A stretch of DNA of 64,000 bases from Halorubrum hochsteinianum (GTDB lineage: Archaea > Halobacteriota > Halobacteria > Halobacteriales > Haloferacaceae), in contig NZ_CP098415.1 in the NCBI RefSeq assembly GCF_023702125.1, positions 1,860,001 to 1,924,000 on the forward strand, in the 5' to 3' direction. Of the stretch, positions 1 to 64,000 are shown piece after piece (positions within the stretch are counted from its first letter, which is position 1; every line of letters starts with the position of its first letter). The notes under the pieces are model-generated. The model was not told the origin of the DNA, ran no database searches, and worked only from the letters and a program-made list of their open reading frames with translations. The translations under genes and the position numbers were made by a program.

Positions 1-541
1 TCGCGCGCGTCTCGCCGCGCGTCGCGGAGTTGACGTTCACCCGGCCGTCGCCGCGCTGCCAGTCGTACAGGCGGTCGCGCTCGGCGTCCGCGAGCCGGGA
101 GGGCTCCGCGTCCTCGTCGCCGGCGTCGCCGCCGTAGACGAACCGCAAGGGGAGGTGCTGGACGAGACCGAACCGCTCGACGACCTGCTCCGGCGAGCCG
201 ACGCCGAGGCCGAGCTCGTCGGCGGGGACGAACACGTCGACGCCCGCGTCGAGGGTGAAGCCCACGTCGTCCCACGATTCGAGGGTACCGACGTACTCCT
301 CGCCCGCTTCGAGACCGCCGTCGTGGGCGACGACCTCGCCCCACGTCTCCGCGAGGACGTTGCGCGCGACCGTGGCGTCCTCGCCCGTCACGTCCACCTG
401 AACGAAGTCGTCGTCGCGGACGCCCACCTGCCAGTCGACGTCGAGGTCGCCGACGTCGTTGGCCACCAGCGAGTTCATGCCGTCGAGCGCGCGGTCGCGG
501 GCGTCGCCCTCGACGTAGCACTTGGTTGCGAGGACGACCAT
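1..541 (-). CDS. DUF2110 family protein (partial, runs off the window)
   Basis: The reading frame opens at an ATG whose last-strand base is 541 and stays open to base 1, so the C-terminus lies outside the window. The translation begins MVVLATKCYVEGDARD and continues as a typical acidic haloarchaeal protein of alternating strands and helices. The start overlaps the stop of tfe (TGATG), so the two are translationally coupled. From memory of archaeal gene order, the DUF2110 family commonly follows tfe; no molecular function is established. Family assignment rests on context and overall appearance, not on a search. Confidence 0.75.
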   Translation of the reverse strand, partial: MVVLATKCYVEGDARDRALDGMNSLVANDVGDLDVDWQVGVRDDDFVQVDVTGEDATVARNVLAETWGEVVAHDGGLEAGEEYVGTLESWDDVGFTLDAGVDVFVPADELGLGVGSPEQVVERFGLVQHLPLRFVYGGDAGDEDAEPSRLADAERDRLYDWQRGDGRVNVNSATRGETRA

Positions 542-1065
542 CAGCCGGTCACGTCCACGTTGAGTTCGTCGCGGAGCTTCCCGATCCGCTCGTCCATCGC
601 GTCGCGGAGCCGGTCGTTGTCCATCGCGTCGAGCGGCGAGCCGCACTCGGGGCACTCGAAGCCGAAGTCCATCGCCTCGCCGAACTCGAAGCGGATGGAA
701 CACACCTCACAGAGGTAGAACTCGTGGGTGCGCTCGTACTCCTCGCGCTCTTCGAGGGCGTCGAGCAGCCGGTACATCTCCTCTTGGAGGTTCTCCGGGA
801 TGTTGTCGTAGTGGAACGTCCACAGGTACGTGAGCCACCCGGAGTCCTCGTCGCGGACGCGGCGGTACGTCGCCAGGTCGTTCTCGTACAGGATGAACAG
901 CGCGCGCCGCACGTCGTTGAGCTCCAAGCCCAGCTCCTCGGCCAACTCCTCGTCGGTGACCTCGCCGTCCGGCGGCGCGGCCGCGACCGGCATCCCCGTC
1001 GGCCCCACCAGCTCGTGGAGGTACTTCTGGATGACGGGGTCGTTCAGTAGATCCTCAAAAGCCAT
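541..1065 (-). CDS. tfe: Transcription factor E (TFE, TFIIE-alpha homologue)
   Basis: A 174-residue protein that assists TATA-box-dependent initiation and open-complex formation by the archaeal RNA polymerase. Residues 1-90 form the extended winged helix (EELGLELNDVRRALFILYE is the recognition part) and residues 115-145 a zinc ribbon with four cysteines, C119, C122, C138 and C141. Length and domain order match archaeal TFE. The start is the ATG at 1065; the frame extends upstream without a better start. It overlaps the DUF2110 gene by a TGATG junction, so the pair is probably one transcript. Confidence 0.95.
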   Translation of the reverse strand: MAFEDLLNDPVIQKYLHELVGPTGMPVAAAPPDGEVTDEELAEELGLELNDVRRALFILYENDLATYRRVRDEDSGWLTYLWTFHYDNIPENLQEEMYRLLDALEEREEYERTHEFYLCEVCSIRFEFGEAMDFGFECPECGSPLDAMDNDRLRDAMDERIGKLRDELNVDVTG

Positions 1066-1284
1066 TACGGAAATCTGGTGGCGGAAACCGGTTAAAAGCT
1101 CCGAAAGGCGCGGTCGCGGCCGCCACGACGCGCCGGGCGATCCGGTGCCCGGAATCGCGTTCCCGGCCGCCGGCGATCGCTCCGCGCTCGCGGACCGCCG
1201 CCGCTCGCTCCGCGCTCCCAAGCCGCCGGCGACCGACCCGCGGGTTCGGCAGAGCTTTACCGTCCGTGGCTCACACTCGCTGGT

Positions 1285-2250
1285 ATGACCGACTCGGTCG
1301 ACGGCGGCGGGCGTCGCGCGCTCGGTGCTGTCGCGCTCCTCGCGGTCCCCGCCGTCTTGGCGGCGGTCGCGCTCGTCCCGCTCGCCGCGCTGCTCGGTCC
1401 GGGCGGGATCGGAGTCCTCCCGGTCGGCGGGCTCGGCGGGCTGCTCGCGGCCGTCGTCGTCGGGCCCCCCGGCTCCGCGCTCCTCGGGCCGGTCCTCGTC
1501 GACCGCCGGATCGCGCGGCTCCCCGAGGCCGATCTCGACGACCGCCGCGCCGGCTTCGTCGCCGACCGCGTCGAGCGGCTCGCGGCCGACGTCGGCGTCG
1601 ACGCCCCCGAGGTGACCGCGGTCCGCGCCGACGCCGCGAACGTCGCCGTCGCGGACGGCCACCGCGGCTCCCGGCTGGTCGTCTCGACGCGGCTGCTCGG
1701 GCTCCCAGAGGCCGACCGCGACGCCGCGCTGCGTCACGCCCTCGTCAGGCTCCGGACCAAACAAGCCATGCTCACGACCGCGACGCTGCCGGCGCTGGCG
1801 GCGGTCGAGACCGCGGCGCTGCTCGCGACGCTCCTCGTCGGCCGCCGCGGGGACCGCACCGCCGCCGACCGGCGCGTCAACCGGATCCACGGGTACGAGC
1901 CGGACCGCGAGCGCGTCCCGTCGTGGGCCTACGTGATCGCCGGTGTCCTGCTCTGGCTGGCGCTACTCCCGGCGTGGATCCCCGCGACCGTCGGCGACCG
2001 GCTCTCCGTCGCCGGCGGGCGCAGCGCCGCGGACGCGCTCGTCGCCCGGAGCGGGACCGAGGAGCGCGAGGGGCTCGGGAACGCGGTCGCGTTCGCCAGC
2101 GACGCCGCTGGCGCGAGCGACTGGCCGCCGCTTTTGGACCGCCTCTCGCTCGTCTCGATGGCCGACGCGGAGACGGGTCGCGTCCGCGGGACGAGCCGGC
2201 AGGAGGCGCGGACGCGGCTCGCTCGGCTCCGGTCGAAGCGCGCGCTGTAG
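1285..2250 (+). CDS. M48-like membrane protein lacking the protease active site
   Basis: A 321-residue membrane protein with hydrophobic segments at about 13-35, 41-70, 165-185 and 215-235. The layout is that of HtpX-type M48 metalloproteases: two N-terminal membrane helices, a soluble part, the zinc motif, two more helices and a C-terminal part. At residues 151-155, where HExxH should stand, the sequence is HALVR, and the downstream RExxAD-like segment reads GGRSAADALVARSG, losing the third ligand. The fold seems preserved while catalysis is lost. It is a single gene between tfe and the kinase gene. What I see is the motif loss; the pseudoprotease role is inference. Confidence 0.7.
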   Translation: MTDSVDGGGRRALGAVALLAVPAVLAAVALVPLAALLGPGGIGVLPVGGLGGLLAAVVVGPPGSALLGPVLVDRRIARLPEADLDDRRAGFVADRVERLAADVGVDAPEVTAVRADAANVAVADGHRGSRLVVSTRLLGLPEADRDAALRHALVRLRTKQAMLTTATLPALAAVETAALLATLLVGRRGDRTAADRRVNRIHGYEPDRERVPSWAYVIAGVLLWLALLPAWIPATVGDRLSVAGGRSAADALVARSGTEEREGLGNAVAFASDAAGASDWPPLLDRLSLVSMADAETGRVRGTSRQEARTRLARLRSKRAL

Positions 2251-2288
2251 GCCGCCGTCGCCCCGCGCTCCGCTCGCCGGTGCCCGGA

Positions 2289-3749
2289 TCAGGGGTATGC
2301 CGGGACCTCCAGCCGAACGGTCGTCCCGTCGTCGCCCGTGTCGACGTCGAACTCGCCGCCCGCCCGTCCGACGACCCAGTACATGAGCCAGATGCCGAGC
2401 CGGTCGGCGTGGGTCAGCGACGTCTCGCCAACCTCCAGCACCCGCATCTCGTGGTCCGGGATCCCCGGGCCGTCGTCCGCGACCTCGACGGCGATCCAGC
2501 CGTCGGAGCGCCGTTCGACGCGCACGTGAACGGAGGGGTTCGCCGCGTCGTTGTGTTTCACCGCGTTCTCGACCGCCTCCTCGATCGCCACCGTCAGGCC
2601 GACGACCGTCACGTGGATCGGGTCGCCGTCCGGCAGCGACAGCGTCACCGTCGCGTCCGAGTAGCGGCGCTTCGTCCGGTCCCGCAGGTCAACCAGCCGC
2701 TCGGCGAGGTCGATCGGAGCGTCCAGTTCGGTCCCGTCGAGCGTCTCGTTGATCTTGCGGACCGCGGCCGCGATCCCCATCAGGTCCTCGGCCGTCTCCG
2801 AGATCACTTCCAGCGACTCCCGCTGGGACTCGTCGCCGATCTCGCCGCGCAGGAGGTCCGCGTACCCCTCGATCAGGTTCATCTTGTTCCGCAGGTTGTG
2901 TTTGAGCACCCGCGTCATCACCTCCAGGCGGCGCTCCCGGATCTTCCGGTCGGTGATGTCGGTCTGGAAGCCGACGTAGTGGGCGACCTCTCCCCCGTCG
3001 TCGCGGATCGGCGATATCGTCACCTGATTCCAGAACTTCTGGCCGTTCGCCCGGTAGTTGAGAATGTCGACGGACACCGGGCGCTCCTCGGCTATCGCCT
3101 CGCGGATCGCCGCCCGCGGCTCCGCACTCGTGTCTTCCCGTTGAAGGAACCGGCAGTCCTCGCCGAGCTTCTCCTCGCCGTGGCCGGTTGTCTCCTCGAA
3201 CCCGCCGTTGAGGTAGACGAGCGGGTTGTCGTCGCCGTCGGTCGCCTCCGCGAGGGTGATACCGACCGGCGACTCGTCCATCGCCCGCTCCTTGAGCCGG
3301 AGTTCGTCGACGGTCTCGGAGAGCCGGACCGATGTCGACCGGCGTTCGACTAAGTTCTCGACCCGCGAGACGAGCCCCCGGCGGCTCGTCGGCAGTTCGA
3401 TCACGTCGTCGACGCGGTCCCACGCGCGCTCCTTCGCCGCCGATCGCGTGTCCCCGCTCGCCAGCAGCGCGAACGGGAGGAAGGCCGGGTCCGCGCGCTC
3501 CCGCCGCGGCTCGATGCGCTCGCGGACGCGCTCGAACCCCGCCTCGTCGAGGACGCAGCAGTCGAACGCCTCGTCGATCGCCGCCGCCTCGGTGGCCGTG
3601 TCGACCGCGTACCGGTCGCTCAGGGCGTCGACGAGCAGCTCGCGGTCGCGCCGTCGGTGTACCAACAGCAGCACGCGAACGCCGTCGTTGGGCTCGGGCG
3701 GCGCTGTGGACTGCGCCCCTCCGAAGATGTCATCCGAATTCGAGCCCAT
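2289..3749 (-). CDS. LOV-domain sensor histidine kinase
   Basis: A 486-residue cytoplasmic kinase, counted from the ATG at 3749; an upstream ATG at 3773 is possible. Residues about 20-130 look like a degenerate receiver-type domain. Residues about 155-270 form a PAS domain with the LOV signature: GEDCRFLQ with the flavin-adduct cysteine C199, then N231, N241 and Q262 in the ILNYR, FWNQ and VGFQ positions. The kinase part has the H-box VLKHNLRNKMN (H284), N-box EEAVENAVKHN, G1 DDGPGIP and a G2-like stretch. No membrane helix is seen. It diverges from the KaiC-like gene, 146 bp away. A blue-light or redox sensing role follows from the LOV residues; partner unknown. Confidence 0.88.
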   Translation of the reverse strand: MGSNSDDIFGGAQSTAPPEPNDGVRVLLLVHRRRDRELLVDALSDRYAVDTATEAAAIDEAFDCCVLDEAGFERVRERIEPRRERADPAFLPFALLASGDTRSAAKERAWDRVDDVIELPTSRRGLVSRVENLVERRSTSVRLSETVDELRLKERAMDESPVGITLAEATDGDDNPLVYLNGGFEETTGHGEEKLGEDCRFLQREDTSAEPRAAIREAIAEERPVSVDILNYRANGQKFWNQVTISPIRDDGGEVAHYVGFQTDITDRKIRERRLEVMTRVLKHNLRNKMNLIEGYADLLRGEIGDESQRESLEVISETAEDLMGIAAAVRKINETLDGTELDAPIDLAERLVDLRDRTKRRYSDATVTLSLPDGDPIHVTVVGLTVAIEEAVENAVKHNDAANPSVHVRVERRSDGWIAVEVADDGPGIPDHEMRVLEVGETSLTHADRLGIWLMYWVVGRAGGEFDVDTGDDGTTVRLEVPAYP

Positions 3750-3895
3750 CTCTGTTAGAATTACGACCCACATCCACTAAGAGGTACGGAAAATTCGAGT
3801 CGACGGCCGCGACCATCGACGGCGAGGCTCGCCGCCGACGATCCTCCCCCGGCCGCCACACACGCTTATGCCCGGTCGCCGAGTACGCAGCGAAC

Positions 3896-5383
3896 ATGAC
3901 TCAGTCGTCACCCACTCGGCTCTCGACCGGTATCTCCGGCCTCGACGAGGTCCTGTCCGGGGGACTCATCCGAGAGCGAAGTTACATGATCCGCGGACAG
4001 GCGGGGAGCGGGAAGACGATCCTCAGCCTCCACTTCCTCGCCGCCGGGGCCGAGCGCGGCGAGACCGCCCTGTTCATCAACCTCGAAGAGGACGTGGGCG
4101 ACCTGAAGGCGAACGCCGAGGCGCTCGGGTTCGACACCGACGCGATCGAGTTCCTCGATCTGAGTCCCGGCGCGGACGTGTTCACCGACGACCGGTCCTA
4201 CGAGGTGTTCGCGCCCGAGGAGGTCGAACGGGAGCCGATCACGGAGCGGATCGTCGAGGGCGTGACCGCGGTCGACCCCGACCGCGTCGTCGTCGACCCG
4301 CTGACGCAGCTCCGGTTTCTCATGTCCGACGACTACCAGTTCCGCAAGCAGGTCGTCGGCTTCATGCGCTTCCTGAAAGACCGGGACGCGACGGTGCTGT
4401 TCACGGTCCAGGACACCGAGGCGCTGCCGACGGACGACCTCGAGTTCGTCACTGACGGTACGATCCGACTGGACAGGGCGGGGTACGGCAAGACGATCGC
4501 CGTTCCGAAGTTCCGCGGATCGTCGACCCGGAGCGGGGAACACGCCTATCGGGTCACCGACGCGGGCGTCGAGGTCTACCCCGCCTTACAGCCCGGCGAA
4601 CACGAGGCCGAGTTCGACTTCGAGCAGATCTCCTCGGGCGTCCCCGAGGTCGACGCGCTGCTCAACGGCGGGATCGAACGCGGCACCGTCAGCATCGTGA
4701 GCGGGCCGACGGGCGTCGGCAAGACCACTCTCTCCACGCAGTTCATGCGGGAGGCCGCCGAACACGGCGAGCGCTCCGTCATCTACCTGTTCGAAGAGAG
4801 CGAGGAGACGTTCCTCAGCCGGTCGCGGGCGATCGGCGTCCCGGTCGACGAGATGATCGAACAGGGGACCCTGCAGGTGACGGAGGTGGAGGCGTTGGAG
4901 CGGTCGCCACAGGAGTTCGCGCGGATGGTCCGGGAGGAGGTCGAATCGCGGGACGCGAAGATCGTGATGGTCGACGGCATCGCCGGGTACCGGCTGACGC
5001 TCCGCGGCACCGACGGAACGATGCTCCAGCAGATGCACGCGCTGGGCCGGTACCTCAAGAACATGGGGGTGACGACGATCCTCGTCGACGAGACGCGCAA
5101 CATCACGGGGGAGTTCCGGGCGACGATGGAGAACATCAGCTACCTCGCGGACAACATCATCTTCCTGCGCCACCTCGAACTGGACGGCGAACTCCGGAAG
5201 GCGATCGGCGTGTTGAAAAAGCGGACGAGCGACTTCGAGCGGACGATCCGCGAGTTTCGGATCACCGACCGGGGGATCGAGGTCGGCGAGCCGATGTCCG
5301 AGCTACGGGGCATCCTGAGCGGGACGCCGGAGGCGGTCGACGGCAGTCGAGGGTCGCCGCGACGCGACGACGACGAGCGCTGA
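3896..5383 (+). CDS. Two-domain KaiC-like RecA-superfamily ATPase
   Basis: A 495-residue protein with two tandem KaiC/RecA domains. The first has Walker A GQAGSGKT (34-41) and the catalytic glutamate pair in LEED (64-65); the second has GPTGVGKT near 270 and FEES near 299. The cyanobacterial KaiC phosphosite pair (Ser-Thr) aligns with Ser415-Tyr416 in NISYLAD, so only the serine is kept. The C-terminus has the IREFxITDRGIEV segment typical of KaiC CII. The start is the ATG at 3896 in front of MTQSSPTRLSTG. No KaiA or KaiB homologue is present here. It lies divergent to the LOV kinase, which suggests shared signalling by inference. Confidence 0.9.
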   Translation: MTQSSPTRLSTGISGLDEVLSGGLIRERSYMIRGQAGSGKTILSLHFLAAGAERGETALFINLEEDVGDLKANAEALGFDTDAIEFLDLSPGADVFTDDRSYEVFAPEEVEREPITERIVEGVTAVDPDRVVVDPLTQLRFLMSDDYQFRKQVVGFMRFLKDRDATVLFTVQDTEALPTDDLEFVTDGTIRLDRAGYGKTIAVPKFRGSSTRSGEHAYRVTDAGVEVYPALQPGEHEAEFDFEQISSGVPEVDALLNGGIERGTVSIVSGPTGVGKTTLSTQFMREAAEHGERSVIYLFEESEETFLSRSRAIGVPVDEMIEQGTLQVTEVEALERSPQEFARMVREEVESRDAKIVMVDGIAGYRLTLRGTDGTMLQQMHALGRYLKNMGVTTILVDETRNITGEFRATMENISYLADNIIFLRHLELDGELRKAIGVLKKRTSDFERTIREFRITDRGIEVGEPMSELRGILSGTPEAVDGSRGSPRRDDDER

Positions 5384-5405
5384 GCGACCCTCCCGTCGCC
5401 TCGGA

Positions 5406-6056
5406 TCAGTTCCCCGCGTCCGTCGTCTCGTCGCCCCTGCCGCCAGCGCCCTCATCGTCCGCGCCCCCGCCGTCCGCGCCCTCACCGTCCGCGTCGATGA
5501 CGGTTTTCCCGGTCGCCTCGGGGACGACTCGGCGGTCGGCGTCCGCCCACTCGCGGTCCAGTTCGGTCCCGTCGAACAACCGGTCGAGGAACACCGCGAG
5601 CCCGGCGACCTCGGAGTGCGGCTGGTTCGTCACGCCCACGTTGAAGTCGGCGCGCTCGTACAGCGCCCACGGCACCTTCTCGCCGCCGACGACGACGAGG
5701 ACGTCGCGGGGCGCGGGCGGCGACCCGCCCGCGGTCGCGTCGTCGAGGCCGGCCGCCTCGCGGACCTCTCCCTCCACGTCCTGGACGCGCTCGCCGTACA
5801 TCGTGAGGTGAACGACGACCCCGTCGAAATCGCGGACGATCGCCTTCTGGTCGTCGCGCAGTTCGACGGCGAAGGGGCCGCCGAACCGGTCGGTGATGTC
5901 GCGGACGGTCTCCGCCGACTGACCGGCGTTGTCGGGGAAGATCACCCGGTCCGCGCCGAGCGCCCGCGCCGTGAGCCCCACGTGCGTCGTCATGCGGTCG
6001 TCGCGCCCCGGCCGGTGGCCGTACCGGAGGACGACGACCTCGCGCGCGTCGTTCAT
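5406..6056 (-). CDS. trm56: tRNA (cytidine(56)-2'-O)-methyltransferase
   Basis: A 216-residue SPOUT-class enzyme that 2'-O-methylates C56 in the T-loop of archaeal tRNA. The N-terminus carries the family signature VLRYGHRPGRDDRMTTHVGL, and the SAM-binding knot is visible in VVGGEKVPWALYERADFNVGVTNQPHSEV. The last 30 residues are a low-complexity Gly/Asp/Glu tail (GADGGGADDEGAGG) not needed for the fold. It is convergent with the KaiC-like gene, 22 bp from its stop, and divergent from purC. Confidence 0.92.
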   Translation of the reverse strand: MNDAREVVVLRYGHRPGRDDRMTTHVGLTARALGADRVIFPDNAGQSAETVRDITDRFGGPFAVELRDDQKAIVRDFDGVVVHLTMYGERVQDVEGEVREAAGLDDATAGGSPPAPRDVLVVVGGEKVPWALYERADFNVGVTNQPHSEVAGLAVFLDRLFDGTELDREWADADRRVVPEATGKTVIDADGEGADGGGADDEGAGGRGDETTDAGN

Positions 6057-6224
6057 GCCACGCGATGAGAGACCGACCCGGGTGTCGCTTTCGATGCGAC
6101 CGCGCGGTCGAGCCTCACCGCGGCGTCCGGTCTGATCCGCATCTGTGGATCAATTCCGAGACACGATCGTTGAGGTGACCACGTAACTGGAAGTTTCATG
6201 TGGGAGGCGGTCGCGGTGTGACCC

Positions 6225-7310
6225 ATGACGAGCGTCAAGGAGTTCCGCGTCGACGAGCCGGCGACCGCCGACGGACTCGGCCGGGGGCGGTTCGTCTTCA
6301 CGGACGCCTACTCCGTGTTCGACTGGGGGCAGATGCCCGACGCGGTCCCGAACAAGGGCGCGAGCCTCTGCGCGATGGGCGCGTTCAACTTCGAACTGCT
6401 GGAACGCGAGGGGATCCCGACCCACTACCGGGGGGTCACCGATCCCGGCGCGGGGGAGAGCGCCGGCGGCGACGACGGGAGCGACGCGCCGGCGGCCGTC
6501 CCGCTCGACGAGGCGAGCGCCCCGCCGACCGAGATGGCCATCGACCTGACGCAGGTGCCGGACCTGCCGTACGACGGGCCCCACGCGGGCTACGACTACG
6601 ACGCCTTCCACGCCGCGGGCGGCGAGCACTACCTCGTCCCGCTGGAGGTCGTCTTCCGCAACCGGGTCCCGGTCGGCTCCAGTCTGCGGCGTCGCGCGAC
6701 TCCGGCGGAGTTCGGGCTCGGCGACCGCGCCGGCCTCGACCCCGACGAGTGGCCCGACGGGCCGGTCGACCTCCCCGAGCCGGTCGTGGAGTTCTCGACG
6801 AAGTACGAACAGCAGGACCGGTACCTCACGCGGGCGGAGGCCGACGAGATAGCGGGCGCGGCCGACGTCGACGCGCTGGAGTCGCTCGCTCGCGACGTGA
6901 ACCGCGTCGTCACCGAGCGCGCCGACGCGGCGGGGTTCGTCCACGAGGACGGGAAGATCGAGTGCCTCTACGCCGACGGCGAGCTCCGCGTCGCCGACGT
7001 GGTCGGCACCTTCGACGAGAACCGGTTCTCCTACGGCGGCCGCGGCGTCTCGAAGGAGGTCGTCCGCCAGTGGTACAAGGCGAACGACCCCGACTGGGTC
7101 GCGGCCGTGAAGGAGGCGAAGGCGGCGGTCGCGGACCGCGACATCGACGACTGGCGCGAGCTCTGCGAGCCGGACCCCGTCTCCCTCCCGCCCGAAGTCG
7201 TCGACGCGGTCTCGGACCTGTACGCGGCCGGGACGAACGCCTACACCGAGCGCGACTGGTTCGACGCCCCCGATATCGAGGCGGCGCTCGACGCGGTCGA
7301 CGACCTGTAG
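6225..7310 (+). CDS. purC: Phosphoribosylaminoimidazole-succinocarboxamide synthase
   Basis: A 361-residue PurC of the archaeal type, which joins CAIR and aspartate using ATP to give SAICAR in purine synthesis. Recognisable parts are the N-terminal [35 protein letters not shown], the substrate-loop [14 protein letters not shown] and the downstream [17 protein letters not shown]. The stretch [22 protein letters not shown] at about 80-105 is an acidic, low-complexity insert of the kind common in haloarchaeal enzymes. The ATG at 6225 is the natural start. It stands alone, followed by a DUF47 gene 117 bp downstream. Confidence 0.93.
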
Positions 7311-7427
7311 CGCCGCCGGGGATCACGGGTGCCGGCGCGGTCGCCGGCGGCCTCCGGACCGCCCCGAACCTCACCATCGATCGGACGCGAGGGAACCTCT
7401 TTATCGGTGACGCGCGTGGATCGAGGC

Positions 7428-8144
7428 ATGTCAACCGAGGCCGACTTCGGGGAGCGGCTAGAGGCGCAGACCGCGGCGTACCTCGACCGGATCGACGACT
7501 GCGTCGCCCTCTTACCGCGGGTCCTCGACGAGTACGCGGCGGACGGGCCGTACCGCGACACGGTCGACGAGATAGCCGCCGTCGAGAGCGAGTGCGACGA
7601 CCTCGTCCGCGACCTCAGGACGCTCATCACGGACGCGGGGCCGGACGACATCGGACTGTTGAACACCCGGATCAACTTCAACGAGTCCGCCCTGCTCGAC
7701 TTCTACAACGAGTTGGACGTGGTCGCGAACCACACCGAACGGATCGCTCAGGAGGTGGCGATGATGCGCCCCGACCCGGGCGTCGACGCCTTCGACGACA
7801 TGCGCGAGATGGCCGCCCGGATCGCCGAGATGGTCGCGGTCCTCGACGACGTGGTCGAGGGGTTCGTCAGGGGGTTGGCGCGCGCCGACGCCACGGAGAC
7901 GCTGACCGAGGGGATCGAGGCGATCCGCGAGTTGGAGAGCGAGTGCGACGACCTCCGCAACGACGCGATAGCGACCGCGTTCGCCGACGAGGCGGTCGAC
8001 CAGCCCCTCGTCTACCGGGAGCTGGCGATCCTGCTGGACGAGCTCGCCAACGCGGCCGAGGACCTCACCGACCGGATCGTCGTGATCGCGAGCAAGGAAC
8101 CGGGCATCGTGGCCGAGTCGGCGTCCGACGCGGACGAGAACTAA
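7428..8144 (+). CDS. DUF47 (PhoU-related) family protein
   Basis: A 238-residue, all-helical acidic protein of the PhoU-like DUF47 family. It shows the characteristic repeated motif IxxxExxCDDLxR twice (AAVESECDDLVRDLRT and RELESECDDLRNDAI), marking the two three-helix bundles, with conserved acidic residues that bind metal in PhoU relatives. Family members are often next to phosphate transporters, but none is here. The start is the ATG at 7428; an upstream TTTATCGG stretch at about 7400 is in TATA-box position. Function in phosphate or metal homeostasis is inference. Confidence 0.85.
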   Translation: MSTEADFGERLEAQTAAYLDRIDDCVALLPRVLDEYAADGPYRDTVDEIAAVESECDDLVRDLRTLITDAGPDDIGLLNTRINFNESALLDFYNELDVVANHTERIAQEVAMMRPDPGVDAFDDMREMAARIAEMVAVLDDVVEGFVRGLARADATETLTEGIEAIRELESECDDLRNDAIATAFADEAVDQPLVYRELAILLDELANAAEDLTDRIVVIASKEPGIVAESASDADEN

Positions 8145-8171
8145 ACGCCTCGGCGCTGCCTCACCGCTCCG

Positions 8172-10892
8172 TCACCGCCGCGCCCACTCCAGCATGCGCG
8201 CGTAGAACGGGTCGGAGCCGAGCGCGTCGGCGTCGCCGACGATCGTCAGCTGCTTTTTCGCCCGGGTGAGCGCCACGTTCACCCGGCGGTGGTCCTCGAA
8301 GATCGGACCGTCGAGGTCGCCGGTCGCGACGAGGGAGACGACGATCACCTCCTTCGAGGAGCCCTGGAAGCGGTCGACGGTGTCGACGGTCACGTCGGTC
8401 CGGCGGCCGATCTCCGCGACCTGCGCGCGGAACGGCGCGATCACGCCGATGTCGTCCGGGTCGACGCCGGCCGCGACGTAGGCGTCGACGACCGCGGCGA
8501 CGCGCTCGGCCTCCCGGACGTTCCGGTTCCCGTCGCGCTCGCCGTCGGGGTCGACGAACCCCACCCCGCCGGTCAGTTCGGGCGCGAGCGCCTCGGCGTC
8601 GACGCCGAGGTCCGCGAGCGTCTGCCCGGCCACCTCCGGCGTCGCGGGCCGGAGAGCGCCGTCGTAGAACTCCGCGGAGGCGAACGCCTGAATGCGCTGG
8701 CTCATCCGGTACTGGCGGTCGAGCATGACGCTCGCTTCCGGGTACGCGTCGATGAGCCGCTCGAACAGCGAGGTGCTCAGGTCGTTCTCGGCGCGGACGA
8801 CGGGCGGGAGCTGCTCGTGGTCGCCGACGAGGACGAACCGGTCCGCGAGGTTGATCGCGGCGTGCGTGCCCGGCTCCGTGAGCTGCGAGGCCTCGTCGAC
8901 GAGGGCCACGTCGAACTCGCACTCGCGCATGACGCGGGAGCCGCAGGCCGCGGTGGTGGCGGCGACGACCGGCGCGTCGCGCAGCTCCGCCGCCTTCGCG
9001 TTCGGGTCGCCGCGCTGGACGAGCCGCACGTCGCGCATGTCGTCGCGGACGCCGGTCTCGGTTCCCACGCGAAGCACCTCGTCGAACCCCTGATCGCGCA
9101 GGGCTTCGAGGGCGTTGTCGACCGCGCGGTTCGTGAACGCCGACAGCAGCACCCGGTTCCCCTCCGCGACCAGCGCGCGGATCGTCCGCGCGATGGTGTA
9201 CGTCTTCCCGGTGCCGGGCGGCCCGTGGATCAGCGCGCAGTCCTCGGCGTCGACCGCGAGTTCGACCGCCTCGTTCTGGGCGTCGTTGTTGCCGATGTAG
9301 GCGTCGGGGGCGTCCGGGTCGCCGCCTCCGGGACTCCCGGCCGGGCGGTCCGCGGGGTCTCGAAAGGCGGGCTCCCGCCGGCCGAACAGCACGTCCTTCC
9401 GCGACTCGCTCCCCTTCAGCACCGCGTCGTGGAGCGCGGTGAGCGAGCGGTCGACGGAGATCTCGGAGGGGTACACGTCGAGGCGGCGCAGTTCGACCGG
9501 CTCGTCGGCCTCGACGACGACCTCGTCGCCCCCGAGTTCGACGATCCGGCCGAGTTCGGCGTGCCCCGAGACGGGGTCGCCGTCGTTCGCGAGCGCCACG
9601 TCGCCCTCGCGGAGCTTCGAGACGGCCTCGCCCGGCTTGCGGGCGCGCAGCTCCCACCGGGCGTCGTCGATCTCCGCCTGTCCGGCCGGCTCCAAGCCGA
9701 TCAGCGCGCGGTCGTCCGCGGCGCGCTCCTCGGGCGTCTGCTCCCACAGCTTCCGGTACTCCGCGTGGGTCTCGCGGCGCTCCTCCTCCAAGGCGACGTA
9801 GAAGCGGTCGAAGTAGTCGCGCTCCGCGTCCGGGACCGGCGTCCCGATCTGCCCCGCCTTCGACTCCTGATCGAGCCGGCCCGAGACGACCATACAGGCG
9901 TCCTGCTCGAAGCAGTAGCTACAGGTCGCGTCCGCCTCGTATCCCGTCGGCACCGTGGGGCGCTCGCCCGGGTCGTTGAGCGCGCGCCACTCCATCGCCG
10001 CGAGGGCGTTGCGCTCGCGGACGACGAACTCCAGGAACCCGCGGCCGACGGTGAACTCCTTGGCGGGCGCGAGGTCGCCCGACTCCTCGTTGCGGTCTAA
10101 GGCGGTGTTCTTCGTGTACAGCAGCGTCCCGATGTCCGGGTCGACGCCGCGCTCGTCTAACATTAGGGCGTAGCAGGCGGCCTGTACCTTGTCGTGGAAC
10201 CGCGGCTCGCGCTTCGTGTTCTTCCCCGTCTTCAGTTCGACGGGGGTGCCGCGCCGTAAGGCGTCCGCCCGGCCCTTCAGGCCGAACGTGGGCGAGATGA
10301 GGGTGTACTCCGAGCGCCACGTGTCCTCGTCGGAGAGCGTCCCCTGCGCGAGCCACCCCTCGACGGCGGCGGCGTTGCGGCGGACCTCGTCTTCGACCTC
10401 CTCGCGCTCGTACCCGAGCAGGCCGAGTTCCAGCCCGGCCTCGTCGACGCGGTCGGCGATGGACGCCTCCAGGTCAACCCCGCGCAGCAGGTCGCCGAAC
10501 ACCTCGTGGACGATGGTCCCCTTGACGACCGGGTAGTTGAGCGGGATCCCGGAGAGTTTGTTCAGGTAGTACATCCGCGGGCACTGCACCCACGACCGGA
10601 TCCCGGTCACGTCGACGAGGAAGTCGGGCTCGAGGACGACCCACGACTCGTCGGTCGTCGCGTACCCCGTCTCGCCGCGGTACTCGTCCTCCTCGGCGTC
10701 CGTGACGAGCAGTTCCATCCCGGTCTCGGCGTGTTCGGCCGTCTCAGTCCACTTCCCCCACACCGTCACGTCGACCGGGTCGCCCGCGCCGCGGTCGGGC
10801 CGGACCCGCACCTCGCGGAGGTCGCGCTCGCCGTACGACGTCGACACCGTCCGCGCCTCTCCCACGGAGACGATCGGCCCCCGAACGTTCAC
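8172..10892 (-). CDS. Dna2-like nuclease-helicase
   Basis: A 906-residue protein with an N-terminal OB-like segment (1-95), a Cas4/Dna2-type PD-(D/E)xK nuclease (about 95-335) and a superfamily 1 helicase (about 500-906). The nuclease has the iron-sulphur cysteines, C104 in VQCPRMYYL and the cluster CSYCFEQDAC near 322-331, with VELKTGKNT as the catalytic core. The helicase shows Walker A GPPGTGKTYTIA near 556, DEASQLTEPG near 664, and the C-terminal motifs VDTVDRFQGSSKEVIVVS and NVALTRAKKQLTIVGD. It begins with GTG at 10892. A role in processing 5' flaps or broken ends is inferred from Dna2. It is convergent with the PhoU-like gene, 27 bp apart. Confidence 0.92.
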   Translation of the reverse strand: MNVRGPIVSVGEARTVSTSYGERDLREVRVRPDRGAGDPVDVTVWGKWTETAEHAETGMELLVTDAEEDEYRGETGYATTDESWVVLEPDFLVDVTGIRSWVQCPRMYYLNKLSGIPLNYPVVKGTIVHEVFGDLLRGVDLEASIADRVDEAGLELGLLGYEREEVEDEVRRNAAAVEGWLAQGTLSDEDTWRSEYTLISPTFGLKGRADALRRGTPVELKTGKNTKREPRFHDKVQAACYALMLDERGVDPDIGTLLYTKNTALDRNEESGDLAPAKEFTVGRGFLEFVVRERNALAAMEWRALNDPGERPTVPTGYEADATCSYCFEQDACMVVSGRLDQESKAGQIGTPVPDAERDYFDRFYVALEEERRETHAEYRKLWEQTPEERAADDRALIGLEPAGQAEIDDARWELRARKPGEAVSKLREGDVALANDGDPVSGHAELGRIVELGGDEVVVEADEPVELRRLDVYPSEISVDRSLTALHDAVLKGSESRKDVLFGRREPAFRDPADRPAGSPGGGDPDAPDAYIGNNDAQNEAVELAVDAEDCALIHGPPGTGKTYTIARTIRALVAEGNRVLLSAFTNRAVDNALEALRDQGFDEVLRVGTETGVRDDMRDVRLVQRGDPNAKAAELRDAPVVAATTAACGSRVMRECEFDVALVDEASQLTEPGTHAAINLADRFVLVGDHEQLPPVVRAENDLSTSLFERLIDAYPEASVMLDRQYRMSQRIQAFASAEFYDGALRPATPEVAGQTLADLGVDAEALAPELTGGVGFVDPDGERDGNRNVREAERVAAVVDAYVAAGVDPDDIGVIAPFRAQVAEIGRRTDVTVDTVDRFQGSSKEVIVVSLVATGDLDGPIFEDHRRVNVALTRAKKQLTIVGDADALGSDPFYARMLEWARR

Positions 10893-11070
10893 GCTCCCGC
10901 TCGGCGGCCGCGGCGAAAAACGCTGTCGGTGGGTGCGTCGGTCGACGCGCGCCGACCTCGGCCCCGTCCGACGACCACCCCGTCACGCCGGTACCGGTTC
11001 GGTCGCCGACGGCATCCGGTCAGGGCGGTGCGACACGAACGAAAACGGACGGTCCGGGCCGGATACGGCC

Positions 11071-11304
11071 TCACAGCACTTCGAGGAAGACGAGCAGCCA
11101 CCAGACGTAGCCGCCGGTGAGCACGAGCGCGGTGAGCAGTTCGAGGACGCCGACGTACGTCTCACCGTGGGTCCGGCGGAACGCCTGTACGAGTTCCACC
11201 CGGCTCCAGATCGGCATCAGCGGCTCCGGGACTATCTCCCCGAGACCGCCGGCCTGCTCCATGGACTCCTCGGCGACCGCCTCGGGAGAGGAGTCGTCGC
11301 TCAT
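11071..11304 (-). CDS. Small membrane protein following the TRAP permease
   Basis: A 77-residue protein: an acidic N-terminal third, an amphipathic middle (MPIWSRVELVQAFRRTHGETYVG) and one C-terminal membrane helix (LELLTALVLTGGYVWWLLVFLEVL). Its ATG overlaps the stop of the TRAP permease (ATGA), so it is translated with it. It is too short to be a normal DctQ small subunit, and the permease already contains that part. It could be an accessory or stabilising subunit of the transporter. I do not recognise a named family. Confidence 0.75.
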   Translation of the reverse strand: MSDDSSPEAVAEESMEQAGGLGEIVPEPLMPIWSRVELVQAFRRTHGETYVGVLELLTALVLTGGYVWWLLVFLEVL

Positions 11305-13406
11305 TGGCTCGCCCCCCTCCCGAACGGAAGCGTGAGCCCGCGGATCATCACCTTCTCGGCCACGAAGACGGCCGCGAAGACCGCGATACCGGCGATCTTC
11401 ACGCCGTTGTTCGGGAACACCATGATGAGGAGTCCGAGCGCCGCGACCAGCGCCCGCGTCCCGATCTTGCGCCCGGGACGCATTTTGAACGGGTAGTTCA
11501 GCCCGTAGATGATCGCCACCGCGCCGAACAGCACGAGCAGCCCGACGTACAGCGTGTACGCCCCGACGTCCATCGAGATCAGCCCGGGGTTGTAGACGAA
11601 CGCGACCGGGAGGACGAAAAGCGGCGCGGCGATCCGGATCGCCGCCCCGCAGGTCCGCCAGAAGTTCGCCTCCGCGATGCCCGCGGCTATCACCGCGGCC
11701 GTCGCTACCGGCGGCGTGATCCCCGCGAGGATGGCCGCGTAGAACATCGTGTAGTGGGCGGTGATGGGCGCGACGTTGAAGTCGGAGACGAAGGTCGGCA
11801 CGATGAGGATGGCCACGATGACGTACGCGGCGACCGTCGGCATGCCGACGCCCATCAGGATGGCGACGCCCATCCCGAGCAGCACCGCGAACAGCAGCAC
11901 GCCGCCCGAGATGTTGATGAGGAGCAGCGCGATCTTCGCCGGGATCCCCGTGGTGCTGAACAGGTTCACGACGCCGCTGATGACGACCAGGATGATCGCG
12001 ATCGGTGCCAGGATGACCGCGCCGCGGCGGAACCCGTGGACGGTGTTCCCGATCTCCTCGGCGAACTTCGCGAGCGGCCGGAACCGGAGCAGCGACGCGG
12101 CGACGCGCCGGAACGGCGCGGCGACGGCCCCCGCGACGCCCGCGGTCGGCCCGCCGACCTCGACGTCGTCCGGGTCCCGCAGCCACGACTTCAGGCCGAC
12201 CACGCACTCGTAGCCGCGCTGGGCGGTCGGCATCGCGACGCCCGTGATCGTCATCGCGACGACCGTGTACAGCGCGGAGGTCATCACGGTGTACTGGACG
12301 ACGCCGAGCAGGTAGATGAGTATCGCGAACGGGACGCCGAACCGGAGCGCCTCGAACACCTTCTGTCGGTTCGTGAGCGTCTCCTCGAAGAACTCGGAGA
12401 ACTCCATGTCCTGACTGCTGGCGTCGGAGATGGCGAGGTAGTGGACCGCGATGGAGATGGACGCCACCAGGATCGCGGCCGGGACGAGCCCCGCGACGAC
12501 GATGTCGAGGTACGGAACGCCGAGGTACGACGCCATCACGAACGCGGACGCCCCCATCACGGGTGGGAGCACCTGCCCGGAGGTGGAGGCGACCGCCTCG
12601 ATGCCCGCCGCGCGGTGGCCCTCCATGCCGGCCTCCTGCATCGTCGGGATGGTGAACGACCCCGTCATCGCCGCGTTGGCGGTGTAGGAACCGTTGATCG
12701 ATCCGATGACCGCCGAGGAGAGCACGGCCGTCTGCGCGATGCCGGACTCGATGTACTTCGCGGCCACGATGGCGACCCGCAGGATGAGTTCGAACGCGCC
12801 GTACGCGAACAGCAGCCCGGCGTACAGCAGGAACGGGGCGATCCACGAGGCCGTGATCTGCGTCAGGCTCCCGTAGAACCCGTACAGGTCGGTCACCGTC
12901 GCCTGAAGCAGCGTCGCCTGGTTCATCCCCGCGTGTCCCAACACGCCGGGCACGAGGTTCCCGAACATCGCGTAGCCGAACACGGCGAAGATGAGCCCGA
13001 GGAACACGTTGCCGAACTCGCGCCACGTGAGGTACATCAGCGAGAGGACGACGAGCCGCGCCAGCATGTACTCGTGTTCGAGCGCGTACCCCTGCCGCTG
13101 GAGGTACACGTCCTCGAAGTTCAGGGCGAAGAACGCCGAGGCGGTCATCAGCGCCAGCGACGCCGGGATCAGCACCGCACCGTCGATCCAGTCCCCGTCG
13201 CTGATGGCGAGCCGCGTCTCGTTGAGCGCGTACACGGTGAGGATGCCGCCGACGAACGCGGTGGCGTACCGCACCTGCGAGATCGCCTGCGTCTGGGCCC
13301 AGTAGAGCACCCCGGCCCAGAACAGCAGCGCCGCCACCGTGACGGTGACGTCGAGCCCGCGGAGCAGCCCGGACTCGGGTTCCGCCGAGGCCGTCTCCGC
13401 GCTCAT
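11301..13406 (-). CDS. TAXI-type TRAP transporter, fused small and large permease subunits
   Basis: A 701-residue, highly hydrophobic protein combining the four-helix DctQ-like part (about residues 20-170) with the DctM-like large subunit. Recognisable DctM stretches are SSAVIGSINGSYTANAAMTGSFTIPTMQ, LPPVMGASAFVMA and MGVGMPTVAAYVIVAILIVP. Fused TRAP permeases pair with TAXI solute-binding proteins and run on ion gradients. The binding protein gene lies 153 bp upstream on the same strand and a small membrane gene overlaps its stop. The start is the ATG at 13406. The substrate cannot be read directly; neighbours suggest an organic or sugar acid. Confidence 0.92.
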   Translation of the reverse strand: MSAETASAEPESGLLRGLDVTVTVAALLFWAGVLYWAQTQAISQVRYATAFVGGILTVYALNETRLAISDGDWIDGAVLIPASLALMTASAFFALNFEDVYLQRQGYALEHEYMLARLVVLSLMYLTWREFGNVFLGLIFAVFGYAMFGNLVPGVLGHAGMNQATLLQATVTDLYGFYGSLTQITASWIAPFLLYAGLLFAYGAFELILRVAIVAAKYIESGIAQTAVLSSAVIGSINGSYTANAAMTGSFTIPTMQEAGMEGHRAAGIEAVASTSGQVLPPVMGASAFVMASYLGVPYLDIVVAGLVPAAILVASISIAVHYLAISDASSQDMEFSEFFEETLTNRQKVFEALRFGVPFAILIYLLGVVQYTVMTSALYTVVAMTITGVAMPTAQRGYECVVGLKSWLRDPDDVEVGGPTAGVAGAVAAPFRRVAASLLRFRPLAKFAEEIGNTVHGFRRGAVILAPIAIILVVISGVVNLFSTTGIPAKIALLLINISGGVLLFAVLLGMGVAILMGVGMPTVAAYVIVAILIVPTFVSDFNVAPITAHYTMFYAAILAGITPPVATAAVIAAGIAEANFWRTCGAAIRIAAPLFVLPVAFVYNPGLISMDVGAYTLYVGLLVLFGAVAIIYGLNYPFKMRPGRKIGTRALVAALGLLIMVFPNNGVKIAGIAVFAAVFVAEKVMIRGLTLPFGRGASQ

Positions 13407-13559
13407 CGGTGCCGGCCTGCGCTGTGCGAGACGTTCGTCCGCCCGGGCGTGGTGAATAGTGTCATGATTGTGTCTGGGTCGTCGGTTGCGTGTTCGGTGG
13501 TTTTAAATTATTGATCAGTACGTCCCACGAAACGGGGGGAGAGCCGGTTCGACGACCGA

Positions 13560-14648
13560 TCAGGCGCTGTCGCCCTCGGTCAGGCTGTCGTCCCACGCGT
13601 CATTGTCCCGGTAGTACTGTACCGCGCCGCGGTGGACCGGGATGTTCTCGCGCGCCGACCCGAGCATATCCTCGGTGGACCCGAAGTCGTTGAACTGCTC
13701 TTCGCCCTCGTTGACCGTGTCGTTGTGCTCGTCGACGACCCGACACAGCTCGTAGACGGCGTCCGGGTTCGCCTCGGGGTTGAACGTGTAGTTCACCTCC
13801 AGGTTCCAGTGGAACACCTCGTCGGTGCCGATGTCGGCGTCGGCGATGGGCCAGTCCTCGTAGCTCGTGGTGCCGGTCCCCGCGCCGTCGTACGACTCGG
13901 CGGACTCGATGAGCGCGTCTGTCGGCTCGACGTAGTGGACGTCGACGCGGGAGGCGATCTCCTGAACGAACCCGGTGTACCGCACGCCCGGCGTCCCGTA
14001 CGCGATGGTCGCGTCGATGGTGCCTTCCTCCATCGCGCCGGGCGCGGAGTCGACGCCCTGATTCTGGATGTTCATCTGGTCGAACACGTCTGCGGTCGGC
14101 TCCTGCGACCACACGTCGAGCGTCGTCGCCCGCGTCGAGTACCCCGGCTCGGCGGGGTAGACGTTCGCGCCGGCGAGGTCGTCGAACGTCTCGATTCCCG
14201 TCCCGTCGCGGGCGATGACGTAGATGCTGTACGGGAACGCGTAGAACCCGTACTGCGGGATCCGCTCGACCGGCTGGTCGGAGAACGCCCCGGTCTCGCT
14301 GAGCGCCTTCGACAGCGAGTTGTTGTCGGTGATCCCGGCGTTGAACTGGTTGTTCGCCATCCGGCGGATCGTCCCGATGTACCCCGGGCTCTCGATGGTC
14401 GAGTAGCTCAGGGTGTCGCTCTCCTGACTCACCGCGCGCTCTACGGCCAGTCCGACATCCTGAGTCCCGCCCGCGGACGTCCCGACGCGCAGCGAGAGAT
14501 CGCCGCCGCCGTCGTCTCCGTCTCCGCCGTCCATTCCATCGCCGCCGTCACCGCCGTCGCCGCCGCCGCTACAGCCCGCGAGTCCGGTTATCCCCACTAC
14601 CCCCGTGCCGTACAGGAACTTACGCCGATCGATCGAATTATCTGTCAT
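13560..14648 (-). CDS. TAXI family TRAP solute-binding lipoprotein
   Basis: A 362-residue exported binding protein. The N-terminus has a Tat signal (DRRKFLYG, arginines 8 and 9), a hydrophobic core and the lipobox LAGC with C26. A Gly/Asp linker follows, the usual spacer of haloarchaeal lipoproteins. The mature part carries TAXI-family features: SLRVGTSAGGTQDVGLAVERAVSQ, then SPGYIGTIRRMANNQFNAGITDNNS and ANVYPAEPGYSTRATTLDVW. The ATG at 14648 gives the correct Tat spacing; a TTG six bases upstream is less likely. It captures the ligand outside the cell and delivers it to the permease encoded next. Confidence 0.92.
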   Translation of the reverse strand: MTDNSIDRRKFLYGTGVVGITGLAGCSGGGDGGDGGDGMDGGDGDDGGGDLSLRVGTSAGGTQDVGLAVERAVSQESDTLSYSTIESPGYIGTIRRMANNQFNAGITDNNSLSKALSETGAFSDQPVERIPQYGFYAFPYSIYVIARDGTGIETFDDLAGANVYPAEPGYSTRATTLDVWSQEPTADVFDQMNIQNQGVDSAPGAMEEGTIDATIAYGTPGVRYTGFVQEIASRVDVHYVEPTDALIESAESYDGAGTGTTSYEDWPIADADIGTDEVFHWNLEVNYTFNPEANPDAVYELCRVVDEHNDTVNEGEEQFNDFGSTEDMLGSARENIPVHRGAVQYYRDNDAWDDSLTEGDSA

Positions 14649-14754
14649 GCTCAACCGAGTACTTTCGGTCGATCATTAACAATGTACCTGTTTATTTCAG
14701 TTCAAACGGCCGGGATTCCCGCGGACTCGACGCCCGTCTCACACGGACGCCGCG

Positions 14755-15183
14755 TCAGTCGGCAAGCGTCACCGTCACGGGGCAGTCGGCCGCGAGCACC
14801 ACCGACTGAGCGGTGCTCCCGAACAGCACCTTCCCGGTGGGGCTTCGGCGTCGTCCGCTCACGGTGACGTTGTCCGCGTCGATCTCCGCGGCGACCTCGA
14901 CTATCACCTCGGCCGGGTCGCCGTGCTCCCGCCGTCTGGTGGTCGAGACGCCGGCCTTCGCGAGCCGGTCCGCGACGACGTCGACGGTCTCGGGATAGTT
15001 CTCCTCGTTCCACACGTCCTCGGAGTCGACGCGGCCCCCCTCGCCGCTGGCCTCGAACCCCTCGTAGACGTTGAGGATCACCGCCTCGACCGCCTCGGCG
15101 GCGTTCGGAAGCGACGCGACGGCGTCCGCGGCGGCCAGCGCTTGGCCAAGATCCGTGCTGACAGGTAACAGGACGCGGTACAT
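14755..15183 (-). CDS. Universal stress protein (UspA family)
   Basis: A 142-residue alpha/beta protein of the USP fold: N-terminal strand MYRVLLPVSTDLGQALAAADA, a central AEIDADNVTVSGRRRSPTGKVLFGSTAQSVVLAADCPVTVTL, with the ATP-binding-type G-2x-G-9x-G(S/T) region represented by GRRRSPTGKVLFGST. It sits 106 bp upstream of the TAXI binding protein and 55 bp downstream of the FAH gene on the same strand. In Halomonas the USP TeaD controls the TRAP transporter TeaABC, so a regulatory role for this one is a reasonable inference. Confidence 0.88.
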   Translation of the reverse strand: MYRVLLPVSTDLGQALAAADAVASLPNAAEAVEAVILNVYEGFEASGEGGRVDSEDVWNEENYPETVDVVADRLAKAGVSTTRRREHGDPAEVIVEVAAEIDADNVTVSGRRRSPTGKVLFGSTAQSVVLAADCPVTVTLAD

Positions 15184-15238
15184 GTCCGCACCTAACCGAA
15201 CAACGGCTAATAAAGATGGCCGCGGGCTCCGGACGCCG

Positions 15239-16060
15239 CTACCGCGTCACCGGCGCGCTCACGACCCCGACCTCCTCGACGACCGCCCGCACCTCGTCGC
15301 CGGGCTCGATCGGCGCTGCGCCGGGCGTCCCCGTGCTGAACAGGTCGCCCGGCTCCAGCGTCATCACGTCGGAGTGGAACGAGACGATCTCCGCCGGCGG
15401 GAACAGCATGTTCCGGACCTCGTTTTCGGCCCGGACCTCCCCGTCGACCTCGGTCCGCACCGAGAGCCCCTCTAAATCGAGCGGCTCCTCCGGCACCGCG
15501 AGCGCGTGACCGGGCACGAGGAACGTGTCGTAGCTCTTCGCCCGCGTGAGGAAGCGCGGATTCCGCTGGAGCACGTCCTCCGCGGTCATGTCGATAACGG
15601 GGAGGAAGCCCGCGATCACGCCCTCGACCTCGCCTTCGGCGACGTTCCGACACGTCCGTCCCATCACGACCGCCAGCTCCGCCTCGGCGGTCACCCGCTC
15701 GCTCTGCGACTCCGGCGGGAGCCGGATCGGCCCGCCCGGTCCCGTCAGGACCGACGACGGCTTCATGAAGCTCGCCGGCTCCTCGGGGCGCTGCTCGTCG
15801 AGGTCGCCGGCGTGCTCCTCGTAGTTCAGGCCGATGCCCCACAGCTTCCCGAACGACGCGAGCGGCGCGCCGAACGACAGGTCTGCCGCGGGGACAGGGT
15901 CGGCGGTCGCGTCGCCCACGTCGCCGAGCGTTCCCGCGGCCGCCCGGGGGAGCGCGTCGCGGACGCTCTCCGCGTCCGGTTCGACCGCGCCGAGGGGGAC
16001 GTACCCCTCGTCGTCGCCGAGCAGTGGGTCGCCGGTCGCCGTGCGTGCGAGGTACTTCAC
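15239..16060 (-). CDS. Fumarylacetoacetate hydrolase (FAH) family protein
   Basis: A 273-residue C-C bond hydrolase of the FAH family. The core motifs are GLNYEEHAGDL, KPSSVLTGPGGPIRLPPESQSERVTAEAELAVVMGRT with the metal-binding Glu-x-Glu, GVIAGFLPVIDMTAEDVL, and FSTGTPGAAPIEPGDEVRAVVEEVG. Relatives cleave acylpyruvates, including 2,4-diketo-3-deoxy-sugar acids, to pyruvate plus a second acid. The start is a GTG at 16060. It lies in a run with a cupin, an SDR and a LarA-like gene, facing an enolase-superfamily dehydratase, which supports the sugar-acid assignment. The exact substrate is inference. Confidence 0.88.
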   Translation of the reverse strand: MKYLARTATGDPLLGDDEGYVPLGAVEPDAESVRDALPRAAAGTLGDVGDATADPVPAADLSFGAPLASFGKLWGIGLNYEEHAGDLDEQRPEEPASFMKPSSVLTGPGGPIRLPPESQSERVTAEAELAVVMGRTCRNVAEGEVEGVIAGFLPVIDMTAEDVLQRNPRFLTRAKSYDTFLVPGHALAVPEEPLDLEGLSVRTEVDGEVRAENEVRNMLFPPAEIVSFHSDVMTLEPGDLFSTGTPGAAPIEPGDEVRAVVEEVGVVSAPVTR

Positions 16061-16103
16061 CGCGCGTTCGCCCCCGTCATGGCGCGTTCGCTCCGTCCAT
16101 CGG

Positions 16104-16451
16104 TTACTGCTCCCGGTCCGTCCAGAAGTCGAACGAGCGCCCGGGCGCGAACACGTCGAGGCCGACCGCGCGCTCGTCGCCGGTGTTCTCGACGCGGTGG
16201 GCCTCGTTGGACTCTAAGAGGACGGAGTCGTTCTTCTGAAGCGTGACCGAGTCGTCCTCGGTCGCGACCGTGAGTTCGCCCTCCAGACAGAGGCACACCT
16301 GCTCGTTCTCGTGGTCGTGCATCGGCGAGCTGTGTCCCGGCGGCTTCTCGAACCACTCGAAGGAGAATCGGTCGCTGCCGGCCATCGAGACGCGCCGCCA
16401 GCCCTCGTCCGGCTCGTAGCTCTCCGCGTCGTCGAACGCGACCGGCCTCAT
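16104..16451 (-). CDS. Small cupin-domain protein
   Basis: A 115-residue single-cupin protein. The metal-binding motif 1 is visible as PGHSSPMHDHENEQVCLCLEGELTV (two histidines and Glu) and motif 2 as NEAHRVENTGDERAVGLDVF. Its start overlaps the stop of the upstream SDR gene (ATGA), so the two are coupled, and the FAH gene follows 43 bp later. A sugar-binding or isomerase-type function would fit the neighbours but cannot be read from the sequence. Confidence 0.85.
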   Translation of the reverse strand: MRPVAFDDAESYEPDEGWRRVSMAGSDRFSFEWFEKPPGHSSPMHDHENEQVCLCLEGELTVATEDDSVTLQKNDSVLLESNEAHRVENTGDERAVGLDVFAPGRSFDFWTDREQ

Positions 16452-17236
16452 AGGTTCGCTCCGGTCGCCCCCCCGTCGATCGGCAGCGCGGTGCCGTTGA
16501 CGAAGCCCGACTTCGGCGACGAGAGGAACGCGACGGTGTTGCCGAGCTCCATCGGGTCGCCGATCCGGTCGAGCGGGTTGCCCGCCCAGTCGCCGAGCCC
16601 CTCCTCGTAGGAGTCGTACTCGCCGCGCTCGACGGCCGCCTCGACGAGGTCTCGGATCCGGCTCGTCTCGTGGGGGCCCGGCAGGACGGCGTTGGCGCGG
16701 ACCTCCGGGGCGAACTCCTTCGAGAGCGTCTTCTCCAACCCGATGACGCCCATCCGGACCGCGTTCGATAGCACGAGGCTGTCGAGCGCCTCCTTCACGC
16801 TGCGGGACGTGATGTTGACGATGGTGCCGCCGTCGCCCTCCTTGAGGTGCGGGTACGACTCCCGCGCCAGCCGGACGACGCTCATCACGAGCAGGTCGTA
16901 GGCGTGCTGCCAGTCCTCGTCGTCGGTGTCGAGGAACGCGCCCGACGGCGGGCCGCCGGCGCTCGTCACGAGGTGGTCGATCGTGCCGAACTCGTCGACC
17001 GTCGCCTCGACGAGCGCCGCGATCTCGTCGGCGTCGGTCAGGTCGGCCGAGTGGGCGACGACCTCGCCCGTCGCGACCGCCTCGACCTCCGACTTCGCGT
17101 CCGCCAATCGCCCCTCGTCGCGGCCGTTGATGACGACGTTCGCGCCCTCCCGCGCGAGCGCCTTCGCCGATGCCTTGCCGAGTCCGCTGGACGACGCCGT
17201 GACGAGGGCCGCGTTCCCGTCGATCCCTAGGTCCAT
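16448..17236 (-). CDS. SDR-family oxidoreductase without the usual YxxxK
   Basis: A 262-residue Rossmann-fold dehydrogenase. The cofactor motif TASSSGLG lies at 13-20, NGRD at 37-40 and the C-terminal FVNGTALPIDGG is typical. At the active site, S144 in NITSRS is kept, but the expected tyrosine and lysine thirteen and seventeen residues later are S157 and R161 (LVLSNAVRMGVIGL). This is a recognised variant subgroup of SDRs, some members of which act on acyl or keto-deoxy sugar acids. It is co-transcribed with the cupin (4-base overlap). Oxidation of a 2-keto-3-deoxy acid is the inferred job. Confidence 0.87.
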   Translation of the reverse strand: MDLGIDGNAALVTASSSGLGKASAKALAREGANVVINGRDEGRLADAKSEVEAVATGEVVAHSADLTDADEIAALVEATVDEFGTIDHLVTSAGGPPSGAFLDTDDEDWQHAYDLLVMSVVRLARESYPHLKEGDGGTIVNITSRSVKEALDSLVLSNAVRMGVIGLEKTLSKEFAPEVRANAVLPGPHETSRIRDLVEAAVERGEYDSYEEGLGDWAGNPLDRIGDPMELGNTVAFLSSPKSGFVNGTALPIDGGATGANL

Positions 17237-17328
17237 GTCTCTCCCGTCCCGAGGCCGGCGTGAAAACGTTTTCCTGTAGGCAAACGACGGGAGCCCGGAT
17301 CGGGCTCTGAAACCGGTCGCCGGGCGTC

Positions 17329-18648
17329 TCAGGGCTCCGATCCGCCGCCGATCGGCTCGTCGATCACCGCGGTCCCGCCCTCGAACGACACCGCCTCGCG
17401 GCCGAGCACCCTCGCCGCCTCCGGGAGGTCATCGACCACGGCCTCCGAGACCAGGTACTCCCCGAGGTCCTGCGTGTTGCGGATCCAGACGACCCGCGCC
17501 GTCTCGGGGTTGTACCCGCCGAGCGCGGCCAGCGCGGTCCGGACCGCGAACTCGTCGTCGGGTGCCACGACGGGGAGCTTCGACTTCGCGAGCGACCCGC
17601 TGGTGAGCGCGTTCGCGTACGTCTTCTTCAGATCGAGGTCGTCGACGGCCGCCCGCCGGGTGAGGTCGGCGAGCCCGATCCCGTTCCCGTTCCCCTTGGT
17701 CGCGTCCGTGAGCCCCCGCACGTAGATGATGTCGATATCGGGCGTCTCCGGGTCGGGCGCGTTGAGCACGCGGTAGCGGCCGATGACGTTCGTGTCCATG
17801 CCCGCGCCCGAGATCTCCTTGCCGATCTCGTCGACGACGAGCAGGTCGACGTCGTCGACGGGCAGCGTCGGCATCTCGTCGTACGCCCGTTCCAGCAGCT
17901 CCGGCTCGCGGTCGAGGAAGGAGCCGACGGGGACCGCCTCCAGGTGTCCGATCTCCTCCTCGAAGTTTTCGACGAGCGCGATCCCGCCGACGATCGGGGT
18001 CTCGCGCTCGATGACGTCGAGCGCGGCCGTCAACGTCTCGACGTACCCCTCGGCGATCGCCGTCGAGTGGAACGCCTTCGCGCCGCGCTGCTTACCGAGC
18101 CCGACGACGGTCATCTTCGCGAGCCCGCTCTCTACCTCTCCGGTGAAGTTGGTGTGGGCCTTCACGCGGTTGACGACGAGGACCGCGTCGGCCGCGAGCG
18201 CCGCCTCCGAGAAGTACACCGCGAGGTCGGCGTCGCCAACCGGGACCGTCGCCAACTCCGCGGCCGCCATGCGCGCGTCGATGGGCGCGCCGACGGACGC
18301 CTCGGTGATCCCGAGCGACGCCAGCACCTCGCGCTGCCCCTCGGCGGTCGCGCCGCCGTGACTGCCCATCGCGGGCACCACCACCGGGTCGAGGCCGCGC
18401 TCGGCGACCCGCTCGACGACCGCCGCCGCGACCTCGTCGACGCGGTCGATCCCCCGGCTGCCGACGCCGACGGCGACGGTCGCGCCCGGGTCGAGCCCGT
18501 CGAGGTCCAGCGCGTCCACCGCCTCGCGCGCCGCTCCGACCGGGTCGTCGAGCCGCTCCGTCTCCGGTTCGTACCGGACCCGCGCGAACTCGGGGAGCGG
18601 CTGCGGATCGATGAGGTCGTCGACCGCGGAGCGATCGGGGAACTCCAT
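17329..18648 (-). CDS. Lactate racemase (LarA) domain-containing protein
   Basis: A 439-residue protein related to LarA, the nickel-pincer lactate racemase. The N-terminal domain has VGVGSRGIDRVDEVAAAV and the family's PAMGSHGGATAEGQREVLASLGI; the middle has VNRVKAHTNFTGEVESGLAKM and the C-terminal half an alpha/beta domain. The histidines and lysine of true LarA cannot be matched one for one, so it may be a different racemase or epimerase. The ATG at 18648 (MEFPDRSAVDD) is chosen over upstream in-frame starts that run through low-quality sequence. It heads the run of catabolic genes on this strand. Confidence 0.82.
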   Translation of the reverse strand: MEFPDRSAVDDLIDPQPLPEFARVRYEPETERLDDPVGAAREAVDALDLDGLDPGATVAVGVGSRGIDRVDEVAAAVVERVAERGLDPVVVPAMGSHGGATAEGQREVLASLGITEASVGAPIDARMAAAELATVPVGDADLAVYFSEAALAADAVLVVNRVKAHTNFTGEVESGLAKMTVVGLGKQRGAKAFHSTAIAEGYVETLTAALDVIERETPIVGGIALVENFEEEIGHLEAVPVGSFLDREPELLERAYDEMPTLPVDDVDLLVVDEIGKEISGAGMDTNVIGRYRVLNAPDPETPDIDIIYVRGLTDATKGNGNGIGLADLTRRAAVDDLDLKKTYANALTSGSLAKSKLPVVAPDDEFAVRTALAALGGYNPETARVVWIRNTQDLGEYLVSEAVVDDLPEAARVLGREAVSFEGGTAVIDEPIGGGSEP

Positions 18649-18767
18649 GCCGGCCCCTCGCGGCGACGGTACAAAAACTGCGGGTCGCCTCACCCGACCC
18701 GACGGAATCCCGCGGGAGCATTGCCGATACAGCGGTTTACTTGTACCCGTGTGACACCGAACCACGC

Positions 18768-18929
18768 ATGCGGATCACCGAAATCGAGTCGGTCCCGGCC
18801 GAGCCACCGCCGGGGTCGCCCGCCTGCCGCTCCGACCGGACGCTCGCCGACCGGACGCTCACCGACCGGAGACGCGCCCGCGACGTTCGCCGACGACCGA
18901 TCGCCGACGCGACACAGAGGCACCCATGA
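18768..18929 (+). other. Short upstream ORF resembling an enolase-superfamily N-terminus
   Basis: A 53-codon frame begins MRITEIESVPAEPPPG, which looks like the first strand of enolase-superfamily proteins, then decays into an Arg-rich, low-complexity stretch. Two direct repeats of GACCGGACGCTC at about 18835-18864 lie inside it. Its stop overlaps the real dehydratase start (ATGA at 18926). The complete dehydratase has its own N-terminal strand (DVRITGLDACVVEG), so this is either a duplicated remnant or a leader ORF. The whole 277-bp gap between the divergent LarA-like gene and the dehydratase otherwise holds only promoters. Confidence 0.35.
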
Positions 18930-20143
18930 GAGACTACTCGGGCCAGACTGACACCCGCGACCCGGACCGAGACGTACGGATCACCGGCCTCGACGCCTGC
19001 GTCGTCGAGGGGAACTTCGAGTGGAACCTGATCAAGGTGGAGACCGACGCCGGCGTTACCGGCATCGGCGAGGCGTACCGCGGCGGCGGGGTCCCGGAAC
19101 TCGTCGAGTACACGAACCGGTTCCTCGTCGGCGAGAACCCGCTCGACGTCGAGCGGCTCGTCCGCTACATCTTCCAGGAGATGTCGGGCCACGGCGGCAC
19201 GACCGGCAAGGTCGTCACCGCGGCCTCCGGCATCGAGATCGCGCTGCTGGACGCGGCCGGGAAGATACTCGGACTCCCCGTCTACCAGCTGCTCGGCTCG
19301 AAGTACCGCGACGAGGTCCGGCTCTACTGCGACTGCCACGCCGGCGAGGCGTACGCGGTCGAGGACGGCGCGACCGACTACGCCGAGGCCGAGGCGTACA
19401 CGCCCGAGGCGTACGCCGCGGAGGCGGCCCGGGTCACCGACATGGGCTTTTCGGCGCTGAAGTTCGACCTCGACCTCCCGGCGGACAACGAGAACGACCC
19501 GTACAACGGGCGGCTGACGAACGCCGCGATCCGGGAGAAACGCGAGATCGTCGCGGCCGTGCGCGACGAGGTCGGCCGCGACGTCGACCTCGCGTTCGAC
19601 TGCCACTGGGACTACTCCGTCGAGAGCGCGAAGCGGCTGGCTCACGAGCTCGAGGAGTTCGACCTGATGTGGTTGGAGGACCTGATCCCGCCCGAAAACA
19701 TGGACGCCCAGAAGGAGGTGACGAGGGCGACGCGGACGCCGGTGGCGACCGGCGAGAACCGCTTCCGCGTGTTCGAGCTGTCCGACCTGATCTACGACCA
19801 CGGCGTCGACGTCGTCACCCCCGACCCGGCGACCGTCGGCGGGCTCACGGAGACGATGCGGATCGCCGACCGCGCCGAGGAGAACTACGTCCCGATGTCA
19901 CCGCACAACGTCTGTAGCCCCGTCGGGACGATGGCCTGCGTCCACCTCGGTGCGGCCACGCCGAACTTCGACCTGCTGGAGTACCACGCGCTGGAGGTCG
20001 ACTGGTGGGAGGACCTGCTGGCGCGCGACGAGCCCCTGATCGAGGACGGTCGCATCGCCGTGCCGGAGACGCCCGGCCTCGGGATCGAACTCGACACGGA
20101 GGTCGTCGAGGAGCACCGCCTCGACGGGACCGCCGGATTCTGA
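18926..20143 (+). CDS. Mandelate racemase/muconate lactonizing enzyme family dehydratase
   Basis: A 405-residue enolase-superfamily enzyme. After the capping domain (VRITGLDACVVEGNFEWNLIKVETDAGVTGIGEAYRGG) the barrel shows LKFDLD at the KxK position with Asp replacing the second Lys, then metal ligands in FDCHWDY, WLEDLIPPEN and ATGENRF, and a probable Asp-His dyad in PDPATVGG and SPHNVCSP. This pattern fits sugar-acid dehydratases (galactonate or rhamnonate type) rather than racemases. It diverges from the LarA-SDR-cupin-FAH run, which would supply later steps. Substrate is inferred only to be an aldonic acid. Confidence 0.88.
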   Translation: MRDYSGQTDTRDPDRDVRITGLDACVVEGNFEWNLIKVETDAGVTGIGEAYRGGGVPELVEYTNRFLVGENPLDVERLVRYIFQEMSGHGGTTGKVVTAASGIEIALLDAAGKILGLPVYQLLGSKYRDEVRLYCDCHAGEAYAVEDGATDYAEAEAYTPEAYAAEAARVTDMGFSALKFDLDLPADNENDPYNGRLTNAAIREKREIVAAVRDEVGRDVDLAFDCHWDYSVESAKRLAHELEEFDLMWLEDLIPPENMDAQKEVTRATRTPVATGENRFRVFELSDLIYDHGVDVVTPDPATVGGLTETMRIADRAEENYVPMSPHNVCSPVGTMACVHLGAATPNFDLLEYHALEVDWWEDLLARDEPLIEDGRIAVPETPGLGIELDTEVVEEHRLDGTAGF

Positions 20144-20178
20144 GCGCTCACCCCGGGAATATACTTATTTATCCTTGG

Positions 20179-20192
20179 CAACGCAAGCGTTG
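20179..20192. promoter_or_regulatory. CAACGC-AA-GCGTTG inverted repeat before the acyl-CoA dehydrogenase
   Basis: A perfect 6-bp inverted repeat with a 2-base centre lies two bases before the ATG at 20195. An AT-rich TATA-like stretch (TACTTATTTAT) lies just upstream at 20163-20172. If transcription is leaderless the repeat covers the start site, a good place for a repressor. This is inference from position. Confidence 0.4.
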
Positions 20193-20194
20193 GT

Positions 20195-21355
20195 ATGCTG
20201 GATTACTTCGACATGGAGTCGACGCTGTCCGAGGAGGAGCGCCTCCTCGTCGATTCCGCCCGCTCGTTCATCGACGGCGAGGTGCCGGACATGGGAGACC
20301 ACTGGATCGACGGCACGTTCCCGACGGAGCTCATCCCGAAGATGGGCGAGATGGGGTTCTACGCGCCGAACCTCGACGGCTACGGCCTGCCGGACGTGAG
20401 CGAACGGGCGTACGGCCTGTTGATGCGGGAGCTGGAGGCGTGCGACTCCGGACTCCGCTCGATGGCGAGCGTCCAGGGCGCGCTGGTGATGTACCCGATC
20501 CACGCGTTCGGTAGCGACGAGCAGAAGGAGGAGTGGCTACCGCGACTCGGCGGGGGCGAGGCGGTCGGCTGCTTCGGGCTCACCGAGCCGGAACACGGGT
20601 CGAACCCCTCGGCGATGGAGACGATGGCCGAGCCGGACGGCGACGAGTACGTCCTGAACGGCTCGAAGACGTGGATCACGAACTCCCCGATCGCCGACGT
20701 CGCGGTCGTGTGGGCGAAGGACCACGGCGAGGAGGGGACGCCCGTCCGCGGGTTCCTCGTCGAGACGGACCGCGACGGCGTCACGACGAACAAGATCGAC
20801 GAGAAGCTCAGCCTCCGGGCGTCGATCACGGGCGAGATCAGCCTCCAGAACGTCCGCGTCCCGGCCGAGAACCGGCTCCCCGGCGTCTCCGGGATGAAGG
20901 GCCCGCTGTCGTGTCTCACGCAGGCCCGCTACGGCATCGCGTGGGGCGCGGTCGGCGCGGCCGCGGACTGCTTCGAGGTCGCCCGCGAGTACGCCACCGA
21001 CCGCGAGCAGTTCGGCAAGCCGATCGGCGGCTTCCAGATGCAACAGGAGAAGCTCGCGGAGATGGCGACGCAGATCACGCTCGCGCAGCTGCTCGCCCAC
21101 CGGCTCGCCGACCTGAAGGAGGCGGGCGAGATGCGGCCGCAACACGTCTCGATGGCCAAGCGGAACAACGTCCGGACCGCCCGCGACCAGTCGCGGATCG
21201 CCCGCGAGATGCTCGGCGGCAACGGGATCACCGCCGACTACTCGCCGATGCGCCACATGGCGAACATGGAGACGGTGTACACCTACGAGGGCACCCACGA
21301 CATCCACACGCTGATCCTCGGCGAGGACATCACCGGGATGCAGGCGTACCAGTAA
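20195..21355 (+). CDS. Acyl-CoA dehydrogenase, glutaryl-CoA dehydrogenase-like
   Basis: A 386-residue FAD enzyme of the acyl-CoA dehydrogenase family. The segment GLRSMASVQGALVMYPIHAFGSDEQ, the FAD loops CFGLTEPEHGSNPSAMET and TWITNSPIADVAVVWAK, and the C-terminal MLGGNGITADY and VYTYEGTHDIHTLILGEDITGMQAY (catalytic Glu in YEGTHD) match glutaryl-CoA dehydrogenases more closely than straight-chain enzymes. Electrons would pass to an electron-transfer flavoprotein not encoded here. It has its own promoter region with an inverted repeat and is followed by an unrelated small gene. Confidence 0.9.
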   Translation: MLDYFDMESTLSEEERLLVDSARSFIDGEVPDMGDHWIDGTFPTELIPKMGEMGFYAPNLDGYGLPDVSERAYGLLMRELEACDSGLRSMASVQGALVMYPIHAFGSDEQKEEWLPRLGGGEAVGCFGLTEPEHGSNPSAMETMAEPDGDEYVLNGSKTWITNSPIADVAVVWAKDHGEEGTPVRGFLVETDRDGVTTNKIDEKLSLRASITGEISLQNVRVPAENRLPGVSGMKGPLSCLTQARYGIAWGAVGAAADCFEVAREYATDREQFGKPIGGFQMQQEKLAEMATQITLAQLLAHRLADLKEAGEMRPQHVSMAKRNNVRTARDQSRIAREMLGGNGITADYSPMRHMANMETVYTYEGTHDIHTLILGEDITGMQAYQ

Positions 21356-21406
21356 GCGGCCGCCACCGACACGCTCTTGCGCTCGCGCGCCCGATCTCAC
21401 GCCGAC

Positions 21407-21958
21407 ATGCGCGTGCGAGACTGGGACGACATTCTCGCGGACGTCGCGAGCGACGCGACCGACCCCGACGGCTGGCGGGCCGTCGCCGGCTCCCGCCGCG
21501 GCGGCCTCGGCGAAGACCTCTACTTCGGCCACCCGAGCGTCGGACTCTACCACCTGAAGACGTACGCGAAGAACCCCCGCGACCTCCGCGGCGTCGGGAC
21601 GCGCGTCGCCCGCAAGGTCGACGACGAGCTCGACCCGCTCCTGCCGGACGCCGACAGCGACGGCCGGTTCGCCGTCCGGTCGGCCCCCGAGGACGAGGAG
21701 CACGCGGAGGAGATGGCGACGCGGCTCACGGAGACGCTGCGGGTCCACGCCGAAGCGCCGACCGACCCCGACCACCTCTTCGAGGACGTGATGGAGGCGG
21801 TCGAGTCGCCCGCGTTCGGCCCGATGGAGTACGAGTTCGACGGGCGGCCCGACGAGCTCGACGAGCTGTCGGACACCTTCGAAGGGGCCGAGGAGCTGCT
21901 CACCTCGGAGCTCGACGACCTGATCGAGGAGGACGACGTCGACCGCGGCTTCCACTGA
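21407..21958 (+). CDS. Haloarchaeal conserved protein of unknown function
   Basis: A 183-residue, very acidic soluble protein beginning MRVRDWDDILADVASDATDPDGW. It has a compact N-terminal half (RRGGLGEDLYFGHPSVGLYHLKTYAKNP) and an acidic helical C-terminal half ending in EELLTSELDDLIEEDDVDRGFH. No membrane segment, signal or known catalytic motif is visible. The start is the ATG at 21407. It follows the acyl-CoA dehydrogenase by 51 bp on the same strand. I do not recognise it. Confidence 0.75.
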   Translation: MRVRDWDDILADVASDATDPDGWRAVAGSRRGGLGEDLYFGHPSVGLYHLKTYAKNPRDLRGVGTRVARKVDDELDPLLPDADSDGRFAVRSAPEDEEHAEEMATRLTETLRVHAEAPTDPDHLFEDVMEAVESPAFGPMEYEFDGRPDELDELSDTFEGAEELLTSELDDLIEEDDVDRGFH

Positions 21959-22050
21959 CACCGGCGAGCGCGGCCGTCGCGGCCGACCGTCGAGCGGACC
22001 GGGGTCGAGAGCGCCACATCGGTTTTATCCGTCCGCCGCCAACGGAACGC

Positions 22051-22218
22051 ATGGGTCTCAAAGCAGACACCGCGAACGGCGTGATATCGCTCGGCATCGG
22101 CGTCGCAGTCACCTGGCTCGCAGCCGGCGACGGGGACCACGACACGACCGACCTCCTCGTCGCGGTCGCCATTAGCTCCTTCCTGTCGGGCTTTTTCACG
22201 AGCTACTTCGCGAAGTGA
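22051..22218 (+). CDS. Small two-helix membrane protein
   Basis: A 55-residue protein with two predicted membrane segments, VISLGIGVAVTWLAAG and LLVAVAISSFLSGFFTSYF, split by an acidic turn (DGDHDTTD). A TATA-like TTTTATCC lies at 22023-22030, about 25 bases before the ATG at 22051, the layout of a leaderless haloarchaeal gene. It has no clear homologue that I can name. The short length makes it easy to miss, but promoter, composition and membrane pattern all support it. Confidence 0.7.
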   Translation: MGLKADTANGVISLGIGVAVTWLAAGDGDHDTTDLLVAVAISSFLSGFFTSYFAK

Positions 22219-22252
22219 CCGCCGGGCGCTGACGGGCGTCGGGAGCGCCCCC

Positions 22253-22651
22253 TCAGATCGCAGTCACCCACGCCTTGTACGCCTCGTCGAGCTCGTACAC
22301 CTCGCGGAAGGCGCGCTCCATGAACCCCGCGACGCGGTTCGCGTCCGACCGCGCGGTGACGACGGCGTTGGTCCCCTCGGCCTCCTCCGGGCTGACCAGC
22401 TCGCCGATCCGGAACTCGGGGAACTCGGAGAGGAGCGACTTCAGCCGCTCTAACTCCTCGTCGGTACAGTCCAGTATCAGCTCCGTGCCCGCGAGCTGGA
22501 TCCACGGCGGCACCTCGCCGCCCTCGGTGTCGTCGCTGTCGGGGTCGACGTCGACGGTCATCACGTCGCCGGAGCGTGCGCGGTGCGCGGCCGCCGCGTC
22601 GGCGAACAGTTTCAGCCGCTCGTCCTCGGTCGCGGCGTCGAATCGGGTCAT
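22253..22651 (-). CDS. Conserved haloarchaeal protein of unknown function
   Basis: A 132-residue soluble, acidic protein. It has a helical N-terminus (EDERLKLFADAAAAHRARSG), a beta segment (MTVDVDPDSD, PPWIQLAGTELILDCTDEELERLKSLLSEF) and a helical C-terminus (NRVAGFMERAFREVYELDEAYKAWVTAI). No catalytic motif is evident. It is convergent with the small membrane gene and transcribed in the same direction as the coiled-coil and hisI genes upstream, 73 bp after the former. Confidence 0.75.
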   Translation of the reverse strand: MTRFDAATEDERLKLFADAAAAHRARSGDVMTVDVDPDSDDTEGGEVPPWIQLAGTELILDCTDEELERLKSLLSEFPEFRIGELVSPEEAEGTNAVVTARSDANRVAGFMERAFREVYELDEAYKAWVTAI

Positions 22652-22724
22652 ACCTCCGCTCGGCCGCGACGGGGCTTAAAAATCCGCACTCCGTCCCGGC
22701 GGGGCCGCGCCGGTCCGGCCCGGC

Positions 22725-23918
22725 TCACTCCCGCTCCGTCTCCGCCAGCACGTCGCCGACGACGGAAAGCGTCTCCTCGGCCGTTTCGACCCGCTCTGCG
22801 GCCTCGTCGCGCTCGATCAGCGACAGATCGTCGTCACCGAGCGTGTGGCGCACCTCGGCCGCGCGGCGGAGCCGCTCGTACTCGTCGCTCCGCGCGAGTT
22901 CGCGCACCTCGCGCAGCGTCGCGACGACCTCGTCGTCGGCGATCCGCCCGACGAGCGGGACCAGCTCGTCGATTTCGTAGGCGAGCTCGTCGCCCGGCTT
23001 CGGCGGCCAGTCGAGCGTCAGCGGCTCGCCGCCGAGCCGTTCGAGGTAGGTCCGGTGGACCGCGACCGCGGTGCGGAGCGCCCCCGGGTCGTCGACGTAG
23101 TGCTCCAGCTTGGAGTTCGTGTAGTCGGCGTACTCCAGCAGCGTCGCCGGCGGCTCCTCGCCGGCGGCGTGCGTCTCGACGTACTCCGCGAGGTCCGTCG
23201 GCGGCACGTCGACGTCGACGAACGGCGTCCCGTCGGCGCGGTCGAGGAACTCGAACACCTCCCGGGCGGACGTCGACTTGAAGAACTCGCGGAACGCCTC
23301 GCGGACCGCCTCGTCGTACGCCTCGATCGGATCGCGGAGGAGAGCGAGGTCGGCGTCGAGGTCGGCGTCGGCCATCTCGGCGACCTCGCGGAGCTCGTCG
23401 AGCCGCGACTCGAGGCGCTTCCGGGCCTCGCGGGCCGCCTTCCGGGCCGCCCGGTAGTCGTCGACCGCGTCGTCGTACGCCTCAAGGAGGTCGACGAACT
23501 CCCCGGCCGGCTCCAGCGCTTCCCGGGCGGCGGCGATGTCCCCCTCGGAGAGCCGGCGCTTGTCCACCGCCTCGTCGGCCGCCTCGAAGGCGTCGCCGGC
23601 GGGGACCTCGTCGCCGACGTCGACCGCCTCGCCGAACTCGCCGCGGAACCGGACGTACGACTCGAAGTCGCCGGAGCCCACCGCGTCCTCCTCGTAGCGG
23701 TCGAGGACGCGGTGCGCCAGCCGGTAGGCGTCCGCGGCGGCCTCGACCCGGTCGCGGCCGTACCCGTCGATCCGCGATTCGATCCGCCGGAGCTCGTCGT
23801 AGCGCTCGCGGAGCCGCGCGGCCGCCTCCCCCGCCTCGGCGACGGGGTCGTCGGCGTCGCTCTCGGCGTCGTCGCGGGCGGTCCGGGCGCTCCCCGCCCC
23901 GCCGTCCCCGTCCGCCAT
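22725..23918 (-). CDS. Coiled-coil haloarchaeal protein
   Basis: A 397-residue, strongly acidic protein made almost wholly of helices. Long heptad-like stretches lie at about 30-75 (AARLRERYDELRRIESRIDGYG) and 150-185 (DDYRAARKAAREARKRLESRLDELREVAEMA). A short non-helical part near 225-260 contains TPFVDVDVPPTDLAEYVETHAAGE. No membrane segment or enzyme motif is seen. It follows hisI with only 3 bp between, so it is probably in its operon. It could be a structural or scaffold protein; function is unknown. Confidence 0.78.
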   Translation of the reverse strand: MADGDGGAGSARTARDDAESDADDPVAEAGEAAARLRERYDELRRIESRIDGYGRDRVEAAADAYRLAHRVLDRYEEDAVGSGDFESYVRFRGEFGEAVDVGDEVPAGDAFEAADEAVDKRRLSEGDIAAAREALEPAGEFVDLLEAYDDAVDDYRAARKAAREARKRLESRLDELREVAEMADADLDADLALLRDPIEAYDEAVREAFREFFKSTSAREVFEFLDRADGTPFVDVDVPPTDLAEYVETHAAGEEPPATLLEYADYTNSKLEHYVDDPGALRTAVAVHRTYLERLGGEPLTLDWPPKPGDELAYEIDELVPLVGRIADDEVVATLREVRELARSDEYERLRRAAEVRHTLGDDDLSLIERDEAAERVETAEETLSVVGDVLAETERE

Positions 23919-23921
23919 CGG

Positions 23922-24305
23922 TCAGTACACCTCGTCGGGGTCGAAGACGCGCTCGCCGACGTTCTCGCCGTCTATCGTCCGGTGGAAACACGACCGGTGG
24001 CCGGTGTGGCAGGCCCCGCCCGTCTGCTCGACGAGGTACAGCAGGGTGTCGGCGTCGCAGTCAACCCGGACCTCCCGGACCGACTGGGTGTGGCCCGAGG
24101 AGCCGCCCTTGTGCCACAGCTCCTCGCGGGACCGGGAGTAGTAGTGGGCCTCGCCGGTCTCGCGGGTGCGCGCTAAGGCCTCGGGCGAGACGTACGCCAA
24201 CATTAGCACTTCGCCGGAGTCGGCGTCCTGCGCGACCGCCGGCACCAGCCCGTCCTCGCCGAAGTCGACGTCGATCGGCTCGGCCTCCGCGTCGGCGTCA
24301 CTCAT
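23922..24305 (-). CDS. hisI: Phosphoribosyl-AMP cyclohydrolase
   Basis: A 127-residue enzyme that opens the adenine ring of phosphoribosyl-AMP, the third step of histidine synthesis. Diagnostic motifs are [39 protein letters not shown], and the zinc and magnesium ligands in [15 protein letters not shown] and [12 protein letters not shown]. There is no fused HisE domain. The ATG at 24305 gives the family length. It precedes the coiled-coil gene with almost no gap. Confidence 0.94.
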
Positions 24306-24392
24306 GGCTGTCCGGAGGCGTGGCGCTCGAATAGTCCTTGTGTCTGCGGTCACCGCCCGGGAACGGATCGACGGCGGGCCGCCCCGCGACTG

Positions 24393-24884
24393 CTACGCGT
24401 CCGGGTCGCGCCGCAGGACGAGCGCGTCGCCGTCGGCGTACGCGTCCGGTCGCCGCTCGACGACCTCGAAGCCGAGCGACTCGTACAGCGCGAGCGCGGC
24501 GTCGTTGTCGGGGTGGGCCTGAAGCGTCACCGGGCCGTCGGCGTCGGCGATCGCCGCGCGCAGCAGCGCGCGCCCCCGTCCCTCGCGCCTGAACGCGGGC
24601 GCGACGACCAGCTCCGCGAGGTGGACCCCGCGGCGGTTCGGGCCGTCGACCGGGAGCAGATAGCCGACGACGCGGCCGTCCGCGACGCTCACGCGGGCGG
24701 CCCCCACCGCGAGCCCGTACTCCAAGAGGTCCGGGCTCGGCTGCCGGAGGTGCGACTGGAGCTCGCGGATCCGGTCGGCGTCGCCGGGCCGACCGGGGCG
24801 GACTCGGGGGTCGGAGTCGTCGGGTCTGGATCCGGAGTCGTCGGGTCCGGATCCGGAGTCGCGGTCCGCGTCGTCGCCCGCCAT
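24393..24884 (-). CDS. GNAT-family N-acetyltransferase
   Basis: A 163-residue acetyltransferase. The acetyl-CoA loop is seen as VVAPAFRREGRGRALLRAAI near 90-110, and the C-terminal NDAALALYESLGFEVVERRPDAY is typical of the family. The first 30 residues are a low-complexity Asp/Ser/Pro stretch encoded by about two and a half 21-bp tandem repeats (24811-24864). The start is one base from the stop of the DUF92 gene, so the two are coupled. Target unknown. Confidence 0.87.
   Translation of the reverse strand: MAGDDADRDSGSGPDDSGSRPDDSDPRVRPGRPGDADRIRELQSHLRQPSPDLLEYGLAVGAARVSVADGRVVGYLLPVDGPNRRGVHLAELVVAPAFRREGRGRALLRAAIADADGPVTLQAHPDNDAALALYESLGFEVVERRPDAYADGDALVLRRDPDA
24811..24864. repeat. 21-bp tandem repeat in the 5' end of the GNAT gene
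   Basis: About two and a half copies of a unit beginning TCCGGAGTCGTCGGGTC are repeated in frame, giving the peptide pattern DSGSGPDDSGSRPDDSD. The first copy differs at a few bases. Such repeats arise by slippage and make the linker length variable. Confidence 0.7.
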
Positions 24885-24885
24885 C

Positions 24886-26232
24886 TCACACCACCGCCCA
24901 GAGCGCGACGGCGACGGCCCCGCCGGCGAGCGTCGCGAGGAAGTTCACGGCCTGATTGCCGACCCGATCGCCCTCGATCAGGGCCCCGAGAAGGCTGTCG
25001 ACGGTCATCCCGGCGACGCCCGCGGCGACGACGGCCCCGCCGGCGGCGACGCCTCCGGAGACGACCGGGTCGAAGAGGGGGGCTCCGACGGCGGCGAGCG
25101 CGCCGACGAGCAGCGCGCCGACGAGCCCGGCCAGTTCGCCCTGCCAGGTGATCGCGCCGTCGGTGCCCGGCTCGACGCGCCGGAGCGTCGTCACCAGCCG
25201 CGGCCCGTCGAAGAGGCCGCCGATCTCCGACGAGAGGGTGTCGGCCATCGCGGTCGCCGTCGCGCCGGCGAACAGGAAGCCGAGCGGGGCGGCCGGGAGC
25301 GCGAGGTGGGGCGCGGCCGCGTAGCCGACGACCGCCGCGAGCGCGACCGCGGAGTTCGCCAGCACGTTGCCGGTGCCGCGCGCGCCCTCGTTCTCCTGTG
25401 CGACCCCGCGTTCCGCCTTCTCGTCGAACCGGTACTTCGAGGCCAGCCCGCCGATCGCGTAGAAGGACATGAGCGTGAGGAACCAGCCGACGCCGCCGAG
25501 GACGACCGCGAGCAGCGCCGAGACGACGCCCGTGAGCATCCCCGCCACCGAGGCGGTGCCGATGGCGAACGAGACGTAGCCGAGCGCGCCCGTCACCGCG
25601 AGGCCGACGGCGATGAGCGGCGCGCCGACGGTCGGCTCCAAGGCGAGGAACCCCCACGTCGCGAACGCGACGAGGACGCTGGTGATGTGGGCGTCCCGCG
25701 AGAACACCAGCGAGCGGACGAGCGCGGCCGTCAGCGCGGCCGCCGCCGCGAGGAACGTCAAGAGCGGGACCGTCGCGCCGTCGACCGGCGCGCCGGTCTG
25801 GAGGCGGACCGCGACCTGCCCGGCGAGGGCGGCGGCCGTCCCGGCGGCGACGTAGCCGGCGACGAGCGTGAACTCGTCGCTCGTCTCGCGGGAGAGGAGC
25901 GTCCGGCCGAGGCGGCCGGCGGCGACCGCGAGCGTCGCGGCCGCGAACGCCTCGTACGGAAGCGGGACGCGCCCGAACGCGCGCGGCAGCGACGCGAAGA
26001 GGGCGAGCCCCGCGCCGGCGAGCGCGAAGGAGACGAGCCCGTAGAGGCGTTCTTCCTCGCGGTCGCCCGGGAGGGCGAGCGTCTCGAACAGTTCGCCGTC
26101 GCGGACGCCGAAGAAGGCGGCCCCGGCGACGGCGAAGAAGGGCACCGCGGCGGCGTCGCCGAGCGTCGGTGCGAGGGCCGCGAGGGCAGCCACCACGGCG
26201 AAGACACTCTCGCGTCGGACCCTCCGTATCAC
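24886..26232 (-). CDS. DUF92 family membrane protein (phytyl-phosphate-kinase-like)
   Basis: A 448-residue membrane protein with about ten hydrophobic segments. The DUF92/TMEM19 core sits in the C-terminal half: SFYAIGGLASKYRFDEKAERGVAQENEGARGTGNVLANSAVA, then FAGATATAMADTLSSEIGGLF, then QGELAGLVGALLVGALAAVGAP. The plant member VTE6 makes phytyl diphosphate from the monophosphate, so a prenyl-phosphate kinase role in isoprenoid salvage is plausible. The N-terminal half is an extra hydrophobic region common in haloarchaeal forms. It precedes the GNAT gene by one base. Confidence 0.83.
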   Translation of the reverse strand: MIRRVRRESVFAVVAALAALAPTLGDAAAVPFFAVAGAAFFGVRDGELFETLALPGDREEERLYGLVSFALAGAGLALFASLPRAFGRVPLPYEAFAAATLAVAAGRLGRTLLSRETSDEFTLVAGYVAAGTAAALAGQVAVRLQTGAPVDGATVPLLTFLAAAAALTAALVRSLVFSRDAHITSVLVAFATWGFLALEPTVGAPLIAVGLAVTGALGYVSFAIGTASVAGMLTGVVSALLAVVLGGVGWFLTLMSFYAIGGLASKYRFDEKAERGVAQENEGARGTGNVLANSAVALAAVVGYAAAPHLALPAAPLGFLFAGATATAMADTLSSEIGGLFDGPRLVTTLRRVEPGTDGAITWQGELAGLVGALLVGALAAVGAPLFDPVVSGGVAAGGAVVAAGVAGMTVDSLLGALIEGDRVGNQAVNFLATLAGGAVAVALWAVV

Positions 26233-26339
26233 ACCTCCGGCTACCCGCGACGACCACTTAACGGTCCCGACAGCCGTCGGGCGGTCGAGTCGGACGGACT
26301 CCGCGCGGGGGACGCCGGACAGACGCCGTTAGCAGGCCG

Positions 26340-26453
26340 TCAGTACCGGTACTCGTTGAATTGGACCGCGTGACCCTCCAGCACGCGGACGGACTCTTCC
26401 GGATCCTCCTCGTCGTCCCCGGTCCCGTCTTCGTGTGAGTCAACCACACTCAT
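26340..26453 (-). CDS. Very small acidic protein (37 residues)
   Basis: The frame MSVVDSHEDGTGDDEEDP continues to a C-terminus ending HAVQFNEYRY. It is soluble and strongly acidic in the middle with a non-acidic, possibly structured tail. A TATA-like GTTATATG on this strand is centred 27 bases before the ATG, which fits a leaderless transcript and supports a real gene. The 107-bp gap between this gene and the DUF92 start holds nothing else I can name. No homologue recognised. Confidence 0.5.
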   Translation of the reverse strand: MSVVDSHEDGTGDDEEDPEESVRVLEGHAVQFNEYRY

Positions 26454-26475
26454 GTGCGACCGAAGCGGCCGCCAG

Positions 26476-26483
26476 CATATAAC
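26476..26483 (-). promoter_or_regulatory. TATA box of the 37-residue protein gene
   Basis: GTTATATG read on the minus strand lies 23-30 bases before the ATG at 26453, the usual spacing for leaderless haloarchaeal promoters. Confidence 0.5.
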
Positions 26484-26527
26484 TGTTGTCCACGCGGCGG
26501 AGGTGACACCCTCAGCGAATCCGGCTT

Positions 26528-27307
26528 TTACCCGATGACGCGGTCGATCTCGCCGAGGTGGTCGAGGACGTGGTCGGGCGATTTCTCGGACGCCGCGAGG
26601 TCGTCCGCGTCGGTGACCCCGGAGCGGACGAGGACGCTCGTCATCCCGGCGCGCTCGCCGAGCGCGACGTCCGTGTCGAGCCGGTCGCCCACGACGAGAC
26701 ACTCCTCCGGCGGGTACGGGAGTCGCTCGCGGACCATCTCGATCGCGGTGTCCGACGGCTTCCCGAGGACGGCGTCGGGATCGCGCTCGGCGACGCCGGC
26801 GATCGCGTTGATCACGGCCCCGGACCCGGGCACGTCGCGCTCGGGGGCCGGGATCACCACGTCGGGGTCGGTGCCGATGAAGGGGATGTCGCGCTCCAAG
26901 GCCCACAGCGCCGTACAGAGGTCCTCGTAGTCGAACTCGCGGTCGATGGAGGCGACCAGCGCGTCGGCGGCGTCGACGTCGTCGGTCGTCGACAACCCCG
27001 CCGCCTCGAACTGGTCGAGCAGTCCGGGGTCGGCGACGCAGAGCAGATCGTCGTCGGCGTGGTGTCGCCGGAGGTACCGCGTCGTCACGCTGCCCGCGGT
27101 GAAGACGCGGTCGGCGTCGACGTCGTACCCGGCCGCCCCGAGGCGGTCGACGTACGCGGGCGGTGCCTTCGTCGGGTTGTTCGAGACGAACAGCGTCTCG
27201 ATCCCGGCCTCGCGGAGCCGGCGGTACCCCGCGGGAGCGCCCGGGATCGGCTCGTCGCCGCGCACGACCGTACCGTCGACGTCGAGGACGGCACCGCTGA
27301 ATTCCAT
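26528..27307 (-). CDS. HAD-superfamily sugar-phosphate phosphatase (NagD type)
   Basis: A 259-residue HAD hydrolase of subclass IIA. Motif I is GAVLDVDGTVVRG (nucleophile Asp near residue 9), motif II is FVSNNPTK, the C2 cap runs through about residues 70-180, motif III Lys is in AVLGKPS, and motif IV is CLVVGDRLDTDVALGERAGM. The family dephosphorylates nucleotides or sugar phosphates such as 4-nitrophenyl phosphate analogues. The start is the ATG at 27307. It diverges from the GTP cyclohydrolase III gene across 176 bp. Confidence 0.9.
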   Translation of the reverse strand: MEFSGAVLDVDGTVVRGDEPIPGAPAGYRRLREAGIETLFVSNNPTKAPPAYVDRLGAAGYDVDADRVFTAGSVTTRYLRRHHADDDLLCVADPGLLDQFEAAGLSTTDDVDAADALVASIDREFDYEDLCTALWALERDIPFIGTDPDVVIPAPERDVPGSGAVINAIAGVAERDPDAVLGKPSDTAIEMVRERLPYPPEECLVVGDRLDTDVALGERAGMTSVLVRSGVTDADDLAASEKSPDHVLDHLGEIDRVIG

Positions 27308-27483
27308 GCCGGGAATGCGCGCGCCACGGCCGTAGGGGTTGCGCCCGGATCCGTGTCGGACGACTTGGATCCTCGCCGGACGATCGCCGCGGGCGACGGT
27401 CGCGGACCCGAACGCGATCACGAACTCGGTACCAGTTCCATCTTCGGGATAACGGAAGGGTAAAGCGGCAGCGTTCCGTACCG

Positions 27484-28266
27484 ATGTCCACTGTGACGAC
27501 GACCCAGGTGACCCTCGTCCAGATCGACAACTACGGTCCGTGGACGACGACGCCGGAGCCACGTCGCGAGATGGACCTCCAGACGCTCCAGTCGCGCCTC
27601 TTCGCCGACGTGGCGCAGTTCCTCGGCCACCGCGACGCCTACGTCTTCTTCACCAGATTCGACAACATGATCGCGGTGACGAACGGCGTCGACGGCGCGG
27701 CCCACGCGACCCTTCAGGAGTCGATCGGCAACCGCTACCCGGTCAGCGTCAGCCTCGGGACCGCCGTCGCCGAGCGTCCCGTCGACGCGCTGGAGGCCGC
27801 GAACCGACGGCTCCAGACCGCGGGCAGCGCCCAAGACGAGAGTCGCACGGAGGTGCTCGCCGGGGAGTACCTCTCGGAGACGAACCGGTCGGACCTCCAG
27901 GTCGCGCACTTCGACGTGGTCAACGCGACCGGGAAGTACACCGACCGACTCAACGAGTTCGACACGTTCATCAACATCGAACGGGCGTACGGCTCGCTGA
28001 TGCGCCACCTCCGCGAGGCGCACGGGGCCCTCTCCTTCTTCGTCGGCGGCGACAACGTCGTGGCGGTCTGCCCGGACCTGCCCGAGACGGCGTTCTCGGC
28101 GGCGGTCGACCACGTCCGGGACGACGTTGACATCGAGCTACAGGTCGGGGTCGGGCAGGGGGCCTCCGCGCACGAGGCCGGCTTCGCGGCCAAACACGCC
28201 CTCGAAGACTGCCGCCACGCCGGGACGAGCGTCGAACTGTTCGGCGCGCCCGCCGTCAGCGACTGA
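27484..28266 (+). CDS. gch3: GTP cyclohydrolase III (IIa)
   Basis: A 260-residue archaeal enzyme that opens GTP to 2-amino-5-formylamino-6-ribosylamino-4-pyrimidinone phosphate, the first step toward riboflavin and F420 in archaea. The start TTQVTLVQIDNYGPWTTTPEPRREMDLQTLQ and the second-domain FVGGDNVVAVCPDL and VGVGQGASAHEAGFAAKHALE are characteristic. The two halves resemble tandem nucleotide-cyclase-like folds. The ATG at 27484 follows a GGTAAAG stretch about 25 bases upstream. It is a stand-alone gene. Confidence 0.93.
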   Translation: MSTVTTTQVTLVQIDNYGPWTTTPEPRREMDLQTLQSRLFADVAQFLGHRDAYVFFTRFDNMIAVTNGVDGAAHATLQESIGNRYPVSVSLGTAVAERPVDALEAANRRLQTAGSAQDESRTEVLAGEYLSETNRSDLQVAHFDVVNATGKYTDRLNEFDTFINIERAYGSLMRHLREAHGALSFFVGGDNVVAVCPDLPETAFSAAVDHVRDDVDIELQVGVGQGASAHEAGFAAKHALEDCRHAGTSVELFGAPAVSD

Positions 28267-28337
28267 CCACGGGACGCGCTGCGGATCGGGGCCGAGGAGC
28301 ACCAACCGAAATCAACTCTGATAATTTCGGTGCGAGA

Positions 28338-28346
28338 TTTTTATAC
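28338..28346 (+). promoter_or_regulatory. TATA box of the small Cys/His protein gene
   Basis: TTTTTATAC centred about 28 bases before the ATG at 28371, within an AT-rich island in otherwise GC-rich DNA. The spacing fits a leaderless transcript. Confidence 0.65.
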
Positions 28347-28370
28347 ACCCGTCAGGAACCCCCGATCAGC

Positions 28371-28610
28371 ATGTCAGAGGATATAGTGTTCGTCTGTACG
28401 GCGGACGGCTGTGACGAGGGCCCGTGGGAGGGCTCGCACGACGCGATGGCGCACTGCTCCGAACACCCCGACCACGGCTACACCGGGATGCCGCGGTCGG
28501 AGATCGACCCGAGCCGCGAGGTCATCCCCGCGACCGCGACGCGGGAACGCGACAATCGGAACCTCCAGCACAAGGGGCATCCGAAGGGTGCGTACGCGCA
28601 GAACGACTGA
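28371..28610 (+). CDS. Small Cys/His-rich protein
   Basis: A 79-residue protein beginning MSEDIVFVCTADGCDEGPWEG. It has C9, C14 and the downstream pattern HDAMAHCSEHPDHGY, which together could make a small zinc site. The C-terminal half is basic and polar (RERDNRNLQHKGHPKGAYAQND). A strong TATA box is in the right position. I do not recognise a named family; a small zinc-binding or nucleic-acid-associated role is possible. Confidence 0.78.
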   Translation: MSEDIVFVCTADGCDEGPWEGSHDAMAHCSEHPDHGYTGMPRSEIDPSREVIPATATRERDNRNLQHKGHPKGAYAQND

Positions 28611-28774
28611 CACGTCTCGGCGGACGGACCGCGCCCCCGGCGTCCGCCCCCGCCGCTGGTCTCGGCTCCCGGTCCTCGCCGCGCGCCGGCGCGGGGGACC
28701 GCGCTCGAACCGGTAGCCCTCCCCGTTCGCCCGATCCGGCGGCGTTTATGAGCGACCCGGGCGTACGTCCGCGC

Positions 28775-29686
28775 ATGGTCTCGGAGATCTTCGACCCCGA
28801 CGCGTGGGAGCCCGTCACCGACGAGTTCGACGACATCACCTACCACCGCGCGGTCGACGTCCCCGCGGTCCGGATCGCCTTCGATCGGCCCGCGGTCCGG
28901 AACGCCTTCCGGCCGGGCACGGTCGACGAGCTGTACGCCGCGCTCGACCACGCCCGCAAGCAGGCCGACGTGGGCTGCGTCCTCCTCACCGGCAACGGCC
29001 CCTCCGAGAAGGACGGCGGCTGGGCGTTCTGTTCGGGCGGCGACCAGTCGGTCCGCGGCGGCTCCGGCTACGAGTACCGCGACGACGACGAGGCGGGCGA
29101 CGAGGACGATCCGCTCGTCAAGGAGGCCCGCGCCGGCCGGCTCCACATCCTCGAAGTCCAGCGGCTGATCCGGTTCATGCCCAAGCCCGTCGTCGCGGTC
29201 GTCCCGGGCTGGGCGGTCGGCGGCGGCCACTCGCTGCACGTGATCTGCGACATGACCCTCGCCAGCGAGGAGCACGGGAAGTTCCTCCAGACCGACCCCG
29301 ACGTGGCCTCCTTCGACGGCGGGTTCGGATCCGCGTACCTCGCGAAACAGATCGGGCAGAAGAAGGCCCGCGAGGTGTTCTTCCGCGGGAAGACCTACTC
29401 CGCCGCGGAGGCCGAAGACATGGGGATGGTCAACGATGTAATCGCCCACGAGGAGTTAGAGGAGGTGGCTCTGGAGTGGGCCGACGAGATGACGCGGAAG
29501 TCCCCGACCGCGATGCGGATGCTGAAGTACGCGTTCAACATGGCCGACGACGGCATGGTCGGTCAGCAGGTGTTCGCCGGCGAGGCGACCCGGCTGGCGT
29601 ACATGACCGACGAGGCGGCCGAGGGCCGCGACGCGTTCCTTGAGGGTCGCGAGCCGAACTTCCGGGAGTATCCCTGGCACTACTGA
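28775..29686 (+). CDS. menB: 1,4-dihydroxy-2-naphthoyl-CoA synthase
   Basis: A 303-residue crotonase-fold enzyme of menaquinone synthesis that cyclises o-succinylbenzoyl-CoA. Typical MenB segments are AFCSGGDQSVRG (oxyanion and active site), VVAVVPGWAVGGGHSLHVICDMTLAS, KFLQTDPDVASFDGGFGSAYLA and the C-terminal EGRDAFLEGREPNFREYPWHY. The ATG at 28775 is preferred because a GTTTATG box lies about 28 bases upstream; an ATG at 28748 would fall inside that box. An acidic insert (YRDDDEAGDEDDPL) is a haloarchaeal trait. Confidence 0.93.
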   Translation: MVSEIFDPDAWEPVTDEFDDITYHRAVDVPAVRIAFDRPAVRNAFRPGTVDELYAALDHARKQADVGCVLLTGNGPSEKDGGWAFCSGGDQSVRGGSGYEYRDDDEAGDEDDPLVKEARAGRLHILEVQRLIRFMPKPVVAVVPGWAVGGGHSLHVICDMTLASEEHGKFLQTDPDVASFDGGFGSAYLAKQIGQKKAREVFFRGKTYSAAEAEDMGMVNDVIAHEELEEVALEWADEMTRKSPTAMRMLKYAFNMADDGMVGQQVFAGEATRLAYMTDEAAEGRDAFLEGREPNFREYPWHY

Positions 29687-29779
29687 GCGCCGGAGACCGC
29701 CGCGGGTGAGGCGGATTCGGCGTCCCTCGCCGCCGTCGCCGAGGTCACCTACAAGTACTCCGCCGTGATATCTCTCCAC

Positions 29780-30223
29780 ATGCTCGTCGAGGACGTGATG
29801 ACGACGGAGCTCGTGACCTGCGACGCCGACGCCACGGTCCGGGACGCCGCGGAGCGGATGCTCCGCAACCGGGTCGGGAGCGTCGTCGTCACGAACGGCG
29901 GGACGCCCGCCGGGATCCTCACCGAGAGCGACGTCCTCCACGCCGCCTACGCGACCGACGATCCGCTGTCGACGATTCCGGTACAGAAGGCGGCGAGCGC
30001 CCCGCTCGTCACCGTCAGGCCCGACGCCACACTCAGGACCGCGACGGACCGCATGCGATCGGAGGGCGTCAAGAAGCTCGTCGTCGTCGACGGTGTGACG
30101 CCGGCCGGGATCGTCACCACCCAGGATGTCATCGACAACTACGCCGGGATCCGACGCGAGGTTCACGACCTCGCGACGGACGCGACGGGGTGGTCGGAGC
30201 GCTCCGACGGCTTCGGCGACTGA
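29780..30223 (+). CDS. Two-CBS-domain protein
   Basis: A 147-residue protein consisting of a pair of CBS domains: residues 1-60 (MLVEDVMTTELVTCDADATVRDAAERML ... GILTESDVL) and 70-130 (PLVTVRPDATLRTATDRMRSEGVKKLVVVD ... GIVTTQDVIDNY). CBS pairs bind adenine nucleotides and act as energy sensors. The ATG at 29780 is preferred over a GTG five codons upstream. It is convergent with the nitric oxide reductase gene, 29 bp apart. Its partner protein is unknown. Confidence 0.88.
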   Translation: MLVEDVMTTELVTCDADATVRDAAERMLRNRVGSVVVTNGGTPAGILTESDVLHAAYATDDPLSTIPVQKAASAPLVTVRPDATLRTATDRMRSEGVKKLVVVDGVTPAGIVTTQDVIDNYAGIRREVHDLATDATGWSERSDGFGD

Positions 30224-30252
30224 GGAATCCGGGCGGCCGGCGCGTCGACCCC

Positions 30253-32487
30253 TCAGTCGTCGCCGACGATCCCCTCCGCGACCGCCATGTCGTCGACCGA
30301 GGGGTCGTCCTCGGACGCGCGGAGGACGAACCGCTTGCGGATCAGGTCGGCCACGTAGATGGCCGTCCCGATGATGACCAGCGTGTCGCCGGGGAGCCGC
30401 GCCCAGAACAGCGTCTGGACGAGGCCGCCGTCGTAGAACTCGAGGCTGCGCGCGGCGGCGTATCCCTCCGTGAACGCCACGTCGAGCTGGAGGAAGCCGA
30501 CCGGGAGCAGCGAGACGCCGACCATCAGCGCGAGCCCGACGTTCCAGAGCCAGAACGACGCCCGGAGCCACGAGCCGTCCCAGCGGTCGGGGTCGATCGA
30601 CAGCTGGAGCATGTACGCGACCATGCCCAGCGCGAGGAAGCCGAACGCGCCGAACATCGCGGCGTGGGCGTGGCCGACGGTGAGGTACGTACCGTGCTCG
30701 TAGTAGTTGATCAGCGGGAGGTTGATGAAGAAGCCGAGGACACCCGCCCCGACGAAGTTCCAGATCCCGCTGGCGACGATGAACATGAACGGGAGCGTGT
30801 AGGGGAACCCGCTCTCGCCCATCGCGCGGTACTGGCCGACCGCCTCGTAGAGGATGAAGATCAGCGGGAGCAGTTCCAGCGTCGAGAAGACGCTCCCGAT
30901 CGGGACCCAGTAGTCCGGCATCCCGATCCACCAGTAGTGGTGCGAGACGCCGATGACGCCGGTGCCCATCACCAAGAGCGCCTGAAGCATCACCGCCTTC
31001 TCCGCGCTGCGCCGCGAGAGCAGGTTCATCGAGACGAGCGTTAGCCCGATGATGGCGACGATGAAGAACTCGAACGCGCCCTCGACCCACATGTGGACGA
31101 CCCACCACCGCCAGAACTCGGTGACGGCGATGTTCGTCGACGGCGTGAACAGGAAGCCAGCGACGAACAGCAGGGTGATCGAGCCGCCCGCGTAGAGGAT
31201 CATGTGCGCCAGCCCGTACACCGGCTCGCGGTCGAGCAGCGGCTTGAGCCCGCGGATCGCGAGCACCGCCCAGAGGACGAAGCCGGCGAGCAGGCCGAAC
31301 TGCCACACCTTCCCGACTTCGAGGTACTCCAGCCCCTCGTTGCCGAGCAGCCACCACAGCTCGCCCGGGAGGTAGCCGTTCGCGCCGAGCCAGATGCCGC
31401 CCATGCCGCCGACCACGACGACGACGAGCGCGCCCAGCAGGACGTTCACGTACGTCCCCTGCCGCTTCGGCTCGTGGCCGGTCAAGAGCGGCGGGAGGAA
31501 CAGGCCGGCTCCGAGCCACGTCGACGCGATCCAGAGGATGCCGAGGTCGATGTGCCACGTCTTCGCGATGGAGAAGGGGAGCAGTTGGAGGATGTGGACC
31601 CCGAAGATCGTCTCGACCCCGAAGAACCCGGCCCGCTCGATGTAGAAGTGCGCCAGCAGGCCGCCCAACAGCACCTGCGCCAAGAACAGCCCCGCGGCGA
31701 TGGGGACGAACCGGAGCGCGGCGCGCTGGCTCGGGAAGACGCTCACGTCGCCCGGTTTCGGCACCGAGATCCCCTCGGCGGACGGCTCGGGGAGCTTCAC
31801 CGACTTGTACAGCAGGATCGCCGCGCCCGCGGCCCCGACGAGCAGCACCATCGCGATCACGCTCCAGATCATTGCGGAGCCGGTGGCGTCGTTGCCGGCC
31901 CCCGGCTGGTAGGGCCATTCGTTCGTGTACGAGTGGTCCGCGTTCGGCCGGTCGGTGTGCGAGAACCACGCCGTCCACAGCGCGAAGTCGGCGAACGACT
32001 CGGCCTCCTCGGTTGAGTCGATCATCTCGACCGGGACGCCCCGGTCGTGGTCCCCCTCGTGGTAGCGCTCGACGTACGTCTCGCGGACCTGCTCGTGGGC
32101 GTACGCCTCCGCGGCGGAGTACTCGACGACGCCGCTCCCGTCGTGGGCGGTGTCGAGTTCGTCGCGGACTAAGGCGTCGATCCGCGACCGCTCGCCGGAG
32201 TCGAGCGCGTCGTACGCCGCGCCGTACTCGGCGTCGGCGTAGTACTCGCGCATGTGTTGGGTCTTCAGCTCCAGCGTCTCGGCGGTGTAGTCCTCGCCGT
32301 AGTACGCCCCGTTGCCGAGGATCGACCCGTGGTTCATCAGCCCGTACTGCTGGAACGCCTCCTTCCCGTCCTGGACCTCGGCCCCCGTCACGATCGTCTC
32401 GCCGTCGGGACCGACGACCTCGTCCGGGATCGGCGGTGCCTCCTGATACGCGAACCACGCCCCGGCTCCCATCACGACTAGGTTCAA
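30253..32487 (-). CDS. norB: Quinol-dependent nitric oxide reductase (qNOR), 5' end lost
   Basis: A 744-residue heme-copper family membrane enzyme that reduces NO to N2O with electrons from quinol. It keeps the periplasmic cytochrome-c-like-fold region lacking heme (PDEVVGPDGETIVTGAEVQ ... NGAYYGEDYTAETLELKT), the multi-helix core, and metal ligands in VHMWVEGAFEFF, GVSHHYWW and TVGHAHAAMFGAFGF. The first membrane helix is cut: the frame starts with a TTG only three bases from the end of an insertion sequence, giving LNLVVMGAGAWFAYQEAPPIP. About twenty residues and the native promoter appear missing. It may be silent, or expressed poorly from the IS end. Confidence 0.9.
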   Translation of the reverse strand: MNLVVMGAGAWFAYQEAPPIPDEVVGPDGETIVTGAEVQDGKEAFQQYGLMNHGSILGNGAYYGEDYTAETLELKTQHMREYYADAEYGAAYDALDSGERSRIDALVRDELDTAHDGSGVVEYSAAEAYAHEQVRETYVERYHEGDHDRGVPVEMIDSTEEAESFADFALWTAWFSHTDRPNADHSYTNEWPYQPGAGNDATGSAMIWSVIAMVLLVGAAGAAILLYKSVKLPEPSAEGISVPKPGDVSVFPSQRAALRFVPIAAGLFLAQVLLGGLLAHFYIERAGFFGVETIFGVHILQLLPFSIAKTWHIDLGILWIASTWLGAGLFLPPLLTGHEPKRQGTYVNVLLGALVVVVVGGMGGIWLGANGYLPGELWWLLGNEGLEYLEVGKVWQFGLLAGFVLWAVLAIRGLKPLLDREPVYGLAHMILYAGGSITLLFVAGFLFTPSTNIAVTEFWRWWVVHMWVEGAFEFFIVAIIGLTLVSMNLLSRRSAEKAVMLQALLVMGTGVIGVSHHYWWIGMPDYWVPIGSVFSTLELLPLIFILYEAVGQYRAMGESGFPYTLPFMFIVASGIWNFVGAGVLGFFINLPLINYYEHGTYLTVGHAHAAMFGAFGFLALGMVAYMLQLSIDPDRWDGSWLRASFWLWNVGLALMVGVSLLPVGFLQLDVAFTEGYAAARSLEFYDGGLVQTLFWARLPGDTLVIIGTAIYVADLIRKRFVLRASEDDPSVDDMAVAEGIVGDD

Positions 32488-32489
32488 CA

Positions 32490-32505
32490 GGCTGTGTTGA
32501 ATCGC
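32490..32505 (+). repeat. Left terminal inverted repeat of the IS
   Basis: GGCTGTGTTGAATCGC, exactly repeated inverted at 33414-33429. The first base lies three bases from the norB TTG codon. Confidence 0.92.
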
Positions 32506-32521
32506 TGTAAGGCGTAGAGAT

Positions 32522-33352
32522 TCACTGTTTGACGAAGCGCTTGATGTTGTAGACCATACACATCAGAGCGATCTCGCGGAACTCACGGAACCAGGACCGC
32601 GCTCGCACGGCGAAGCCGAGCGAGCGCTTCACAGCCGAGTTCACGGTTTCGGTCATAGAGCGCTGATTGTAGCGATTATCGTCGATTCTGGCGTTGTGTG
32701 CGTGGTCGTACGGCGCGAAGATGCGGTGCTTGATCAGCGGTCTGATCCCAAGATCGCGTAATCCTTCGCGGAGCGATTTCTTGTCGTAGCCCTTATCGGC
32801 CGCAAGAGACCGCAGATCGCCCGCGTTCCGGCGGGCGATCTGCTCAGCGAGATCTGCGTCACTTCCTTCTCGGTTCGTCGAGCAGTGAACGTCAAGGACA
32901 GCTTGCGACGCTGTATCGACGAGTTTCGTGACTTTCAGCTTTTGAACGCGGTAGCTGATTCGCTGGCAGTAGTGGCGGCTGGCTGGTGAGCGGTCGTAGA
33001 ATGTGGCGTCGATCGCGGCGTGTTCGGAGAGATCGTGCAGCTGCGCCGACTGGCGCAGCAGCACTCGACAAACACTCATACTGATCCGGTCGAACGCCTT
33101 ACACAACGTGGACGGCGCAGGGAGATCGGCCGCGCTGAGGCCGATCTCCCCGGTTATTTGTGGCATCTCTTTGAGCAGGCCGATCGTCATGCGGTACGAT
33201 GTATCGAGGTAAATTCGCAGACAGTGGAGGGAAACGAGTGCGTAGTCGGCGAATCCGCCGCCGCCTTCCGGGGCGGCGGATTCGCCTCCATCGCCAGTAA
33301 CTCTTTGAGCAACCGGCACAACCTCCCCGATGAAGCGGGAGATTTGTGTCAT
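32522..33352 (-). CDS. IS5-family DDE transposase
   Basis: A 276-residue transposase. The DDE residues are visible in AIDATFYDRS (first Asp), LAADKGYDKKSLRE (second Asp) and the helix SMTETVNSAVKRSLGF (Glu), with the RxxxE spacing of IS5/IS4-like enzymes. The ATG at 33352 is the start; a TTG two codons upstream is possible. It reads through most of the element and appears complete, so the IS could still be active. No N-terminal truncation or frameshift is seen. Confidence 0.9.
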   Translation of the reverse strand: MTQISRFIGEVVPVAQRVTGDGGESAAPEGGGGFADYALVSLHCLRIYLDTSYRMTIGLLKEMPQITGEIGLSAADLPAPSTLCKAFDRISMSVCRVLLRQSAQLHDLSEHAAIDATFYDRSPASRHYCQRISYRVQKLKVTKLVDTASQAVLDVHCSTNREGSDADLAEQIARRNAGDLRSLAADKGYDKKSLREGLRDLGIRPLIKHRIFAPYDHAHNARIDDNRYNQRSMTETVNSAVKRSLGFAVRARSWFREFREIALMCMVYNIKRFVKQ

Positions 33353-33413
33353 AGGCAACCGAATCTTCCCGCTTCAACGCCTTTGATTTAGCGACCTACC
33401 CTGCCGCCGTATG

Positions 33414-33429
33414 GCGATTCAACACAGCC
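33414..33429 (-). repeat. Right terminal inverted repeat of the IS
   Basis: Reverse complement of the left repeat at 32490-32505, 16 of 16 bases identical. Confidence 0.92.
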
Positions 33430-33472
33430 CCCGTAACCAAACGACTTCCCGTTCGCCAGCCGTGGCCGGCGT

Positions 33473-34450
33473 ATGGAGTACACGACGCTGGGCGGTTCGG
33501 GGACGAAGGTCAGTCGCATCGGAATCGGGACCAACACGTTCGGCGGCGACGCCGAGTGGCACCTGTCCGCGGCGGAGGCGCAGGAGGTCGTCGACACCGC
33601 CGTCGAACACGGGATCAACTTCTTCGACACCGCCAACGCGTACAACGCCGGCGAGAGCGAGCGCGTCCTCGGGGAGGCGCTCGACGGGTACGACGCCGAC
33701 CGACAGGTCGTCGCCACGAAGGTGTACTTCCAGATGGACGACGACGACCCGAACTCCGGCGGGCTCTCGCGGAAGGCGATCGAGCAGGAGCTCGCGAACA
33801 GCCTCGACCGGCTCGGCATGGAGACGATCGACCTCTATCAGATCCACCGCTGGGACGACGAGACGCCCATCGAGGAGACGCTGCGCGCGCTCACGGACGC
33901 CGTCGAGCGGGGGCAGGTGCGGCATCTCGGCGCGTCGTCGATGTGGGCTCACCAGTTCGCCGACGCGGTCCACGCGGCGGACCGAGGGGGTCACGAGCCG
34001 TTCGTCACGATGCAGAACCACTACAACCTCGCCTACCGAGAGGAGGAGCGCGAGATGGTGCCGTTCTGCGAGCAGAACGACGTCGGACTGATCCCGTGGA
34101 GCCCGCTCGCGCGCGGGTTCCTCACTCGCCCGCACGACGAACTCGAGGCGACCGTCCGCGGCGAGACGGACCAGTACCTCCACGAGCGGCTCCGGACGTA
34201 CGCGGCGAACGGCGGCCGCGAGATCAACGAGCGCGTCGCGGAGCTCGCCGACGAGAAGGGCGTGAAGATGGCGCAGATCGCGCTGTCATGGCTGCTCCAT
34301 CAGGACGCCGTCGACGCCCCGATCATCGGGGCACGGAAGCCCGAGTACGTCGTCGACGCCGTCGAGGCGCTCGACATCGACCTGTCCGCGTCCGATCTCG
34401 ACTGGTTGGCAGAGCCGTACGAGCCGGTGCCGGTGGATGGCCACAGCTGA
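33473..34450 (+). CDS. Aldo/keto reductase
   Basis: A 325-residue NADPH-dependent TIM-barrel oxidoreductase. The catalytic tetrad is visible: Asp and Tyr in NFFDTANAYNAGESE, Lys in QVVATKVYF and His in DLYQIHRWD. The NADP loop WLLHQDAVDAPIIGARKPEYVVDAVEAL is at the C-terminus. It resembles the voltage-channel-beta/YajO type. The start at 33473 lies 43 bp from the right end of the IS, so its promoter may also have been altered by the rearrangement that cut norB. Confidence 0.92.
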   Translation: MEYTTLGGSGTKVSRIGIGTNTFGGDAEWHLSAAEAQEVVDTAVEHGINFFDTANAYNAGESERVLGEALDGYDADRQVVATKVYFQMDDDDPNSGGLSRKAIEQELANSLDRLGMETIDLYQIHRWDDETPIEETLRALTDAVERGQVRHLGASSMWAHQFADAVHAADRGGHEPFVTMQNHYNLAYREEEREMVPFCEQNDVGLIPWSPLARGFLTRPHDELEATVRGETDQYLHERLRTYAANGGREINERVAELADEKGVKMAQIALSWLLHQDAVDAPIIGARKPEYVVDAVEALDIDLSASDLDWLAEPYEPVPVDGHS

Positions 34451-34593
34451 GACCGCGCATCGACTCAGGGCGAGCCGCTGTGGTGTTTCGTTCGCACGCG
34501 CGAGCCCCCGGGCGCGTGACCCCGAGGGAGACCGACCCGCATCCATCATGATTTACCGTTGATATTATGTCGGGGCCGGTCGGTACGTGAGGT

Positions 34594-36270
34594 ATGGGGA
34601 CACGTCACAACCTCACCGAGTACGAGGAGCGTCGGGCCGCGTTCGACTGGACGGACGTCTACGACGAGGCCGACTGGGACGCACCGGCCGAGCTGAACAT
34701 CGCCCACGAGACGGTCGACCGTCACGCGACGGACCGCGACGCGGTCGCGCTGTATCAGGTCGGGACCGACGGCGAGCCCACGACGCTGACGTTCTGGGAG
34801 CTCGCCGACCGGTCCGCCCAGTTCGCGAACGTCTTGGAGACGCTCGGCGTCGCCGCCGGCGACCGCGTCGTCTCGTACATGCCGCGCATCCCCGAACACT
34901 ACGTGGCGATGATCGGGACGCTCAAGCGCGGGGCCGTCTGGGGGAGCGTCAACGAGCGGTTCGGGCCCGAGGGGATCGCGTATCGGCTCCGCGACTGTGA
35001 CGCGAGCGCGGTGGTGACGACGACCGACAACCGCGAGACGATCGCCGACGCGCTCGCCGACGCGCCGAGCGTCGACCACGTCATCACCGTCGACCGCGGC
35101 GGCGGTGCCCCGCCCGCGGACACCGTGTTCGGCCCCGCGCTCGACGACGCGGCGACGTCCTACGAGACGGCCGCGACCGGCGGGGAGGACGACGCCCTCC
35201 TCTACTACACCTCCGGGACGACCGGGCCGGCGAAGGGCGTCCTCCACAGGCAGCGCTGGATCGCCGGGGTCGCGGCCACCCAGCGCGACGCGGTCGACCT
35301 CCAGCCCGGCGACCTCTACTGGAGCACGGGCGATCTCGGGTGGCTGACGGGCGCGATCAACACGCTCGGCGCGTGGTTCTGGGGGACGGCGCTGTTCACG
35401 TACGAGGGGGAGTTCGACCCCGAGACGTGGGCTGACCTGCTCGACGAGTACCCGATCACGGTGCTCTTCTCGGTGCCGACGGCCTACCGGATGCTGCGCG
35501 AAAACGAGGCGGTCCTCGACGGGGTCGACCTCGACCTCCGGCACGCCCTCTCGATCGGCGAGCCGCTCAGCGCCGGCGTCGTCGAGTGGGGCGAGGCGAC
35601 GCTGGACGTGACGATCCTCGACACCTACGGGCAGACGGAGACGGGGAACATGATCATCAACAACTACCCCACGATGGAGGTCCGCCCCGGGTCGATGGGG
35701 AAACCCCTCCCCGGCATCGAGGCCGAGGTTGTCGACCCGGACACCGGCGAGGTGCTCGACCCCGGGGAGACCGGCGAGATCGCCCAGCGGGGCGACTACC
35801 CCTGCTTCTTCGCGGAGTACTGGGAGCAGCCAGAGAAGACGGCCTCGTGTTTCGTCGACGGCCCCGACGGCGAGTGGTACCTCTCCGGCGACCTCGCGCA
35901 CAAGGACGAGGACGGCTACTTCTGGTTCGAGGGGCGGGCCGACGACATCATCCTCTCGGCGGGGTATCGCATCGGCCCCTTCGAGGTCGAGAGTTCGCTG
36001 GGCGAACACGAGGCGGTGGCCGAGGCCGCGGTCGTCCCGAAGCCGCACCCGGAGCGGGGCAACATCGTGAAGGCGTACGTCGTGCCGAGCGAGGGGGCGA
36101 CGCCCTCCGACGACCTCAAAGCCGAGATCAAAGACCACGTGAAAACGGAGCTCTCCGCCCACGAGTACCCGCGGGAACTGGAGTTCCGCACGGAACTGCC
36201 GAAGACGGTCACCGGAAAGATCCGGCGCACGGAGCTCCAAGACGACGCCGAGGCCGACGCCGAAGCGTAG
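34594..36270 (+). CDS. AMP-forming acyl-CoA synthetase
   Basis: A 558-residue ANL-superfamily ligase. Motifs in order: the AMP loop YYTSGTTGPAKGVLH near 203-217, YWSTGDLGWLTGA, DTYGQTETGNM, the hinge region GRADDIILSAGYRIGPFEVE and the C-terminal TVTGKIRRTEL with the catalytic lysine. The pattern is closest to acetate or medium-chain acyl-CoA synthetases. Loading of short or medium fatty acids with CoA at the cost of ATP is the likely role. The ATG at 34594 follows an AT-rich TTGATATTATG promoter stretch. Confidence 0.9.
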   Translation: MGTRHNLTEYEERRAAFDWTDVYDEADWDAPAELNIAHETVDRHATDRDAVALYQVGTDGEPTTLTFWELADRSAQFANVLETLGVAAGDRVVSYMPRIPEHYVAMIGTLKRGAVWGSVNERFGPEGIAYRLRDCDASAVVTTTDNRETIADALADAPSVDHVITVDRGGGAPPADTVFGPALDDAATSYETAATGGEDDALLYYTSGTTGPAKGVLHRQRWIAGVAATQRDAVDLQPGDLYWSTGDLGWLTGAINTLGAWFWGTALFTYEGEFDPETWADLLDEYPITVLFSVPTAYRMLRENEAVLDGVDLDLRHALSIGEPLSAGVVEWGEATLDVTILDTYGQTETGNMIINNYPTMEVRPGSMGKPLPGIEAEVVDPDTGEVLDPGETGEIAQRGDYPCFFAEYWEQPEKTASCFVDGPDGEWYLSGDLAHKDEDGYFWFEGRADDIILSAGYRIGPFEVESSLGEHEAVAEAAVVPKPHPERGNIVKAYVVPSEGATPSDDLKAEIKDHVKTELSAHEYPRELEFRTELPKTVTGKIRRTELQDDAEADAEA

Positions 36271-36378
36271 CCCGGAGCGACGCGCTCGACACCCCCGGTC
36301 GAGTTTGTCGCTGCCCGAACGAGTGAGACCGCGGAGGGAGGCGACACGGGTTTCCCGTCGGGGGGGCAACCCCGACCG

Positions 36379-36756
36379 ATGGCACAACGTTCGCTTCCGG
36401 TCCGCGCGCTGTGGTTCGTGTTCGTCGGCTGGTGGGCGACGCCGATCGTCGTCAACGTCGCGTGGGCGCTCAACGTGACGGTCGTCCTGCTGCCGGTCGG
36501 CATCAAGCTCATCAACCTCGTGCCGACGGTGCTCACCCTCGCGGAGCCGCGGTCGCTCTCGGAGCCGGAGTCGGCGCGCGGGCAGCGCTCGCTCGTCGTC
36601 CGCGGGGTCTACTTCGTCCTCGTCGGCTGGTGGCTGAGCCTGCTGTGGGCGAACGTCGCGTCGGTCCTCGCGGTCACGGTCGTGGGGCTGCCGGTCGCGG
36701 TCTGGATGCTCAACCGGCTTCCGTACGTCACGTCGCTGTACCGGTTCCACGGCTGA
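36379..36756 (+). CDS. YccF-domain membrane protein
   Basis: A 125-residue membrane protein with an internal duplication: VRALWFVFVGWWATPIVVNVAWALNVTVVLLPVGIKLINLVP and VRGVYFVLVGWWLSLLWANVASVLAVTVVGLPVAVWMLNRLP. Each half has the VGWW and the LPVGxxxxNxLP signature of the YccF family. Four membrane segments are expected. The function of this family is unknown. It lies between the acyl-CoA synthetase and a hypothetical gene with separate spacing on each side. Confidence 0.88.
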   Translation: MAQRSLPVRALWFVFVGWWATPIVVNVAWALNVTVVLLPVGIKLINLVPTVLTLAEPRSLSEPESARGQRSLVVRGVYFVLVGWWLSLLWANVASVLAVTVVGLPVAVWMLNRLPYVTSLYRFHG

Positions 36757-36844
36757 TCCCGACCACGCCGCCCGGTCGGCGGGGTCGACTCGGGACACGA
36801 CACGCCAGCGCAAGAGGTAATTCGCTGGCTCCGCGTGGAGACGC

Positions 36845-37408
36845 ATGGACGACACCCCGCTACACGAGCGGATGCGACGGTACGAGGCGCTAGCGAGTGA
36901 GGCGAGGAAGACGGCCGAGCGGCGCGACGAGGTGGGGAAAGCGATCGGGAAGCGACTGGCGGCGTCGGTCACCGACGCCGTCGAGCGGGAGGGGGCGAAC
37001 GTCGAGGTGCTCGGTCGGTCCGCGGACGGGGGCCGGTATCGGTTCGCGGCGCGGCTCGACCGGGCGGCGCTCGTCGCCGCGCTGACGGAGACGCTCCCCG
37101 ACGGGTTCGTCGTCTCGCACGTCAACGACGACGGCACCCTCTCGGTGGAGTGGACCGGCGACGAGCGGACGCCGTCGAAGCGCCAACACGGCGCAGTTCT
37201 GAAGGCCATCGTCGCCGAGGAGATGGTCGTAGACGACGACGGGCTGGTCGAGTCGGTGCCGACGCGCGACCGGGTGCTCGCGCGGGCGGTCGAGCTGGGC
37301 GTCGACGAGGGCGACGCCGCCGCGCGGCTGGACCGGCTGGCGACGCTGGAGGTCGTCGATCTCGACGACGGGTACGTCTACCCGGACGAGAACTTCTCGC
37401 GGTACTGA
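36845..37408 (+). CDS. Haloarchaeal conserved protein with possible winged-helix C-terminus
   Basis: A 187-residue soluble protein. The first 40 residues are a charged helix (MRRYEALASEARKTAERRDEVGKAI); the middle has a small alpha/beta segment (VEVLGRSADGGRYRFAARLDRAAL); the last 80 residues look like a winged helix (RDRVLARAVELGVDEGDAAARLDRLATLEVVDLDDGYVYP). A role in DNA binding or as a regulator is possible but not shown. It is convergent with the CinA-like gene. Confidence 0.75.
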   Translation: MDDTPLHERMRRYEALASEARKTAERRDEVGKAIGKRLAASVTDAVEREGANVEVLGRSADGGRYRFAARLDRAALVAALTETLPDGFVVSHVNDDGTLSVEWTGDERTPSKRQHGAVLKAIVAEEMVVDDDGLVESVPTRDRVLARAVELGVDEGDAAARLDRLATLEVVDLDDGYVYPDENFSRY

Positions 37409-37481
37409 GCGCGGTCGGCGAGCGGTGCGTTCGGGGGCGGCGCGGCCGCGGTCGGACGCGCCGACTCCGGTCCGGGCGAGG

Positions 37482-38222
37482 TCACCAGTCCCGCGACACC
37501 GGCGTCTCGCTGGCGTCGACGTTCGCGAGCAGCCACGCCGCGGCGTCGTCGAGCGCCGCGTCGTCGGTCGCGGTCACCTTCAGGCGGTTGTGCTCGGCCT
37601 CGCGGTCGGGGTAACAGCCCACGACCACGTCGAACCGGTCCATCGCCTCCTCCAAGGCGTCGATGATGTTCGACTCCGGCTCGACGGTGTAGAGGAACCG
37701 GGAGCGGCGGTCGCCAGCGAACTCGTCGGCGACCGTCTCGAAGGTCGCCTTCAGTTCGTCCGGAATCCCCGGCATGACGTACACGCCGTCGAGGACGCAG
37801 CCCGGCGCGAGCCCCGCCTCGGTCACGAGCGGCCGGCTCCCCTCGGGGATCGCCGCCTCGGCCGCGACGTCCACGTCGAACTCGCGGTCGGGAACCTGCT
37901 CGCGGATCGCCGCGAGCCGCCGCTCGACCGACTCGCGCGTGATGTCGGTGACGACCATCTCGCGGTCGAACGCGTCCGCGACCGCCTCCATCGTCACGTC
38001 GTCCGGCGTGCTGCCGAGCCCGCCGGTGACGATCACGGCGTCGAACGCGGCGGCGTACTCGCGCACCCGCGCCGCGATCTCGGCCCTGTCGTCCGGGATC
38101 GACAGGATGCGGCCCACGGCGACGCCGCGCTCGCTCAGCTCGCCGGCGAGCCAGTTCGCGTTCGTGTTCACCGTGTCCCCCGAGAGCAGTTCGTCCCCGA
38201 CCGTGATCAGCGCGACCTCCAT
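37482..38222 (-). CDS. CinA/MoaB-like molybdopterin-binding-domain protein
   Basis: A 246-residue protein starting MEVALITVGDELLSGDTVNTNANWLAGELS, followed by VIVTGGLGSTPDDVTMEAVADAF, both hallmarks of the MoCF-binding (MoaB/CinA N-terminal) domain. The C-terminal part lacks the nicotinamide-nucleotide amidase domain of full CinA. Archaeal stand-alone versions of this length may hydrolyse ADP-ribose or FAD-type nucleotides. It diverges from the penicillin acylase gene, with only 57 bp between the starts. Confidence 0.88.
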   Translation of the reverse strand: MEVALITVGDELLSGDTVNTNANWLAGELSERGVAVGRILSIPDDRAEIAARVREYAAAFDAVIVTGGLGSTPDDVTMEAVADAFDREMVVTDITRESVERRLAAIREQVPDREFDVDVAAEAAIPEGSRPLVTEAGLAPGCVLDGVYVMPGIPDELKATFETVADEFAGDRRSRFLYTVEPESNIIDALEEAMDRFDVVVGCYPDREAEHNRLKVTATDDAALDDAAAWLLANVDASETPVSRDW

Positions 38223-38279
38223 CGATCGACCGTTCGGCCGGGCGAGGGATGTACGTTTCCCGACGGACTCACCCAAACG

Positions 38280-40766
38280 ATGATTAGAGATCGGGACCTC
38301 GGTGGGCAGGTGACACGCGACACCACGCGCCGCGCGGTCCTCGCGAGCGCCCTCGCGGCCGGCACCGCCGGGCTGGCCGCGAGCGACGCGGCCGACCTCC
38401 TCGACTCGTTCGCGCCCCTGTCCGGCGACGCGTGGGACGCCGCCGACCGCTCGTTCCCGGAGACCGTCGAGAGCCCGCACGGCCCGGCCGCGGTCGCCCG
38501 CGACGAGTTCGGCGTGCCGCGGGTCTCGGCCGACGACGAGTCCGCCGCGTACTTCGCGGTCGGCTACTGTCAGGCGTTCGACCGCCTGTTCGCGATGGAC
38601 CTCCAGCGCAGGGTGATGCGCGGCCGGCTCTCGGCGGTGATCGGCGAGGCGACGCTGTCGAGCGACGAGTTCAACGTCGCGATGGGCTTTTCCGAGGCCG
38701 CCGAGGCCACGTGGGAGGTCGTCGCCGAGAGCCGCGCCGGGCCCCTCGTCGAGGCGTTCGCCGACGGCGTCAACGCCGCGATGGAGGACCTGCCGCTCCC
38801 GCTGGAGTTCGAACTGATCGGCTACGAGCCGGAGCCGTGGACGCCGGTCGACTCGATGCTGATGGAGAAGCAGATCTCGTGGACGCTCACCGGCGACTTC
38901 GGCGAACTGCGGCGCGCGCTCGTCGCCGACCGCCTCGGCGAGGAGCGGGCGGCGACGCTGTTCCCGACGCGGTACGACCACGACGACCCGATCCTCGACG
39001 GGACGGAGACGCGGCTGAGCGAGGCGACCGAGCGCGCGACCGCGGAGCGGTCGGCGTCGGACCGGTCGGCCGCGAGGTCGGCGGTCGGATCGGCCGCCCC
39101 GGTCGACCCCGAACTGACCGACTGGCTCTCCGGCTTCGAGTCGCCGACCGGCGTCGGCTCGAACAGTTGGGTCGTCTCCGGCGAGCACACCGAGAGCGGG
39201 ACGCCGGTACTCGCGTACGACCCGCACCTCTCGTTACAAGCGCCGCCGCTGTGGTACGAGCAGGCGGTCGAGACGCCCGAGCGGTCGGTCCGGGGCGCGA
39301 CGTTCTCCGGCGTCCCGTTCGTCATCGCGGGCGCGAACGACCGCGGCGCGTGGTCGTTCACCAACCTCGGCGCGGACGTCCTCGACTGCTACCGCTACGA
39401 GGTCGGCGACGCGGGCGACGAGTACCGGTACGACGGGGAGTGGCGCTCGTTCGAGGTCGACGAGACGCGGACGATCCCCGTCGCCGGCGGCGAGGACCGC
39501 GACCTCCGGGTGCGCCGCACCGTCCACGGCCCCCTGATCGAGCGCGAGGGGCGGACGGTCGGCGTGGCGTGGACCGGCCACACCGCGACGCGGACCACGG
39601 TCGCCATCGAGGCGTACGGGCGCAGCGAGGGGATCGACGACGTACTCGCGGCGACGCGGGACTTCGACCTCCCGACGCAGAACCTCGTGTACGCGGACGC
39701 CGACGGACGGACCCTGTACTTCGCGACCGGGCGGCTGCCGATCCGCCGGATCGACGGCGAGGTCGTCGACGGCGACCGGATCTTCGACGGCTCCGCCGGG
39801 GAGGGCGAGTGGGACGGGTTCGAGCCGTTCGGCGAGTCCTCGTGGGACGGGTTCGTCCCCTTCGCCGAGAAGCCGCACGCGATCGACCCGGACGTCCTCT
39901 CGACGGCCAACCAGCGCCCGATCGACGACCCGACCCGCTACGTCGGGACCGCCTACGCGACCCCGTACCGCGGGTCTCGGATCGCGGCGCGGCTGGACGC
40001 CGCGGTCGACGGGGAGGGCGTCACCGATCCGGCGTTCCACCGCGGCCTCCAGAGCGACGTGCGCGACGGCCGCGCGCCCGAACTCGTCCCCGAGGTGGTC
40101 GCCGCCGTCCGCGACGAGGCCGGGGGCGACGCGTCGGACTCCGACCAGTCGCTCGTCGACGCCGCAGACACCCTCGACGAGTGGGACTACCGAATGGCTC
40201 GCGGCTCTCGCGCCGCGCTGCTGTTCGCCCGCTACCTCCCGCAGTTCCGCGAGCGCGTCTTCGGGCCCGCCTTCACCGACGCCGACCTCGGCGAGGCGTA
40301 CTACCCGAGCGACTGGACGCTCGCGCGGCTCCCGGACGACGACCCGCTGTTCGACGGGCGATCGCGGGCGACGCTCGCCGTCCGGGCGCTCGGCGACGCG
40401 CTGGAGGAGATCGACGACGAGGGGTGGGAGACGTACGGCGACTACAACACCACCCGCGCGATGGACCACCCCCTCGGGGGCGAGGCCCCGTTCCTGAACT
40501 ACGGCGACCTGCCCGCCGACGGCTCGCCCGCGACGGTGAAGAACTACCGCGTCGAGTCCGCCGTCGGGTCGAGCTGGCGGATGGTGGTGCGGCCGGGGAC
40601 CGACGCCGCGGCGGTCCTCCCGGGCGGCAACTCCGGCGACTACTTCTCCGACCACTACGACGACCAGCTCCGGCGGTGGCTCGACAACGACCAGCGCCCG
40701 ATGCCGCTCGGGGACGGCGGCGAGCCCGCGGCGCGGTTCCGCTCGTCCGAGGAGGGGTCCCGATGA
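38280..40766 (+). CDS. Tat-exported penicillin acylase family N-terminal nucleophile hydrolase
   Basis: An 828-residue amidohydrolase. The N-terminus has a Tat-like signal (DTTRRAVLASALAAGTAGLAA, arginines 17 and 18). The alpha part (about 50-260) has the usual YFAVGYCQAFDRLFAMDLQRRVMRGRLS. Maturation would expose Ser294 in GVGSNSWVVSGEHTESG as the nucleophile, followed by YDPHL and the beta-chain motif NLGADVLDCYRYE. Relatives cleave N-acyl amides, including N-acyl-homoserine lactones. The residues removed in processing (about 260-293) are Ala/Ser/Arg-rich. The next gene overlaps its stop by four bases. Confidence 0.88.
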   Translation: MIRDRDLGGQVTRDTTRRAVLASALAAGTAGLAASDAADLLDSFAPLSGDAWDAADRSFPETVESPHGPAAVARDEFGVPRVSADDESAAYFAVGYCQAFDRLFAMDLQRRVMRGRLSAVIGEATLSSDEFNVAMGFSEAAEATWEVVAESRAGPLVEAFADGVNAAMEDLPLPLEFELIGYEPEPWTPVDSMLMEKQISWTLTGDFGELRRALVADRLGEERAATLFPTRYDHDDPILDGTETRLSEATERATAERSASDRSAARSAVGSAAPVDPELTDWLSGFESPTGVGSNSWVVSGEHTESGTPVLAYDPHLSLQAPPLWYEQAVETPERSVRGATFSGVPFVIAGANDRGAWSFTNLGADVLDCYRYEVGDAGDEYRYDGEWRSFEVDETRTIPVAGGEDRDLRVRRTVHGPLIEREGRTVGVAWTGHTATRTTVAIEAYGRSEGIDDVLAATRDFDLPTQNLVYADADGRTLYFATGRLPIRRIDGEVVDGDRIFDGSAGEGEWDGFEPFGESSWDGFVPFAEKPHAIDPDVLSTANQRPIDDPTRYVGTAYATPYRGSRIAARLDAAVDGEGVTDPAFHRGLQSDVRDGRAPELVPEVVAAVRDEAGGDASDSDQSLVDAADTLDEWDYRMARGSRAALLFARYLPQFRERVFGPAFTDADLGEAYYPSDWTLARLPDDDPLFDGRSRATLAVRALGDALEEIDDEGWETYGDYNTTRAMDHPLGGEAPFLNYGDLPADGSPATVKNYRVESAVGSSWRMVVRPGTDAAAVLPGGNSGDYFSDHYDDQLRRWLDNDQRPMPLGDGGEPAARFRSSEEGSR

Positions 40767-41101
40767 GCGGTTCGCCGTCGCTCCGCGAGCGCGTCAGGAC
40801 CGAGCCGCGCCCGCACGCCGTCGCGCTGCTCGTCGCCCTCGGCGTCGGCGTCGCGCTCGCGACGGTCCACTGGGTCGGGCTGGTCGCGGCCGGCGCGCTC
40901 GCGTCGCTCGCTGCCCCGACGGTCCCCCGGGGCGTCGCGTACGCGCTGGCGGCCGGCGTCGTCGCGCTCGCCGCGTTCGCCGCGTCGATCGGACCCGCGG
41001 CCGCCGCCGTGCCGGGGATGCGCCCGGTCGTCTACGTCACCGTCGGGGCCGGGCTGGGGCTGCCGCTCCTCGGGTCGCTCGCCCGCGTCGTCGTCTCCTG
41101 A
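40763..41101 (+). CDS. Small membrane protein coupled to the penicillin acylase
   Basis: A 112-residue protein with about four hydrophobic segments (HAVALLVALGVGVALATVHWVG, LVAAGALASLAAP, YALAAGVVALAAFAASIG, VVYVTVGAGLGLPLLGSLARVVV). The ATG overlaps the TGA of the acylase gene (ATGA), so the two are co-translated. It might anchor or assist the exported enzyme, but this is inference. No family recognised. Confidence 0.75.
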   Translation: MSGSPSLRERVRTEPRPHAVALLVALGVGVALATVHWVGLVAAGALASLAAPTVPRGVAYALAAGVVALAAFAASIGPAAAAVPGMRPVVYVTVGAGLGLPLLGSLARVVVS

Positions 41102-41151
41102 CGCGTCGGAGTCGGTCGGTTCCGGGAGGTATCAGTCCGACCGAGGGCGGC

Positions 41152-41517
41152 TCAGTCCAGCCGCTCAAAGTCGGTCACGGTCTCGTCGGTCTCGACGTCG
41201 CCCGTGTTGCGCGTCTCGCTCGGCTCGAACAGCAGGATCTCGGCCTCGGGCTCCGCGACCGGGCGGTGTTCGGTCCCGCGCGGGACGACCGCGAACTCGC
41301 CCGGCTCCAGCACGGTGTCGGACCCCTCGCGGAACTCGATCCGGAGCCGGCCGGCGTGGACGAGGAACAGCTCGTCGGCGTCCTCGTGTTCGTGCCAGAC
41401 GAACTCCCCGTCGGCCTTCGCGAGCTTCACCGCCTGCCCGTTGAGTTCGCCCGCGAGCCGCGGGGACCACGTCTCGTCGAACGAGTCGAACGCCTCGGCG
41501 AGCGCCACCTTCTCCAT
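41152..41517 (-). CDS. Cupin-domain protein
   Basis: A 121-residue single-cupin protein starting MEKVALAEAFDSFDETWSP. Motif 1 is WHEHEDADELFLVHAGRLRIEF (two His and Glu) and motif 2 is GEFAVVPRGTEHRPVAEPEAEIL. The protein has a short acidic C-terminal tail. It diverges from the coiled-coil gene at 41687 across a region holding a long perfect palindrome. Substrate unknown. Confidence 0.87.
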   Translation of the reverse strand: MEKVALAEAFDSFDETWSPRLAGELNGQAVKLAKADGEFVWHEHEDADELFLVHAGRLRIEFREGSDTVLEPGEFAVVPRGTEHRPVAEPEAEILLFEPSETRNTGDVETDETVTDFERLD

Positions 41518-41607
41518 ACCGGCGGTCGGCGGCGGAGCGGTAAAACCGCTGTCCACCGGCGGTCGAGGACGGCTCCCCGACCGGGACGCTCCGGATATAT
41601 ATCGCTC

Positions 41608-41629
41608 CGGAGCGGTCCGGACCGCTCCG
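41608..41629. promoter_or_regulatory. 22-bp perfect palindrome between divergent genes
   Basis: CGGAGCGGTCC followed directly by its reverse complement, without a single mismatch. Just before it is the AT-rich GATATATATC (41594-41603), itself self-complementary, which could serve as a TATA box for the minus-strand cupin. A second TATA-like CATATAAG lies at about 41647 for the plus-strand gene. The palindrome may be an operator for both genes or a hairpin; both are inference. Confidence 0.5.
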
Positions 41630-41686
41630 CCGGTCGCGATACACCTCATATAAGCGTTTACGACAGGTCTCGCCGTGCCGCGACGT

Positions 41687-42589
41687 ATGGCAGCGACTCA
41701 CGCGGACGAGGGGAGCGAGCCGATCCGGGCGGCGCGGTCGGCGCTCCGGGTCGAGCGGCGGCGGGTCGTCGACGAGCGGGAGGCGTTCCGGGCGTTCCGC
41801 GGCCGCGTGTCGTCGATCCCGGACGAGAGCGCGTGCGCCGACCCGGCGGACAGCGCGGGGATCGGCGGTCCGGGCGGGACCCGCGCCCCCGGCGGCGCGC
41901 GCGGCGGGTTCGGCGGCGCGACGGACGGCGGAGTCGGACTCGGCGGCCCGGCGACCCCCTCCGGCTCGCGGCTCGTCGCCGTGCGGGACGCGTACCGGTC
42001 GACGGTGATGTCGGTCCCGCACTACGAGGCGGAGTACGACGACACCTACGAGCGGAGCCTCGCCGAGGAGTTCGGTCCGGAACTCGCGTACGCGCTCACC
42101 CGGACGAACTGCTTCCGCGAGGAGTACAAGCGCTCGCTCCTGAGCGCGGTCGAGACCGCGGTCCAGAAGCGCGAGGCGTTCCTCGACGCGCTGAAGTCGG
42201 AGGTCGAGTCGGTCGAGCGCGCGCGGTCCAGACTCGATCCGGTCCGGGAGGAGATCGCGGCCATCGACGAGGAGCTCGGCGGCGACGGGGAGCGGGAGGC
42301 CGGCCGCGACGACGGGGACGGAGCGACCGCCGACTTCGGCGCGCTCGACGCCTGTCGGACCCGGACCGAGACGCTCCGCGAAGACTGCGACCGGATCGCG
42401 GCCCGCCGGCAGCGCGTGCTCGCGGACCACGAGCGTCGCCTCGCGCTGAGCGAGGACCTCGACCTCCCGGCGTACTGCTATCAGGACCTCGACGTGACGT
42501 ACCCGGTCCTCGCGGCCGTCGGCGCGGTCGGCGACCGACTGGATACGCTTCGCCGTCGGATCGAGCGTGAGATGGGACGGGCGCGCTGA
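41687..42589 (+). CDS. Haloarchaeal coiled-coil protein of unknown function
   Basis: A 300-residue protein with a helical N-terminus (ALRVERRRVVDEREAFRAFRGRVSSI), a Gly-rich linker (about 58-92), a conserved middle (VRDAYRSTVMSVPHYEAEYDDTYERSLAEEFGPELAYALT) and a long coiled coil (about 145-195 and 220-265). The C-terminus ends LDLPAYCYQDLDVTYPVLAAVGAVGDRLDTLRRRIE. No enzyme motif is visible. Similar proteins are common in haloarchaea without known function. It is the last gene before the repeat-rich accessory patch. Confidence 0.78.
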   Translation: MAATHADEGSEPIRAARSALRVERRRVVDEREAFRAFRGRVSSIPDESACADPADSAGIGGPGGTRAPGGARGGFGGATDGGVGLGGPATPSGSRLVAVRDAYRSTVMSVPHYEAEYDDTYERSLAEEFGPELAYALTRTNCFREEYKRSLLSAVETAVQKREAFLDALKSEVESVERARSRLDPVREEIAAIDEELGGDGEREAGRDDGDGATADFGALDACRTRTETLREDCDRIAARRQRVLADHERRLALSEDLDLPAYCYQDLDVTYPVLAAVGAVGDRLDTLRRRIEREMGRAR

Positions 42590-42619
42590 TACGTTTCAGA
42601 TTATCAGCTCTCAGCCGAC

Positions 42620-42868
42620 ACGAACACCGCCTGCGCCTGCCTCGCGACTGCCCCTTCGAGTCCCGCCCCGCCACAGCAACACCGGAAGACGGTCGCCTCG
42701 CTCCGCTCGGCGCTGCGTCTTCCGTACTCCCGCTCGCTCCCTCCGGTCGCTCACGGGACCGCGCCTCACGCCTCCCCAGCCTCGTCGGCGGCTCCCGGTG
42801 GTCGCTGCCGACTCCCTCGCGCGTGCTGGCTCGCGGCCTGTCGGCCGCTCGCAGGCACGCGCCACCGC
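42620..42868 (-). repeat. Dispersed hairpin-rich repeat, copy A
   Basis: Read on the minus strand, this segment shares identical blocks of 15 bp (42809-42823), 21 bp (42764-42784) and 16 bp (42644-42659), in the same order, with copy B at 59.6 kb. Between the blocks the sequence differs but keeps inverted repeats: GTCGGC (42784-42789) with GCCGAC (42807-42812), and a 9-bp stem 42683-42691 with 42716-42724. No protein is evident. It fills the 343-bp gap before the small membrane gene. It may encode a structured RNA or be a mobile-type repeat. Confidence 0.65.
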
Positions 42869-42932
42869 GATGAGGTGGACGATCTTTGAACGTCCCTCAC
42901 GTATTTACGGTGTCTGGGGAACAATCCGGTCC

Positions 42933-43229
42933 ATGCCCTCGAAAATCAAAGACGCCGTGTTTAGTGAGCCCTCCGGGCGGGTCCAAGCGTTTGTCATGTT
43001 CGCCGGCTCGGTCACGATGGCGAGTATCTTCGTGTACTTCGGTATTCTGCGCGGTGTGCCCAGCGTCCATTCGCTCGTGATGGCGGTCGGATTCGCCCTG
43101 TCTGGGCTCGCCGAGTCCCTCCCGTCGGAGCGACGGCGACTGGCTGGCGGATTGCGTGTCACCGCAATCGCCTTGCTGGCCGGCCTACTCGTCCTCATAA
43201 TATCCGTTCCCGACGCTTTTCTCGGGTAG
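42933..43229 (+). CDS. Small three-helix membrane protein
   Basis: A 98-residue protein starting MPSKIKDAVFSEPSGRVQAF. Three hydrophobic segments follow: FVMFAGSVTMASIFVYFGIL, HSLVMAVGFALSGLAESL and LRVTAIALLAGLLVLIISV. A longer version from an ATG at 42870 is possible but would add an unlikely polar leader. Codon usage is less GC-biased than in neighbouring genes, as expected for the accessory patch it opens. No named family. Confidence 0.65.
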   Translation: MPSKIKDAVFSEPSGRVQAFVMFAGSVTMASIFVYFGILRGVPSVHSLVMAVGFALSGLAESLPSERRRLAGGLRVTAIALLAGLLVLIISVPDAFLG

Positions 43230-43312
43230 CAGGCTCTGTTACAATCTACAGGAGGGGAGATACTCTGACTCAGTTGCGGACAATACAGGTGACTCACGGA
43301 TCGCTCAATACA

Positions 43313-43320
43313 GGAGAACT
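43313..43320 (+). repeat. Left 8-bp target site duplication (GGAGAACT)
   Basis: GGAGAACT immediately precedes the left end of the toxin-antitoxin element and recurs exactly at 44288-44295 just after its right end. Confidence 0.9.
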
Positions 43321-43338
43321 GGCTCTGTTGAAATCCTC
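43321..43338 (+). repeat. Left terminal inverted repeat of the TA element
   Basis: GGCTCTGTTGAAATCCTC; matches the inverted sequence at 44270-44287 at 17 of 18 positions, differing at base 5. Confidence 0.9.
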
Positions 43339-43424
43339 TTCTTCAGATATATTCTCGTCTGAAACAGCCGGTCGATGAGTTGCGAATTGATCGCTGAGAA
43401 CCCTCCCAGTTTGAGACGAATCGC

Positions 43425-43841
43425 CTACGCACTCGCCGGAGCGCTGTCGGCATCGCCGTTATCGATGAGCGGGTAGTCGATGTGGACTTCGATGCGGTCG
43501 AATGGGACGACCGGTTGTATCGCGCCGCTCGGGCCGCCCTCTTCGAGCGTAAGGATACCCAGCACCTCCAGTTGCTTCAGGTCAGAGTGGACGTCGGATA
43601 CGTCTCGCTCGACGAGCCGCGCCGCTTCGCGCATGCTTTCGGGAGCTTCCTCGGCGATCGCTCGGATGAGTTCGAGGCGGAGCGGGGTGAGGCTGTCGAC
43701 GAAGTCGTCGTAGGTTCCGAACTGGAGCGTCGCCTTTCCGTCTTGGTCGTCGAGGTTGTCGTCCTCGATGTCCTGGACGAACTGGAGTGTATCCTGACGG
43801 AGCTGTTCTCGGTCGCCGACGGTGATGTGGAGTGTGGTCAT
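43425..43841 (-). CDS. HVO_A0114-type winged-helix DNA-binding protein (probable antitoxin)
   Basis: A 138-residue protein. The N-terminal 50 residues (TLHITVGDREQLRQDTLQFVQDIEDDN ... ATLQFGTYDDFVDSLTPLRLELIRAIAEE) precede a winged helix, EAPESMREAARLVERDVSDVHSDLKQLEVLGILTLEEGGPSGAIQPVVPFDRIEVHI. This matches haloarchaeal HVO_A0114-type putative DNA-binding proteins, which regularly accompany TumE-like genes. It starts 33 bp after the toxin stop on the same strand. As antitoxin it would neutralise the partner and probably bind the paired operators upstream of the module. Confidence 0.85.
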   Translation of the reverse strand: MTTLHITVGDREQLRQDTLQFVQDIEDDNLDDQDGKATLQFGTYDDFVDSLTPLRLELIRAIAEEAPESMREAARLVERDVSDVHSDLKQLEVLGILTLEEGGPSGAIQPVVPFDRIEVHIDYPLIDNGDADSAPASA

Positions 43842-43874
43842 GGTCGGGGTGGCGGTAGGTCGGGTGGTGTTCGA

Positions 43875-44192
43875 TCAGTGTGGCCGGGGCGGGTCGCCGC
43901 CGACAGCGTCCCAGTACTCGTCCGCACTCGCCCAGAACTCGACGAGCAGCTCCTCCATCCCAGGGAACTCGACGCCGTCGAGATCACCAGCTGCGGTGTG
44001 ATGCTCGTGCCCCTTCGTGTCCTCGTGGGAGTTGTCGTACCGAACGAGCGTGAGATCGTCGAGGGTGCCCAGATGGAGCGTGTACTTCCAGCCCGAGGGG
44101 TACGTCTCGGTGTCGTCAGTCGGTCGAAGCACGACGTTCTCGACGAGGCCGGCTTCGACGTGCGTGTACTGGAAGAACGGCTCTGAGGGCAT
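43875..44192 (-). CDS. TumE-like toxin component (DUF6516 type)
   Basis: A 105-residue protein with the TumE-like core WKYTLHLGTLDDLTLVRYDNSHEDTKGHEHHTAAG: the RYDN followed by a His-rich HEHH stretch is the family signature. The N-terminus (VEAGLVENVVLRPTDDTETYPSG) and the short helical C-terminus (GMEELLVEFWASADEYWDA) are typical in length. It is the first gene of the module, read from an ATG at 44192 that follows a TATA-like box by about 32 bases. Family members are predicted toxins of type II modules; the activity of this one is untested. Confidence 0.83.
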   Translation of the reverse strand: MPSEPFFQYTHVEAGLVENVVLRPTDDTETYPSGWKYTLHLGTLDDLTLVRYDNSHEDTKGHEHHTAAGDLDGVEFPGMEELLVEFWASADEYWDAVGGDPPRPH

Positions 44193-44201
44193 CCCTTACG
44201 T

Positions 44202-44219
44202 GTTGGGATAGGCCCCAAC
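44202..44219. promoter_or_regulatory. Operator copy 1 of the TA promoter (GTTGGG-N6-CCCAAC)
   Basis: A perfect 6-bp inverted repeat with a 6-base spacer, lying 10 bases before the toxin ATG. A near-identical copy lies 27 bases further upstream, so the two sit on roughly the same scale of helix turns, with the TATA-like box between them. Confidence 0.65.
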
Positions 44220-44228
44220 GGCATAAGC
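44220..44228 (-). promoter_or_regulatory. TATA-like box of the TA module
   Basis: GCTTATGCC read on the minus strand lies 28-36 bases before the toxin ATG, between the two operator repeats. Binding at either repeat would hinder TBP and TFB. Confidence 0.5.
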
Positions 44229-44246
44229 GTTGGGCAGAAGTCCAAC
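44229..44246. promoter_or_regulatory. Operator copy 2 of the TA promoter (GTTGGG-N6-TCCAAC)
   Basis: The same 6-6-6 layout as copy 1 with one mismatched base in the right arm. It lies upstream of the TATA-like box, still inside the element (right end at 44287). Confidence 0.6.
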
Positions 44247-44269
44247 ACCGAACAGAAACGCTGGGCTCT

Positions 44270-44287
44270 GAGGATTTCAACAAAGCC
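44270..44287 (-). repeat. Right terminal inverted repeat of the TA element
   Basis: On the minus strand this reads GGCTTTGTTGAAATCCTC, 17 of 18 bases identical to the left end. Confidence 0.9.
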
Positions 44288-44295
44288 GGAGAACT
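44288..44295 (+). repeat. Right 8-bp target site duplication (GGAGAACT)
   Basis: Exact repeat of 43313-43320. The pre-insertion site can be read as AATACAGGAGAACTACAGAG. Confidence 0.9.
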
Positions 44296-44433
44296 ACAGA
44301 GAGTTCCGTATAAGGGGAGAATATTTGTAACTGCTCTAAGGACAGATACAGCGCGCGTATTCGTCTGGATGGCCGACCGCGATTACCATTCAAATTCCCA
44401 TGTCTTTTTGTTCATCTCTACATCCATGGGATT

Positions 44434-44925
44434 ATGGCCCGTCTGACCCGCCGGAAGGCCCTCCAAACAGGCGGAAGCGCGATTCTAGCCGGCCTCCCCG
44501 GGTGTAGTGCCCTCAACCGTGACGCTTCCTCCACCCTCACGCTCGGCGAAATAGAAGTGTCGAACCTTGACTTTCAACCCCACACGGTGTCAGTAGCAGT
44601 ACTTGATGACAAAGAGCCGGTGTTCTGGGCGGAAATGAATGCCTCGGCAGCTGAGCCGGAAGAAGACGATTCCTCAAGTGTGGCAACGGCTGGCGGCGGT
44701 TCATTTGAGGGCTTCCCAGCCGAGGTTGGGGAGTATCTGCTATACGCGTGGCGCGACAACCAACCGACCTCGGAGTGGGAGATGTTCGACTTCAGTGAGG
44801 TAGACACGTCATCTGTCGGACTCGACATCCATATTGGAGACACTCAAAATTCTCGCACCGGTGATGTGTCCATCTGGCATACGACGGATCCCAACGCCTG
44901 TGAGAACACAGACGATCGCAATTGA
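44434..44925 (+). CDS. Tat-exported lipoprotein of unknown function
   Basis: A 163-residue protein. The signal has LTRRKALQTGG (arginines 6 and 7) and the lipobox LPGC with C24. The mature part looks like a single beta-sandwich: LTLGEIEVSNLDFQPHTVSVAVLDDKEPVFWAEM ... FEGFPAEVGEYLLYAWRDNQPTSEWEMFDF. It would sit on the outer face of the membrane. Base composition is lower in GC than the core genes, so it belongs to the accessory patch. No partner gene is adjacent. Confidence 0.78.
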   Translation: MARLTRRKALQTGGSAILAGLPGCSALNRDASSTLTLGEIEVSNLDFQPHTVSVAVLDDKEPVFWAEMNASAAEPEEDDSSSVATAGGGSFEGFPAEVGEYLLYAWRDNQPTSEWEMFDFSEVDTSSVGLDIHIGDTQNSRTGDVSIWHTTDPNACENTDDRN

Positions 44926-45151
44926 TGGGTGAATCGGACCTGTTGAATCGAGACGATATGTGACTTACTCGCAACTCCCATCGAACGGCCGTTTCAGGCG
45001 AAAGCGTGGCCAAAGAATGGAGATACAACGGCCGAATATCGTCGATTTCGATCACAGTCAGTCGAACGGTATCACAGAGACGGTCGGCCCCCGCCCCCGG
45101 TAACACCCGTGTCCGCGCCGATTCAAGTCCCTCCGGCGCGTAACTGGTAGT

Positions 45152-46219
45152 ATGACCGACGCATCCGACGCGACCGGAACCGAGCAGCACGACGGACCAA
45201 CCCCCACCCCGGGAATCCACCACGTGACCTGCGTGGCCGGCGACCCGCAGCGGAACCTCGACTTCTGGGTGGAGACGCTCGGGCTCCGACTGGTGAAGCG
45301 GTCGATCAACCAGGACGACCCCGGGACGTACCACTTCTTCTACGGCGACGCCGACGGGACGCCGGGCACCAGCATGACGTTCTTCCCGTGGACGAACCTG
45401 CCGGACGGCGAGGTGGGCGCGGGACAGGTCTCCCGGACCGCCTTCCGCGTCCCCGAGGGGAGCCTCGACTACTGGGTGGACCGGTTCGACGAGCGCGGCG
45501 TCGACTACGACGCCCGCGAGGAGCGCTTCGGCGAGACGGTCCTCCCCTTCCGCGACCCCGACGGGCTCCCCCTCGAACTGGTCGAAGTCGAGGTCCCGGA
45601 CGACGATCCGACGACCGCGTGGACCGCGTACGTCCCCGAGTCGGCCGCGATCCGCGGGTTCCACTCCGTGACGCTGTGGCTCGACGACGCCGAGCGAACC
45701 GAGCGCCTGCTCCGGACGATGGGGCTGACGGAGGGCGAGTCGGCGGCCGACGCCGCAACCGGAAACGACCGGACCCGCTTCGTCGCGGACGGGTCCGTGG
45801 GTAAGTACGTCGACGTCGTCGAGACGGACCGGCAGGGGCGTTCCGGCCGGGGAACGGTCCACCACGTCGCGTTCCAGACGCCGACCGACGCCGACCAGTC
45901 CGGGATGCGCGAGGCGGTCGCGTCCATGGGGCTGCGCCCGACCCAACAGATCGACCGCCACTGGTTCCGGTCGGTGTACTTCCGGGAGTTCGCGGGCGTG
46001 CTCTTTGAACTGGCCACGAGCGACCCCGGCTACGCGAGCGACGAGCCGGCGGACGCGCTCGGCGAGCGGCTGGTGTTGCCGGGGCAGTTCGGCGACCGCC
46101 GCGACGAGATCGAGGCCGGCCTCCCCGACGTGACGGTGCCGCGTCCGGAGGCGTCCGAGGGGTCGGGGTCGTCCGAGGAGTCCGGGGCGTCCGACGCGTC
46201 CGCCGAGGGCGACGACTGA
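45152..46219 (+). CDS. Ring-cleaving dioxygenase-like VOC-family protein
   Basis: A 355-residue protein of two tandem vicinal-oxygen-chelate domains (about 20-140 and 165-300). The first begins TPGIHHVTCVAGDPQRNLDFWVETLGLRLVKRSINQDDPGTYHFFYGD; the second has GTVHHVAFQTPTDADQSGMREAVA and ends VYFREFAGVLFELATSDPGY, giving the metal ligands His, His and Glu. It matches the MhqO/YkcA-like ring-cleaving group that handles hydroquinones or catechols. The last 30 residues are a Ser/Glu-rich acidic tail. The 226-bp gap before it contains only a promoter region. Confidence 0.87.
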   Translation: MTDASDATGTEQHDGPTPTPGIHHVTCVAGDPQRNLDFWVETLGLRLVKRSINQDDPGTYHFFYGDADGTPGTSMTFFPWTNLPDGEVGAGQVSRTAFRVPEGSLDYWVDRFDERGVDYDAREERFGETVLPFRDPDGLPLELVEVEVPDDDPTTAWTAYVPESAAIRGFHSVTLWLDDAERTERLLRTMGLTEGESAADAATGNDRTRFVADGSVGKYVDVVETDRQGRSGRGTVHHVAFQTPTDADQSGMREAVASMGLRPTQQIDRHWFRSVYFREFAGVLFELATSDPGYASDEPADALGERLVLPGQFGDRRDEIEAGLPDVTVPRPEASEGSGSSEESGASDASAEGDD

Positions 46220-46259
46220 GGACCGATCCTTCTAATCGGCCGCGACCGGATCTCCCTCC

Positions 46260-47117
46260 ATGACAGAGGACCTCGGCACGCCCGTACTGGATAACCACCT
46301 CCACCTCGACCCCCGCCACGGCCGCGGGGTCGAGGCCGTCGAGGAGTTCGCCCGGCTCGGCGGCACCCACCTGCTCGTGGTGAACAAGCCCTCGTGGCTG
46401 CTCGGCGTCGAGCCGGACGACCCGGCGGACTTCCGCGCCGTCTTCGAGGAGACGCTTGAAACGGTCGCGGCCGCGACGGACGTCCTTCCGGGGCGCGCGT
46501 GGCCCGTCCTCGGCGTCCACCCCGGACTGATCAGCCGGCTCGTCGACGAGCGGGGCTTCTCGCCGGCCGAGGCCCGCGACCTCATGCGCGGCGGGCTGGC
46601 GGTCGCGAGCGAGTACGTCGCCGACGGCGACGCGCTCGCGCTGAAGTCCGGCCGCCCCCACTACGACGTGTCCGACGCGGTGTGGGAGGCGTCGAACGCG
46701 GTGACCCGGCGCGCGTTCGAACTGGGGGCCGAGGTCGACTGCGCGGTCCAGCTCCACACCGAGGCCACGGAGGACCTGACCGACCTCGCCGGGGTCGCCG
46801 AGGCGGTCGGGCTCGACCCCTCGAAGGTCGTCAAACACTACGCGGCCGGGGAGTTGGCGGGGGTCACGCCGAGCGTGATGAGCGACAAAGAGCGGTTAGA
46901 ACGCGCCGCCGAGGCGGACGAGCCGTTCCTGATGGAGACCGACTTCATCGACGACCCCGACCGGCCCGGAATGGTGCTCGGACCGAAGACCGTCCCGCGC
47001 CGGGTGCGGTGGCTGCTGGAGGAGGGGTACGACGAGGCGGTCCGGCGCGCGCACGTCGAGACCCCCGCCGCGGTGTACGGGATCGACACCGAGGCGACCC
47101 TCGAAAGAGAGGCCTGA
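46260..47117 (+). CDS. TatD-related metal-dependent hydrolase
   Basis: A 285-residue TIM-barrel hydrolase of the archaeal TatD-like type. Metal ligands are in LDNHLHLDPRHGRG (His-x-His), GVHPGL, QLHTEATEDL, KHYA and the terminal METDFIDDP. The family acts as DNase or as phosphoesterase. The C-terminus ends YDEAVRRAHVETPAAVYGID, as in relatives. The start is the ATG at 46260, 41 bp after the dioxygenase-like gene, so the two may share a transcript. Confidence 0.87.
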   Translation: MTEDLGTPVLDNHLHLDPRHGRGVEAVEEFARLGGTHLLVVNKPSWLLGVEPDDPADFRAVFEETLETVAAATDVLPGRAWPVLGVHPGLISRLVDERGFSPAEARDLMRGGLAVASEYVADGDALALKSGRPHYDVSDAVWEASNAVTRRAFELGAEVDCAVQLHTEATEDLTDLAGVAEAVGLDPSKVVKHYAAGELAGVTPSVMSDKERLERAAEADEPFLMETDFIDDPDRPGMVLGPKTVPRRVRWLLEEGYDEAVRRAHVETPAAVYGIDTEATLEREA

Positions 47118-47201
47118 ATCCGGGATTCACGCGGGTGAGACGCGGTCTCGGGCGGCGATCGATAGGAAAGGCATTTGAGTTGGCCGGGCGACGTACGGGA
47201 C

Positions 47202-47783
47202 ATGACCGACGACGACGCCGTTGAAACGTTCTATACCGACGAACGCTGGCAGAACTGGCTCGACAGGCTGGCGGAGGAGGAGCTGGATCCCGAAAACGAG
47301 GACTCCGCGCGGCTCCTCTTGAACCTCCAGGACGACGCGGCGATCGCGGTGGCGAAGGTGCTCGCCGCCTTCGACGACGACCGGATCGACGAGGAGCGCG
47401 CGGTCGAGGAGGTCCGCGACATCCGCGACATCGTCCTCGCCGACGTCGAGTTCGACGACGAGGACAAGGTGATGCTGATCGACGGCGTCCAGACCTCGCT
47501 CGTCCCCGTCTTCTACGCGGCCGAGGAGTACCTCGTCGGCGGCGTCGTCGAGGGCGACGTGAGCGAGTTCGTGCGCGCGGCCGCCGAGGCCGAGGAGGGC
47601 GACGACTTGGACGCCGCCTTGGGCTACGTCGTCCAGGCCGGGACGCGCGTCATCGACGGTGAGGCGCTCGACATCGAGCTCGTCGAGGACCTCGAATACG
47701 GGCTGGTCTCCGAGTGGGTCAACGGGCTCGACTCGCTCCAGTCGGCGATCGAGGACCCCGAAGTCGTCGAGGAAGAGGACTGA
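47202..47783 (+). CDS. DUF2150-type haloarchaeal protein
   Basis: A 193-residue, highly acidic, helical soluble protein: YTDERWQNWLDRLAEEELDPENEDSARLLLNLQDDAAIAVAKVLAAF ... GVQTSLVPVFYAAEEYLVGG. It has no cysteine or catalytic motif. The ATG at 47202 begins MTDDDAVETFYTDERW. The family assignment to DUF2150 is from memory of similar archaeal proteins and is less certain than the gene itself. Confidence 0.8.
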   Translation: MTDDDAVETFYTDERWQNWLDRLAEEELDPENEDSARLLLNLQDDAAIAVAKVLAAFDDDRIDEERAVEEVRDIRDIVLADVEFDDEDKVMLIDGVQTSLVPVFYAAEEYLVGGVVEGDVSEFVRAAAEAEEGDDLDAALGYVVQAGTRVIDGEALDIELVEDLEYGLVSEWVNGLDSLQSAIEDPEVVEEED

Positions 47784-47861
47784 CGCCGGCGGTCGAGCGG
47801 CGTTCGTCGCGGCCGACCCGTTCGAGCGAACGGTTTTGAACGCTCGCGTTCACGACTCCGC

Positions 47862-48344
47862 ATGGCCCTCCCCACCGCCGAACTGGCGATCGGGCTGCTC
47901 GTCGTCTGGACGGCGACCGCGTTCGTTCCGTTCGTGCCGAGCGGCGTCCTCGCGGCGCTGACCGTCGTCGGCTACGCGTACACCACCGGCTTCGCCGAGC
48001 CGGGCCTCCCCGTGCTGATCGCGCTCGTGCTCGTCTCGCTTCTGGCCTCCGCCGTGGACCTGCTGTCGGGGATGGTCTCCGGGCGGCTCGGCGGCGCGTC
48101 GACCCGGACCGTCGTCGTCGGCACGCTGGTCGGCGTCGTGTTGCTGGTTCCGCTCGGCCCGATCGGGCTCGTCGTCGGGCTGTGCGGCACCGTCTTCCTC
48201 GCCGCCCTGTACGAGAACGGCGACGAACCCCGCGCCGCCGCCCGACAGGCGGCGTACGCGGCCGTCGGCGTCCTCGCGAGCGCGTTCGTTCAGGCGATCC
48301 TGCTCGGCGGCGTCGCGGTCGCGTTCGCGCTCTCGGTCCTCTGA
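47862..48344 (+). CDS. DUF456-like membrane protein
   Basis: A 160-residue membrane protein with four to five hydrophobic segments: LAIGLLVVWTATAFVPFVPSGVLAALTVVGYAYT, LPVLIALVLVSLLASAVDLL, GGASTRTVVVGTLVGVVLLVPLGPIGLVVGLCGTVFLAALYENG and a last C-terminal segment. The GGASTRTVVVGTLVGxxLxPLGPIG stretch resembles the DUF456 family. The function of that family is unknown. It is convergent with the DUF63 gene. Confidence 0.78.
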   Translation: MALPTAELAIGLLVVWTATAFVPFVPSGVLAALTVVGYAYTTGFAEPGLPVLIALVLVSLLASAVDLLSGMVSGRLGGASTRTVVVGTLVGVVLLVPLGPIGLVVGLCGTVFLAALYENGDEPRAAARQAAYAAVGVLASAFVQAILLGGVAVAFALSVL

Positions 48345-48387
48345 CCGAAGGCCCGAACCGGGAACTCCGAACCAGAAGGCCCGGACC

Positions 48388-49197
48388 TCACGCCGCGACG
48401 GAGAAGAGGACGAGGTTGTGGACCGCCGGCCCGAGCCCCATCGCCGCGACGAAGCCGAGGAGGAGGAACCCCTCTCCGGGGGTCTCGCGGACGTACGCCG
48501 CGAAGAGCCAGACGACGGCGGTCGCGACCGCGAGCTTCACGAGGAGGAACAGCCACCCCTCGCCCAGCACCGGGACCGGCGGGAGCCCGCCGACTTCCAG
48601 GAGGAGCCGCGAGAGGGGGGTGCGCTCGCCGAAGCCGAGTTGGACGGTCCCCACCGCGGTGGAGACCCCGTCGAGCGCGTGGCCGAACACCGCGAGCGCG
48701 CCGACGCCGCCGGTGACCGCGGCCTCGGGCCGGAACCGCGTCAGGCCGACCCACGCCGCGCCGGCGACCGGGACGGTGATGGCGAGCGCGACCGCCGACC
48801 AGCGCGCCCCCTCGGGGGAGAGCCCGGTGCCGGCCGCGACCGCGACGACGGGGACGACGAGGAGCGCGCCGGCGGCCGCGAGCGTCGCCGCGACGCGGTC
48901 CGGGCGGGCGGCGTCGACCGCGAGCCACGCCGCGCCGGCGGCCGCGCCCACGGTCAGGTAGACCGTCGGCGAGCCGGCGAAGGGGGCGACGAGCGGCGGG
49001 AGCGCGTCGACGACGTAGAGGACGTGTGCCGCCGAGCCGAGCGCCATCCACGGGGCGAGCGCGAGGACGCGGCGGCCGGTGACCTCGGGTCGGCGGCGGC
49101 GGAGCGCGGCGGCGACGCCGCCGGCCGCGAGCAGGACGACGAGGAGGTGCGGCAGGGGCGGGAGCGTCGTCCCCGCGGGGAGGAGGCCGCCGACCAT
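48388..49197 (-). CDS. DUF63 family membrane protein
   Basis: A 269-residue membrane protein with about seven helices. The family-like features are ALAPWMALGSAAHVLYVVDALPP near the N-terminus, FGHALDGVSTAVGTVQLGFGERTPLSRLLLE in the middle and the C-terminal GFLLLGFVAAMGLGPAVHNLVLF. The motif HALDG with two acidic residues may be an active site, but the function is unknown. Its ATG overlaps the stop of the upstream universal stress protein gene (TGATG), so they form a coupled pair. Confidence 0.85.
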   Translation of the reverse strand: MVGGLLPAGTTLPPLPHLLVVLLAAGGVAAALRRRRPEVTGRRVLALAPWMALGSAAHVLYVVDALPPLVAPFAGSPTVYLTVGAAAGAAWLAVDAARPDRVAATLAAAGALLVVPVVAVAAGTGLSPEGARWSAVALAITVPVAGAAWVGLTRFRPEAAVTGGVGALAVFGHALDGVSTAVGTVQLGFGERTPLSRLLLEVGGLPPVPVLGEGWLFLLVKLAVATAVVWLFAAYVRETPGEGFLLLGFVAAMGLGPAVHNLVLFSVAA

Positions 49198-49646
49198 CAG
49201 ACGGACAGCACGGGCTGGCTCGCGTACAGCAGGACGTACTCCGCGGCCTTCCCGAGTACCTCACCGGGGTCGCCGGAGACCGGCTCGCGCGGGACGACGA
49301 TGAAGTCGGACTCCAGTTCCTCGGCGGTGTCGAGGACGACGCTGCCGGGGTGGACGGTCTTCACCGAGGTGGAGAAGCCGTTCGCGATGGAGTTGCTGTG
49401 AGGGACGCCGGCGGCGTCCGCGCGGCGCGCGACCGAGTCGGTGAACGCCTCGGAGTCGTCGGCCACCTCGCTCTCGTCGACCACGCCGTGGTCGATGGCG
49501 CGGACCACGTCCTCGTCGAGCACGTACAGCGCGTGGACGCTCGCCCCGTACTCGCTCGCGAGCGCGATGGCGTAATCGACCGCCTCGTGTGACTCCTCGC
49601 TGCCGTCGACGGGCACGAGGACGAGGTCGATGTCGAGATCGGTCAT
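49197..49646 (-). CDS. Universal stress protein
   Basis: A 149-residue protein starting MTDLDIDLVLVPVDGSEESHEAVDYAIALA, with the C-terminal strand region ELESDFIVVPREPVSGDPGEVLGKAAEYVLLYASQPVLSV. The usual ATP-binding GxxG region is replaced by PREPVSGDPGE, so nucleotide binding is doubtful. It overlaps the DUF63 gene. A start at 49673 is possible but would add a low-complexity leader. Confidence 0.87.
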   Translation of the reverse strand: MTDLDIDLVLVPVDGSEESHEAVDYAIALASEYGASVHALYVLDEDVVRAIDHGVVDESEVADDSEAFTDSVARRADAAGVPHSNSIANGFSTSVKTVHPGSVVLDTAEELESDFIVVPREPVSGDPGEVLGKAAEYVLLYASQPVLSV

Positions 49647-49734
49647 ACCCGACCCGTCGGCGGGGGAGGGCAAAAAGCCCGCCCCATGCGGTCGGCTCCG
49701 CCCGTCGCGGACCGGTCGGTGCGCCGACCGCGCG

Positions 49735-50655
49735 TCAGTATCCGGTGAGTTCGCGCTGTCCCGCCTCGCTCCGCTCCGCGGGCGGGACGTTGGTCGCGAC
49801 GATCTCGTCGACCGCGTCGCGGCCGTCGGCGTCGCTGTTGATCGAGCGGGTCGCGTCCTCGCGGTCGACGCGGAAGCCGGCGTCGGCGTACGCGTCGTAC
49901 ATCACGCCGCTGTTCGAGAGCACGACCCAGACGCCGGCGTCGTCGAGGTCGCCCGCGACCTCTAGCAGCCGGCGCTGGTCCTCGCGGTCGAACCCCGAGG
50001 CGCTGTACTCGTTGAAGTCCGCGGTCGCGCTCATCGGCTCGTACGGGGGATCGAAGTAGACCAGATCCCTCGGTTCGGCGGCGTCGAGGACGTACGCGAA
50101 GTCGTCGTTGCGGATCTCGGCGTCGGCGAGCAGGTCGCTCGCGCGACGGACCCGGTCGCGCTGGACCCAGTCCGGGTCGGCGTAGCGGCCGATCGGGACG
50201 TTGAACCCCCCGTCGGCGTTCTCGCGGTACAGGCCGTTGTAGCAGGTGCGGTTGAGGTACAGGAGGAGCGCCGCCTCCGTCAGCGGGTCGAACTCTCCCT
50301 CGTACGGGCGGCGGTTGAACCGCGCGCGCTGCTGGTAGTAGTAGGCGTCCACCTCCCGGCCGCGGGCGGTCTCGTCGGCGTACGGGAGGTCCGGGTCCGG
50401 GTCGCTCTCGGGGTCGTCGAACGCCGCGAGCCGCGCGATCAGCTCCTCGGGGCGGTCGCGGACCTGCTCGTAGAAGTTCACGAGCCGCGGGTTCGCGTCG
50501 TTAATCGTCGCGCGGGCGGGCTCCAGGTCGAAGAAGACGGCACCGCCGCCGACGAACGGCTCGTGGTACCGGCCGAAGGAGGACGGGAAGCGGGCGTACA
50601 GCTCGTCGAGCAGCTGGCGCTTCCCGCCGGCCCACTTCAGGATCGGCTCGGCCAT
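49735..50655 (-). CDS. Dam-type DNA adenine N6-methyltransferase (orphan)
   Basis: A 306-residue alpha-class amino-methyltransferase. Order of motifs: ILKWAGGKRQLLDEL (motif X) at 5-19, HEPFVGGGAVFFDL (motif I, SAM binding) near 31-44, DANPRLVNFY, NRTCYNGLYREN, and YFDPPYEPMS (motif IV) near 205. The sequence is the GATC-methylase type (Dam/DpnM), but the site cannot be read from it. No restriction nuclease is nearby. Roles in mismatch strand marking, phage defence residue or gene regulation are possible. Confidence 0.9.
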   Translation of the reverse strand: MAEPILKWAGGKRQLLDELYARFPSSFGRYHEPFVGGGAVFFDLEPARATINDANPRLVNFYEQVRDRPEELIARLAAFDDPESDPDPDLPYADETARGREVDAYYYQQRARFNRRPYEGEFDPLTEAALLLYLNRTCYNGLYRENADGGFNVPIGRYADPDWVQRDRVRRASDLLADAEIRNDDFAYVLDAAEPRDLVYFDPPYEPMSATADFNEYSASGFDREDQRRLLEVAGDLDDAGVWVVLSNSGVMYDAYADAGFRVDREDATRSINSDADGRDAVDEIVATNVPPAERSEAGQRELTGY

Positions 50656-50722
50656 CGCTGTCGGGTGTCGCCCGCGCCCGGGGATAAACGTCTCGGGCCG
50701 CGTCCGCGTCCTACCGGAGCGG

Positions 50723-51022
50723 TCAGTCGTCGGAGGACGTCGACTCCGGCAGCGGGAGGTCGCCGACGTGCTCGGCGGCCTCCTCGAAGTTCGGTCCGGG
50801 CTCGATGGTCCCGGCCTCGCGGTCCCACTCGATGTAGCCCGCCTCCTCTAAGGCCGGGAGGTGCGTCTCGCGGAGTTCAGCCGCGATCTCGTCGGCCCGC
50901 CCGCGAACGCGCAAATCCGCGATCGTCTCGACGGTGCCGTCCGCGAGGCCGGCGACCGCGCGCCTGCGCTCCGACGCCGTGAGGACGACCGCTGGATCGG
51001 TGGTGGGAGTGTCGAGTGTCAT
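50723..51022 (-). CDS. Winged-helix regulator (DUF7344-like)
   Basis: A 99-residue protein. Residues 10-80 look like a compact winged helix: VVLTASERRRAVAGLADGTVETIADL ... LRETHLPALEEAGYIEWDREAGTIEPGPNFEEAAEHV. The ATG at 51022 is preferred because a TATA-like TTTTATTT on this strand (51062-51069) lies about 40 bases upstream, leaving the ATG at 51052 almost inside the promoter. It faces a region rich in palindromes that also serves a divergent gene, and may control it. Confidence 0.8.
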   Translation of the reverse strand: MTLDTPTTDPAVVLTASERRRAVAGLADGTVETIADLRVRGRADEIAAELRETHLPALEEAGYIEWDREAGTIEPGPNFEEAAEHVGDLPLPESTSSDD

Positions 51023-51230
51023 CGTGTGGCTGTCCGTATCTACGAGAGGCATCGGATCGAAATAAAAGCACCGCCGAACGCGGAACGGGACCGCGGCCGT
51101 CGGAGACCGACCGCGGGGTCGACGACGGGACCGCGAGCGCCCAGTCCGTCCGTCGAAATCCCCCGATCACGGCACCGATCGAGACCGCAGCTTGCCGGAA
51201 GTCACAAATTTGCGAGAAGTATACCAATGC

Positions 51231-51304
51231 GTACCATGGTACACCTTACACCGCATGAACAACCGTTTTAGAACCTCTGATGGGAAGTGGTGTGGTACCA
51301 CTTC
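51231..51304. promoter_or_regulatory. Palindromic control region between two divergent genes
   Basis: The 338-bp gap contains a 12-bp perfect palindrome GTACCATGGTAC (51231-51242) and an 8-bp inverted repeat GAAGTGGT / ACCACTTC with a 5-base loop (51284-51304). A further GGGAAGTG half-site is at 51318. They lie upstream of the TATA-like box for the plus-strand gene at 51361, where a regulator would affect TFB binding. The divergent winged-helix protein is a natural candidate regulator. Assignment is inference. Confidence 0.45.
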
Positions 51305-51330
51305 TCAAAACCTATTTGGGAAGTGAAAGG

Positions 51331-51338
51331 TTTTAGTC
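51331..51338 (+). promoter_or_regulatory. TATA-like box of the small membrane gene at 51361
   Basis: TTTTAGTC lies 23-30 bases before the ATG, the spacing of a leaderless haloarchaeal promoter. Confidence 0.5.
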
Positions 51339-51360
51339 GCCGGAGGACCTACAGTGAGAT

Positions 51361-51648
51361 ATGTACCAAGGCTCTATCACCTCGGCGGAGCAGCACCGGA
51401 CCGCCGGATCCGAATCGCCGCCCGCCGGACGCTCCCCGCTGGGGACGCTCGCGTACTTAGCGCTCGTCGTCGTCCCGTTCGTCGCGCTCGCGTACCCGGT
51501 CGCCACCGTCGCGCTGCTGACCGGCACCGTCGCGCTCGCCGTCCTCTCGCGGTCCGTCCTGCGGACCCTGCGACGACGCAGCGGCCGCGTCCAGACGCTC
51601 ACGCTGCCCGGGCTGGGCACCGTCGAGTACCGCATCACGACGAACTGA
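51361..51648 (+). CDS. Small membrane protein
   Basis: A 95-residue protein. A polar N-terminus (MYQGSITSAEQHRTAGSESPPAGR) is followed by two hydrophobic segments, LGTLAYLALVVVPFVALAYPVA and TVALLTGTVALAVLSRSVL, then a basic segment and a C-terminal beta-like stretch (VQTLTLPGLGTVEYRITTN). It is preceded by a well-placed TATA-like box and an inverted repeat. No family recognised. Confidence 0.7.
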   Translation: MYQGSITSAEQHRTAGSESPPAGRSPLGTLAYLALVVVPFVALAYPVATVALLTGTVALAVLSRSVLRTLRRRSGRVQTLTLPGLGTVEYRITTN

Positions 51649-51750
51649 CCGCGCGACCGTCCGGTCTCCGACCGAGCCGTCGCCGCACCGCTTTCAAAAG
51701 CACCCCTTCTCCGACCGCGACGCGGGTGACCGTGTCGCGGTCGGTCGTTT

Positions 51751-52827
51751 TCAGATCCCGTACGCGACGCGTTCGCCGACGTCGAGTCCGTTCGCGAGCG
51801 CGGCGTGGAGGCGACCCTCGCCCGCGACCCAGTCGCCGAGGAGGTACAGCCCCGCGTCCCGCGCCGAGTCGATCGGCCCGGCGTCGACGCCGCCCTCGGG
51901 GAGCGCGTATCGCCACCCCTGGTGGTCGGTCCACGCGGGGTCGGCGAGCCGCTCGTCGTCGAGGATGTCCGCGGTGTGTTCCGCTAGCGCGGCGACGTTC
52001 TCGGCGGGGTCGTCGTCGTAGTGCGCCGCCGACCACGCGTCGCTCGCTTGGACGATCAGGAGCGTCTCCCCGTCGGGGACGTGGCCGGCCTTACACTCCT
52101 CGCGGGAGATCCAGCCGACCGCGTGCTCCTTGTCCGTGTTGACGAGCGCGTAGTAGGGGACGTCGAGCGCGAACGGGTAGTGTAACACCGCGGTCCAGAC
52201 GCTCCCGTACTCGACCGCGCCGACCGCCTCGACGAGCGTCTCCCGGAGCGGGTCGTCCCACTCTGCCGTCCGGAGCAGGTCGGCGGTCTGCGGGGCCGGC
52301 GGGTTCATGAGGAGGGCGTCGAACGGGCCGTGCGTCGCCCCGTCGGCGTCGTCGAGTTCCCAGCGGCCGTCCTCGGCCGCGTCGTCGCCGTCGGTCGCTC
52401 CCGTCCCGTCCACCCGGCGGACCGTCTCGACGCGGGTCCGGCGGTGGACCGTCGCGTCGGTGCGGCCGAACAGCCGCTTCGCGATCTGCGTGAGCCCCCG
52501 CCGGTAGCTCCACTTGTGCTCGTCGGCGTCGCGTCCCGGCGATACTGCCCCGTCGGCGTCGAAGGTGTACACCGGCTCGCTCGCGTCCACGAGCCCCTCG
52601 TCGTCGAGCGTCTCCGTGATCAGTTCGACGACGCGGTCGTCGTCGCTCTTCAGGTAGTTCGCCCCGTAGTCGTACGTGAGGTCCTCGTGGCGGCGGGTCG
52701 CCGCGCGCCCGCACAGCCCCCCGGACTTCTCTACGACGGTCACGTCCGCGTCGGGCACGGTCCGGTCGATGACGAACGCCGCCGCGGCCGCCCCGGCACC
52801 CGCGCCGACGATGCCTACGTCAGTCAC
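51751..52827 (-). CDS. FAD-dependent oxidoreductase (renalase/amine oxidase-like)
   Basis: A 358-residue flavoprotein. The dinucleotide loop is DVGIVGAGAGAAAAAFVID at the N-terminus, followed by VVEKSGGLCGRAATRRHEDLTYDYGANYL, and the C-terminal FAD contact is LYLLGDWVAGEGRLHAALANGLDVGERV. The middle part (SWRRGLTQIAKRLFGRTDATVHRRTRV-like) matches the renalase-type group. The GTG at 52827 (MTDVGIVG) is preferred; an upstream GTG at 52851 would add eight residues. Substrate unknown. Confidence 0.87.
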   Translation of the reverse strand: MTDVGIVGAGAGAAAAAFVIDRTVPDADVTVVEKSGGLCGRAATRRHEDLTYDYGANYLKSDDDRVVELITETLDDEGLVDASEPVYTFDADGAVSPGRDADEHKWSYRRGLTQIAKRLFGRTDATVHRRTRVETVRRVDGTGATDGDDAAEDGRWELDDADGATHGPFDALLMNPPAPQTADLLRTAEWDDPLRETLVEAVGAVEYGSVWTAVLHYPFALDVPYYALVNTDKEHAVGWISREECKAGHVPDGETLLIVQASDAWSAAHYDDDPAENVAALAEHTADILDDERLADPAWTDHQGWRYALPEGGVDAGPIDSARDAGLYLLGDWVAGEGRLHAALANGLDVGERVAYGI

Positions 52828-52930
52828 ACCGATCGTTGGGGCCGTGATCACTTAACCGGTCGCGTGCGGCGCGGACGCCCGCTCGGGACGGAACGAAAGG
52901 AGGAGAGGAGTCGGGGAGTGATCGCCTCGG

Positions 52931-53479
52931 TCAGTCGTCGTCGGGGCCGAGGACGAGCACCGGTGCGTCGGCACCGCGCTGGAGCCGCCCCGGAAGCGGA
53001 TCCGGGTGGATGAGGCGGTCGAGACCCGTCCGGCGGGCCGAACCGACCACGATCAGGTCGGCGTCGTGCGCCGCCGCGAAGTCGACCGCCTCCTCGTGGG
53101 TCGCCCCGTAGCGGAACCACTTCTCCACGTCGACGCCGGCGGCCGCGCCCCGCGCCTCGACGGACTCGACGAGGTCCTCCCCGGTCCGCTCGCGCCGCTC
53201 GACGATCACGTCCCAGTCGGTCGCCGTGTCGACGACGTACAGCGCGTCGACCGCCGCGCCGTGGGTCGCCGCGAGCTCGACGCCGGTCGCCGCGGCGGCG
53301 CGGCCCGCGGGACCGTCGTCGGTGACGACCAGCACGCGGTCGAAGACGGAGCCGTCGACGCCCGTCGGGTTCGAGCCGGCCGCCGCCGGGCTCCGGGCGT
53401 CGGCCCGCCTCGCGGCGGCGACACTTGACGCGTTCGGGGCCTCATTCGTCGGGTCGGTCGGGTCGGCGTCGGCGGACAT
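52931..53479 (-). CDS. Universal stress protein
   Basis: A 182-residue protein. The first 40 residues are an Ala/Pro-rich low-complexity leader; the USP domain starts at FDRVLVVTDDGPAGRAAAATGVELA and ends with AAHDADLIVVGSARRTGLDRLIHPDPLPGRLQRGADAPVLVLGP. The ATP-type GxxxRxG loop is seen in VGSARRTGLDRL. It diverges from the lactate permease pseudogene across 532 bp. A link to that transporter is possible. Confidence 0.87.
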   Translation of the reverse strand: MSADADPTDPTNEAPNASSVAAARRADARSPAAAGSNPTGVDGSVFDRVLVVTDDGPAGRAAAATGVELAATHGAAVDALYVVDTATDWDVIVERRERTGEDLVESVEARGAAAGVDVEKWFRYGATHEEAVDFAAAHDADLIVVGSARRTGLDRLIHPDPLPGRLQRGADAPVLVLGPDDD

Positions 53480-54011
53480 GGCGTGTGGACGGCGCGTCTC
53501 GACGGATCGAGCGCGCCTCGTTCGGTTCCGTGTACGGTCGGTGACCATTTAACGATTTTCGACAGGATAGACGATTATCATCATTTACCGCAATCCACCC
53601 ACACAAACGAGGATCTCTCGGGAAGAAAGCCACACGATCATGCGTGTGAACATCCGGCAAACGAAACGCGGGAGAACGAGGCGAGCGGGACGCGGGACTA
53701 CCGGCCCCCGCCGAGACGCGCGGACCCGGAGCGGCCGCTCCGGGTCCCGAACGTTCTCCCACTCGAAACCGGAATGACGTCCGGAATCGACCGGCACGCT
53801 CCGTTTCCTAATACGCCCTTCCAGAAGAACACCACATCGTCACACGACCATTGTGTATTATGGGTGACTTTTTGTTATTTGTCCCGAATCGGTTCGCCGT
53901 CGATGTTAGAAGTGATAATCTGCGGGAGCGGAACTGATCGAACAGGTTCAGACACACGCACGGACTGGACGAACTCGCAGTCTCAGGGGGTCGCCCCGAC
54001 CGGAACGGGGG
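53480..54011. other. Intergenic region upstream of the lactate permease
   Basis: This 532-bp stretch is richer in A and T than its surroundings, mainly at 53535-53600 and 53850-53930. It must hold the promoters of the divergent universal stress protein and lactate permease genes. TTAACGATTT at about 53548 and TTTTTGTTATTTGTC at about 53870 are the best AT-rich stretches. I see no convincing gene, tRNA or repeat in it. Confidence 0.5.
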
Positions 54012-55727
54012 GTGTACGCGTTGCTGCCAGTTAGCCCGCTGTACGCGGGGCTCGCGCTGGTTCCGCTCGCGCTGCTCCTGTTCACGCTCGTGGTGTTGCG
54101 GTGGCGCGCCCACGAGGCGGCGTCGGTCGGGATGTTCGCCGCGGCCGCGGTCGCGCTGGCCGCGTACGGGCTGTCCCCGGAGGCGCTGTCGGTCGCGAGC
54201 GGGAAGGGCGTCTGGGACGCGGTGTTCGTGCTGTACGTCATCGTCCCCGCGCTCGTCTTCTACCACGTGATCGAGCGGGCCGACGGCTTCGAGGCGCTGC
54301 GGACGCGGATCACGGCGTTCACCGAGAACGAGCTGTTCCTGGTTCTGGCGTTCGGCTGGGTGTTCGTCTCGTTCATACAGTCGATCTCCGGGTTCGGAAC
54401 CCCGATCGTCGTGGTCGCGCCGCTGCTGCTCGCGCTCGGCGTGAAGCCCGTGTACTCGGTCGCGATCCCGCTCGTCGGACACGCGTGGGCCAACACGTTC
54501 GGCACGCTCGGCGTCGCGTGGCTCGCGCTGGTCCAAGTGGTGGAGATGTAAAGCGTCGCGGCGACCGCGCTGGCGCTCGGCGTCCTGCTGTGGATCCCGA
54601 ACCTCGTCGGCGGGCTCTCGATCGCGTGGCTCTACGGCCGCTGGGAGGCCGTCCGCTACGCGTTCCCCATGGTCGCCGTCGTCTCGCTGATCCACGGCGG
54701 GGGGCAACTGGCCGCGGTGACGGTGATCCCGCCGGAGTTCGCGAACTTCTTCGCGGCGTCGGTCGGGCTGCTCGCGCTCGCGCCGCTGGCGGCGTGGAGC
54801 CGCTACGCGACGCCGACGGACGCCATCGAGCGCCGGCCGGTGATGGCGGAGTCGATCGCCGCGTCGGACGGCGAGGGGAGCTCCCCGACCGCCGTCGCGG
54901 ACGGCGGGACCGCGACGGCCGCGGACACGGTGGACCCGGCCGACGACGGGCTGATGAGCCTCCCGATGGCCGCGCTGCCGTTCGTCGCGCTCGCGGGCGC
55001 GGCGTTCGTCACCGCGGTCGTGACGCCGCTCTCGGACGCGCTCGGGTCGCTCCGGGTGGGCCTCTCGTTCCCCGAGATCGCGACGTCGTTCGGCGTCGTC
55101 ACCGAGGCGACCGCCCCGTACTCCCCGTTCTCGCCGCTGACGCACCCGGGGACGTTCCTGCTCCTCAGCGCGGTCGTCGCCTTCGTCGCCTACCGCCGTG
55201 AGGGGCACTACGAGGCGGCCACCGCCCGGGCCGACGAGCCGCGGGACGCGTTCTCGCGCACCGTCCTCGCGACCGCGATCCCGGCGTCGATCGCGGTCGT
55301 CTCCTTCCTCGTCATGGCGAAGGTGATGGACCACAGCGGGCAGGTGCTCGTGCTCGCGGAGAGCGCCGCGAGCGTCGCGACGCCGTCGACGTACGGCTTC
55401 TTCTCGCCGCTCATCGGGTCGCTGGGCGCGTTCATGACCTCCAGCAACACGGCGTCGAACATCCTGTTCGGCGGGCTCCAGCAGCAGACCGCCGCGCACC
55501 TCGGCGGGCTCTCCGAGCCGCTGATCCTCGCCGGCCAGAGCGCGGGCGGGGCGATCGGCAACGCGATCTCGCCCGGGAACGTCATCCTCGGGACGACGGC
55601 GGCCGGCATCGTCGGCCGGGAGGGCGACGTGCTCCGGGTGACCATCCCGTGGGTCGCGCTCGTCGGGGCGCTCGTCGGGATCGCCATCGTCGCGCTGAAC
55701 GCCGCCGGACTGCTGGGGGTGGCCTGA
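54012..55727 (+). pseudogene. L-lactate permease (LctP/LldP family), interrupted by an in-frame stop
   Basis: The 5' part (179 codons from the GTG at 54012) carries LctP features: LYAGLALVPLALLLFTLVVLRWRAHEAA, FIQSISGFGTPIVVVAPLLLALGVKP and HAWANTFGTLGVAWLALVQV. It then ends at a TAA (54549-54551). The same frame continues at once with the remaining helices, LLWIPNLVGGLSIAWLYGRW through LGAFMTSSNTASNILFGGLQQQTA and AGQSAGGAIGNAISPGNVILGTTAAGIVG to the normal C-terminus. So a single nonsense codon, not a frameshift, splits the gene. A restart from the ATG at 54669 would give only part of the protein. Confidence 0.9.
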
Positions 55728-55728
55728 G

Positions 55729-55911
55729 ATGGACGTGCTGAGTCGGTACACGCTCGCGTTCGCGCTCATGGCGCTGTCGCTGCCGGCCATCAGTTACGGC
55801 GCTTCGGCGGGGGTCGCGGTCGCGTGGGGCGTCGGCCTCGCGATGCTGTTCGTCGGGGGGCTCGTCCCGCCGGCGGTGCGGTTCGCGGCCGCCGACCCGG
55901 ACGCGATCTGA
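55729..55911 (+). CDS. Small two-helix membrane protein after the lactate permease
   Basis: A 60-residue protein starting MDVLSRYTLAFALMALSLPAISYGASAGVAVAWGVGLAMLFVGGLVPPAV, with two membrane helices and a short polar tail. Its ATG is one base after the permease TGA, so the two were translated together. It may be an accessory subunit of the transporter. No family recognised. Its ORF is intact although the permease is broken. Confidence 0.72.
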   Translation: MDVLSRYTLAFALMALSLPAISYGASAGVAVAWGVGLAMLFVGGLVPPAVRFAAADPDAI

Positions 55912-56144
55912 GTCGGGGCTCCCCTCCGCGGGATCACGTGCGACCCCTCGCGGGACTCCCTCCGGCGAACGACGACGGACGGTCCGGAGTCGGTCGCACC
56001 GACCGGGAGCAAGAACGACCGCAACGACGCGTTTTAATCGGTGAGTGCGATGAGTATCGGACGAGCCGCCGCGACGACCGACGACGGACCAGACGCCATG
56101 ACACGGACTAACACCACGGACGCGACGGACGGGGACCGACGACG

Positions 56145-57545
56145 ATGAGTGATTCCGGGGAATCGAGCGCGGATTCGGAGTCGGACGCCGGCGGATCGGC
56201 CGGAGATCCGGAGTCCGATCCCGGGGGCTCGCCGTCGCAGGGCAGCGTCGACTACGCCGGGCGCGCCGCCGACGTCCTCGGCTTCTCGCGGTGGTGGCAG
56301 ATCGCCGCCGCGGCCGGGATGATGGCCGCGGTGAGCCCCTACCAGTACGTCTGGTCGTCGATCGAGCAGCCGCTCGCGAACAGCCTCGACATCGCGCTGC
56401 CGGCGCTGGGCGCGGTGTTCTCCTTCTACGTCGTGTTCCAGTCGCTCTCGCAGTTCCCGGCCGGGAAGTGGCGCGACAGCCGGGGGCCGGGGGCGATCAC
56501 GTTCCTCGCCGCGCTGCTGGCCGGCGGCGGGTACATCGGGCTGGCGTACGCGACGAGCCTCTGGCAGCTGTACCTGCTGTACTCGCTGGGCGCGGTCGGC
56601 GTCGGCATCGTCTACACCGTCGCGGTCAACACCGCGGTCAAGTGGTTCCCCGACCGGACGGGACTGACGACCGGCGTCGGGACGATGGCGTTCGCCGCCG
56701 GGAGCGCGCTGGTCGTCCCGTACGTCCGCGCGAACGCGACCGTGGCGGCGTACGGCGACGTGCTCCGCAACATCGGGATCGGAATCCTGGTCGTGACGCT
56801 CGTCGGTTCGTTCCTCCTCCGGGACCCGCCGAAGGACTGGCTGGACCGCCACGGGAACGCGGAGGACGGCGAGAACGGTGAGGACGGCGGGGGCGACGAG
56901 GGGCTCGCCGCCTCGCTCCGCGGCCGCAACTACACCTCGCGCGAGATGCTCTCGACGTGGCAGTTCTGGCTGCTGTACGCGATGTTCATCGCGATGGCGA
57001 GCGCGGACCTCCTCGTCATCGCGAACGTGGTCCGGTTCGCGGAGAACTTCGGGCTGGCGGCGCTCGTCGCGACGCTCTCCGCGACGCTGTTGCCGGTCGC
57101 CGCGGGCGTCTCGCGGCTGATCCTCGGCGAGGCGATCGACCGGTTCGACCGCAAGCGCGTGATGGCCGGGTCGTTCATCCTCGCCGGCCTCTTCCGGGTC
57201 GGGCTGGTGGGAGCCGGTCGGACGGGCAGCGGGGCCGTCTTCGTCGCGTTCGTCCTCGGCGCGATGTTCTTCTCGTCGCCGCTTTTCGTCTACTTCCCGT
57301 CGCTGCTCACCGACTACTACGGCGCGGCCAACTCCTCGGGCAACTACGCCGTGCTGTACACCGCGAAGGTCGGCGGCGGCGTCTTCGCCGGCACCGTCGC
57401 CGGCTACCTCGTCGCGACGTTCGGCTGGACCCCCACGTTCGTCCTCGGCGGCGGTCTCGCGATCGCCGCGGGGCTGGCGGTGTTCGTCCTCCGACCGCCG
57501 AGCGGCTCCGGGCTGGAGTCGGCCGAGCCGGCGGCCGCGGACTGA
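56145..57545 (+). CDS. MFS transporter, oxalate/formate-monocarboxylate type
   Basis: A 466-residue twelve-helix transporter. After an acidic 40-residue leader (SDSGESSADSESDAGG) the helices begin WWQIAAAAGMMAAVSPYQYVWSSIEQPL. Family landmarks are FSFYVVFQSLSQFPAGKWRDSRGPG, the loop after helix 4 and TAVKWFPDRTGLTTGVGTMAFAAGSALVVP. This points to the OFA/monocarboxylate group. The large internal loop near 230-260 is acidic. It lies 233 bp after the small gene of the lactate permease, so both could serve organic-acid transport. Confidence 0.87.
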   Translation: MSDSGESSADSESDAGGSAGDPESDPGGSPSQGSVDYAGRAADVLGFSRWWQIAAAAGMMAAVSPYQYVWSSIEQPLANSLDIALPALGAVFSFYVVFQSLSQFPAGKWRDSRGPGAITFLAALLAGGGYIGLAYATSLWQLYLLYSLGAVGVGIVYTVAVNTAVKWFPDRTGLTTGVGTMAFAAGSALVVPYVRANATVAAYGDVLRNIGIGILVVTLVGSFLLRDPPKDWLDRHGNAEDGENGEDGGGDEGLAASLRGRNYTSREMLSTWQFWLLYAMFIAMASADLLVIANVVRFAENFGLAALVATLSATLLPVAAGVSRLILGEAIDRFDRKRVMAGSFILAGLFRVGLVGAGRTGSGAVFVAFVLGAMFFSSPLFVYFPSLLTDYYGAANSSGNYAVLYTAKVGGGVFAGTVAGYLVATFGWTPTFVLGGGLAIAAGLAVFVLRPPSGSGLESAEPAAAD

Positions 57546-57610
57546 GCGGGACGCCGAGCGGGTCGCGCCCCGCGCTTTCTCGCCTCTCCCCTTCCCACCC
57601 TTCCTCTCCG

Positions 57611-58030
57611 TCACGACCCCGAGCGCGCCGCTCGACGGGCGGCGAGCGACCAGAGTCCGAGCGCGACGCCGCCGACGGTGAGGACGCGGTTGACCCCCGT
57701 CGAGGTGAGTCCGAACGGCGTGAACGCGGGGGCCTGCGAGGCGTGGAGGAGGAGTCCGGCCGCGACCGCGACGGCGACCGACCGGGGGCGCGGGACCCGC
57801 GAGTCGGTGTCCGCGTCTCGGCCCGCCGGCGTGAGGACGCGGTCGCCGGAGGCGACGAGGACGTGTCCGGCACCGAACACGGCCCCGAGCGCGACCGAGC
57901 CGGCGAGGTCGCCGGCGACGCTCGCGTCGAACGCGCGGTACCAGAGGACGTGCGTGAGCCGCGCCGCCGCCCCGAGGAGCGCGACGAGCGCGAGGTCGAC
58001 GACGGCGGCTCCGATCCGGCGCGGCGTCAC
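57611..58030 (-). CDS. Membrane protein of unknown function
   Basis: A 139-residue membrane protein with four hydrophobic segments: VVDLALVALLGAAARLTHVLWY, GSVALGAVFGAGHVLVASG, VAVAVAAGLLLHASQAPAF and VLTVGGVALGLWSLAA. An Arg/Asp-rich loop (GRDADTDSRVPRPR) divides it. No named family. It lies 16 bp downstream of the methyltransferase gene on the same strand and is probably co-transcribed. Confidence 0.75.
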   Translation of the reverse strand: MTPRRIGAAVVDLALVALLGAAARLTHVLWYRAFDASVAGDLAGSVALGAVFGAGHVLVASGDRVLTPAGRDADTDSRVPRPRSVAVAVAAGLLLHASQAPAFTPFGLTSTGVNRVLTVGGVALGLWSLAARRAARSGS

Positions 58031-58046
58031 GGGGCGGCTCCGGTCG

Positions 58047-58655
58047 TCACCGGAGCGACCCCACCACGGCGTAAAAGGGGTCCTCGCCCGGGCGCTCGGC
58101 GATCCGGTCCGAGAGCGTGAACCCGCCGGCGTCGAGGTAGCGCTCGACGAGGTCGGCCCGCTCGGCCATCGAGGCGGCCCGCCACGCGCGGACGGCCTTC
58201 GTCGGGAACATCCGGTTCGAGAAGCTCACGACGACCGTCCCCCCGGGCGCGAGGACGCGCGCGAACTCCGCGAACGTCGGGCCGGGGTACTGGAGGTACT
58301 GGACCGACAGCGCGCAGCAGACGACGTCGAAGGCGTCGTCGGCGAACGGGAGCGACCGCTCGGCGTTGAGGTCGCGAACGACGAACTCGTCGAGCCGGTC
58401 GTTGGCGGCCAGTTCCGCCTCGTTGAGGCCGTGGCCGACGACCCGGTCGTACTCGACCGCCGGCAGGTGCGACACCCAACTGCTCATCGCGTCGAGGACG
58501 CGGTCCCCGGGCTCGGTCACGGACGCGTACAGGGCCGTCAGCCGCTCTAGGAAGGCGTCGTCCGCGTGGGTGACGTACCGCGGCTCGTCGTAGAACGTCC
58601 CGTCCGGGCGGTCGTCGCGCTTCCGGCGGTCGCGGTCCGAGAGAACGGTCGTCAC
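58047..58655 (-). CDS. Class I SAM-dependent methyltransferase
   Basis: A 202-residue methyltransferase. SAM-binding motif I is GDRVLDAMSSWVSHLP, followed by the acidic loop VGHGLNEAELAAND, motif post-II DAFDVVCCALSVQYL and motif IV/V APGGTVVVSFSNRMFPTK. The first 30 residues are a polar extension (KRDDRPDGTFYDEPRYV). The GTG at 58655 is the start. Substrate cannot be read. It precedes the small membrane gene. Confidence 0.83.
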   Translation of the reverse strand: MTTVLSDRDRRKRDDRPDGTFYDEPRYVTHADDAFLERLTALYASVTEPGDRVLDAMSSWVSHLPAVEYDRVVGHGLNEAELAANDRLDEFVVRDLNAERSLPFADDAFDVVCCALSVQYLQYPGPTFAEFARVLAPGGTVVVSFSNRMFPTKAVRAWRAASMAERADLVERYLDAGGFTLSDRIAERPGEDPFYAVVGSLR

Positions 58656-58774
58656 GATATCGGAAGGTGGGGCTCCGGAGTCAAGAGACCGTCGCCGTCA
58701 GCGGCGAGAGCGCGGCTCGCGGGCGCTCACCGCCACCGGACGGTTTTTTGCCGGCGGCGTTTTACCAGTTGGTA

Positions 58775-59572
58775 ATGGAACCCACTACCGCTGACCGCGA
58801 CCTCTTCCCGGCCCCCCGCTCGAAGGTCTTTCAGGACCAGGGGAAGTTCCGCACTCGGTTCAACTTCCCCGGGCGAAACCTCCCCGACCACGACGACCAC
58901 GGCTACGGGCCGCTCTCGACGGTCGTCGAGTCGTTCATGGACCCGGGCACGCTGATCCGGATGCACCAGCACCGCGACGAGGAGATCGTCTCGTGGGTCC
59001 CGGCGGGCGTGATGCGCCACGACGACCGCGAGGGGAACGAACTCGTCACCGACCCGGAACACCTCCTCGTGATGAACGCTGGGGCGGGCTTCTGGCACGC
59101 GGAGGAGACGCTCGCGGACGACCCGCCGCTCCGCATGCTCCAGATATTCGTCCGGCCGCGGGAGTTCGGCTTAGAGCCCGGCATCCAGCACGGCCCGCTG
59201 CCCGACCCCGAGCCGAACGAGTGGCGGCGGGTGTTCGCGCCCGCCGGCTCCGACCACCCGTTCACCGTGCGCAACGCGGTCGACTGCTTCGACGCCCGCC
59301 TCGACGCGGACGCGAGCGCGATGCTGCCCGAGATCGAGGGCAGAGACGCCTACGTGTACGTCTTCGAGGGATCTGCCGGCGTCGGCGGCGACCCCGCGGC
59401 CGACGCGGACGAGTCGACCGAGGGCGTCGCGCTCGATAAGACGGAGAGCGTCGTCTGGACCGGCGGCGGCGCGCCGCCGACCGTGACCGCGGGCGAGGAG
59501 GGGGCGACCGTCGTGGCGTTCTTGATCGACCCTGACGCGCCCGTGACCCGGCAGGGAACTATCGGGCGGTAG
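58775..59572 (+). CDS. Pirin family bicupin
   Basis: A 265-residue pirin-like protein. The N-terminal cupin carries the metal ligands in PGTLIRMHQHRDEEIVSWVPAG, the connecting NAGAGFWHAEE and LQIFVRPREFGLEPGIQHGPLP, typical of pirins. The C-terminal cupin is more divergent and has an acidic insert (DPAADADESTEGVALDK). Pirins act as quercetinases or redox sensors. The ATG at 58775 follows GTTTTACC by about 15 bases. Confidence 0.89.
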   Translation: MEPTTADRDLFPAPRSKVFQDQGKFRTRFNFPGRNLPDHDDHGYGPLSTVVESFMDPGTLIRMHQHRDEEIVSWVPAGVMRHDDREGNELVTDPEHLLVMNAGAGFWHAEETLADDPPLRMLQIFVRPREFGLEPGIQHGPLPDPEPNEWRRVFAPAGSDHPFTVRNAVDCFDARLDADASAMLPEIEGRDAYVYVFEGSAGVGGDPAADADESTEGVALDKTESVVWTGGGAPPTVTAGEEGATVVAFLIDPDAPVTRQGTIGR

Positions 59573-59589
59573 TCCGTTCGACCGTCGAT

Positions 59590-59955
59590 AAGCGGTGCGG
59601 TGGCGCGTGCCGGTGAGCGGCCGGTAGGCCGCGAACCGCACGCGCGAGGGAGTCGCTGGCGGTCGAGCGAAGCGATGACCGCCAGCGACGAGGCTGGGGA
59701 GGCGTGAGGTGCTGTGCGCGGTGGGAATCGAAGGGGCAGTCGCCGGCGCTACGCGCCGGCTGCCGGAGAATCTTCGATTCTCGCTGCCGGGAGGATGGCC
59801 CAGGGGACGTAAGTACCGCAAGGAGCGAGTGAAACGAGCGACTGAGGAGCGTGGTTCGAGAGAGCGAAGCTCTCTCGTCATCACGAGACGCCGAAGGCGT
59901 CTCGAACGACAGCGAGCGTGCGCCATCCTCCCGGCTGGGGCTTCGGTGGTCGTGT
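59590..59955 (+). repeat. Dispersed hairpin-rich repeat, copy B
   Basis: Contains the same 15-bp (59641-59655), 21-bp (59689-59709) and 16-bp (59728-59743) blocks as copy A, in the same order. Between and after them are perfect hairpins: a 13-bp stem 59652-59664/59677-59689, an 8-bp stem 59742-59749/59753-59760, a 7-bp stem with a TTC loop at 59766-59782, and two 9-bp stems with GAA loops (59857-59877 and 59884-59904). No gene is seen in it. The dense stem-loop pattern suggests a structured RNA or an RNA-coded mobile repeat. Confidence 0.7.
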
Positions 59956-60062
59956 CGATCACTCGGGAATAACCGGAAGCATCATCGTATCTTCGCGCTC
60001 CCCGACGGGTACGGGCTCAATCGGCCGAAACAGCTTACTCGGAAGCGTCGGCACGGATCCCC

Positions 60063-60236
60063 GTGGACGAACCGAAGCCGGAAGGGAATTCAAGACCGAG
60101 CCCCGTCGATATCCTCTTTCCACTAGTGTTCTTCTTGCTGGCCGGCGGGGTGTTCTTCGGTGTGCTCGGCGCGGCGATCGGCGGAGCCCTCGGCGCGACC
60201 GTCGGCGGACTCGTCGGCAACAGCGACGGGCTGTAG
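60063..60236 (+). CDS. Tiny glycine-zipper membrane protein
   Basis: A 57-residue frame from a GTG: after a polar start (MDEPKPEGNSRPSPVDI) it has one long hydrophobic stretch FPLVFFLLAGGVFFGVL and a Gly-zipper GAAIGGALGATVGGLVG. Glycine-zipper peptides associate in membranes and can form oligomers. It directly follows the hairpin-rich repeat. No Shine-Dalgarno or TATA support is strong, so this is a candidate rather than a firm gene. Confidence 0.45.
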   Translation: MDEPKPEGNSRPSPVDILFPLVFFLLAGGVFFGVLGAAIGGALGATVGGLVGNSDGL

Positions 60237-60475
60237 GCACGACGCGACTTCGACAATCTCTCAGCGGCTGGCGATCCTACTGGAGCCAAATTGGATCTAG
60301 ACAGGGCTTGTCAGTCGGGTTCGTCATTTCGACCACGCTATCTGAAGTGGGCGATATCGCCGGTGTATCGCCTGAGTAACTCAGAAGGGTTCACACAGCC
60401 CTGAGTACCGACCAGCTTTTAGCATACAGTCCGGATGAGAACTCCCTACAACCAAATAGTAACTTGCTGTCAGTT

Positions 60476-60652
60476 TCACTCCCGATTCCGGATGTCATAG
60501 ATATAGTACAACACATTGTGTGATATTACTGCGTTCACCGTCACGTACAGCAGCGATCGTCGGCCGGTCATATATAAAACAACGAAGAAGATCGTCCAAA
60601 TTGCTACAAGCAATGCGGCATACCGAAGTATACCATATGTGATGCTGTTCAT
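60476..60652 (-). CDS. Tiny AT-rich membrane protein
   Basis: A 58-residue frame starting MNSITYGILRYAALLVAIWT, followed by IFFVVLYMTGRRSLLYV and ending YYIYDIRNRE. One or two membrane helices are likely. The DNA is much richer in A and T than neighbouring genes, as in recently acquired small proteins. The flanking 239-bp gap (60237-60475) shows nothing else I can identify. Confidence is limited by length. Confidence 0.45.
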   Translation of the reverse strand: MNSITYGILRYAALLVAIWTIFFVVLYMTGRRSLLYVTVNAVISHNVLYYIYDIRNRE

Positions 60653-60838
60653 ATTTCTTTTTCAATGAGTAGTCGAGGTATGCTGAGATAGAACTCCTGT
60701 GAGATGTATTTTCACGCCTTATATAACAAACGTCACCATAGTATAAGCCGATATGATCTCGCTACCGACCGATCGCCCTTCGACCGGCCCGCCGAGTCGG
60801 AAAGCCTCAACACCCGGCCCGCCGAACCCGAAAGCGAT

Positions 60839-61345
60839 ATGCGCACCCCGCTCGCCGTCGTCGGCCTCCTCGGGCTCGGCGTCTGCCTGATGGCGAACCC
60901 GCTGTACCTCCCCGTCGCGATCGGCGAGCCGGACCCCGCGTACACCCACACCGTCCAGCCGGCGGGCGAGGGCTCCCCGGTCGGTCCCGAGTCGCCGGTC
61001 GATCCGGAGGCCGGGAACGACTCCGACGCTGTCGTCGCCTACGCCGATCTCGCGCCCGACGCGCGGGCGGCCTTCGACCGCGCCCACGACTCGCCCGAAG
61101 GCGGGTTCGGCGTCGAGGACCCCGACGAACGCGTCGACTCGCTGTCGTACCCGGCCGAACCGACGCCGGGCAACGGGTTGTTGATCGTCGAATACGATGG
61201 CGAGCGGTACGAGTTCTGGACCCGGACCGTCGAGCGCGAACCCGGGGCCGTGGTCGCCCAGCGGGCCCTGCTCCAGCCGGTGGCGTTCCTCGGCGGCTTC
61301 CTCGTGGTCCTCGCCGGCGTCGCGCTCGGGCTCGGCGAGAACTGA
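60839..61345 (+). CDS. Two-helix membrane protein with extracellular acidic domain
   Basis: A 168-residue protein starting MRTPLAVVGLLGLGVCLMANPLYLP. The N-terminal helix (4-25) and a C-terminal one (LLQPVAFLGGFLVVLAGVALGLG) bracket an acidic region (about 30-140) with the segment DLAPDARAAFDRAHDSPEGGFG and YDGERYEFWTRTVEREPG. This arrangement is frequent in haloarchaeal proteins of unknown function. An ATG at 60704 is possible but adds a leader made of duplicated CGGCCCGCCGA units. It is convergent with the hydrolase gene. Confidence 0.75.
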   Translation: MRTPLAVVGLLGLGVCLMANPLYLPVAIGEPDPAYTHTVQPAGEGSPVGPESPVDPEAGNDSDAVVAYADLAPDARAAFDRAHDSPEGGFGVEDPDERVDSLSYPAEPTPGNGLLIVEYDGERYEFWTRTVEREPGAVVAQRALLQPVAFLGGFLVVLAGVALGLGEN

Positions 61346-61392
61346 CGAAACTGGAGACTACTGGGCCGGCGACCGCTCCACCCCGCCGACCC

Positions 61393-62472
61393 TTACCGAG
61401 AGGCGGTCGGCTCCGGCTGGCCGACGGGCTCCGGCTGGCCGACGGGCTCCGGCTGGCCGACGGGCGTCGGCGCGTCGCCGGCCTCGATCGCCCGCCGGGT
61501 CGACTCGCCGATCTCGACGAGGTGACACAGGGGGTTGCCGGGGTAGACGACCGGGTTCTCCAGCAGGCCGATCAACAGGCCGGTGAACGGGGCCTCGACC
61601 GCGACGGCGTCCTGCTTGAACGGGTTGGTGATCGTCGCGATCCGCTCGCCCTCGCGGACGAGCGACCCGCTCTCGAAGTGGGTGTCGACGATGCCGCCGG
61701 AGTCCGCGCGCAGCCACGTCTTCTCGCCCGCGCCGGCGACGATCGTCCGCCAGCCGGGCCAGCGGACGGTGTCGGTCTCCAGCAGGCCGTACTCGGCGAA
61801 GACGGAGCGGACCCCGGCGAGCGCGTCGTCGATCAGCGGGCGCTGGAACCGGTGGGCCTCGCCCATCTCGATCGTGATCGTGGGGATGCCGTCGTCGGTC
61901 GCCTCGCCGCGGAGGGTGCCGCCCGGCCCGTCGCTGTCTATCACCACCTTGGAGCCGAACGCCAGCGCGAGCCGGTGGACCGCCTCGTCGGTCATGTCCG
62001 CGCGGACGTGGAGCATGTTCGTCCGCCCGCGGGTGGAGGTGTGGAAATCGAGACCGAAATCGCAGGGCGCGATGAAGTTCTCGTAGATCCGGTGGGCCAT
62101 GCGCTTCGAGCTCGTCGACCCCGGTTTCCCGGGGAACGACCGGTTCAGGTCGCGGTCGTACACGGGGAGGTAGCGCTGCTGCGCGAGGAAGCCGGGGACG
62201 TTGAGGACGGGGAGACAGACGAGGGTTCCGGCCAGCTCCGAGAGGTCCCACTCGTGGGCGACCTCGCGGACGACCTCGATGCCGTTGAGTTCGTCGCCGT
62301 GGGCGGCCGCGGTGAGGAAGACGGTCGGCCCGTCGCGCTCACCGTTGACGATGGTGACCGGGATCCGCACCGGGTCGCCGAGGTACGTCTCGCTGATGCC
62401 GTAGCGGATGTTCTGCGTCTCGCCGGGCGGCACCGCCCCGCCGTTGTACGTGAACGCCCGGTCGTCGCCCAT
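61393..62472 (-). CDS. Succinylglutamate desuccinylase/aspartoacylase-like zinc hydrolase
   Basis: A 359-residue zinc carboxypeptidase-like enzyme. Zinc ligands are in TAAAHGDELNGIEVVRE (His and Glu) and CDFGLDFHTSTRG (His); the base Glu lies in TITIEMGEAHRFQ. The C-terminal domain (about 255-325) is the AstE/ASPA beta domain, GGIVDTHFESGSLVREGERIATITNPF. Relatives hydrolyse N-acyl amino acids. It diverges from a RimK-type ligase gene, as such hydrolases often do. The last 25 residues are three repeats of VGQPEP. The ATG at 62472 fits a TATA box 28 bases upstream. Confidence 0.88.
   Translation of the reverse strand: MGDDRAFTYNGGAVPPGETQNIRYGISETYLGDPVRIPVTIVNGERDGPTVFLTAAAHGDELNGIEVVREVAHEWDLSELAGTLVCLPVLNVPGFLAQQRYLPVYDRDLNRSFPGKPGSTSSKRMAHRIYENFIAPCDFGLDFHTSTRGRTNMLHVRADMTDEAVHRLALAFGSKVVIDSDGPGGTLRGEATDDGIPTITIEMGEAHRFQRPLIDDALAGVRSVFAEYGLLETDTVRWPGWRTIVAGAGEKTWLRADSGGIVDTHFESGSLVREGERIATITNPFKQDAVAVEAPFTGLLIGLLENPVVYPGNPLCHLVEIGESTRRAIEAGDAPTPVGQPEPVGQPEPVGQPEPTASR
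61411..61464. repeat. Three 18-bp tandem repeats in the hydrolase 3' end
   Basis: CTCCGGCTGGCCGACGGG repeated three times without a mismatch. They encode VGQPEP units in the C-terminal tail and mark a slippage site. Confidence 0.85.
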
Positions 62473-62496
62473 GCCGGAGCGGAACACGGCGGCGGG

Positions 62497-62504
62497 TATA
62501 TATA
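62497..62504 (-). promoter_or_regulatory. TATA box (TATATATA) of the hydrolase gene
   Basis: TATATATA centred 28 bases before the ATG at 62472, in a leaderless arrangement. Confidence 0.7.
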
Positions 62505-62610
62505 TGGCGACCCGGCGGCGAGAGCCCCGGCGGACTCCGTGACCGGACCACTCCGTCGCTCGAACGCACCGATCGGTCGTATTTTTAGCGGTCCCCACGC
62601 AGGGACTCGT

Positions 62611-63963
62611 ATGAGTTCGGACTCGGTACGGGTGGGAGTGCTGTCGCTACACAACAGCAAGGAGACGAAGGCGATCTGTAACGCGGTCGAGGACCTCGGC
62701 CACGAGCCGGTGTGGCTCCGCGAGGAGAACGCCGCCGTCAGCGTCGAGGACGGCGAGGTGTCCGTCGAGCCCGCGGTCGACGTGATCGCGAACCGCCTGC
62801 TCTTGTCCAACACCGACCAGCCCGCGGAGCTGCTGGGGCTGGCGACGACCTTCGAGCGCATCCGGCCGATGCTGAACGAGCCGGACGCGGTGCTGGCGTC
62901 GATCCACAAGTTCGCCACGGCCGCGACGCTCGCCGACTGGAACATCCGCGTGCCCGACGCGCTGTTGGCGCTCTCGAACGACCGCCTCAACGAGGGCCGC
63001 GAGCGCTTCGGCGACGTGGGCGTGTACAAGACCGCGATCGGGACTCACGGCGGCGGGACGTGGAAGGTCGATCTCACGGAGCGCGTGAACCCCAAGGTGG
63101 GGAACCGGCAGGCGTTCCTCCAGAAGCTCATCGAGCGCGACTCGGAGAAGCACCGCGACCTCCGCGTGTACGTCGTCGGCGACGAGATCGTCGGCTCGAT
63201 GTACCGCTACGCGCCGGAGGGCGACTGGCGGACCAACGTCGCGCTCGGGGGCGCGGTCGAGGACGCCACGGACGACATGCCCGACGAGGCCGCGGACACC
63301 GCGCTCTACGCGGCCGAGGTGATGGACCTCGACTACGCCGGCGTCGACCTCGTCGAGGGGTACGACGGCTGGTACGTCCTCGAGGTGAACCCCACCGCCG
63401 GCTTCAAGGGGCTCTTCGAGGCGACCGGGACCAGCCCCGCCCCGTACATCGCGAAGCTCGCGATCGAGACCGTCGGCGGCGAGGTCGACGACGACGCGGT
63501 CGAGCGCGTCGCCGCCAGCCTCGACGACTCGCGGCCCTCCTGTGCGCCCGCCCCGAAGCCGACCCCCTCCGAGCAGCCCGACATCGGCTACATCGAGGAG
63601 GTCGTCGTCACCGGGACCTCCGGCTCCACGCAGGCGCTCGCGAAGTCGGACACGGGCGCGACCCGGACGAGCATCGACACCCAGCTCGCCGCCGAGATCG
63701 GTGCCGGTCCGATCAAGAGCATGACCCGCGTCAAGTCCGGCAGCGTGAAGGGCGGGAAGGCGCGTCCCGTCGTCGACCTGGTCATCGGCATCGGCGGCAA
63801 CCAGCACACCGTCACCGCCAGCGTCGAGGACCGCGGCCACATGGAGTACCCGCTGCTGCTCGGCCGCGACATCCTCACCGACTACCGGGTCGACGTCCGG
63901 CGGCGCGCCGACACCGACGAGGCGGAACGCGGCGAGGCGGGGGAGATCCTAGAGGAGGAGTGA
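62611..63963 (+). CDS. RimK-type glutamate ligase fused to a RimB-like aspartic protease domain
   Basis: A 450-residue two-domain protein. Residues 1-300 are an ATP-grasp ligase of the RimK group: NSKETKAICNAVEDLGHEPVWL, VYKTAIGTHGGGTWKVDL, RVYVVGDEIVGSMYRYAPEGDWRTNVALGG and the metal-binding YVLEVNPTAGFKGL. After a Pro-rich linker, residues about 325-440 are a retropepsin-like RimB domain, with catalytic SDTGATRTSID and the second-strand YPLLLGRDILTDYRVDVR. RimK and RimB normally form separate proteins in bacteria; here they are one. Substrate (ribosomal protein, other peptide or coenzyme) is unknown. The start is the ATG at 62611. Confidence 0.9.
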   Translation: MSSDSVRVGVLSLHNSKETKAICNAVEDLGHEPVWLREENAAVSVEDGEVSVEPAVDVIANRLLLSNTDQPAELLGLATTFERIRPMLNEPDAVLASIHKFATAATLADWNIRVPDALLALSNDRLNEGRERFGDVGVYKTAIGTHGGGTWKVDLTERVNPKVGNRQAFLQKLIERDSEKHRDLRVYVVGDEIVGSMYRYAPEGDWRTNVALGGAVEDATDDMPDEAADTALYAAEVMDLDYAGVDLVEGYDGWYVLEVNPTAGFKGLFEATGTSPAPYIAKLAIETVGGEVDDDAVERVAASLDDSRPSCAPAPKPTPSEQPDIGYIEEVVVTGTSGSTQALAKSDTGATRTSIDTQLAAEIGAGPIKSMTRVKSGSVKGGKARPVVDLVIGIGGNQHTVTASVEDRGHMEYPLLLGRDILTDYRVDVRRRADTDEAERGEAGEILEEE

Positions 63964-64000
63964 CGGCCGCCGTCGAAGCGACTCCGACCGAACCGAACGC

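What the first reader, a model, noticed from the sequence alone, without database searches (positions are those of the whole stretch)
42620..42868. Repeat copy A: conserved blocks with changed but still-paired hairpins
Copy A (minus strand) and copy B (59590-59955, plus strand) share three identical blocks of 15, 21 and 16 bp in the same order. In between, the sequences differ but each forms its own stems: in A GTCGGC/GCCGAC, in B a 13-bp stem at the same place. This is the covariation expected for a conserved RNA shape. It also sits at the edge of the accessory patch.
Basis: seen in the sequence. Interest (0 to 1): 0.6.

Follow-up and report, generated by a model that had tools for sequence, protein, structure and literature searches.

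The report
Hundred-copy folded RNA-like repeat, Halorubrum
Copies A and B are two of about 120 copies, in this genome alone, of a roughly 300-base intergenic repeat of salt-loving archaea whose stems change sequence but stay paired; a few copies still sit inside a small jumping element, and most have lost those ends while keeping the fold.

Summary
A and B share identical blocks of 15, 18, 24 and 16 bp in one order. They belong to a family with about 120 copies in this 3.06-Mb genome and 14-181 in each of 34 other genomes of the genus; relatives occur in 24 of 74 haloarchaeal genera. No Rfam family matches.

Three hairpins show strong compensatory change. On 17 aligned copies the covariation score is 0.374 against 0.126±0.014 for shuffles, 0 of 500 reaching it. 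Two adjacent G·A mismatches inside hairpin 1 never change (54/54). G·T outnumbers A·C on one strand only, so that strand is the folded one. An RNA is likely; transcription was not tested. Copy A has lost hairpin 3.

Three copies are enclosed by IS6-family ends at fixed distances. One has an 8-bp target duplication and an empty site in a close relative. 268 of 283 copies show no transposon ends, yet about 96% of their stem positions still pair.

Best reading: a structured RNA first spread as cargo of IS6-type miniature transposons and then kept by selection and exchange between copies. Its function is not established.

The parts
42613..42868 (-). Copy A of the repeat (truncated: hairpin 3 cannot form)
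   Evidence: intergenic, downstream of the DUF7260 gene (41687-42589 +)
42854..42868 (-). Conserved block 1, GCGGTGGCGCGTGCC, 5' side of hairpin 1
42819..42862 (-). Hairpin 1 of copy A (outer stem GCGCGTGC/GCACGCGC, G.A/A.G pair, inner stem)
42784..42812 (-). Hairpin 2 of copy A (GTCGGC/GCCGAC)
42764..42787 (-). Conserved block 3, CGACGAGGCTGGGGAGGCGTGAGG (family signature)
42648..42664 (-). Conserved block 4, GGGACTCGAAGGGGCAG (5' arm base of hairpin 3; its 3' partner is missing in A)
59597..59959 (+). Copy B of the repeat (complete, with extra inserted hairpins)
   Evidence: follows a pirin-family gene ending at 59572
59603..59645 (+). Hairpin 1 of copy B
59652..59689 (+). Hairpin 2 of copy B (13-bp stem)
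59686..59709 (+). Conserved block 3 (family signature)
59723..59739 (+). Conserved block 4 at the base of hairpin 3, 5' side
59740..59786 (+). Two inserted hairpin modules (CCGGCGCTACGCGCCGG, GAGAATCTTCGATTCTC); absent from the copy at the same place in the sister genome G020
59787..59934 (+). Hairpin 3 of copy B (CCGGGAGGATGG/CCATCCTCCCGG)
59852..59910 (+). Inserted double-hairpin module GGTTCGAGAGAGC...GACGCCGAAGGCGTCTCGAACGAC; absent in sister G020, found elsewhere in haloarchaea, for example behind a TnpB-like gene
59935..59946 (+). Conserved block 5, CTGGGGCTTCGG: 3' side of hairpin 3 and start of the tail unit

Best explanation
The repeat is a high-copy, non-coding, intergenic element of Halorubrum whose forward strand folds into three hairpins joined by invariant G-rich linkers. 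Shown: the copies, the compensatory changes, the strand asymmetry, the exclusion from genes, and IS6-family ends around a few copies, one with a target duplication and an empty site. Inferred: (1) it spread at least partly as cargo of miniature IS6-type transposons moved by IS6 transposases in trans; (2) after insertion the transposon ends decayed while the folded core was kept, by selection on the fold and by recombination between copies that swaps whole hairpins; (3) the forward strand is transcribed, by read-through from the gene upstream or from its own AT-rich box, and the RNA is bound by a protein not yet identified. Whether the RNA serves the host or only its own upkeep is open.
For: Copy number: 120 in this genome and 14-181 in 34 congeners. 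Covariation: 0 of 500 shuffles; hairpin 1: 898 of 918 cells paired, shuffle maximum 784; hairpin 2: 378 of 390, maximum 342; hairpin 3: 1108 of 1170, maximum 1007. CGAAG/CTTCG changes to CAAAG/CTTTG together across about 100 nt (pair 7/116, 17 double changes). G.T to A.C is 98:20, or 55:20 without one constant pair. Forward strand folds better in 20 of 20. G.A/A.G invariant in 54/54. No copy inside a gene (0 of 69 and 0 of 172), with gene 3' ends preferred. IS6 ends on both sides in 3 copies at -243..-248 and +325..+331, homologous to the ends of an intact IS6 element. 8-bp repeat CGTGATAA around the G061 unit, and an empty site in G016. Inner inverted repeat GATAGCGGGAGTGRGTGT in 11 copies (5') and 10 (3'), 0 in the control orientation. 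Ends lost but stems kept in 268 copies. Orthologous sites with swapped hairpins.
Against: No transcript evidence. Only 3 of 284 copies have both IS6 ends, so most copies need not have moved that way, and the other two do not show clean 8-bp repeats. Recombination between copies can by itself move perfect hairpins about, so conservation is not proof of selection at each site. The AT-rich box lies too close (about 12 nt) to the body to be an ordinary promoter for hairpin 1. No protein partner was found. The tail repeats with 3-bp steps are not explained.
Confidence: 0.6

Rival explanations
1. The fold acts as single-stranded DNA, as a substrate for a hairpin-recognising transposase or replication enzyme, and not as RNA.
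For: Hairpin-rich repeats moved by single-strand transposases are common in haloarchaea (IS605-type elements and PATEs, PMC3119063). G.T asymmetry and tandem G.A pairs also form in DNA. A clean empty site exists.
Against: The moved unit in G061 has IS6-type ends and an 8-bp duplication, as expected of a DDE transposase and not of a single-strand one. Only 4 TnpB genes, none near copies. Stems persist in copies without any transposon ends.
Confidence: 0.2
2. Neutral debris: recombination between copies and template-switch correction of imperfect palindromes keep the hairpins perfect without any function.
For: At orthologous sites with nearly identical flanking genes, whole hairpins and tail units are exchanged. 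Many ready-made hairpin modules are inserted.
Against: The G.A/A.G mismatches in hairpin 1 and the GGG/GGG internal loop of hairpin 3 stay unpaired while their neighbours covary; palindrome correction would remove them. Linker blocks are nearly invariant. The family persists across a genus and, more diverged, in 24 genera.
Confidence: 0.2
3. REP/BIME-like element at gene ends that terminates transcription or protects mRNA 3' ends.
For: Copies lie between genes, a median of 44-58 bp behind the stop codon of a codirectional gene upstream, and avoid divergent promoters (convergent 77 against divergent 26 in other genomes).
Against: No T-run for archaeal intrinsic termination: the longest T run in the core is 1-3 in 180 of 185 copies. 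Upstream genes are codirectional in only 37 of 69 own copies. Tolerance of insertion explains the placement equally well.
Confidence: 0.15
4. Omega-RNA or HEARO-like guide RNA left over from IS605/TnpB or IscB elements.
For: A structured element of about 300 nt, dispersed and non-autonomous, with variable hairpins.
Against: Rfam finds no meaningful match even at E up to 5. TnpB has 4 genes, 3 of them on the plasmid, none beside a copy. The intact unit has IS6 ends.
Confidence: 0.03

Closest known systems
IS6-family MITEs (PMC7986276 lists two, of 227 and 336 bp)
   Same: Three copies have IS6-type tips (GGCTCTGTTGAAATCC-like), subterminal homology to an intact IS6 element and, in one, an exact 8-bp duplication
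   Different: They carry a conserved folded core. The core is found in hundreds of copies without the ends, and the IS ends occur in either orientation around it
Bacterial REP/BIME, ERIC and similar intergenic palindromic repeats (own knowledge)
   Same: High copy number, intergenic, mainly chromosomal, placed at gene 3' ends, paired stems
   Different: Much larger three-hairpin body with invariant single-stranded linkers, tail repeats and class-wide relatives; no RAYT-type partner was looked for
PATEs and SMRs of Haloquadratum (PMC3119063)
   Same: Transposase-free haloarchaeal repeats with palindromes. The double-hairpin module inside copy B resembles a small mobile repeat
   Different: PATEs have no terminal inverted repeats and derive from IS605; here the intact units have IS6 inverted repeats and, in one case, a target duplication
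Large structured RNAs such as HEARO/omega-RNA (own knowledge)
   Same: Dispersed, structured, about 300 nt, mobile-element linked
   Different: No Rfam match and no TnpB nearby

Membership tests
IS6-family MITE | IS6-type terminal inverted repeats on both ends | tested here: inconclusive
   Met by 3 of 284 copies at fixed offsets; 9 (5') and 8 (3') copies have an inward-facing end against 4 and 4 in the control orientation; not seen in the rest, including A and B
IS6-family MITE | 8-bp target duplication and empty site | tested here: inconclusive
   Met in G061 (CGTGATAA on both sides, empty site in G016); L288 flanks match 6 of 8; L239 does not match
IS6-family MITE | No transposase gene, ends homologous to an IS6 element with a transposase | tested here: met
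   For the three units with ends: they align to the 926-bp IS in pHrrPV6, whose transposase scores 175 bits to NF033587
Conserved structured RNA | Compensatory substitutions beyond chance | tested here: met
Conserved structured RNA | Strand asymmetry (G-U tolerated, A-C not) | tested here: met
   98:20 on the forward strand; forward folds better in 20 of 20
Conserved structured RNA | Transcript observed | not testable with these tools
   No RNA-seq data available
Any Rfam family | Match above gathering score | tested here: not met
   0 matches in the window; nothing near a gathering score at E up to 5
PATE / IS605-derived repeat or omega-RNA | Linked TnpB or IS605-type ends, no inverted repeats | tested here: not met
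REP/BIME-type repeat | Intergenic, high copy, never in genes, paired stems | tested here: met
REP/BIME-type repeat | Dedicated single-strand transposase (RAYT) partner | not tested
   No search for Y1 transposases near copies was made
Protein-coding repeat | Open frame or codon-phase variation in the tail units | tested here: not met
   No frame open in all unit types; entropy by codon phase p 0.17-0.96

The most novel reading that the evidence does not exclude
A new class of large structured archaeal RNA, about 100 copies per genome, that began as cargo of IS6-type miniature transposons and was taken over for a chromosome-wide role, with 3-bp-stepped tandem tails as part of its mechanism.
Probability: 0.3. 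Interest if true: 0.85.

Novelty: new variant of a known kind. Interest (0 to 1): 0.62.

Why it matters
If transcribed, it would be among the most numerous structured RNAs per genome in any archaeon, shared by every Halorubrum examined and absent from Rfam. It offers a case in which the cargo of a miniature transposon outlives the transposon ends, so selection on a mobile RNA can be measured directly by comparing strains. The 3-bp step in the lengths of non-coding tail repeats is unexplained. With this many copies, the repeat also affects annotation of short ORFs and assembly in a whole genus.

Tried and rejected
Protein-coding tail: unit lengths are multiples of 3 in 117 of 122 distinct units, but no frame is open in all types and variability has no codon phase. 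Known RNA family: Rfam negative. Virus- or phage-borne: no exact signature in IMG/VR and no phage record. TnpB/omega-RNA: rejected. CRISPR: a weak DR20 hit (E 0.042, half the gathering score) falls on one inserted hairpin. Strand-of-chromosome bias: an apparent bias was an artefact of the truncated list. A first gene caller picked shadow ORFs and was retrained on acidic proteins. Literature searches found no description of this repeat; the library is open-access only. PMC2841640, PMC3119063 and PMC5852579 were searched by keyword, and the passages shown describe other repeats or sRNAs.

Full report
Where it is. The window lies at 1,860,001-1,924,000 of the 2.96-Mb main contig of a 3.06-Mb genome. 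Its genus-mates include a genome whose contig of 157,540 bp equals in length that of Halorubrum distributum JCM 10118 NZ_AOJN01000023.1, so the genus is taken as Halorubrum.

Observation. Copies A and B share four identical blocks of 15, 18, 24 and 16 bp in the same order. The 23-bp signature GACGAGGCTGGGGAGGCGTGAGG, with up to three mismatches, occurs 64 times on one strand and 56 on the other in this genome, while the reversed control occurs 0 times. All 34 other genomes of the genus in the first sample carry 14-181 copies; one genome of another family has 31. A covariance model of the first 111 positions finds relatives in 71 of 242 genomes and 24 of 74 genera of the class, with dozens of copies in some. 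Both copies are intergenic: A lies behind a DUF7260 gene, B behind a pirin-family gene.

Anatomy. In a complete copy the order is: AT-rich box TTTATAA in many copies; GCGGTGGCGCGTGCC; hairpin 1; GCACGCGCGAGGGAGTCG; hairpin 2; GACGAGGCTGGGGAGGCGTGAGG; a GC-rich linker; GGGACTCGAAGGGGCAG; the long hairpin 3; CTGGGGCTTCGG; and a tail of one to seven tandem units that each start again with CTGGGGCTTYGG. Copy B is complete and carries inserted hairpin modules that the sister genome G020 lacks at the same place. Copy A has lost the 3' half of hairpin 3 and carries other hairpins in the linker.

Structure. For copies with equal spacing, hairpin 1 has 898 of 918 paired cells (shuffle mean 759, maximum 784), hairpin 2 has 378 of 390 (326, 342) and hairpin 3 has 1108 of 1170 (991, 1007). 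On 17 gap-free copies the covariation score is 0.374 against 0.126±0.014, with 0 of 500 shuffles reaching it; sliding the partners by 1-3 columns gives 0.006-0.081. The base of hairpin 3 changes CGAAG/CTTCG to CAAAG/CTTTG together, about 100 nt apart. Within hairpin 1 a tandem G·A/A·G pair is invariant in 54 of 54 while its neighbours covary. G·T cells outnumber A·C cells 98:20 on the forward strand (55:20 without one constant U·G pair), and the forward strand folds to lower energy than its complement in 20 of 20 copies. This identifies the forward strand as the folded one and makes RNA the likely molecule. It does not show a transcript.

Placement. With a codon model trained on acidic proteins, no copy lies inside a gene (0 of 69 in this genome, 0 of 172 elsewhere). 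In other genomes 77 lie between convergent genes and 26 between divergent ones; in this genome 20 and 9. The median gap from the stop codon of a codirectional upstream gene is 44-58 bp. These are my own gene calls, not curated ones. Spacing along the first half of the chromosome is slightly more even than random (coefficient of variation 0.77 against 0.82-1.18). Among annotated plasmids, one Halorubrum record matched copy B, whereas IS6-type ends matched nine Halorubrum plasmid records by the same method.

Mobility. Syntenic stretches of two close genomes (G016 and G061, 91% identity) share eight element sites; three are only in G061. At one of them the element sits in a unit of about 590 bp flanked by CGTGATAA on both sides, and G016 has no insertion there. 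The unit's ends are IS6-type: they align to the ends of a 926-bp IS in plasmid pHrrPV6 whose transposase is an IS6-family member (NF033587, 175 bits), and IS6 elements make 8-bp duplications and have GG tips with cTGTt and caaa motifs (PMC7986276). Two other copies, L239 and L288, have such ends at the same distances (-243 to -248 and +325 to +331 from the signature). The IS ends stand in opposite orientations around the core in different units. An inner inverted repeat GATAGCGGGAGTGRGTGT is found at -172 to -183 in 11 copies and on the far side in 10, never in the control orientation. A series of decay is visible, from full IS6 ends to eroded ends to inner repeats only to core only. In 268 of 283 copies neither is seen, yet stems remain 96-97% paired. 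G061 now has no recognisable IS6 transposase, while this genome has 20.

Turnover. At orthologous sites with nearly identical flanking genes, hairpin interiors and tail units differ completely while blocks and pairing stay. Exchange between copies therefore seems to take place, and conservation of any one copy cannot by itself be read as selection at that site. The invariant mismatched pairs and loops argue that selection on the fold acts as well, because mere correction of palindromes would remove them. That step is inference.

Function. Not established. I favour a transcribed, protein-bound RNA kept by selection on its fold, without deciding between service to the host and selfish upkeep. 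An intrinsic terminator is unlikely, since the core has almost no T runs and orientation towards the upstream gene is only weakly biased. The AT-rich box is too near the body to be an ordinary promoter for hairpin 1.

Unexplained. Tail units are 48, 51, 54, 57, 60, 63, 66, 69 or 75 bp long: 117 of 122 distinct units are multiples of three, although the middle of the unit is hypervariable. No frame is open throughout and variability has no codon phase.

Novelty. No Rfam match, and no description was found in the open-access library. It works partly like an IS6 MITE and partly like a REP-type repeat, but the great majority of copies do not show IS6 ends, so the family as a whole is not filed under either.

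Noticed in passing
window 43321-44287: A separate IS6-ended unit: tips GGCTCTGTTGAAATCC / GGCTTTGTTGAAATCC with an exact 8-bp duplication GGAGAACT on both sides (43313-43320, 44288-44295). It carries no transposase but an HVO_A0114-family HTH gene (43425-43841 -) and a TumE-like toxin gene (43875-44192 -, E 5e-11), which looks like a toxin-antitoxin pair carried by a non-autonomous IS6 element.
   Followed up: partly
tail of the repeat, e.g. L014, L059, L108, L240: Tandem tail units whose lengths step by 3 bp without coding signs (117 of 122 distinct units).
   Followed up: partly
window 59740-59786 and 59852-59910; L018, L030: Short modular hairpins of about 21-24 bp (e.g. GAGAATCTTCGATTCTC, GCCGGCGCGTAGCGCCGGC) are inserted singly or in rows into the hairpins of many copies; a related double-hairpin module lies behind a TnpB-like gene in Natrarchaeobaculum.
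   Followed up: partly
G016 versus G061 syntenic stretches (L341-L357): Elements at orthologous intergenic sites carry entirely different hairpins and tails although flanking genes are nearly identical, which points to frequent exchange between copies.
   Followed up: partly
L222 (Halorussus halobius), L172: Halorussus relatives have the same order of blocks but their own tail repeat (GAGCGCGCCGAGGGCTTTCGAGGCTGTG...), so the tail seems to be an old part of the family.
   Followed up: no

Follow-up and report, generated by a model that had tools for sequence, protein, structure and literature searches.

The interrupted lctP locus

The window, a stretch of 64,000 nucleotides of the Halorubrum hochsteinianum genome (contig NZ_CP098415.1, positions 1,860,001 to 1,924,000), carries a gene of the LctP family that is divided by one in-frame stop codon (Table 1). 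The frame is opened by a GTG at 54012 and, past the TAA that ends the upstream ORF, continues unshifted to a TGA at 55725-55727, yielding 571 residues when the stop is read as X. No in-frame ATG, GTG or TTG follows the TAA before 54669, which lies 39 codons or approximately 117 bases further on. The GC content at third positions was 0.96 in 54012-54551 and 0.99 in 54669-55727, in agreement with the claim of an earlier note that the codon bias of the gene has not decayed. The same note had described the frame as LctP-like on both sides of the TAA, without a shift, and as restorable by a single base change. Both statements held, as the two pieces matched consecutive parts of the PF02652 profile and the window codon is one base away from that of both nearest orthologues, from which the gene differs at 55 and 92 bases (TAA site included) with 0 indel columns.

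Table 1. Features of the interrupted lctP locus, in window coordinates
Feature	Position	Strand	Description
5' piece of lctP-family gene	54012..54551	+	179 codons plus in-frame TAA; PF02652 profile 5-170, E 5.5e-25; GTG start aligned with relatives
Private in-frame TAA	54549..54551	+	Residue 180 of 571; sense codon in 10/10 orthologues having the site
3' piece of lctP-family gene	54552..55727	+	391 codons plus TGA, same frame; PF02652 profile 177-519, E 7.8e-41
60-aa hydrophobic ORF	55729..55911	+	Intact, 1 base after lctP; no Pfam or NCBIfam match

The two pieces scored 88.6 and 140.9 bits against PF02652 (Lactate_perm) and the read-through of the stop 227.9 bits, all above the gathering cut-off of 27. 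Against TIGR00795 (LctP), the read-through gave one match covering residues 14-561 at 224.4 bits, which is below the curated cut-off of 341.15, and its 133.1 bits against the L-lactate permease equivalog fell short of the cut-off of 918 bits. The locus thus resembles the LctP / L-lactate permease family (PF02652, TIGR00795, COG1620) in that PF02652 and TIGR00795 each match the read-through from end to end, but it differs in its score below the TIGR00795 cut-off, a property shared by the intact relative L006 (227.7 bits). Since this cut-off is missed by the window gene and by L006 alike, the gene appears to belong to a divergent subfamily, whether broken or not, for which lactate is a putative substrate.

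The small ORF directly downstream, which the earlier note had reported as intact, is indeed open and is conserved beside lctP in relatives. An orthologue (42-93% identical) directly follows lctP in 12/12 stretches, comprising those of the 10 haloarchaeal orthologues that are intact, the deletion locus of H. yunnanense described below and one duplicate genome, and the ORF may encode a small, uncharacterised partner of LctP proteins of this subfamily. Close behind the broken lctP there is also a gene for an MFS carrier, which is of the oxalate/formate-lactate type and scores below its family cut-offs. Elsewhere in the host genome, LUD-domain genes are present, as is a second LctP-family gene, which is intact and encodes 600 aa (G000:C1:816083-817801).

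Orthologues of the gene and age of the lesion

Orthologues were searched for in 170 genomes of the family (E <= 1e-80) and were found in 11; one further orthologue, from Halorubrum sp. Atlit-26R (L035), lay outside those 11 and brought the total to 12. The relatives named at the locus are mostly Halorubrum, and two additional records (L033 and L034) duplicate the genomes of L004 and L006. A comparison with close relatives at 54549-54551, which the earlier note had named as a check, showed that 10 of the 12 orthologues (L004-L010, L035, L036 and L037) are full-length, lack an internal stop and keep a sense codon at the site, while the remaining two are the window gene itself, with its TAA, and the H. 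yunnanense gene, with an in-frame deletion. As these 10 intact orthologues have a sense codon, the TAA is private to the Halorubrum hochsteinianum genome among the 12. The window codon is one base off in 7/10 of the intact orthologues and two bases off in 3/10. Among bacterial relatives, the column of the site varies, and residue 180 is therefore not a conserved functional residue.

In the H. yunnanense orthologue (L043, L011; L043:4815-5525), approximately 356-358 codons are deleted in frame, leaving an open frame of 236 codons. The deletion junction is GC-rich, with left and right flanks that are alike over a few bases, and the neighbours on both sides are present with 58-81% identity. Judged from the assembled sequences, this deletion is unrelated to the stop in the window, so that the same accessory gene would have been broken independently twice, unless assembly faults are responsible.

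A search for the same gene on plasmids returned 14 records with partial matches of 60-80% identity, none of which covers 80% of the query. In a study of ten haloarchaeal genomes (PMC3102087), the tree of COG1620 (L-lactate permease) is named as one of those that disagree most with the species tree, and horizontal transfer is given there as the likely cause. This conflict would agree with an accessory gene that is gained and lost, assuming that the COG1620 genes concerned belong to the same subfamily as the window gene. A literature search for haloarchaeal lactate permease pseudogenes found no paper, though such a search cannot show that the case is unpublished.

Polarised codon changes on the window branch amounted to 15 synonymous and 8 nonsynonymous, compared to 49 and 14, respectively, on two sister branches together. 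This corresponds to a dN/dS of approximately 0.21 on the window branch and 0.11 on the sister branches, a difference that was not significant (Fisher p 0.27), and the stop itself is therefore the sole sign of lost function. In a simple mixture, the neutral share of the window branch was approximately 0.11, with an upper value of about 0.3 (a third), and no second lesion besides the TAA was seen in the window gene. The small neutral share and the lack of further lesions are in keeping with the view of the earlier note that any mutation is recent, a pattern which fits equally well with no loss at all.

Predicted structure and consequence of the stop

The intact protein of H. tebenquichense was modelled with AlphaFold from a 25-row alignment (mean pLDDT 83.9). 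In the model, residue 180 is part of a short loop that connects helices 168-176 and 182-236. No solved structure related by sequence was found at E up to 1; when solved structures were compared by fold, the model came closest to a MleN model (Z 22.5, with 414 residues at 3.7 A), and next, at Z 18-20, were NaS1, NaDC1, Pho90 and carriers of the INDY type. Across the best matches, the aligned length was 404-432 residues, with Z about 18-22. Carriers of the INDY/NaS1/NaDC type have a two-repeat build, and the modelled fold is like that of carriers of the IT superfamily.

Given this two-repeat fold, a stop at residue 180 would leave the 5' piece without the whole second repeat, and a restart at 54669 would, according to the model, lack the initial two thirds of helix 182-236. 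Neither piece should therefore be an active carrier, as judged from the modelled structure.

Origin of the in-frame stop

The stop could be a sequencing or consensus error, with the gene intact in the organism and the TAA present in the assembly only. It is private to one genome and is the sole lesion in an otherwise constrained gene, and substitution errors in an assembly would likewise give a private single-base stop that looks the same as a mutation. The quality of the sequence argues against this, since the 3.06 Mb host assembly is near-finished (two contigs, 99.23% complete) and the lesion is a substitution rather than a homopolymer indel. Moreover, no other broken gene was found among the real genes of the stretch in common with two relatives, in which coding-like ORFs were matched at 15/15 (G046) and 22/105 (G045); the remaining flagged ORFs seem, on inspection, to be antisense or over-extended frames. 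Within the window, an 813-aa ORF at 61522-63963 (+) aligns to two different frames of G045, which places a frameshift, real or introduced by assembly, on the G045 side.

A scan for stops flanked on both sides by coding-like frame covered 464 kb of the 3.06 Mb genome (the window and 20 stretches of 20 kb). At the strict setting, six stops were found, five of which have a start within one codon, the window TAA alone having none. The looser setting, with a sensitivity of approximately 85% (8338 of 9818 test positions) as estimated with a codon model trained on the same sequence, gave 11 stops, six with a start within five codons and five without. The latter comprise the TAA at 54549-54551, a stop at 29684 of the window and three weak candidates. 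The one at 29684 was discarded as a gene-internal stop, as it separates two ordinary genes, ECH and then CBS. The weak candidates (L121:3149, L122:5398 and L126:4998) are flanked on either side by frame that is weakly coding-like, have their first start 8-11 codons on, and are probably antisense frames or adjacent genes. These three aside, no other stop clearly inside a gene was found in the 464 kb, which again speaks against error; a control scan of 140 kb of G045 gave 0 matches. The terminators of 166 sampled long ORFs were 117 TGA, 33 TAG and 16 TAA, so TAA is a normal terminator here, and the scan gave no sign of a genome-wide reassignment of TAA or of generally poor sequence, both of which were rejected. 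An error at this position is thus unlikely, though it is the chief alternative to a mutation, and we infer from the assembled sequence that the TAA is real.

Recoding or readthrough to a full-length permease, or assembly of the two pieces into a split transporter, would draw on the retained codon usage and family match of both halves and on the position of the stop, which is predicted to fall between two helices, in a loop close to where the first repeat ends. The stop is, however, conserved in none of the 10 orthologues, and TAA serves as an ordinary terminator in this genome. Among 46 RF00005 matches in the genome, all of which were given sense anticodons by ARAGORN (Asn, Gln and Glu only with the intron option), no stop-reading tRNA was seen, and a suppressor tRNA was accordingly rejected as an explanation, with the reservation that tRNA-Trp is absent from the set, meaning that tRNAs with long introns may be missed. 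For Haloferax volcanii, termination-reinitiation coupling is described at overlapping stop-start pairs, with an efficiency expected to drop with distance (PMC6728339). On that basis, reinitiation is not favoured at the lctP TAA, whose first in-frame start is so distant. A split transporter would face the same gap, whose 39 codons span most of the opening part of helix 182-236. Taken together, this group of explanations is very improbable, and the chance that readthrough at some rate or assembly of the pieces yields a low-level or two-chain LctP-type transporter is slighter still. Translation of the stop, should it occur, would make the locus an uncommon example of haloarchaeal TAA readthrough.

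Of the three options offered by the earlier note, recent inactivation is thus favoured, while recoding lost ground with an unconserved stop and no stop-reading tRNA seen. The locus is most probably a recent nonsense pseudogene that arose by a single substitution. One base change in an accessory transporter gene of the LctP family would have turned codon 180 into TAA, and translation would halt after the first of the two structural repeats. Because the 3' part has no in-frame start nearby, neither piece would be expected to transport, and we infer that the locus gives no working product. The loss may have been tolerated because the gene is accessory, being found in few species and broken in H. 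yunnanense, and because a second intact LctP is kept in the genome; such redundancy is a plausible reason.

Comparison with known pseudogenes

The fitting annotation for the locus is that of a probable pseudogene, and lactate-type uptake by the strain should not be credited to it. Its repeated breakage, by a stop here and by a deletion in H. yunnanense, would provide a small example of a relaxed need for a redundant transporter. Compared to prokaryotic nonsense pseudogenes of accessory transporters, no distinguishing feature was found in the window lctP, which is known from assembled sequence. As in those cases, there is one premature stop that is absent from the orthologues and private to the lineage, the rest of the gene is intact, the relatives retain intact copies and a paralogue is present. 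The lctP stop is most likely an ordinary case of this kind, for which no new mechanism is needed.
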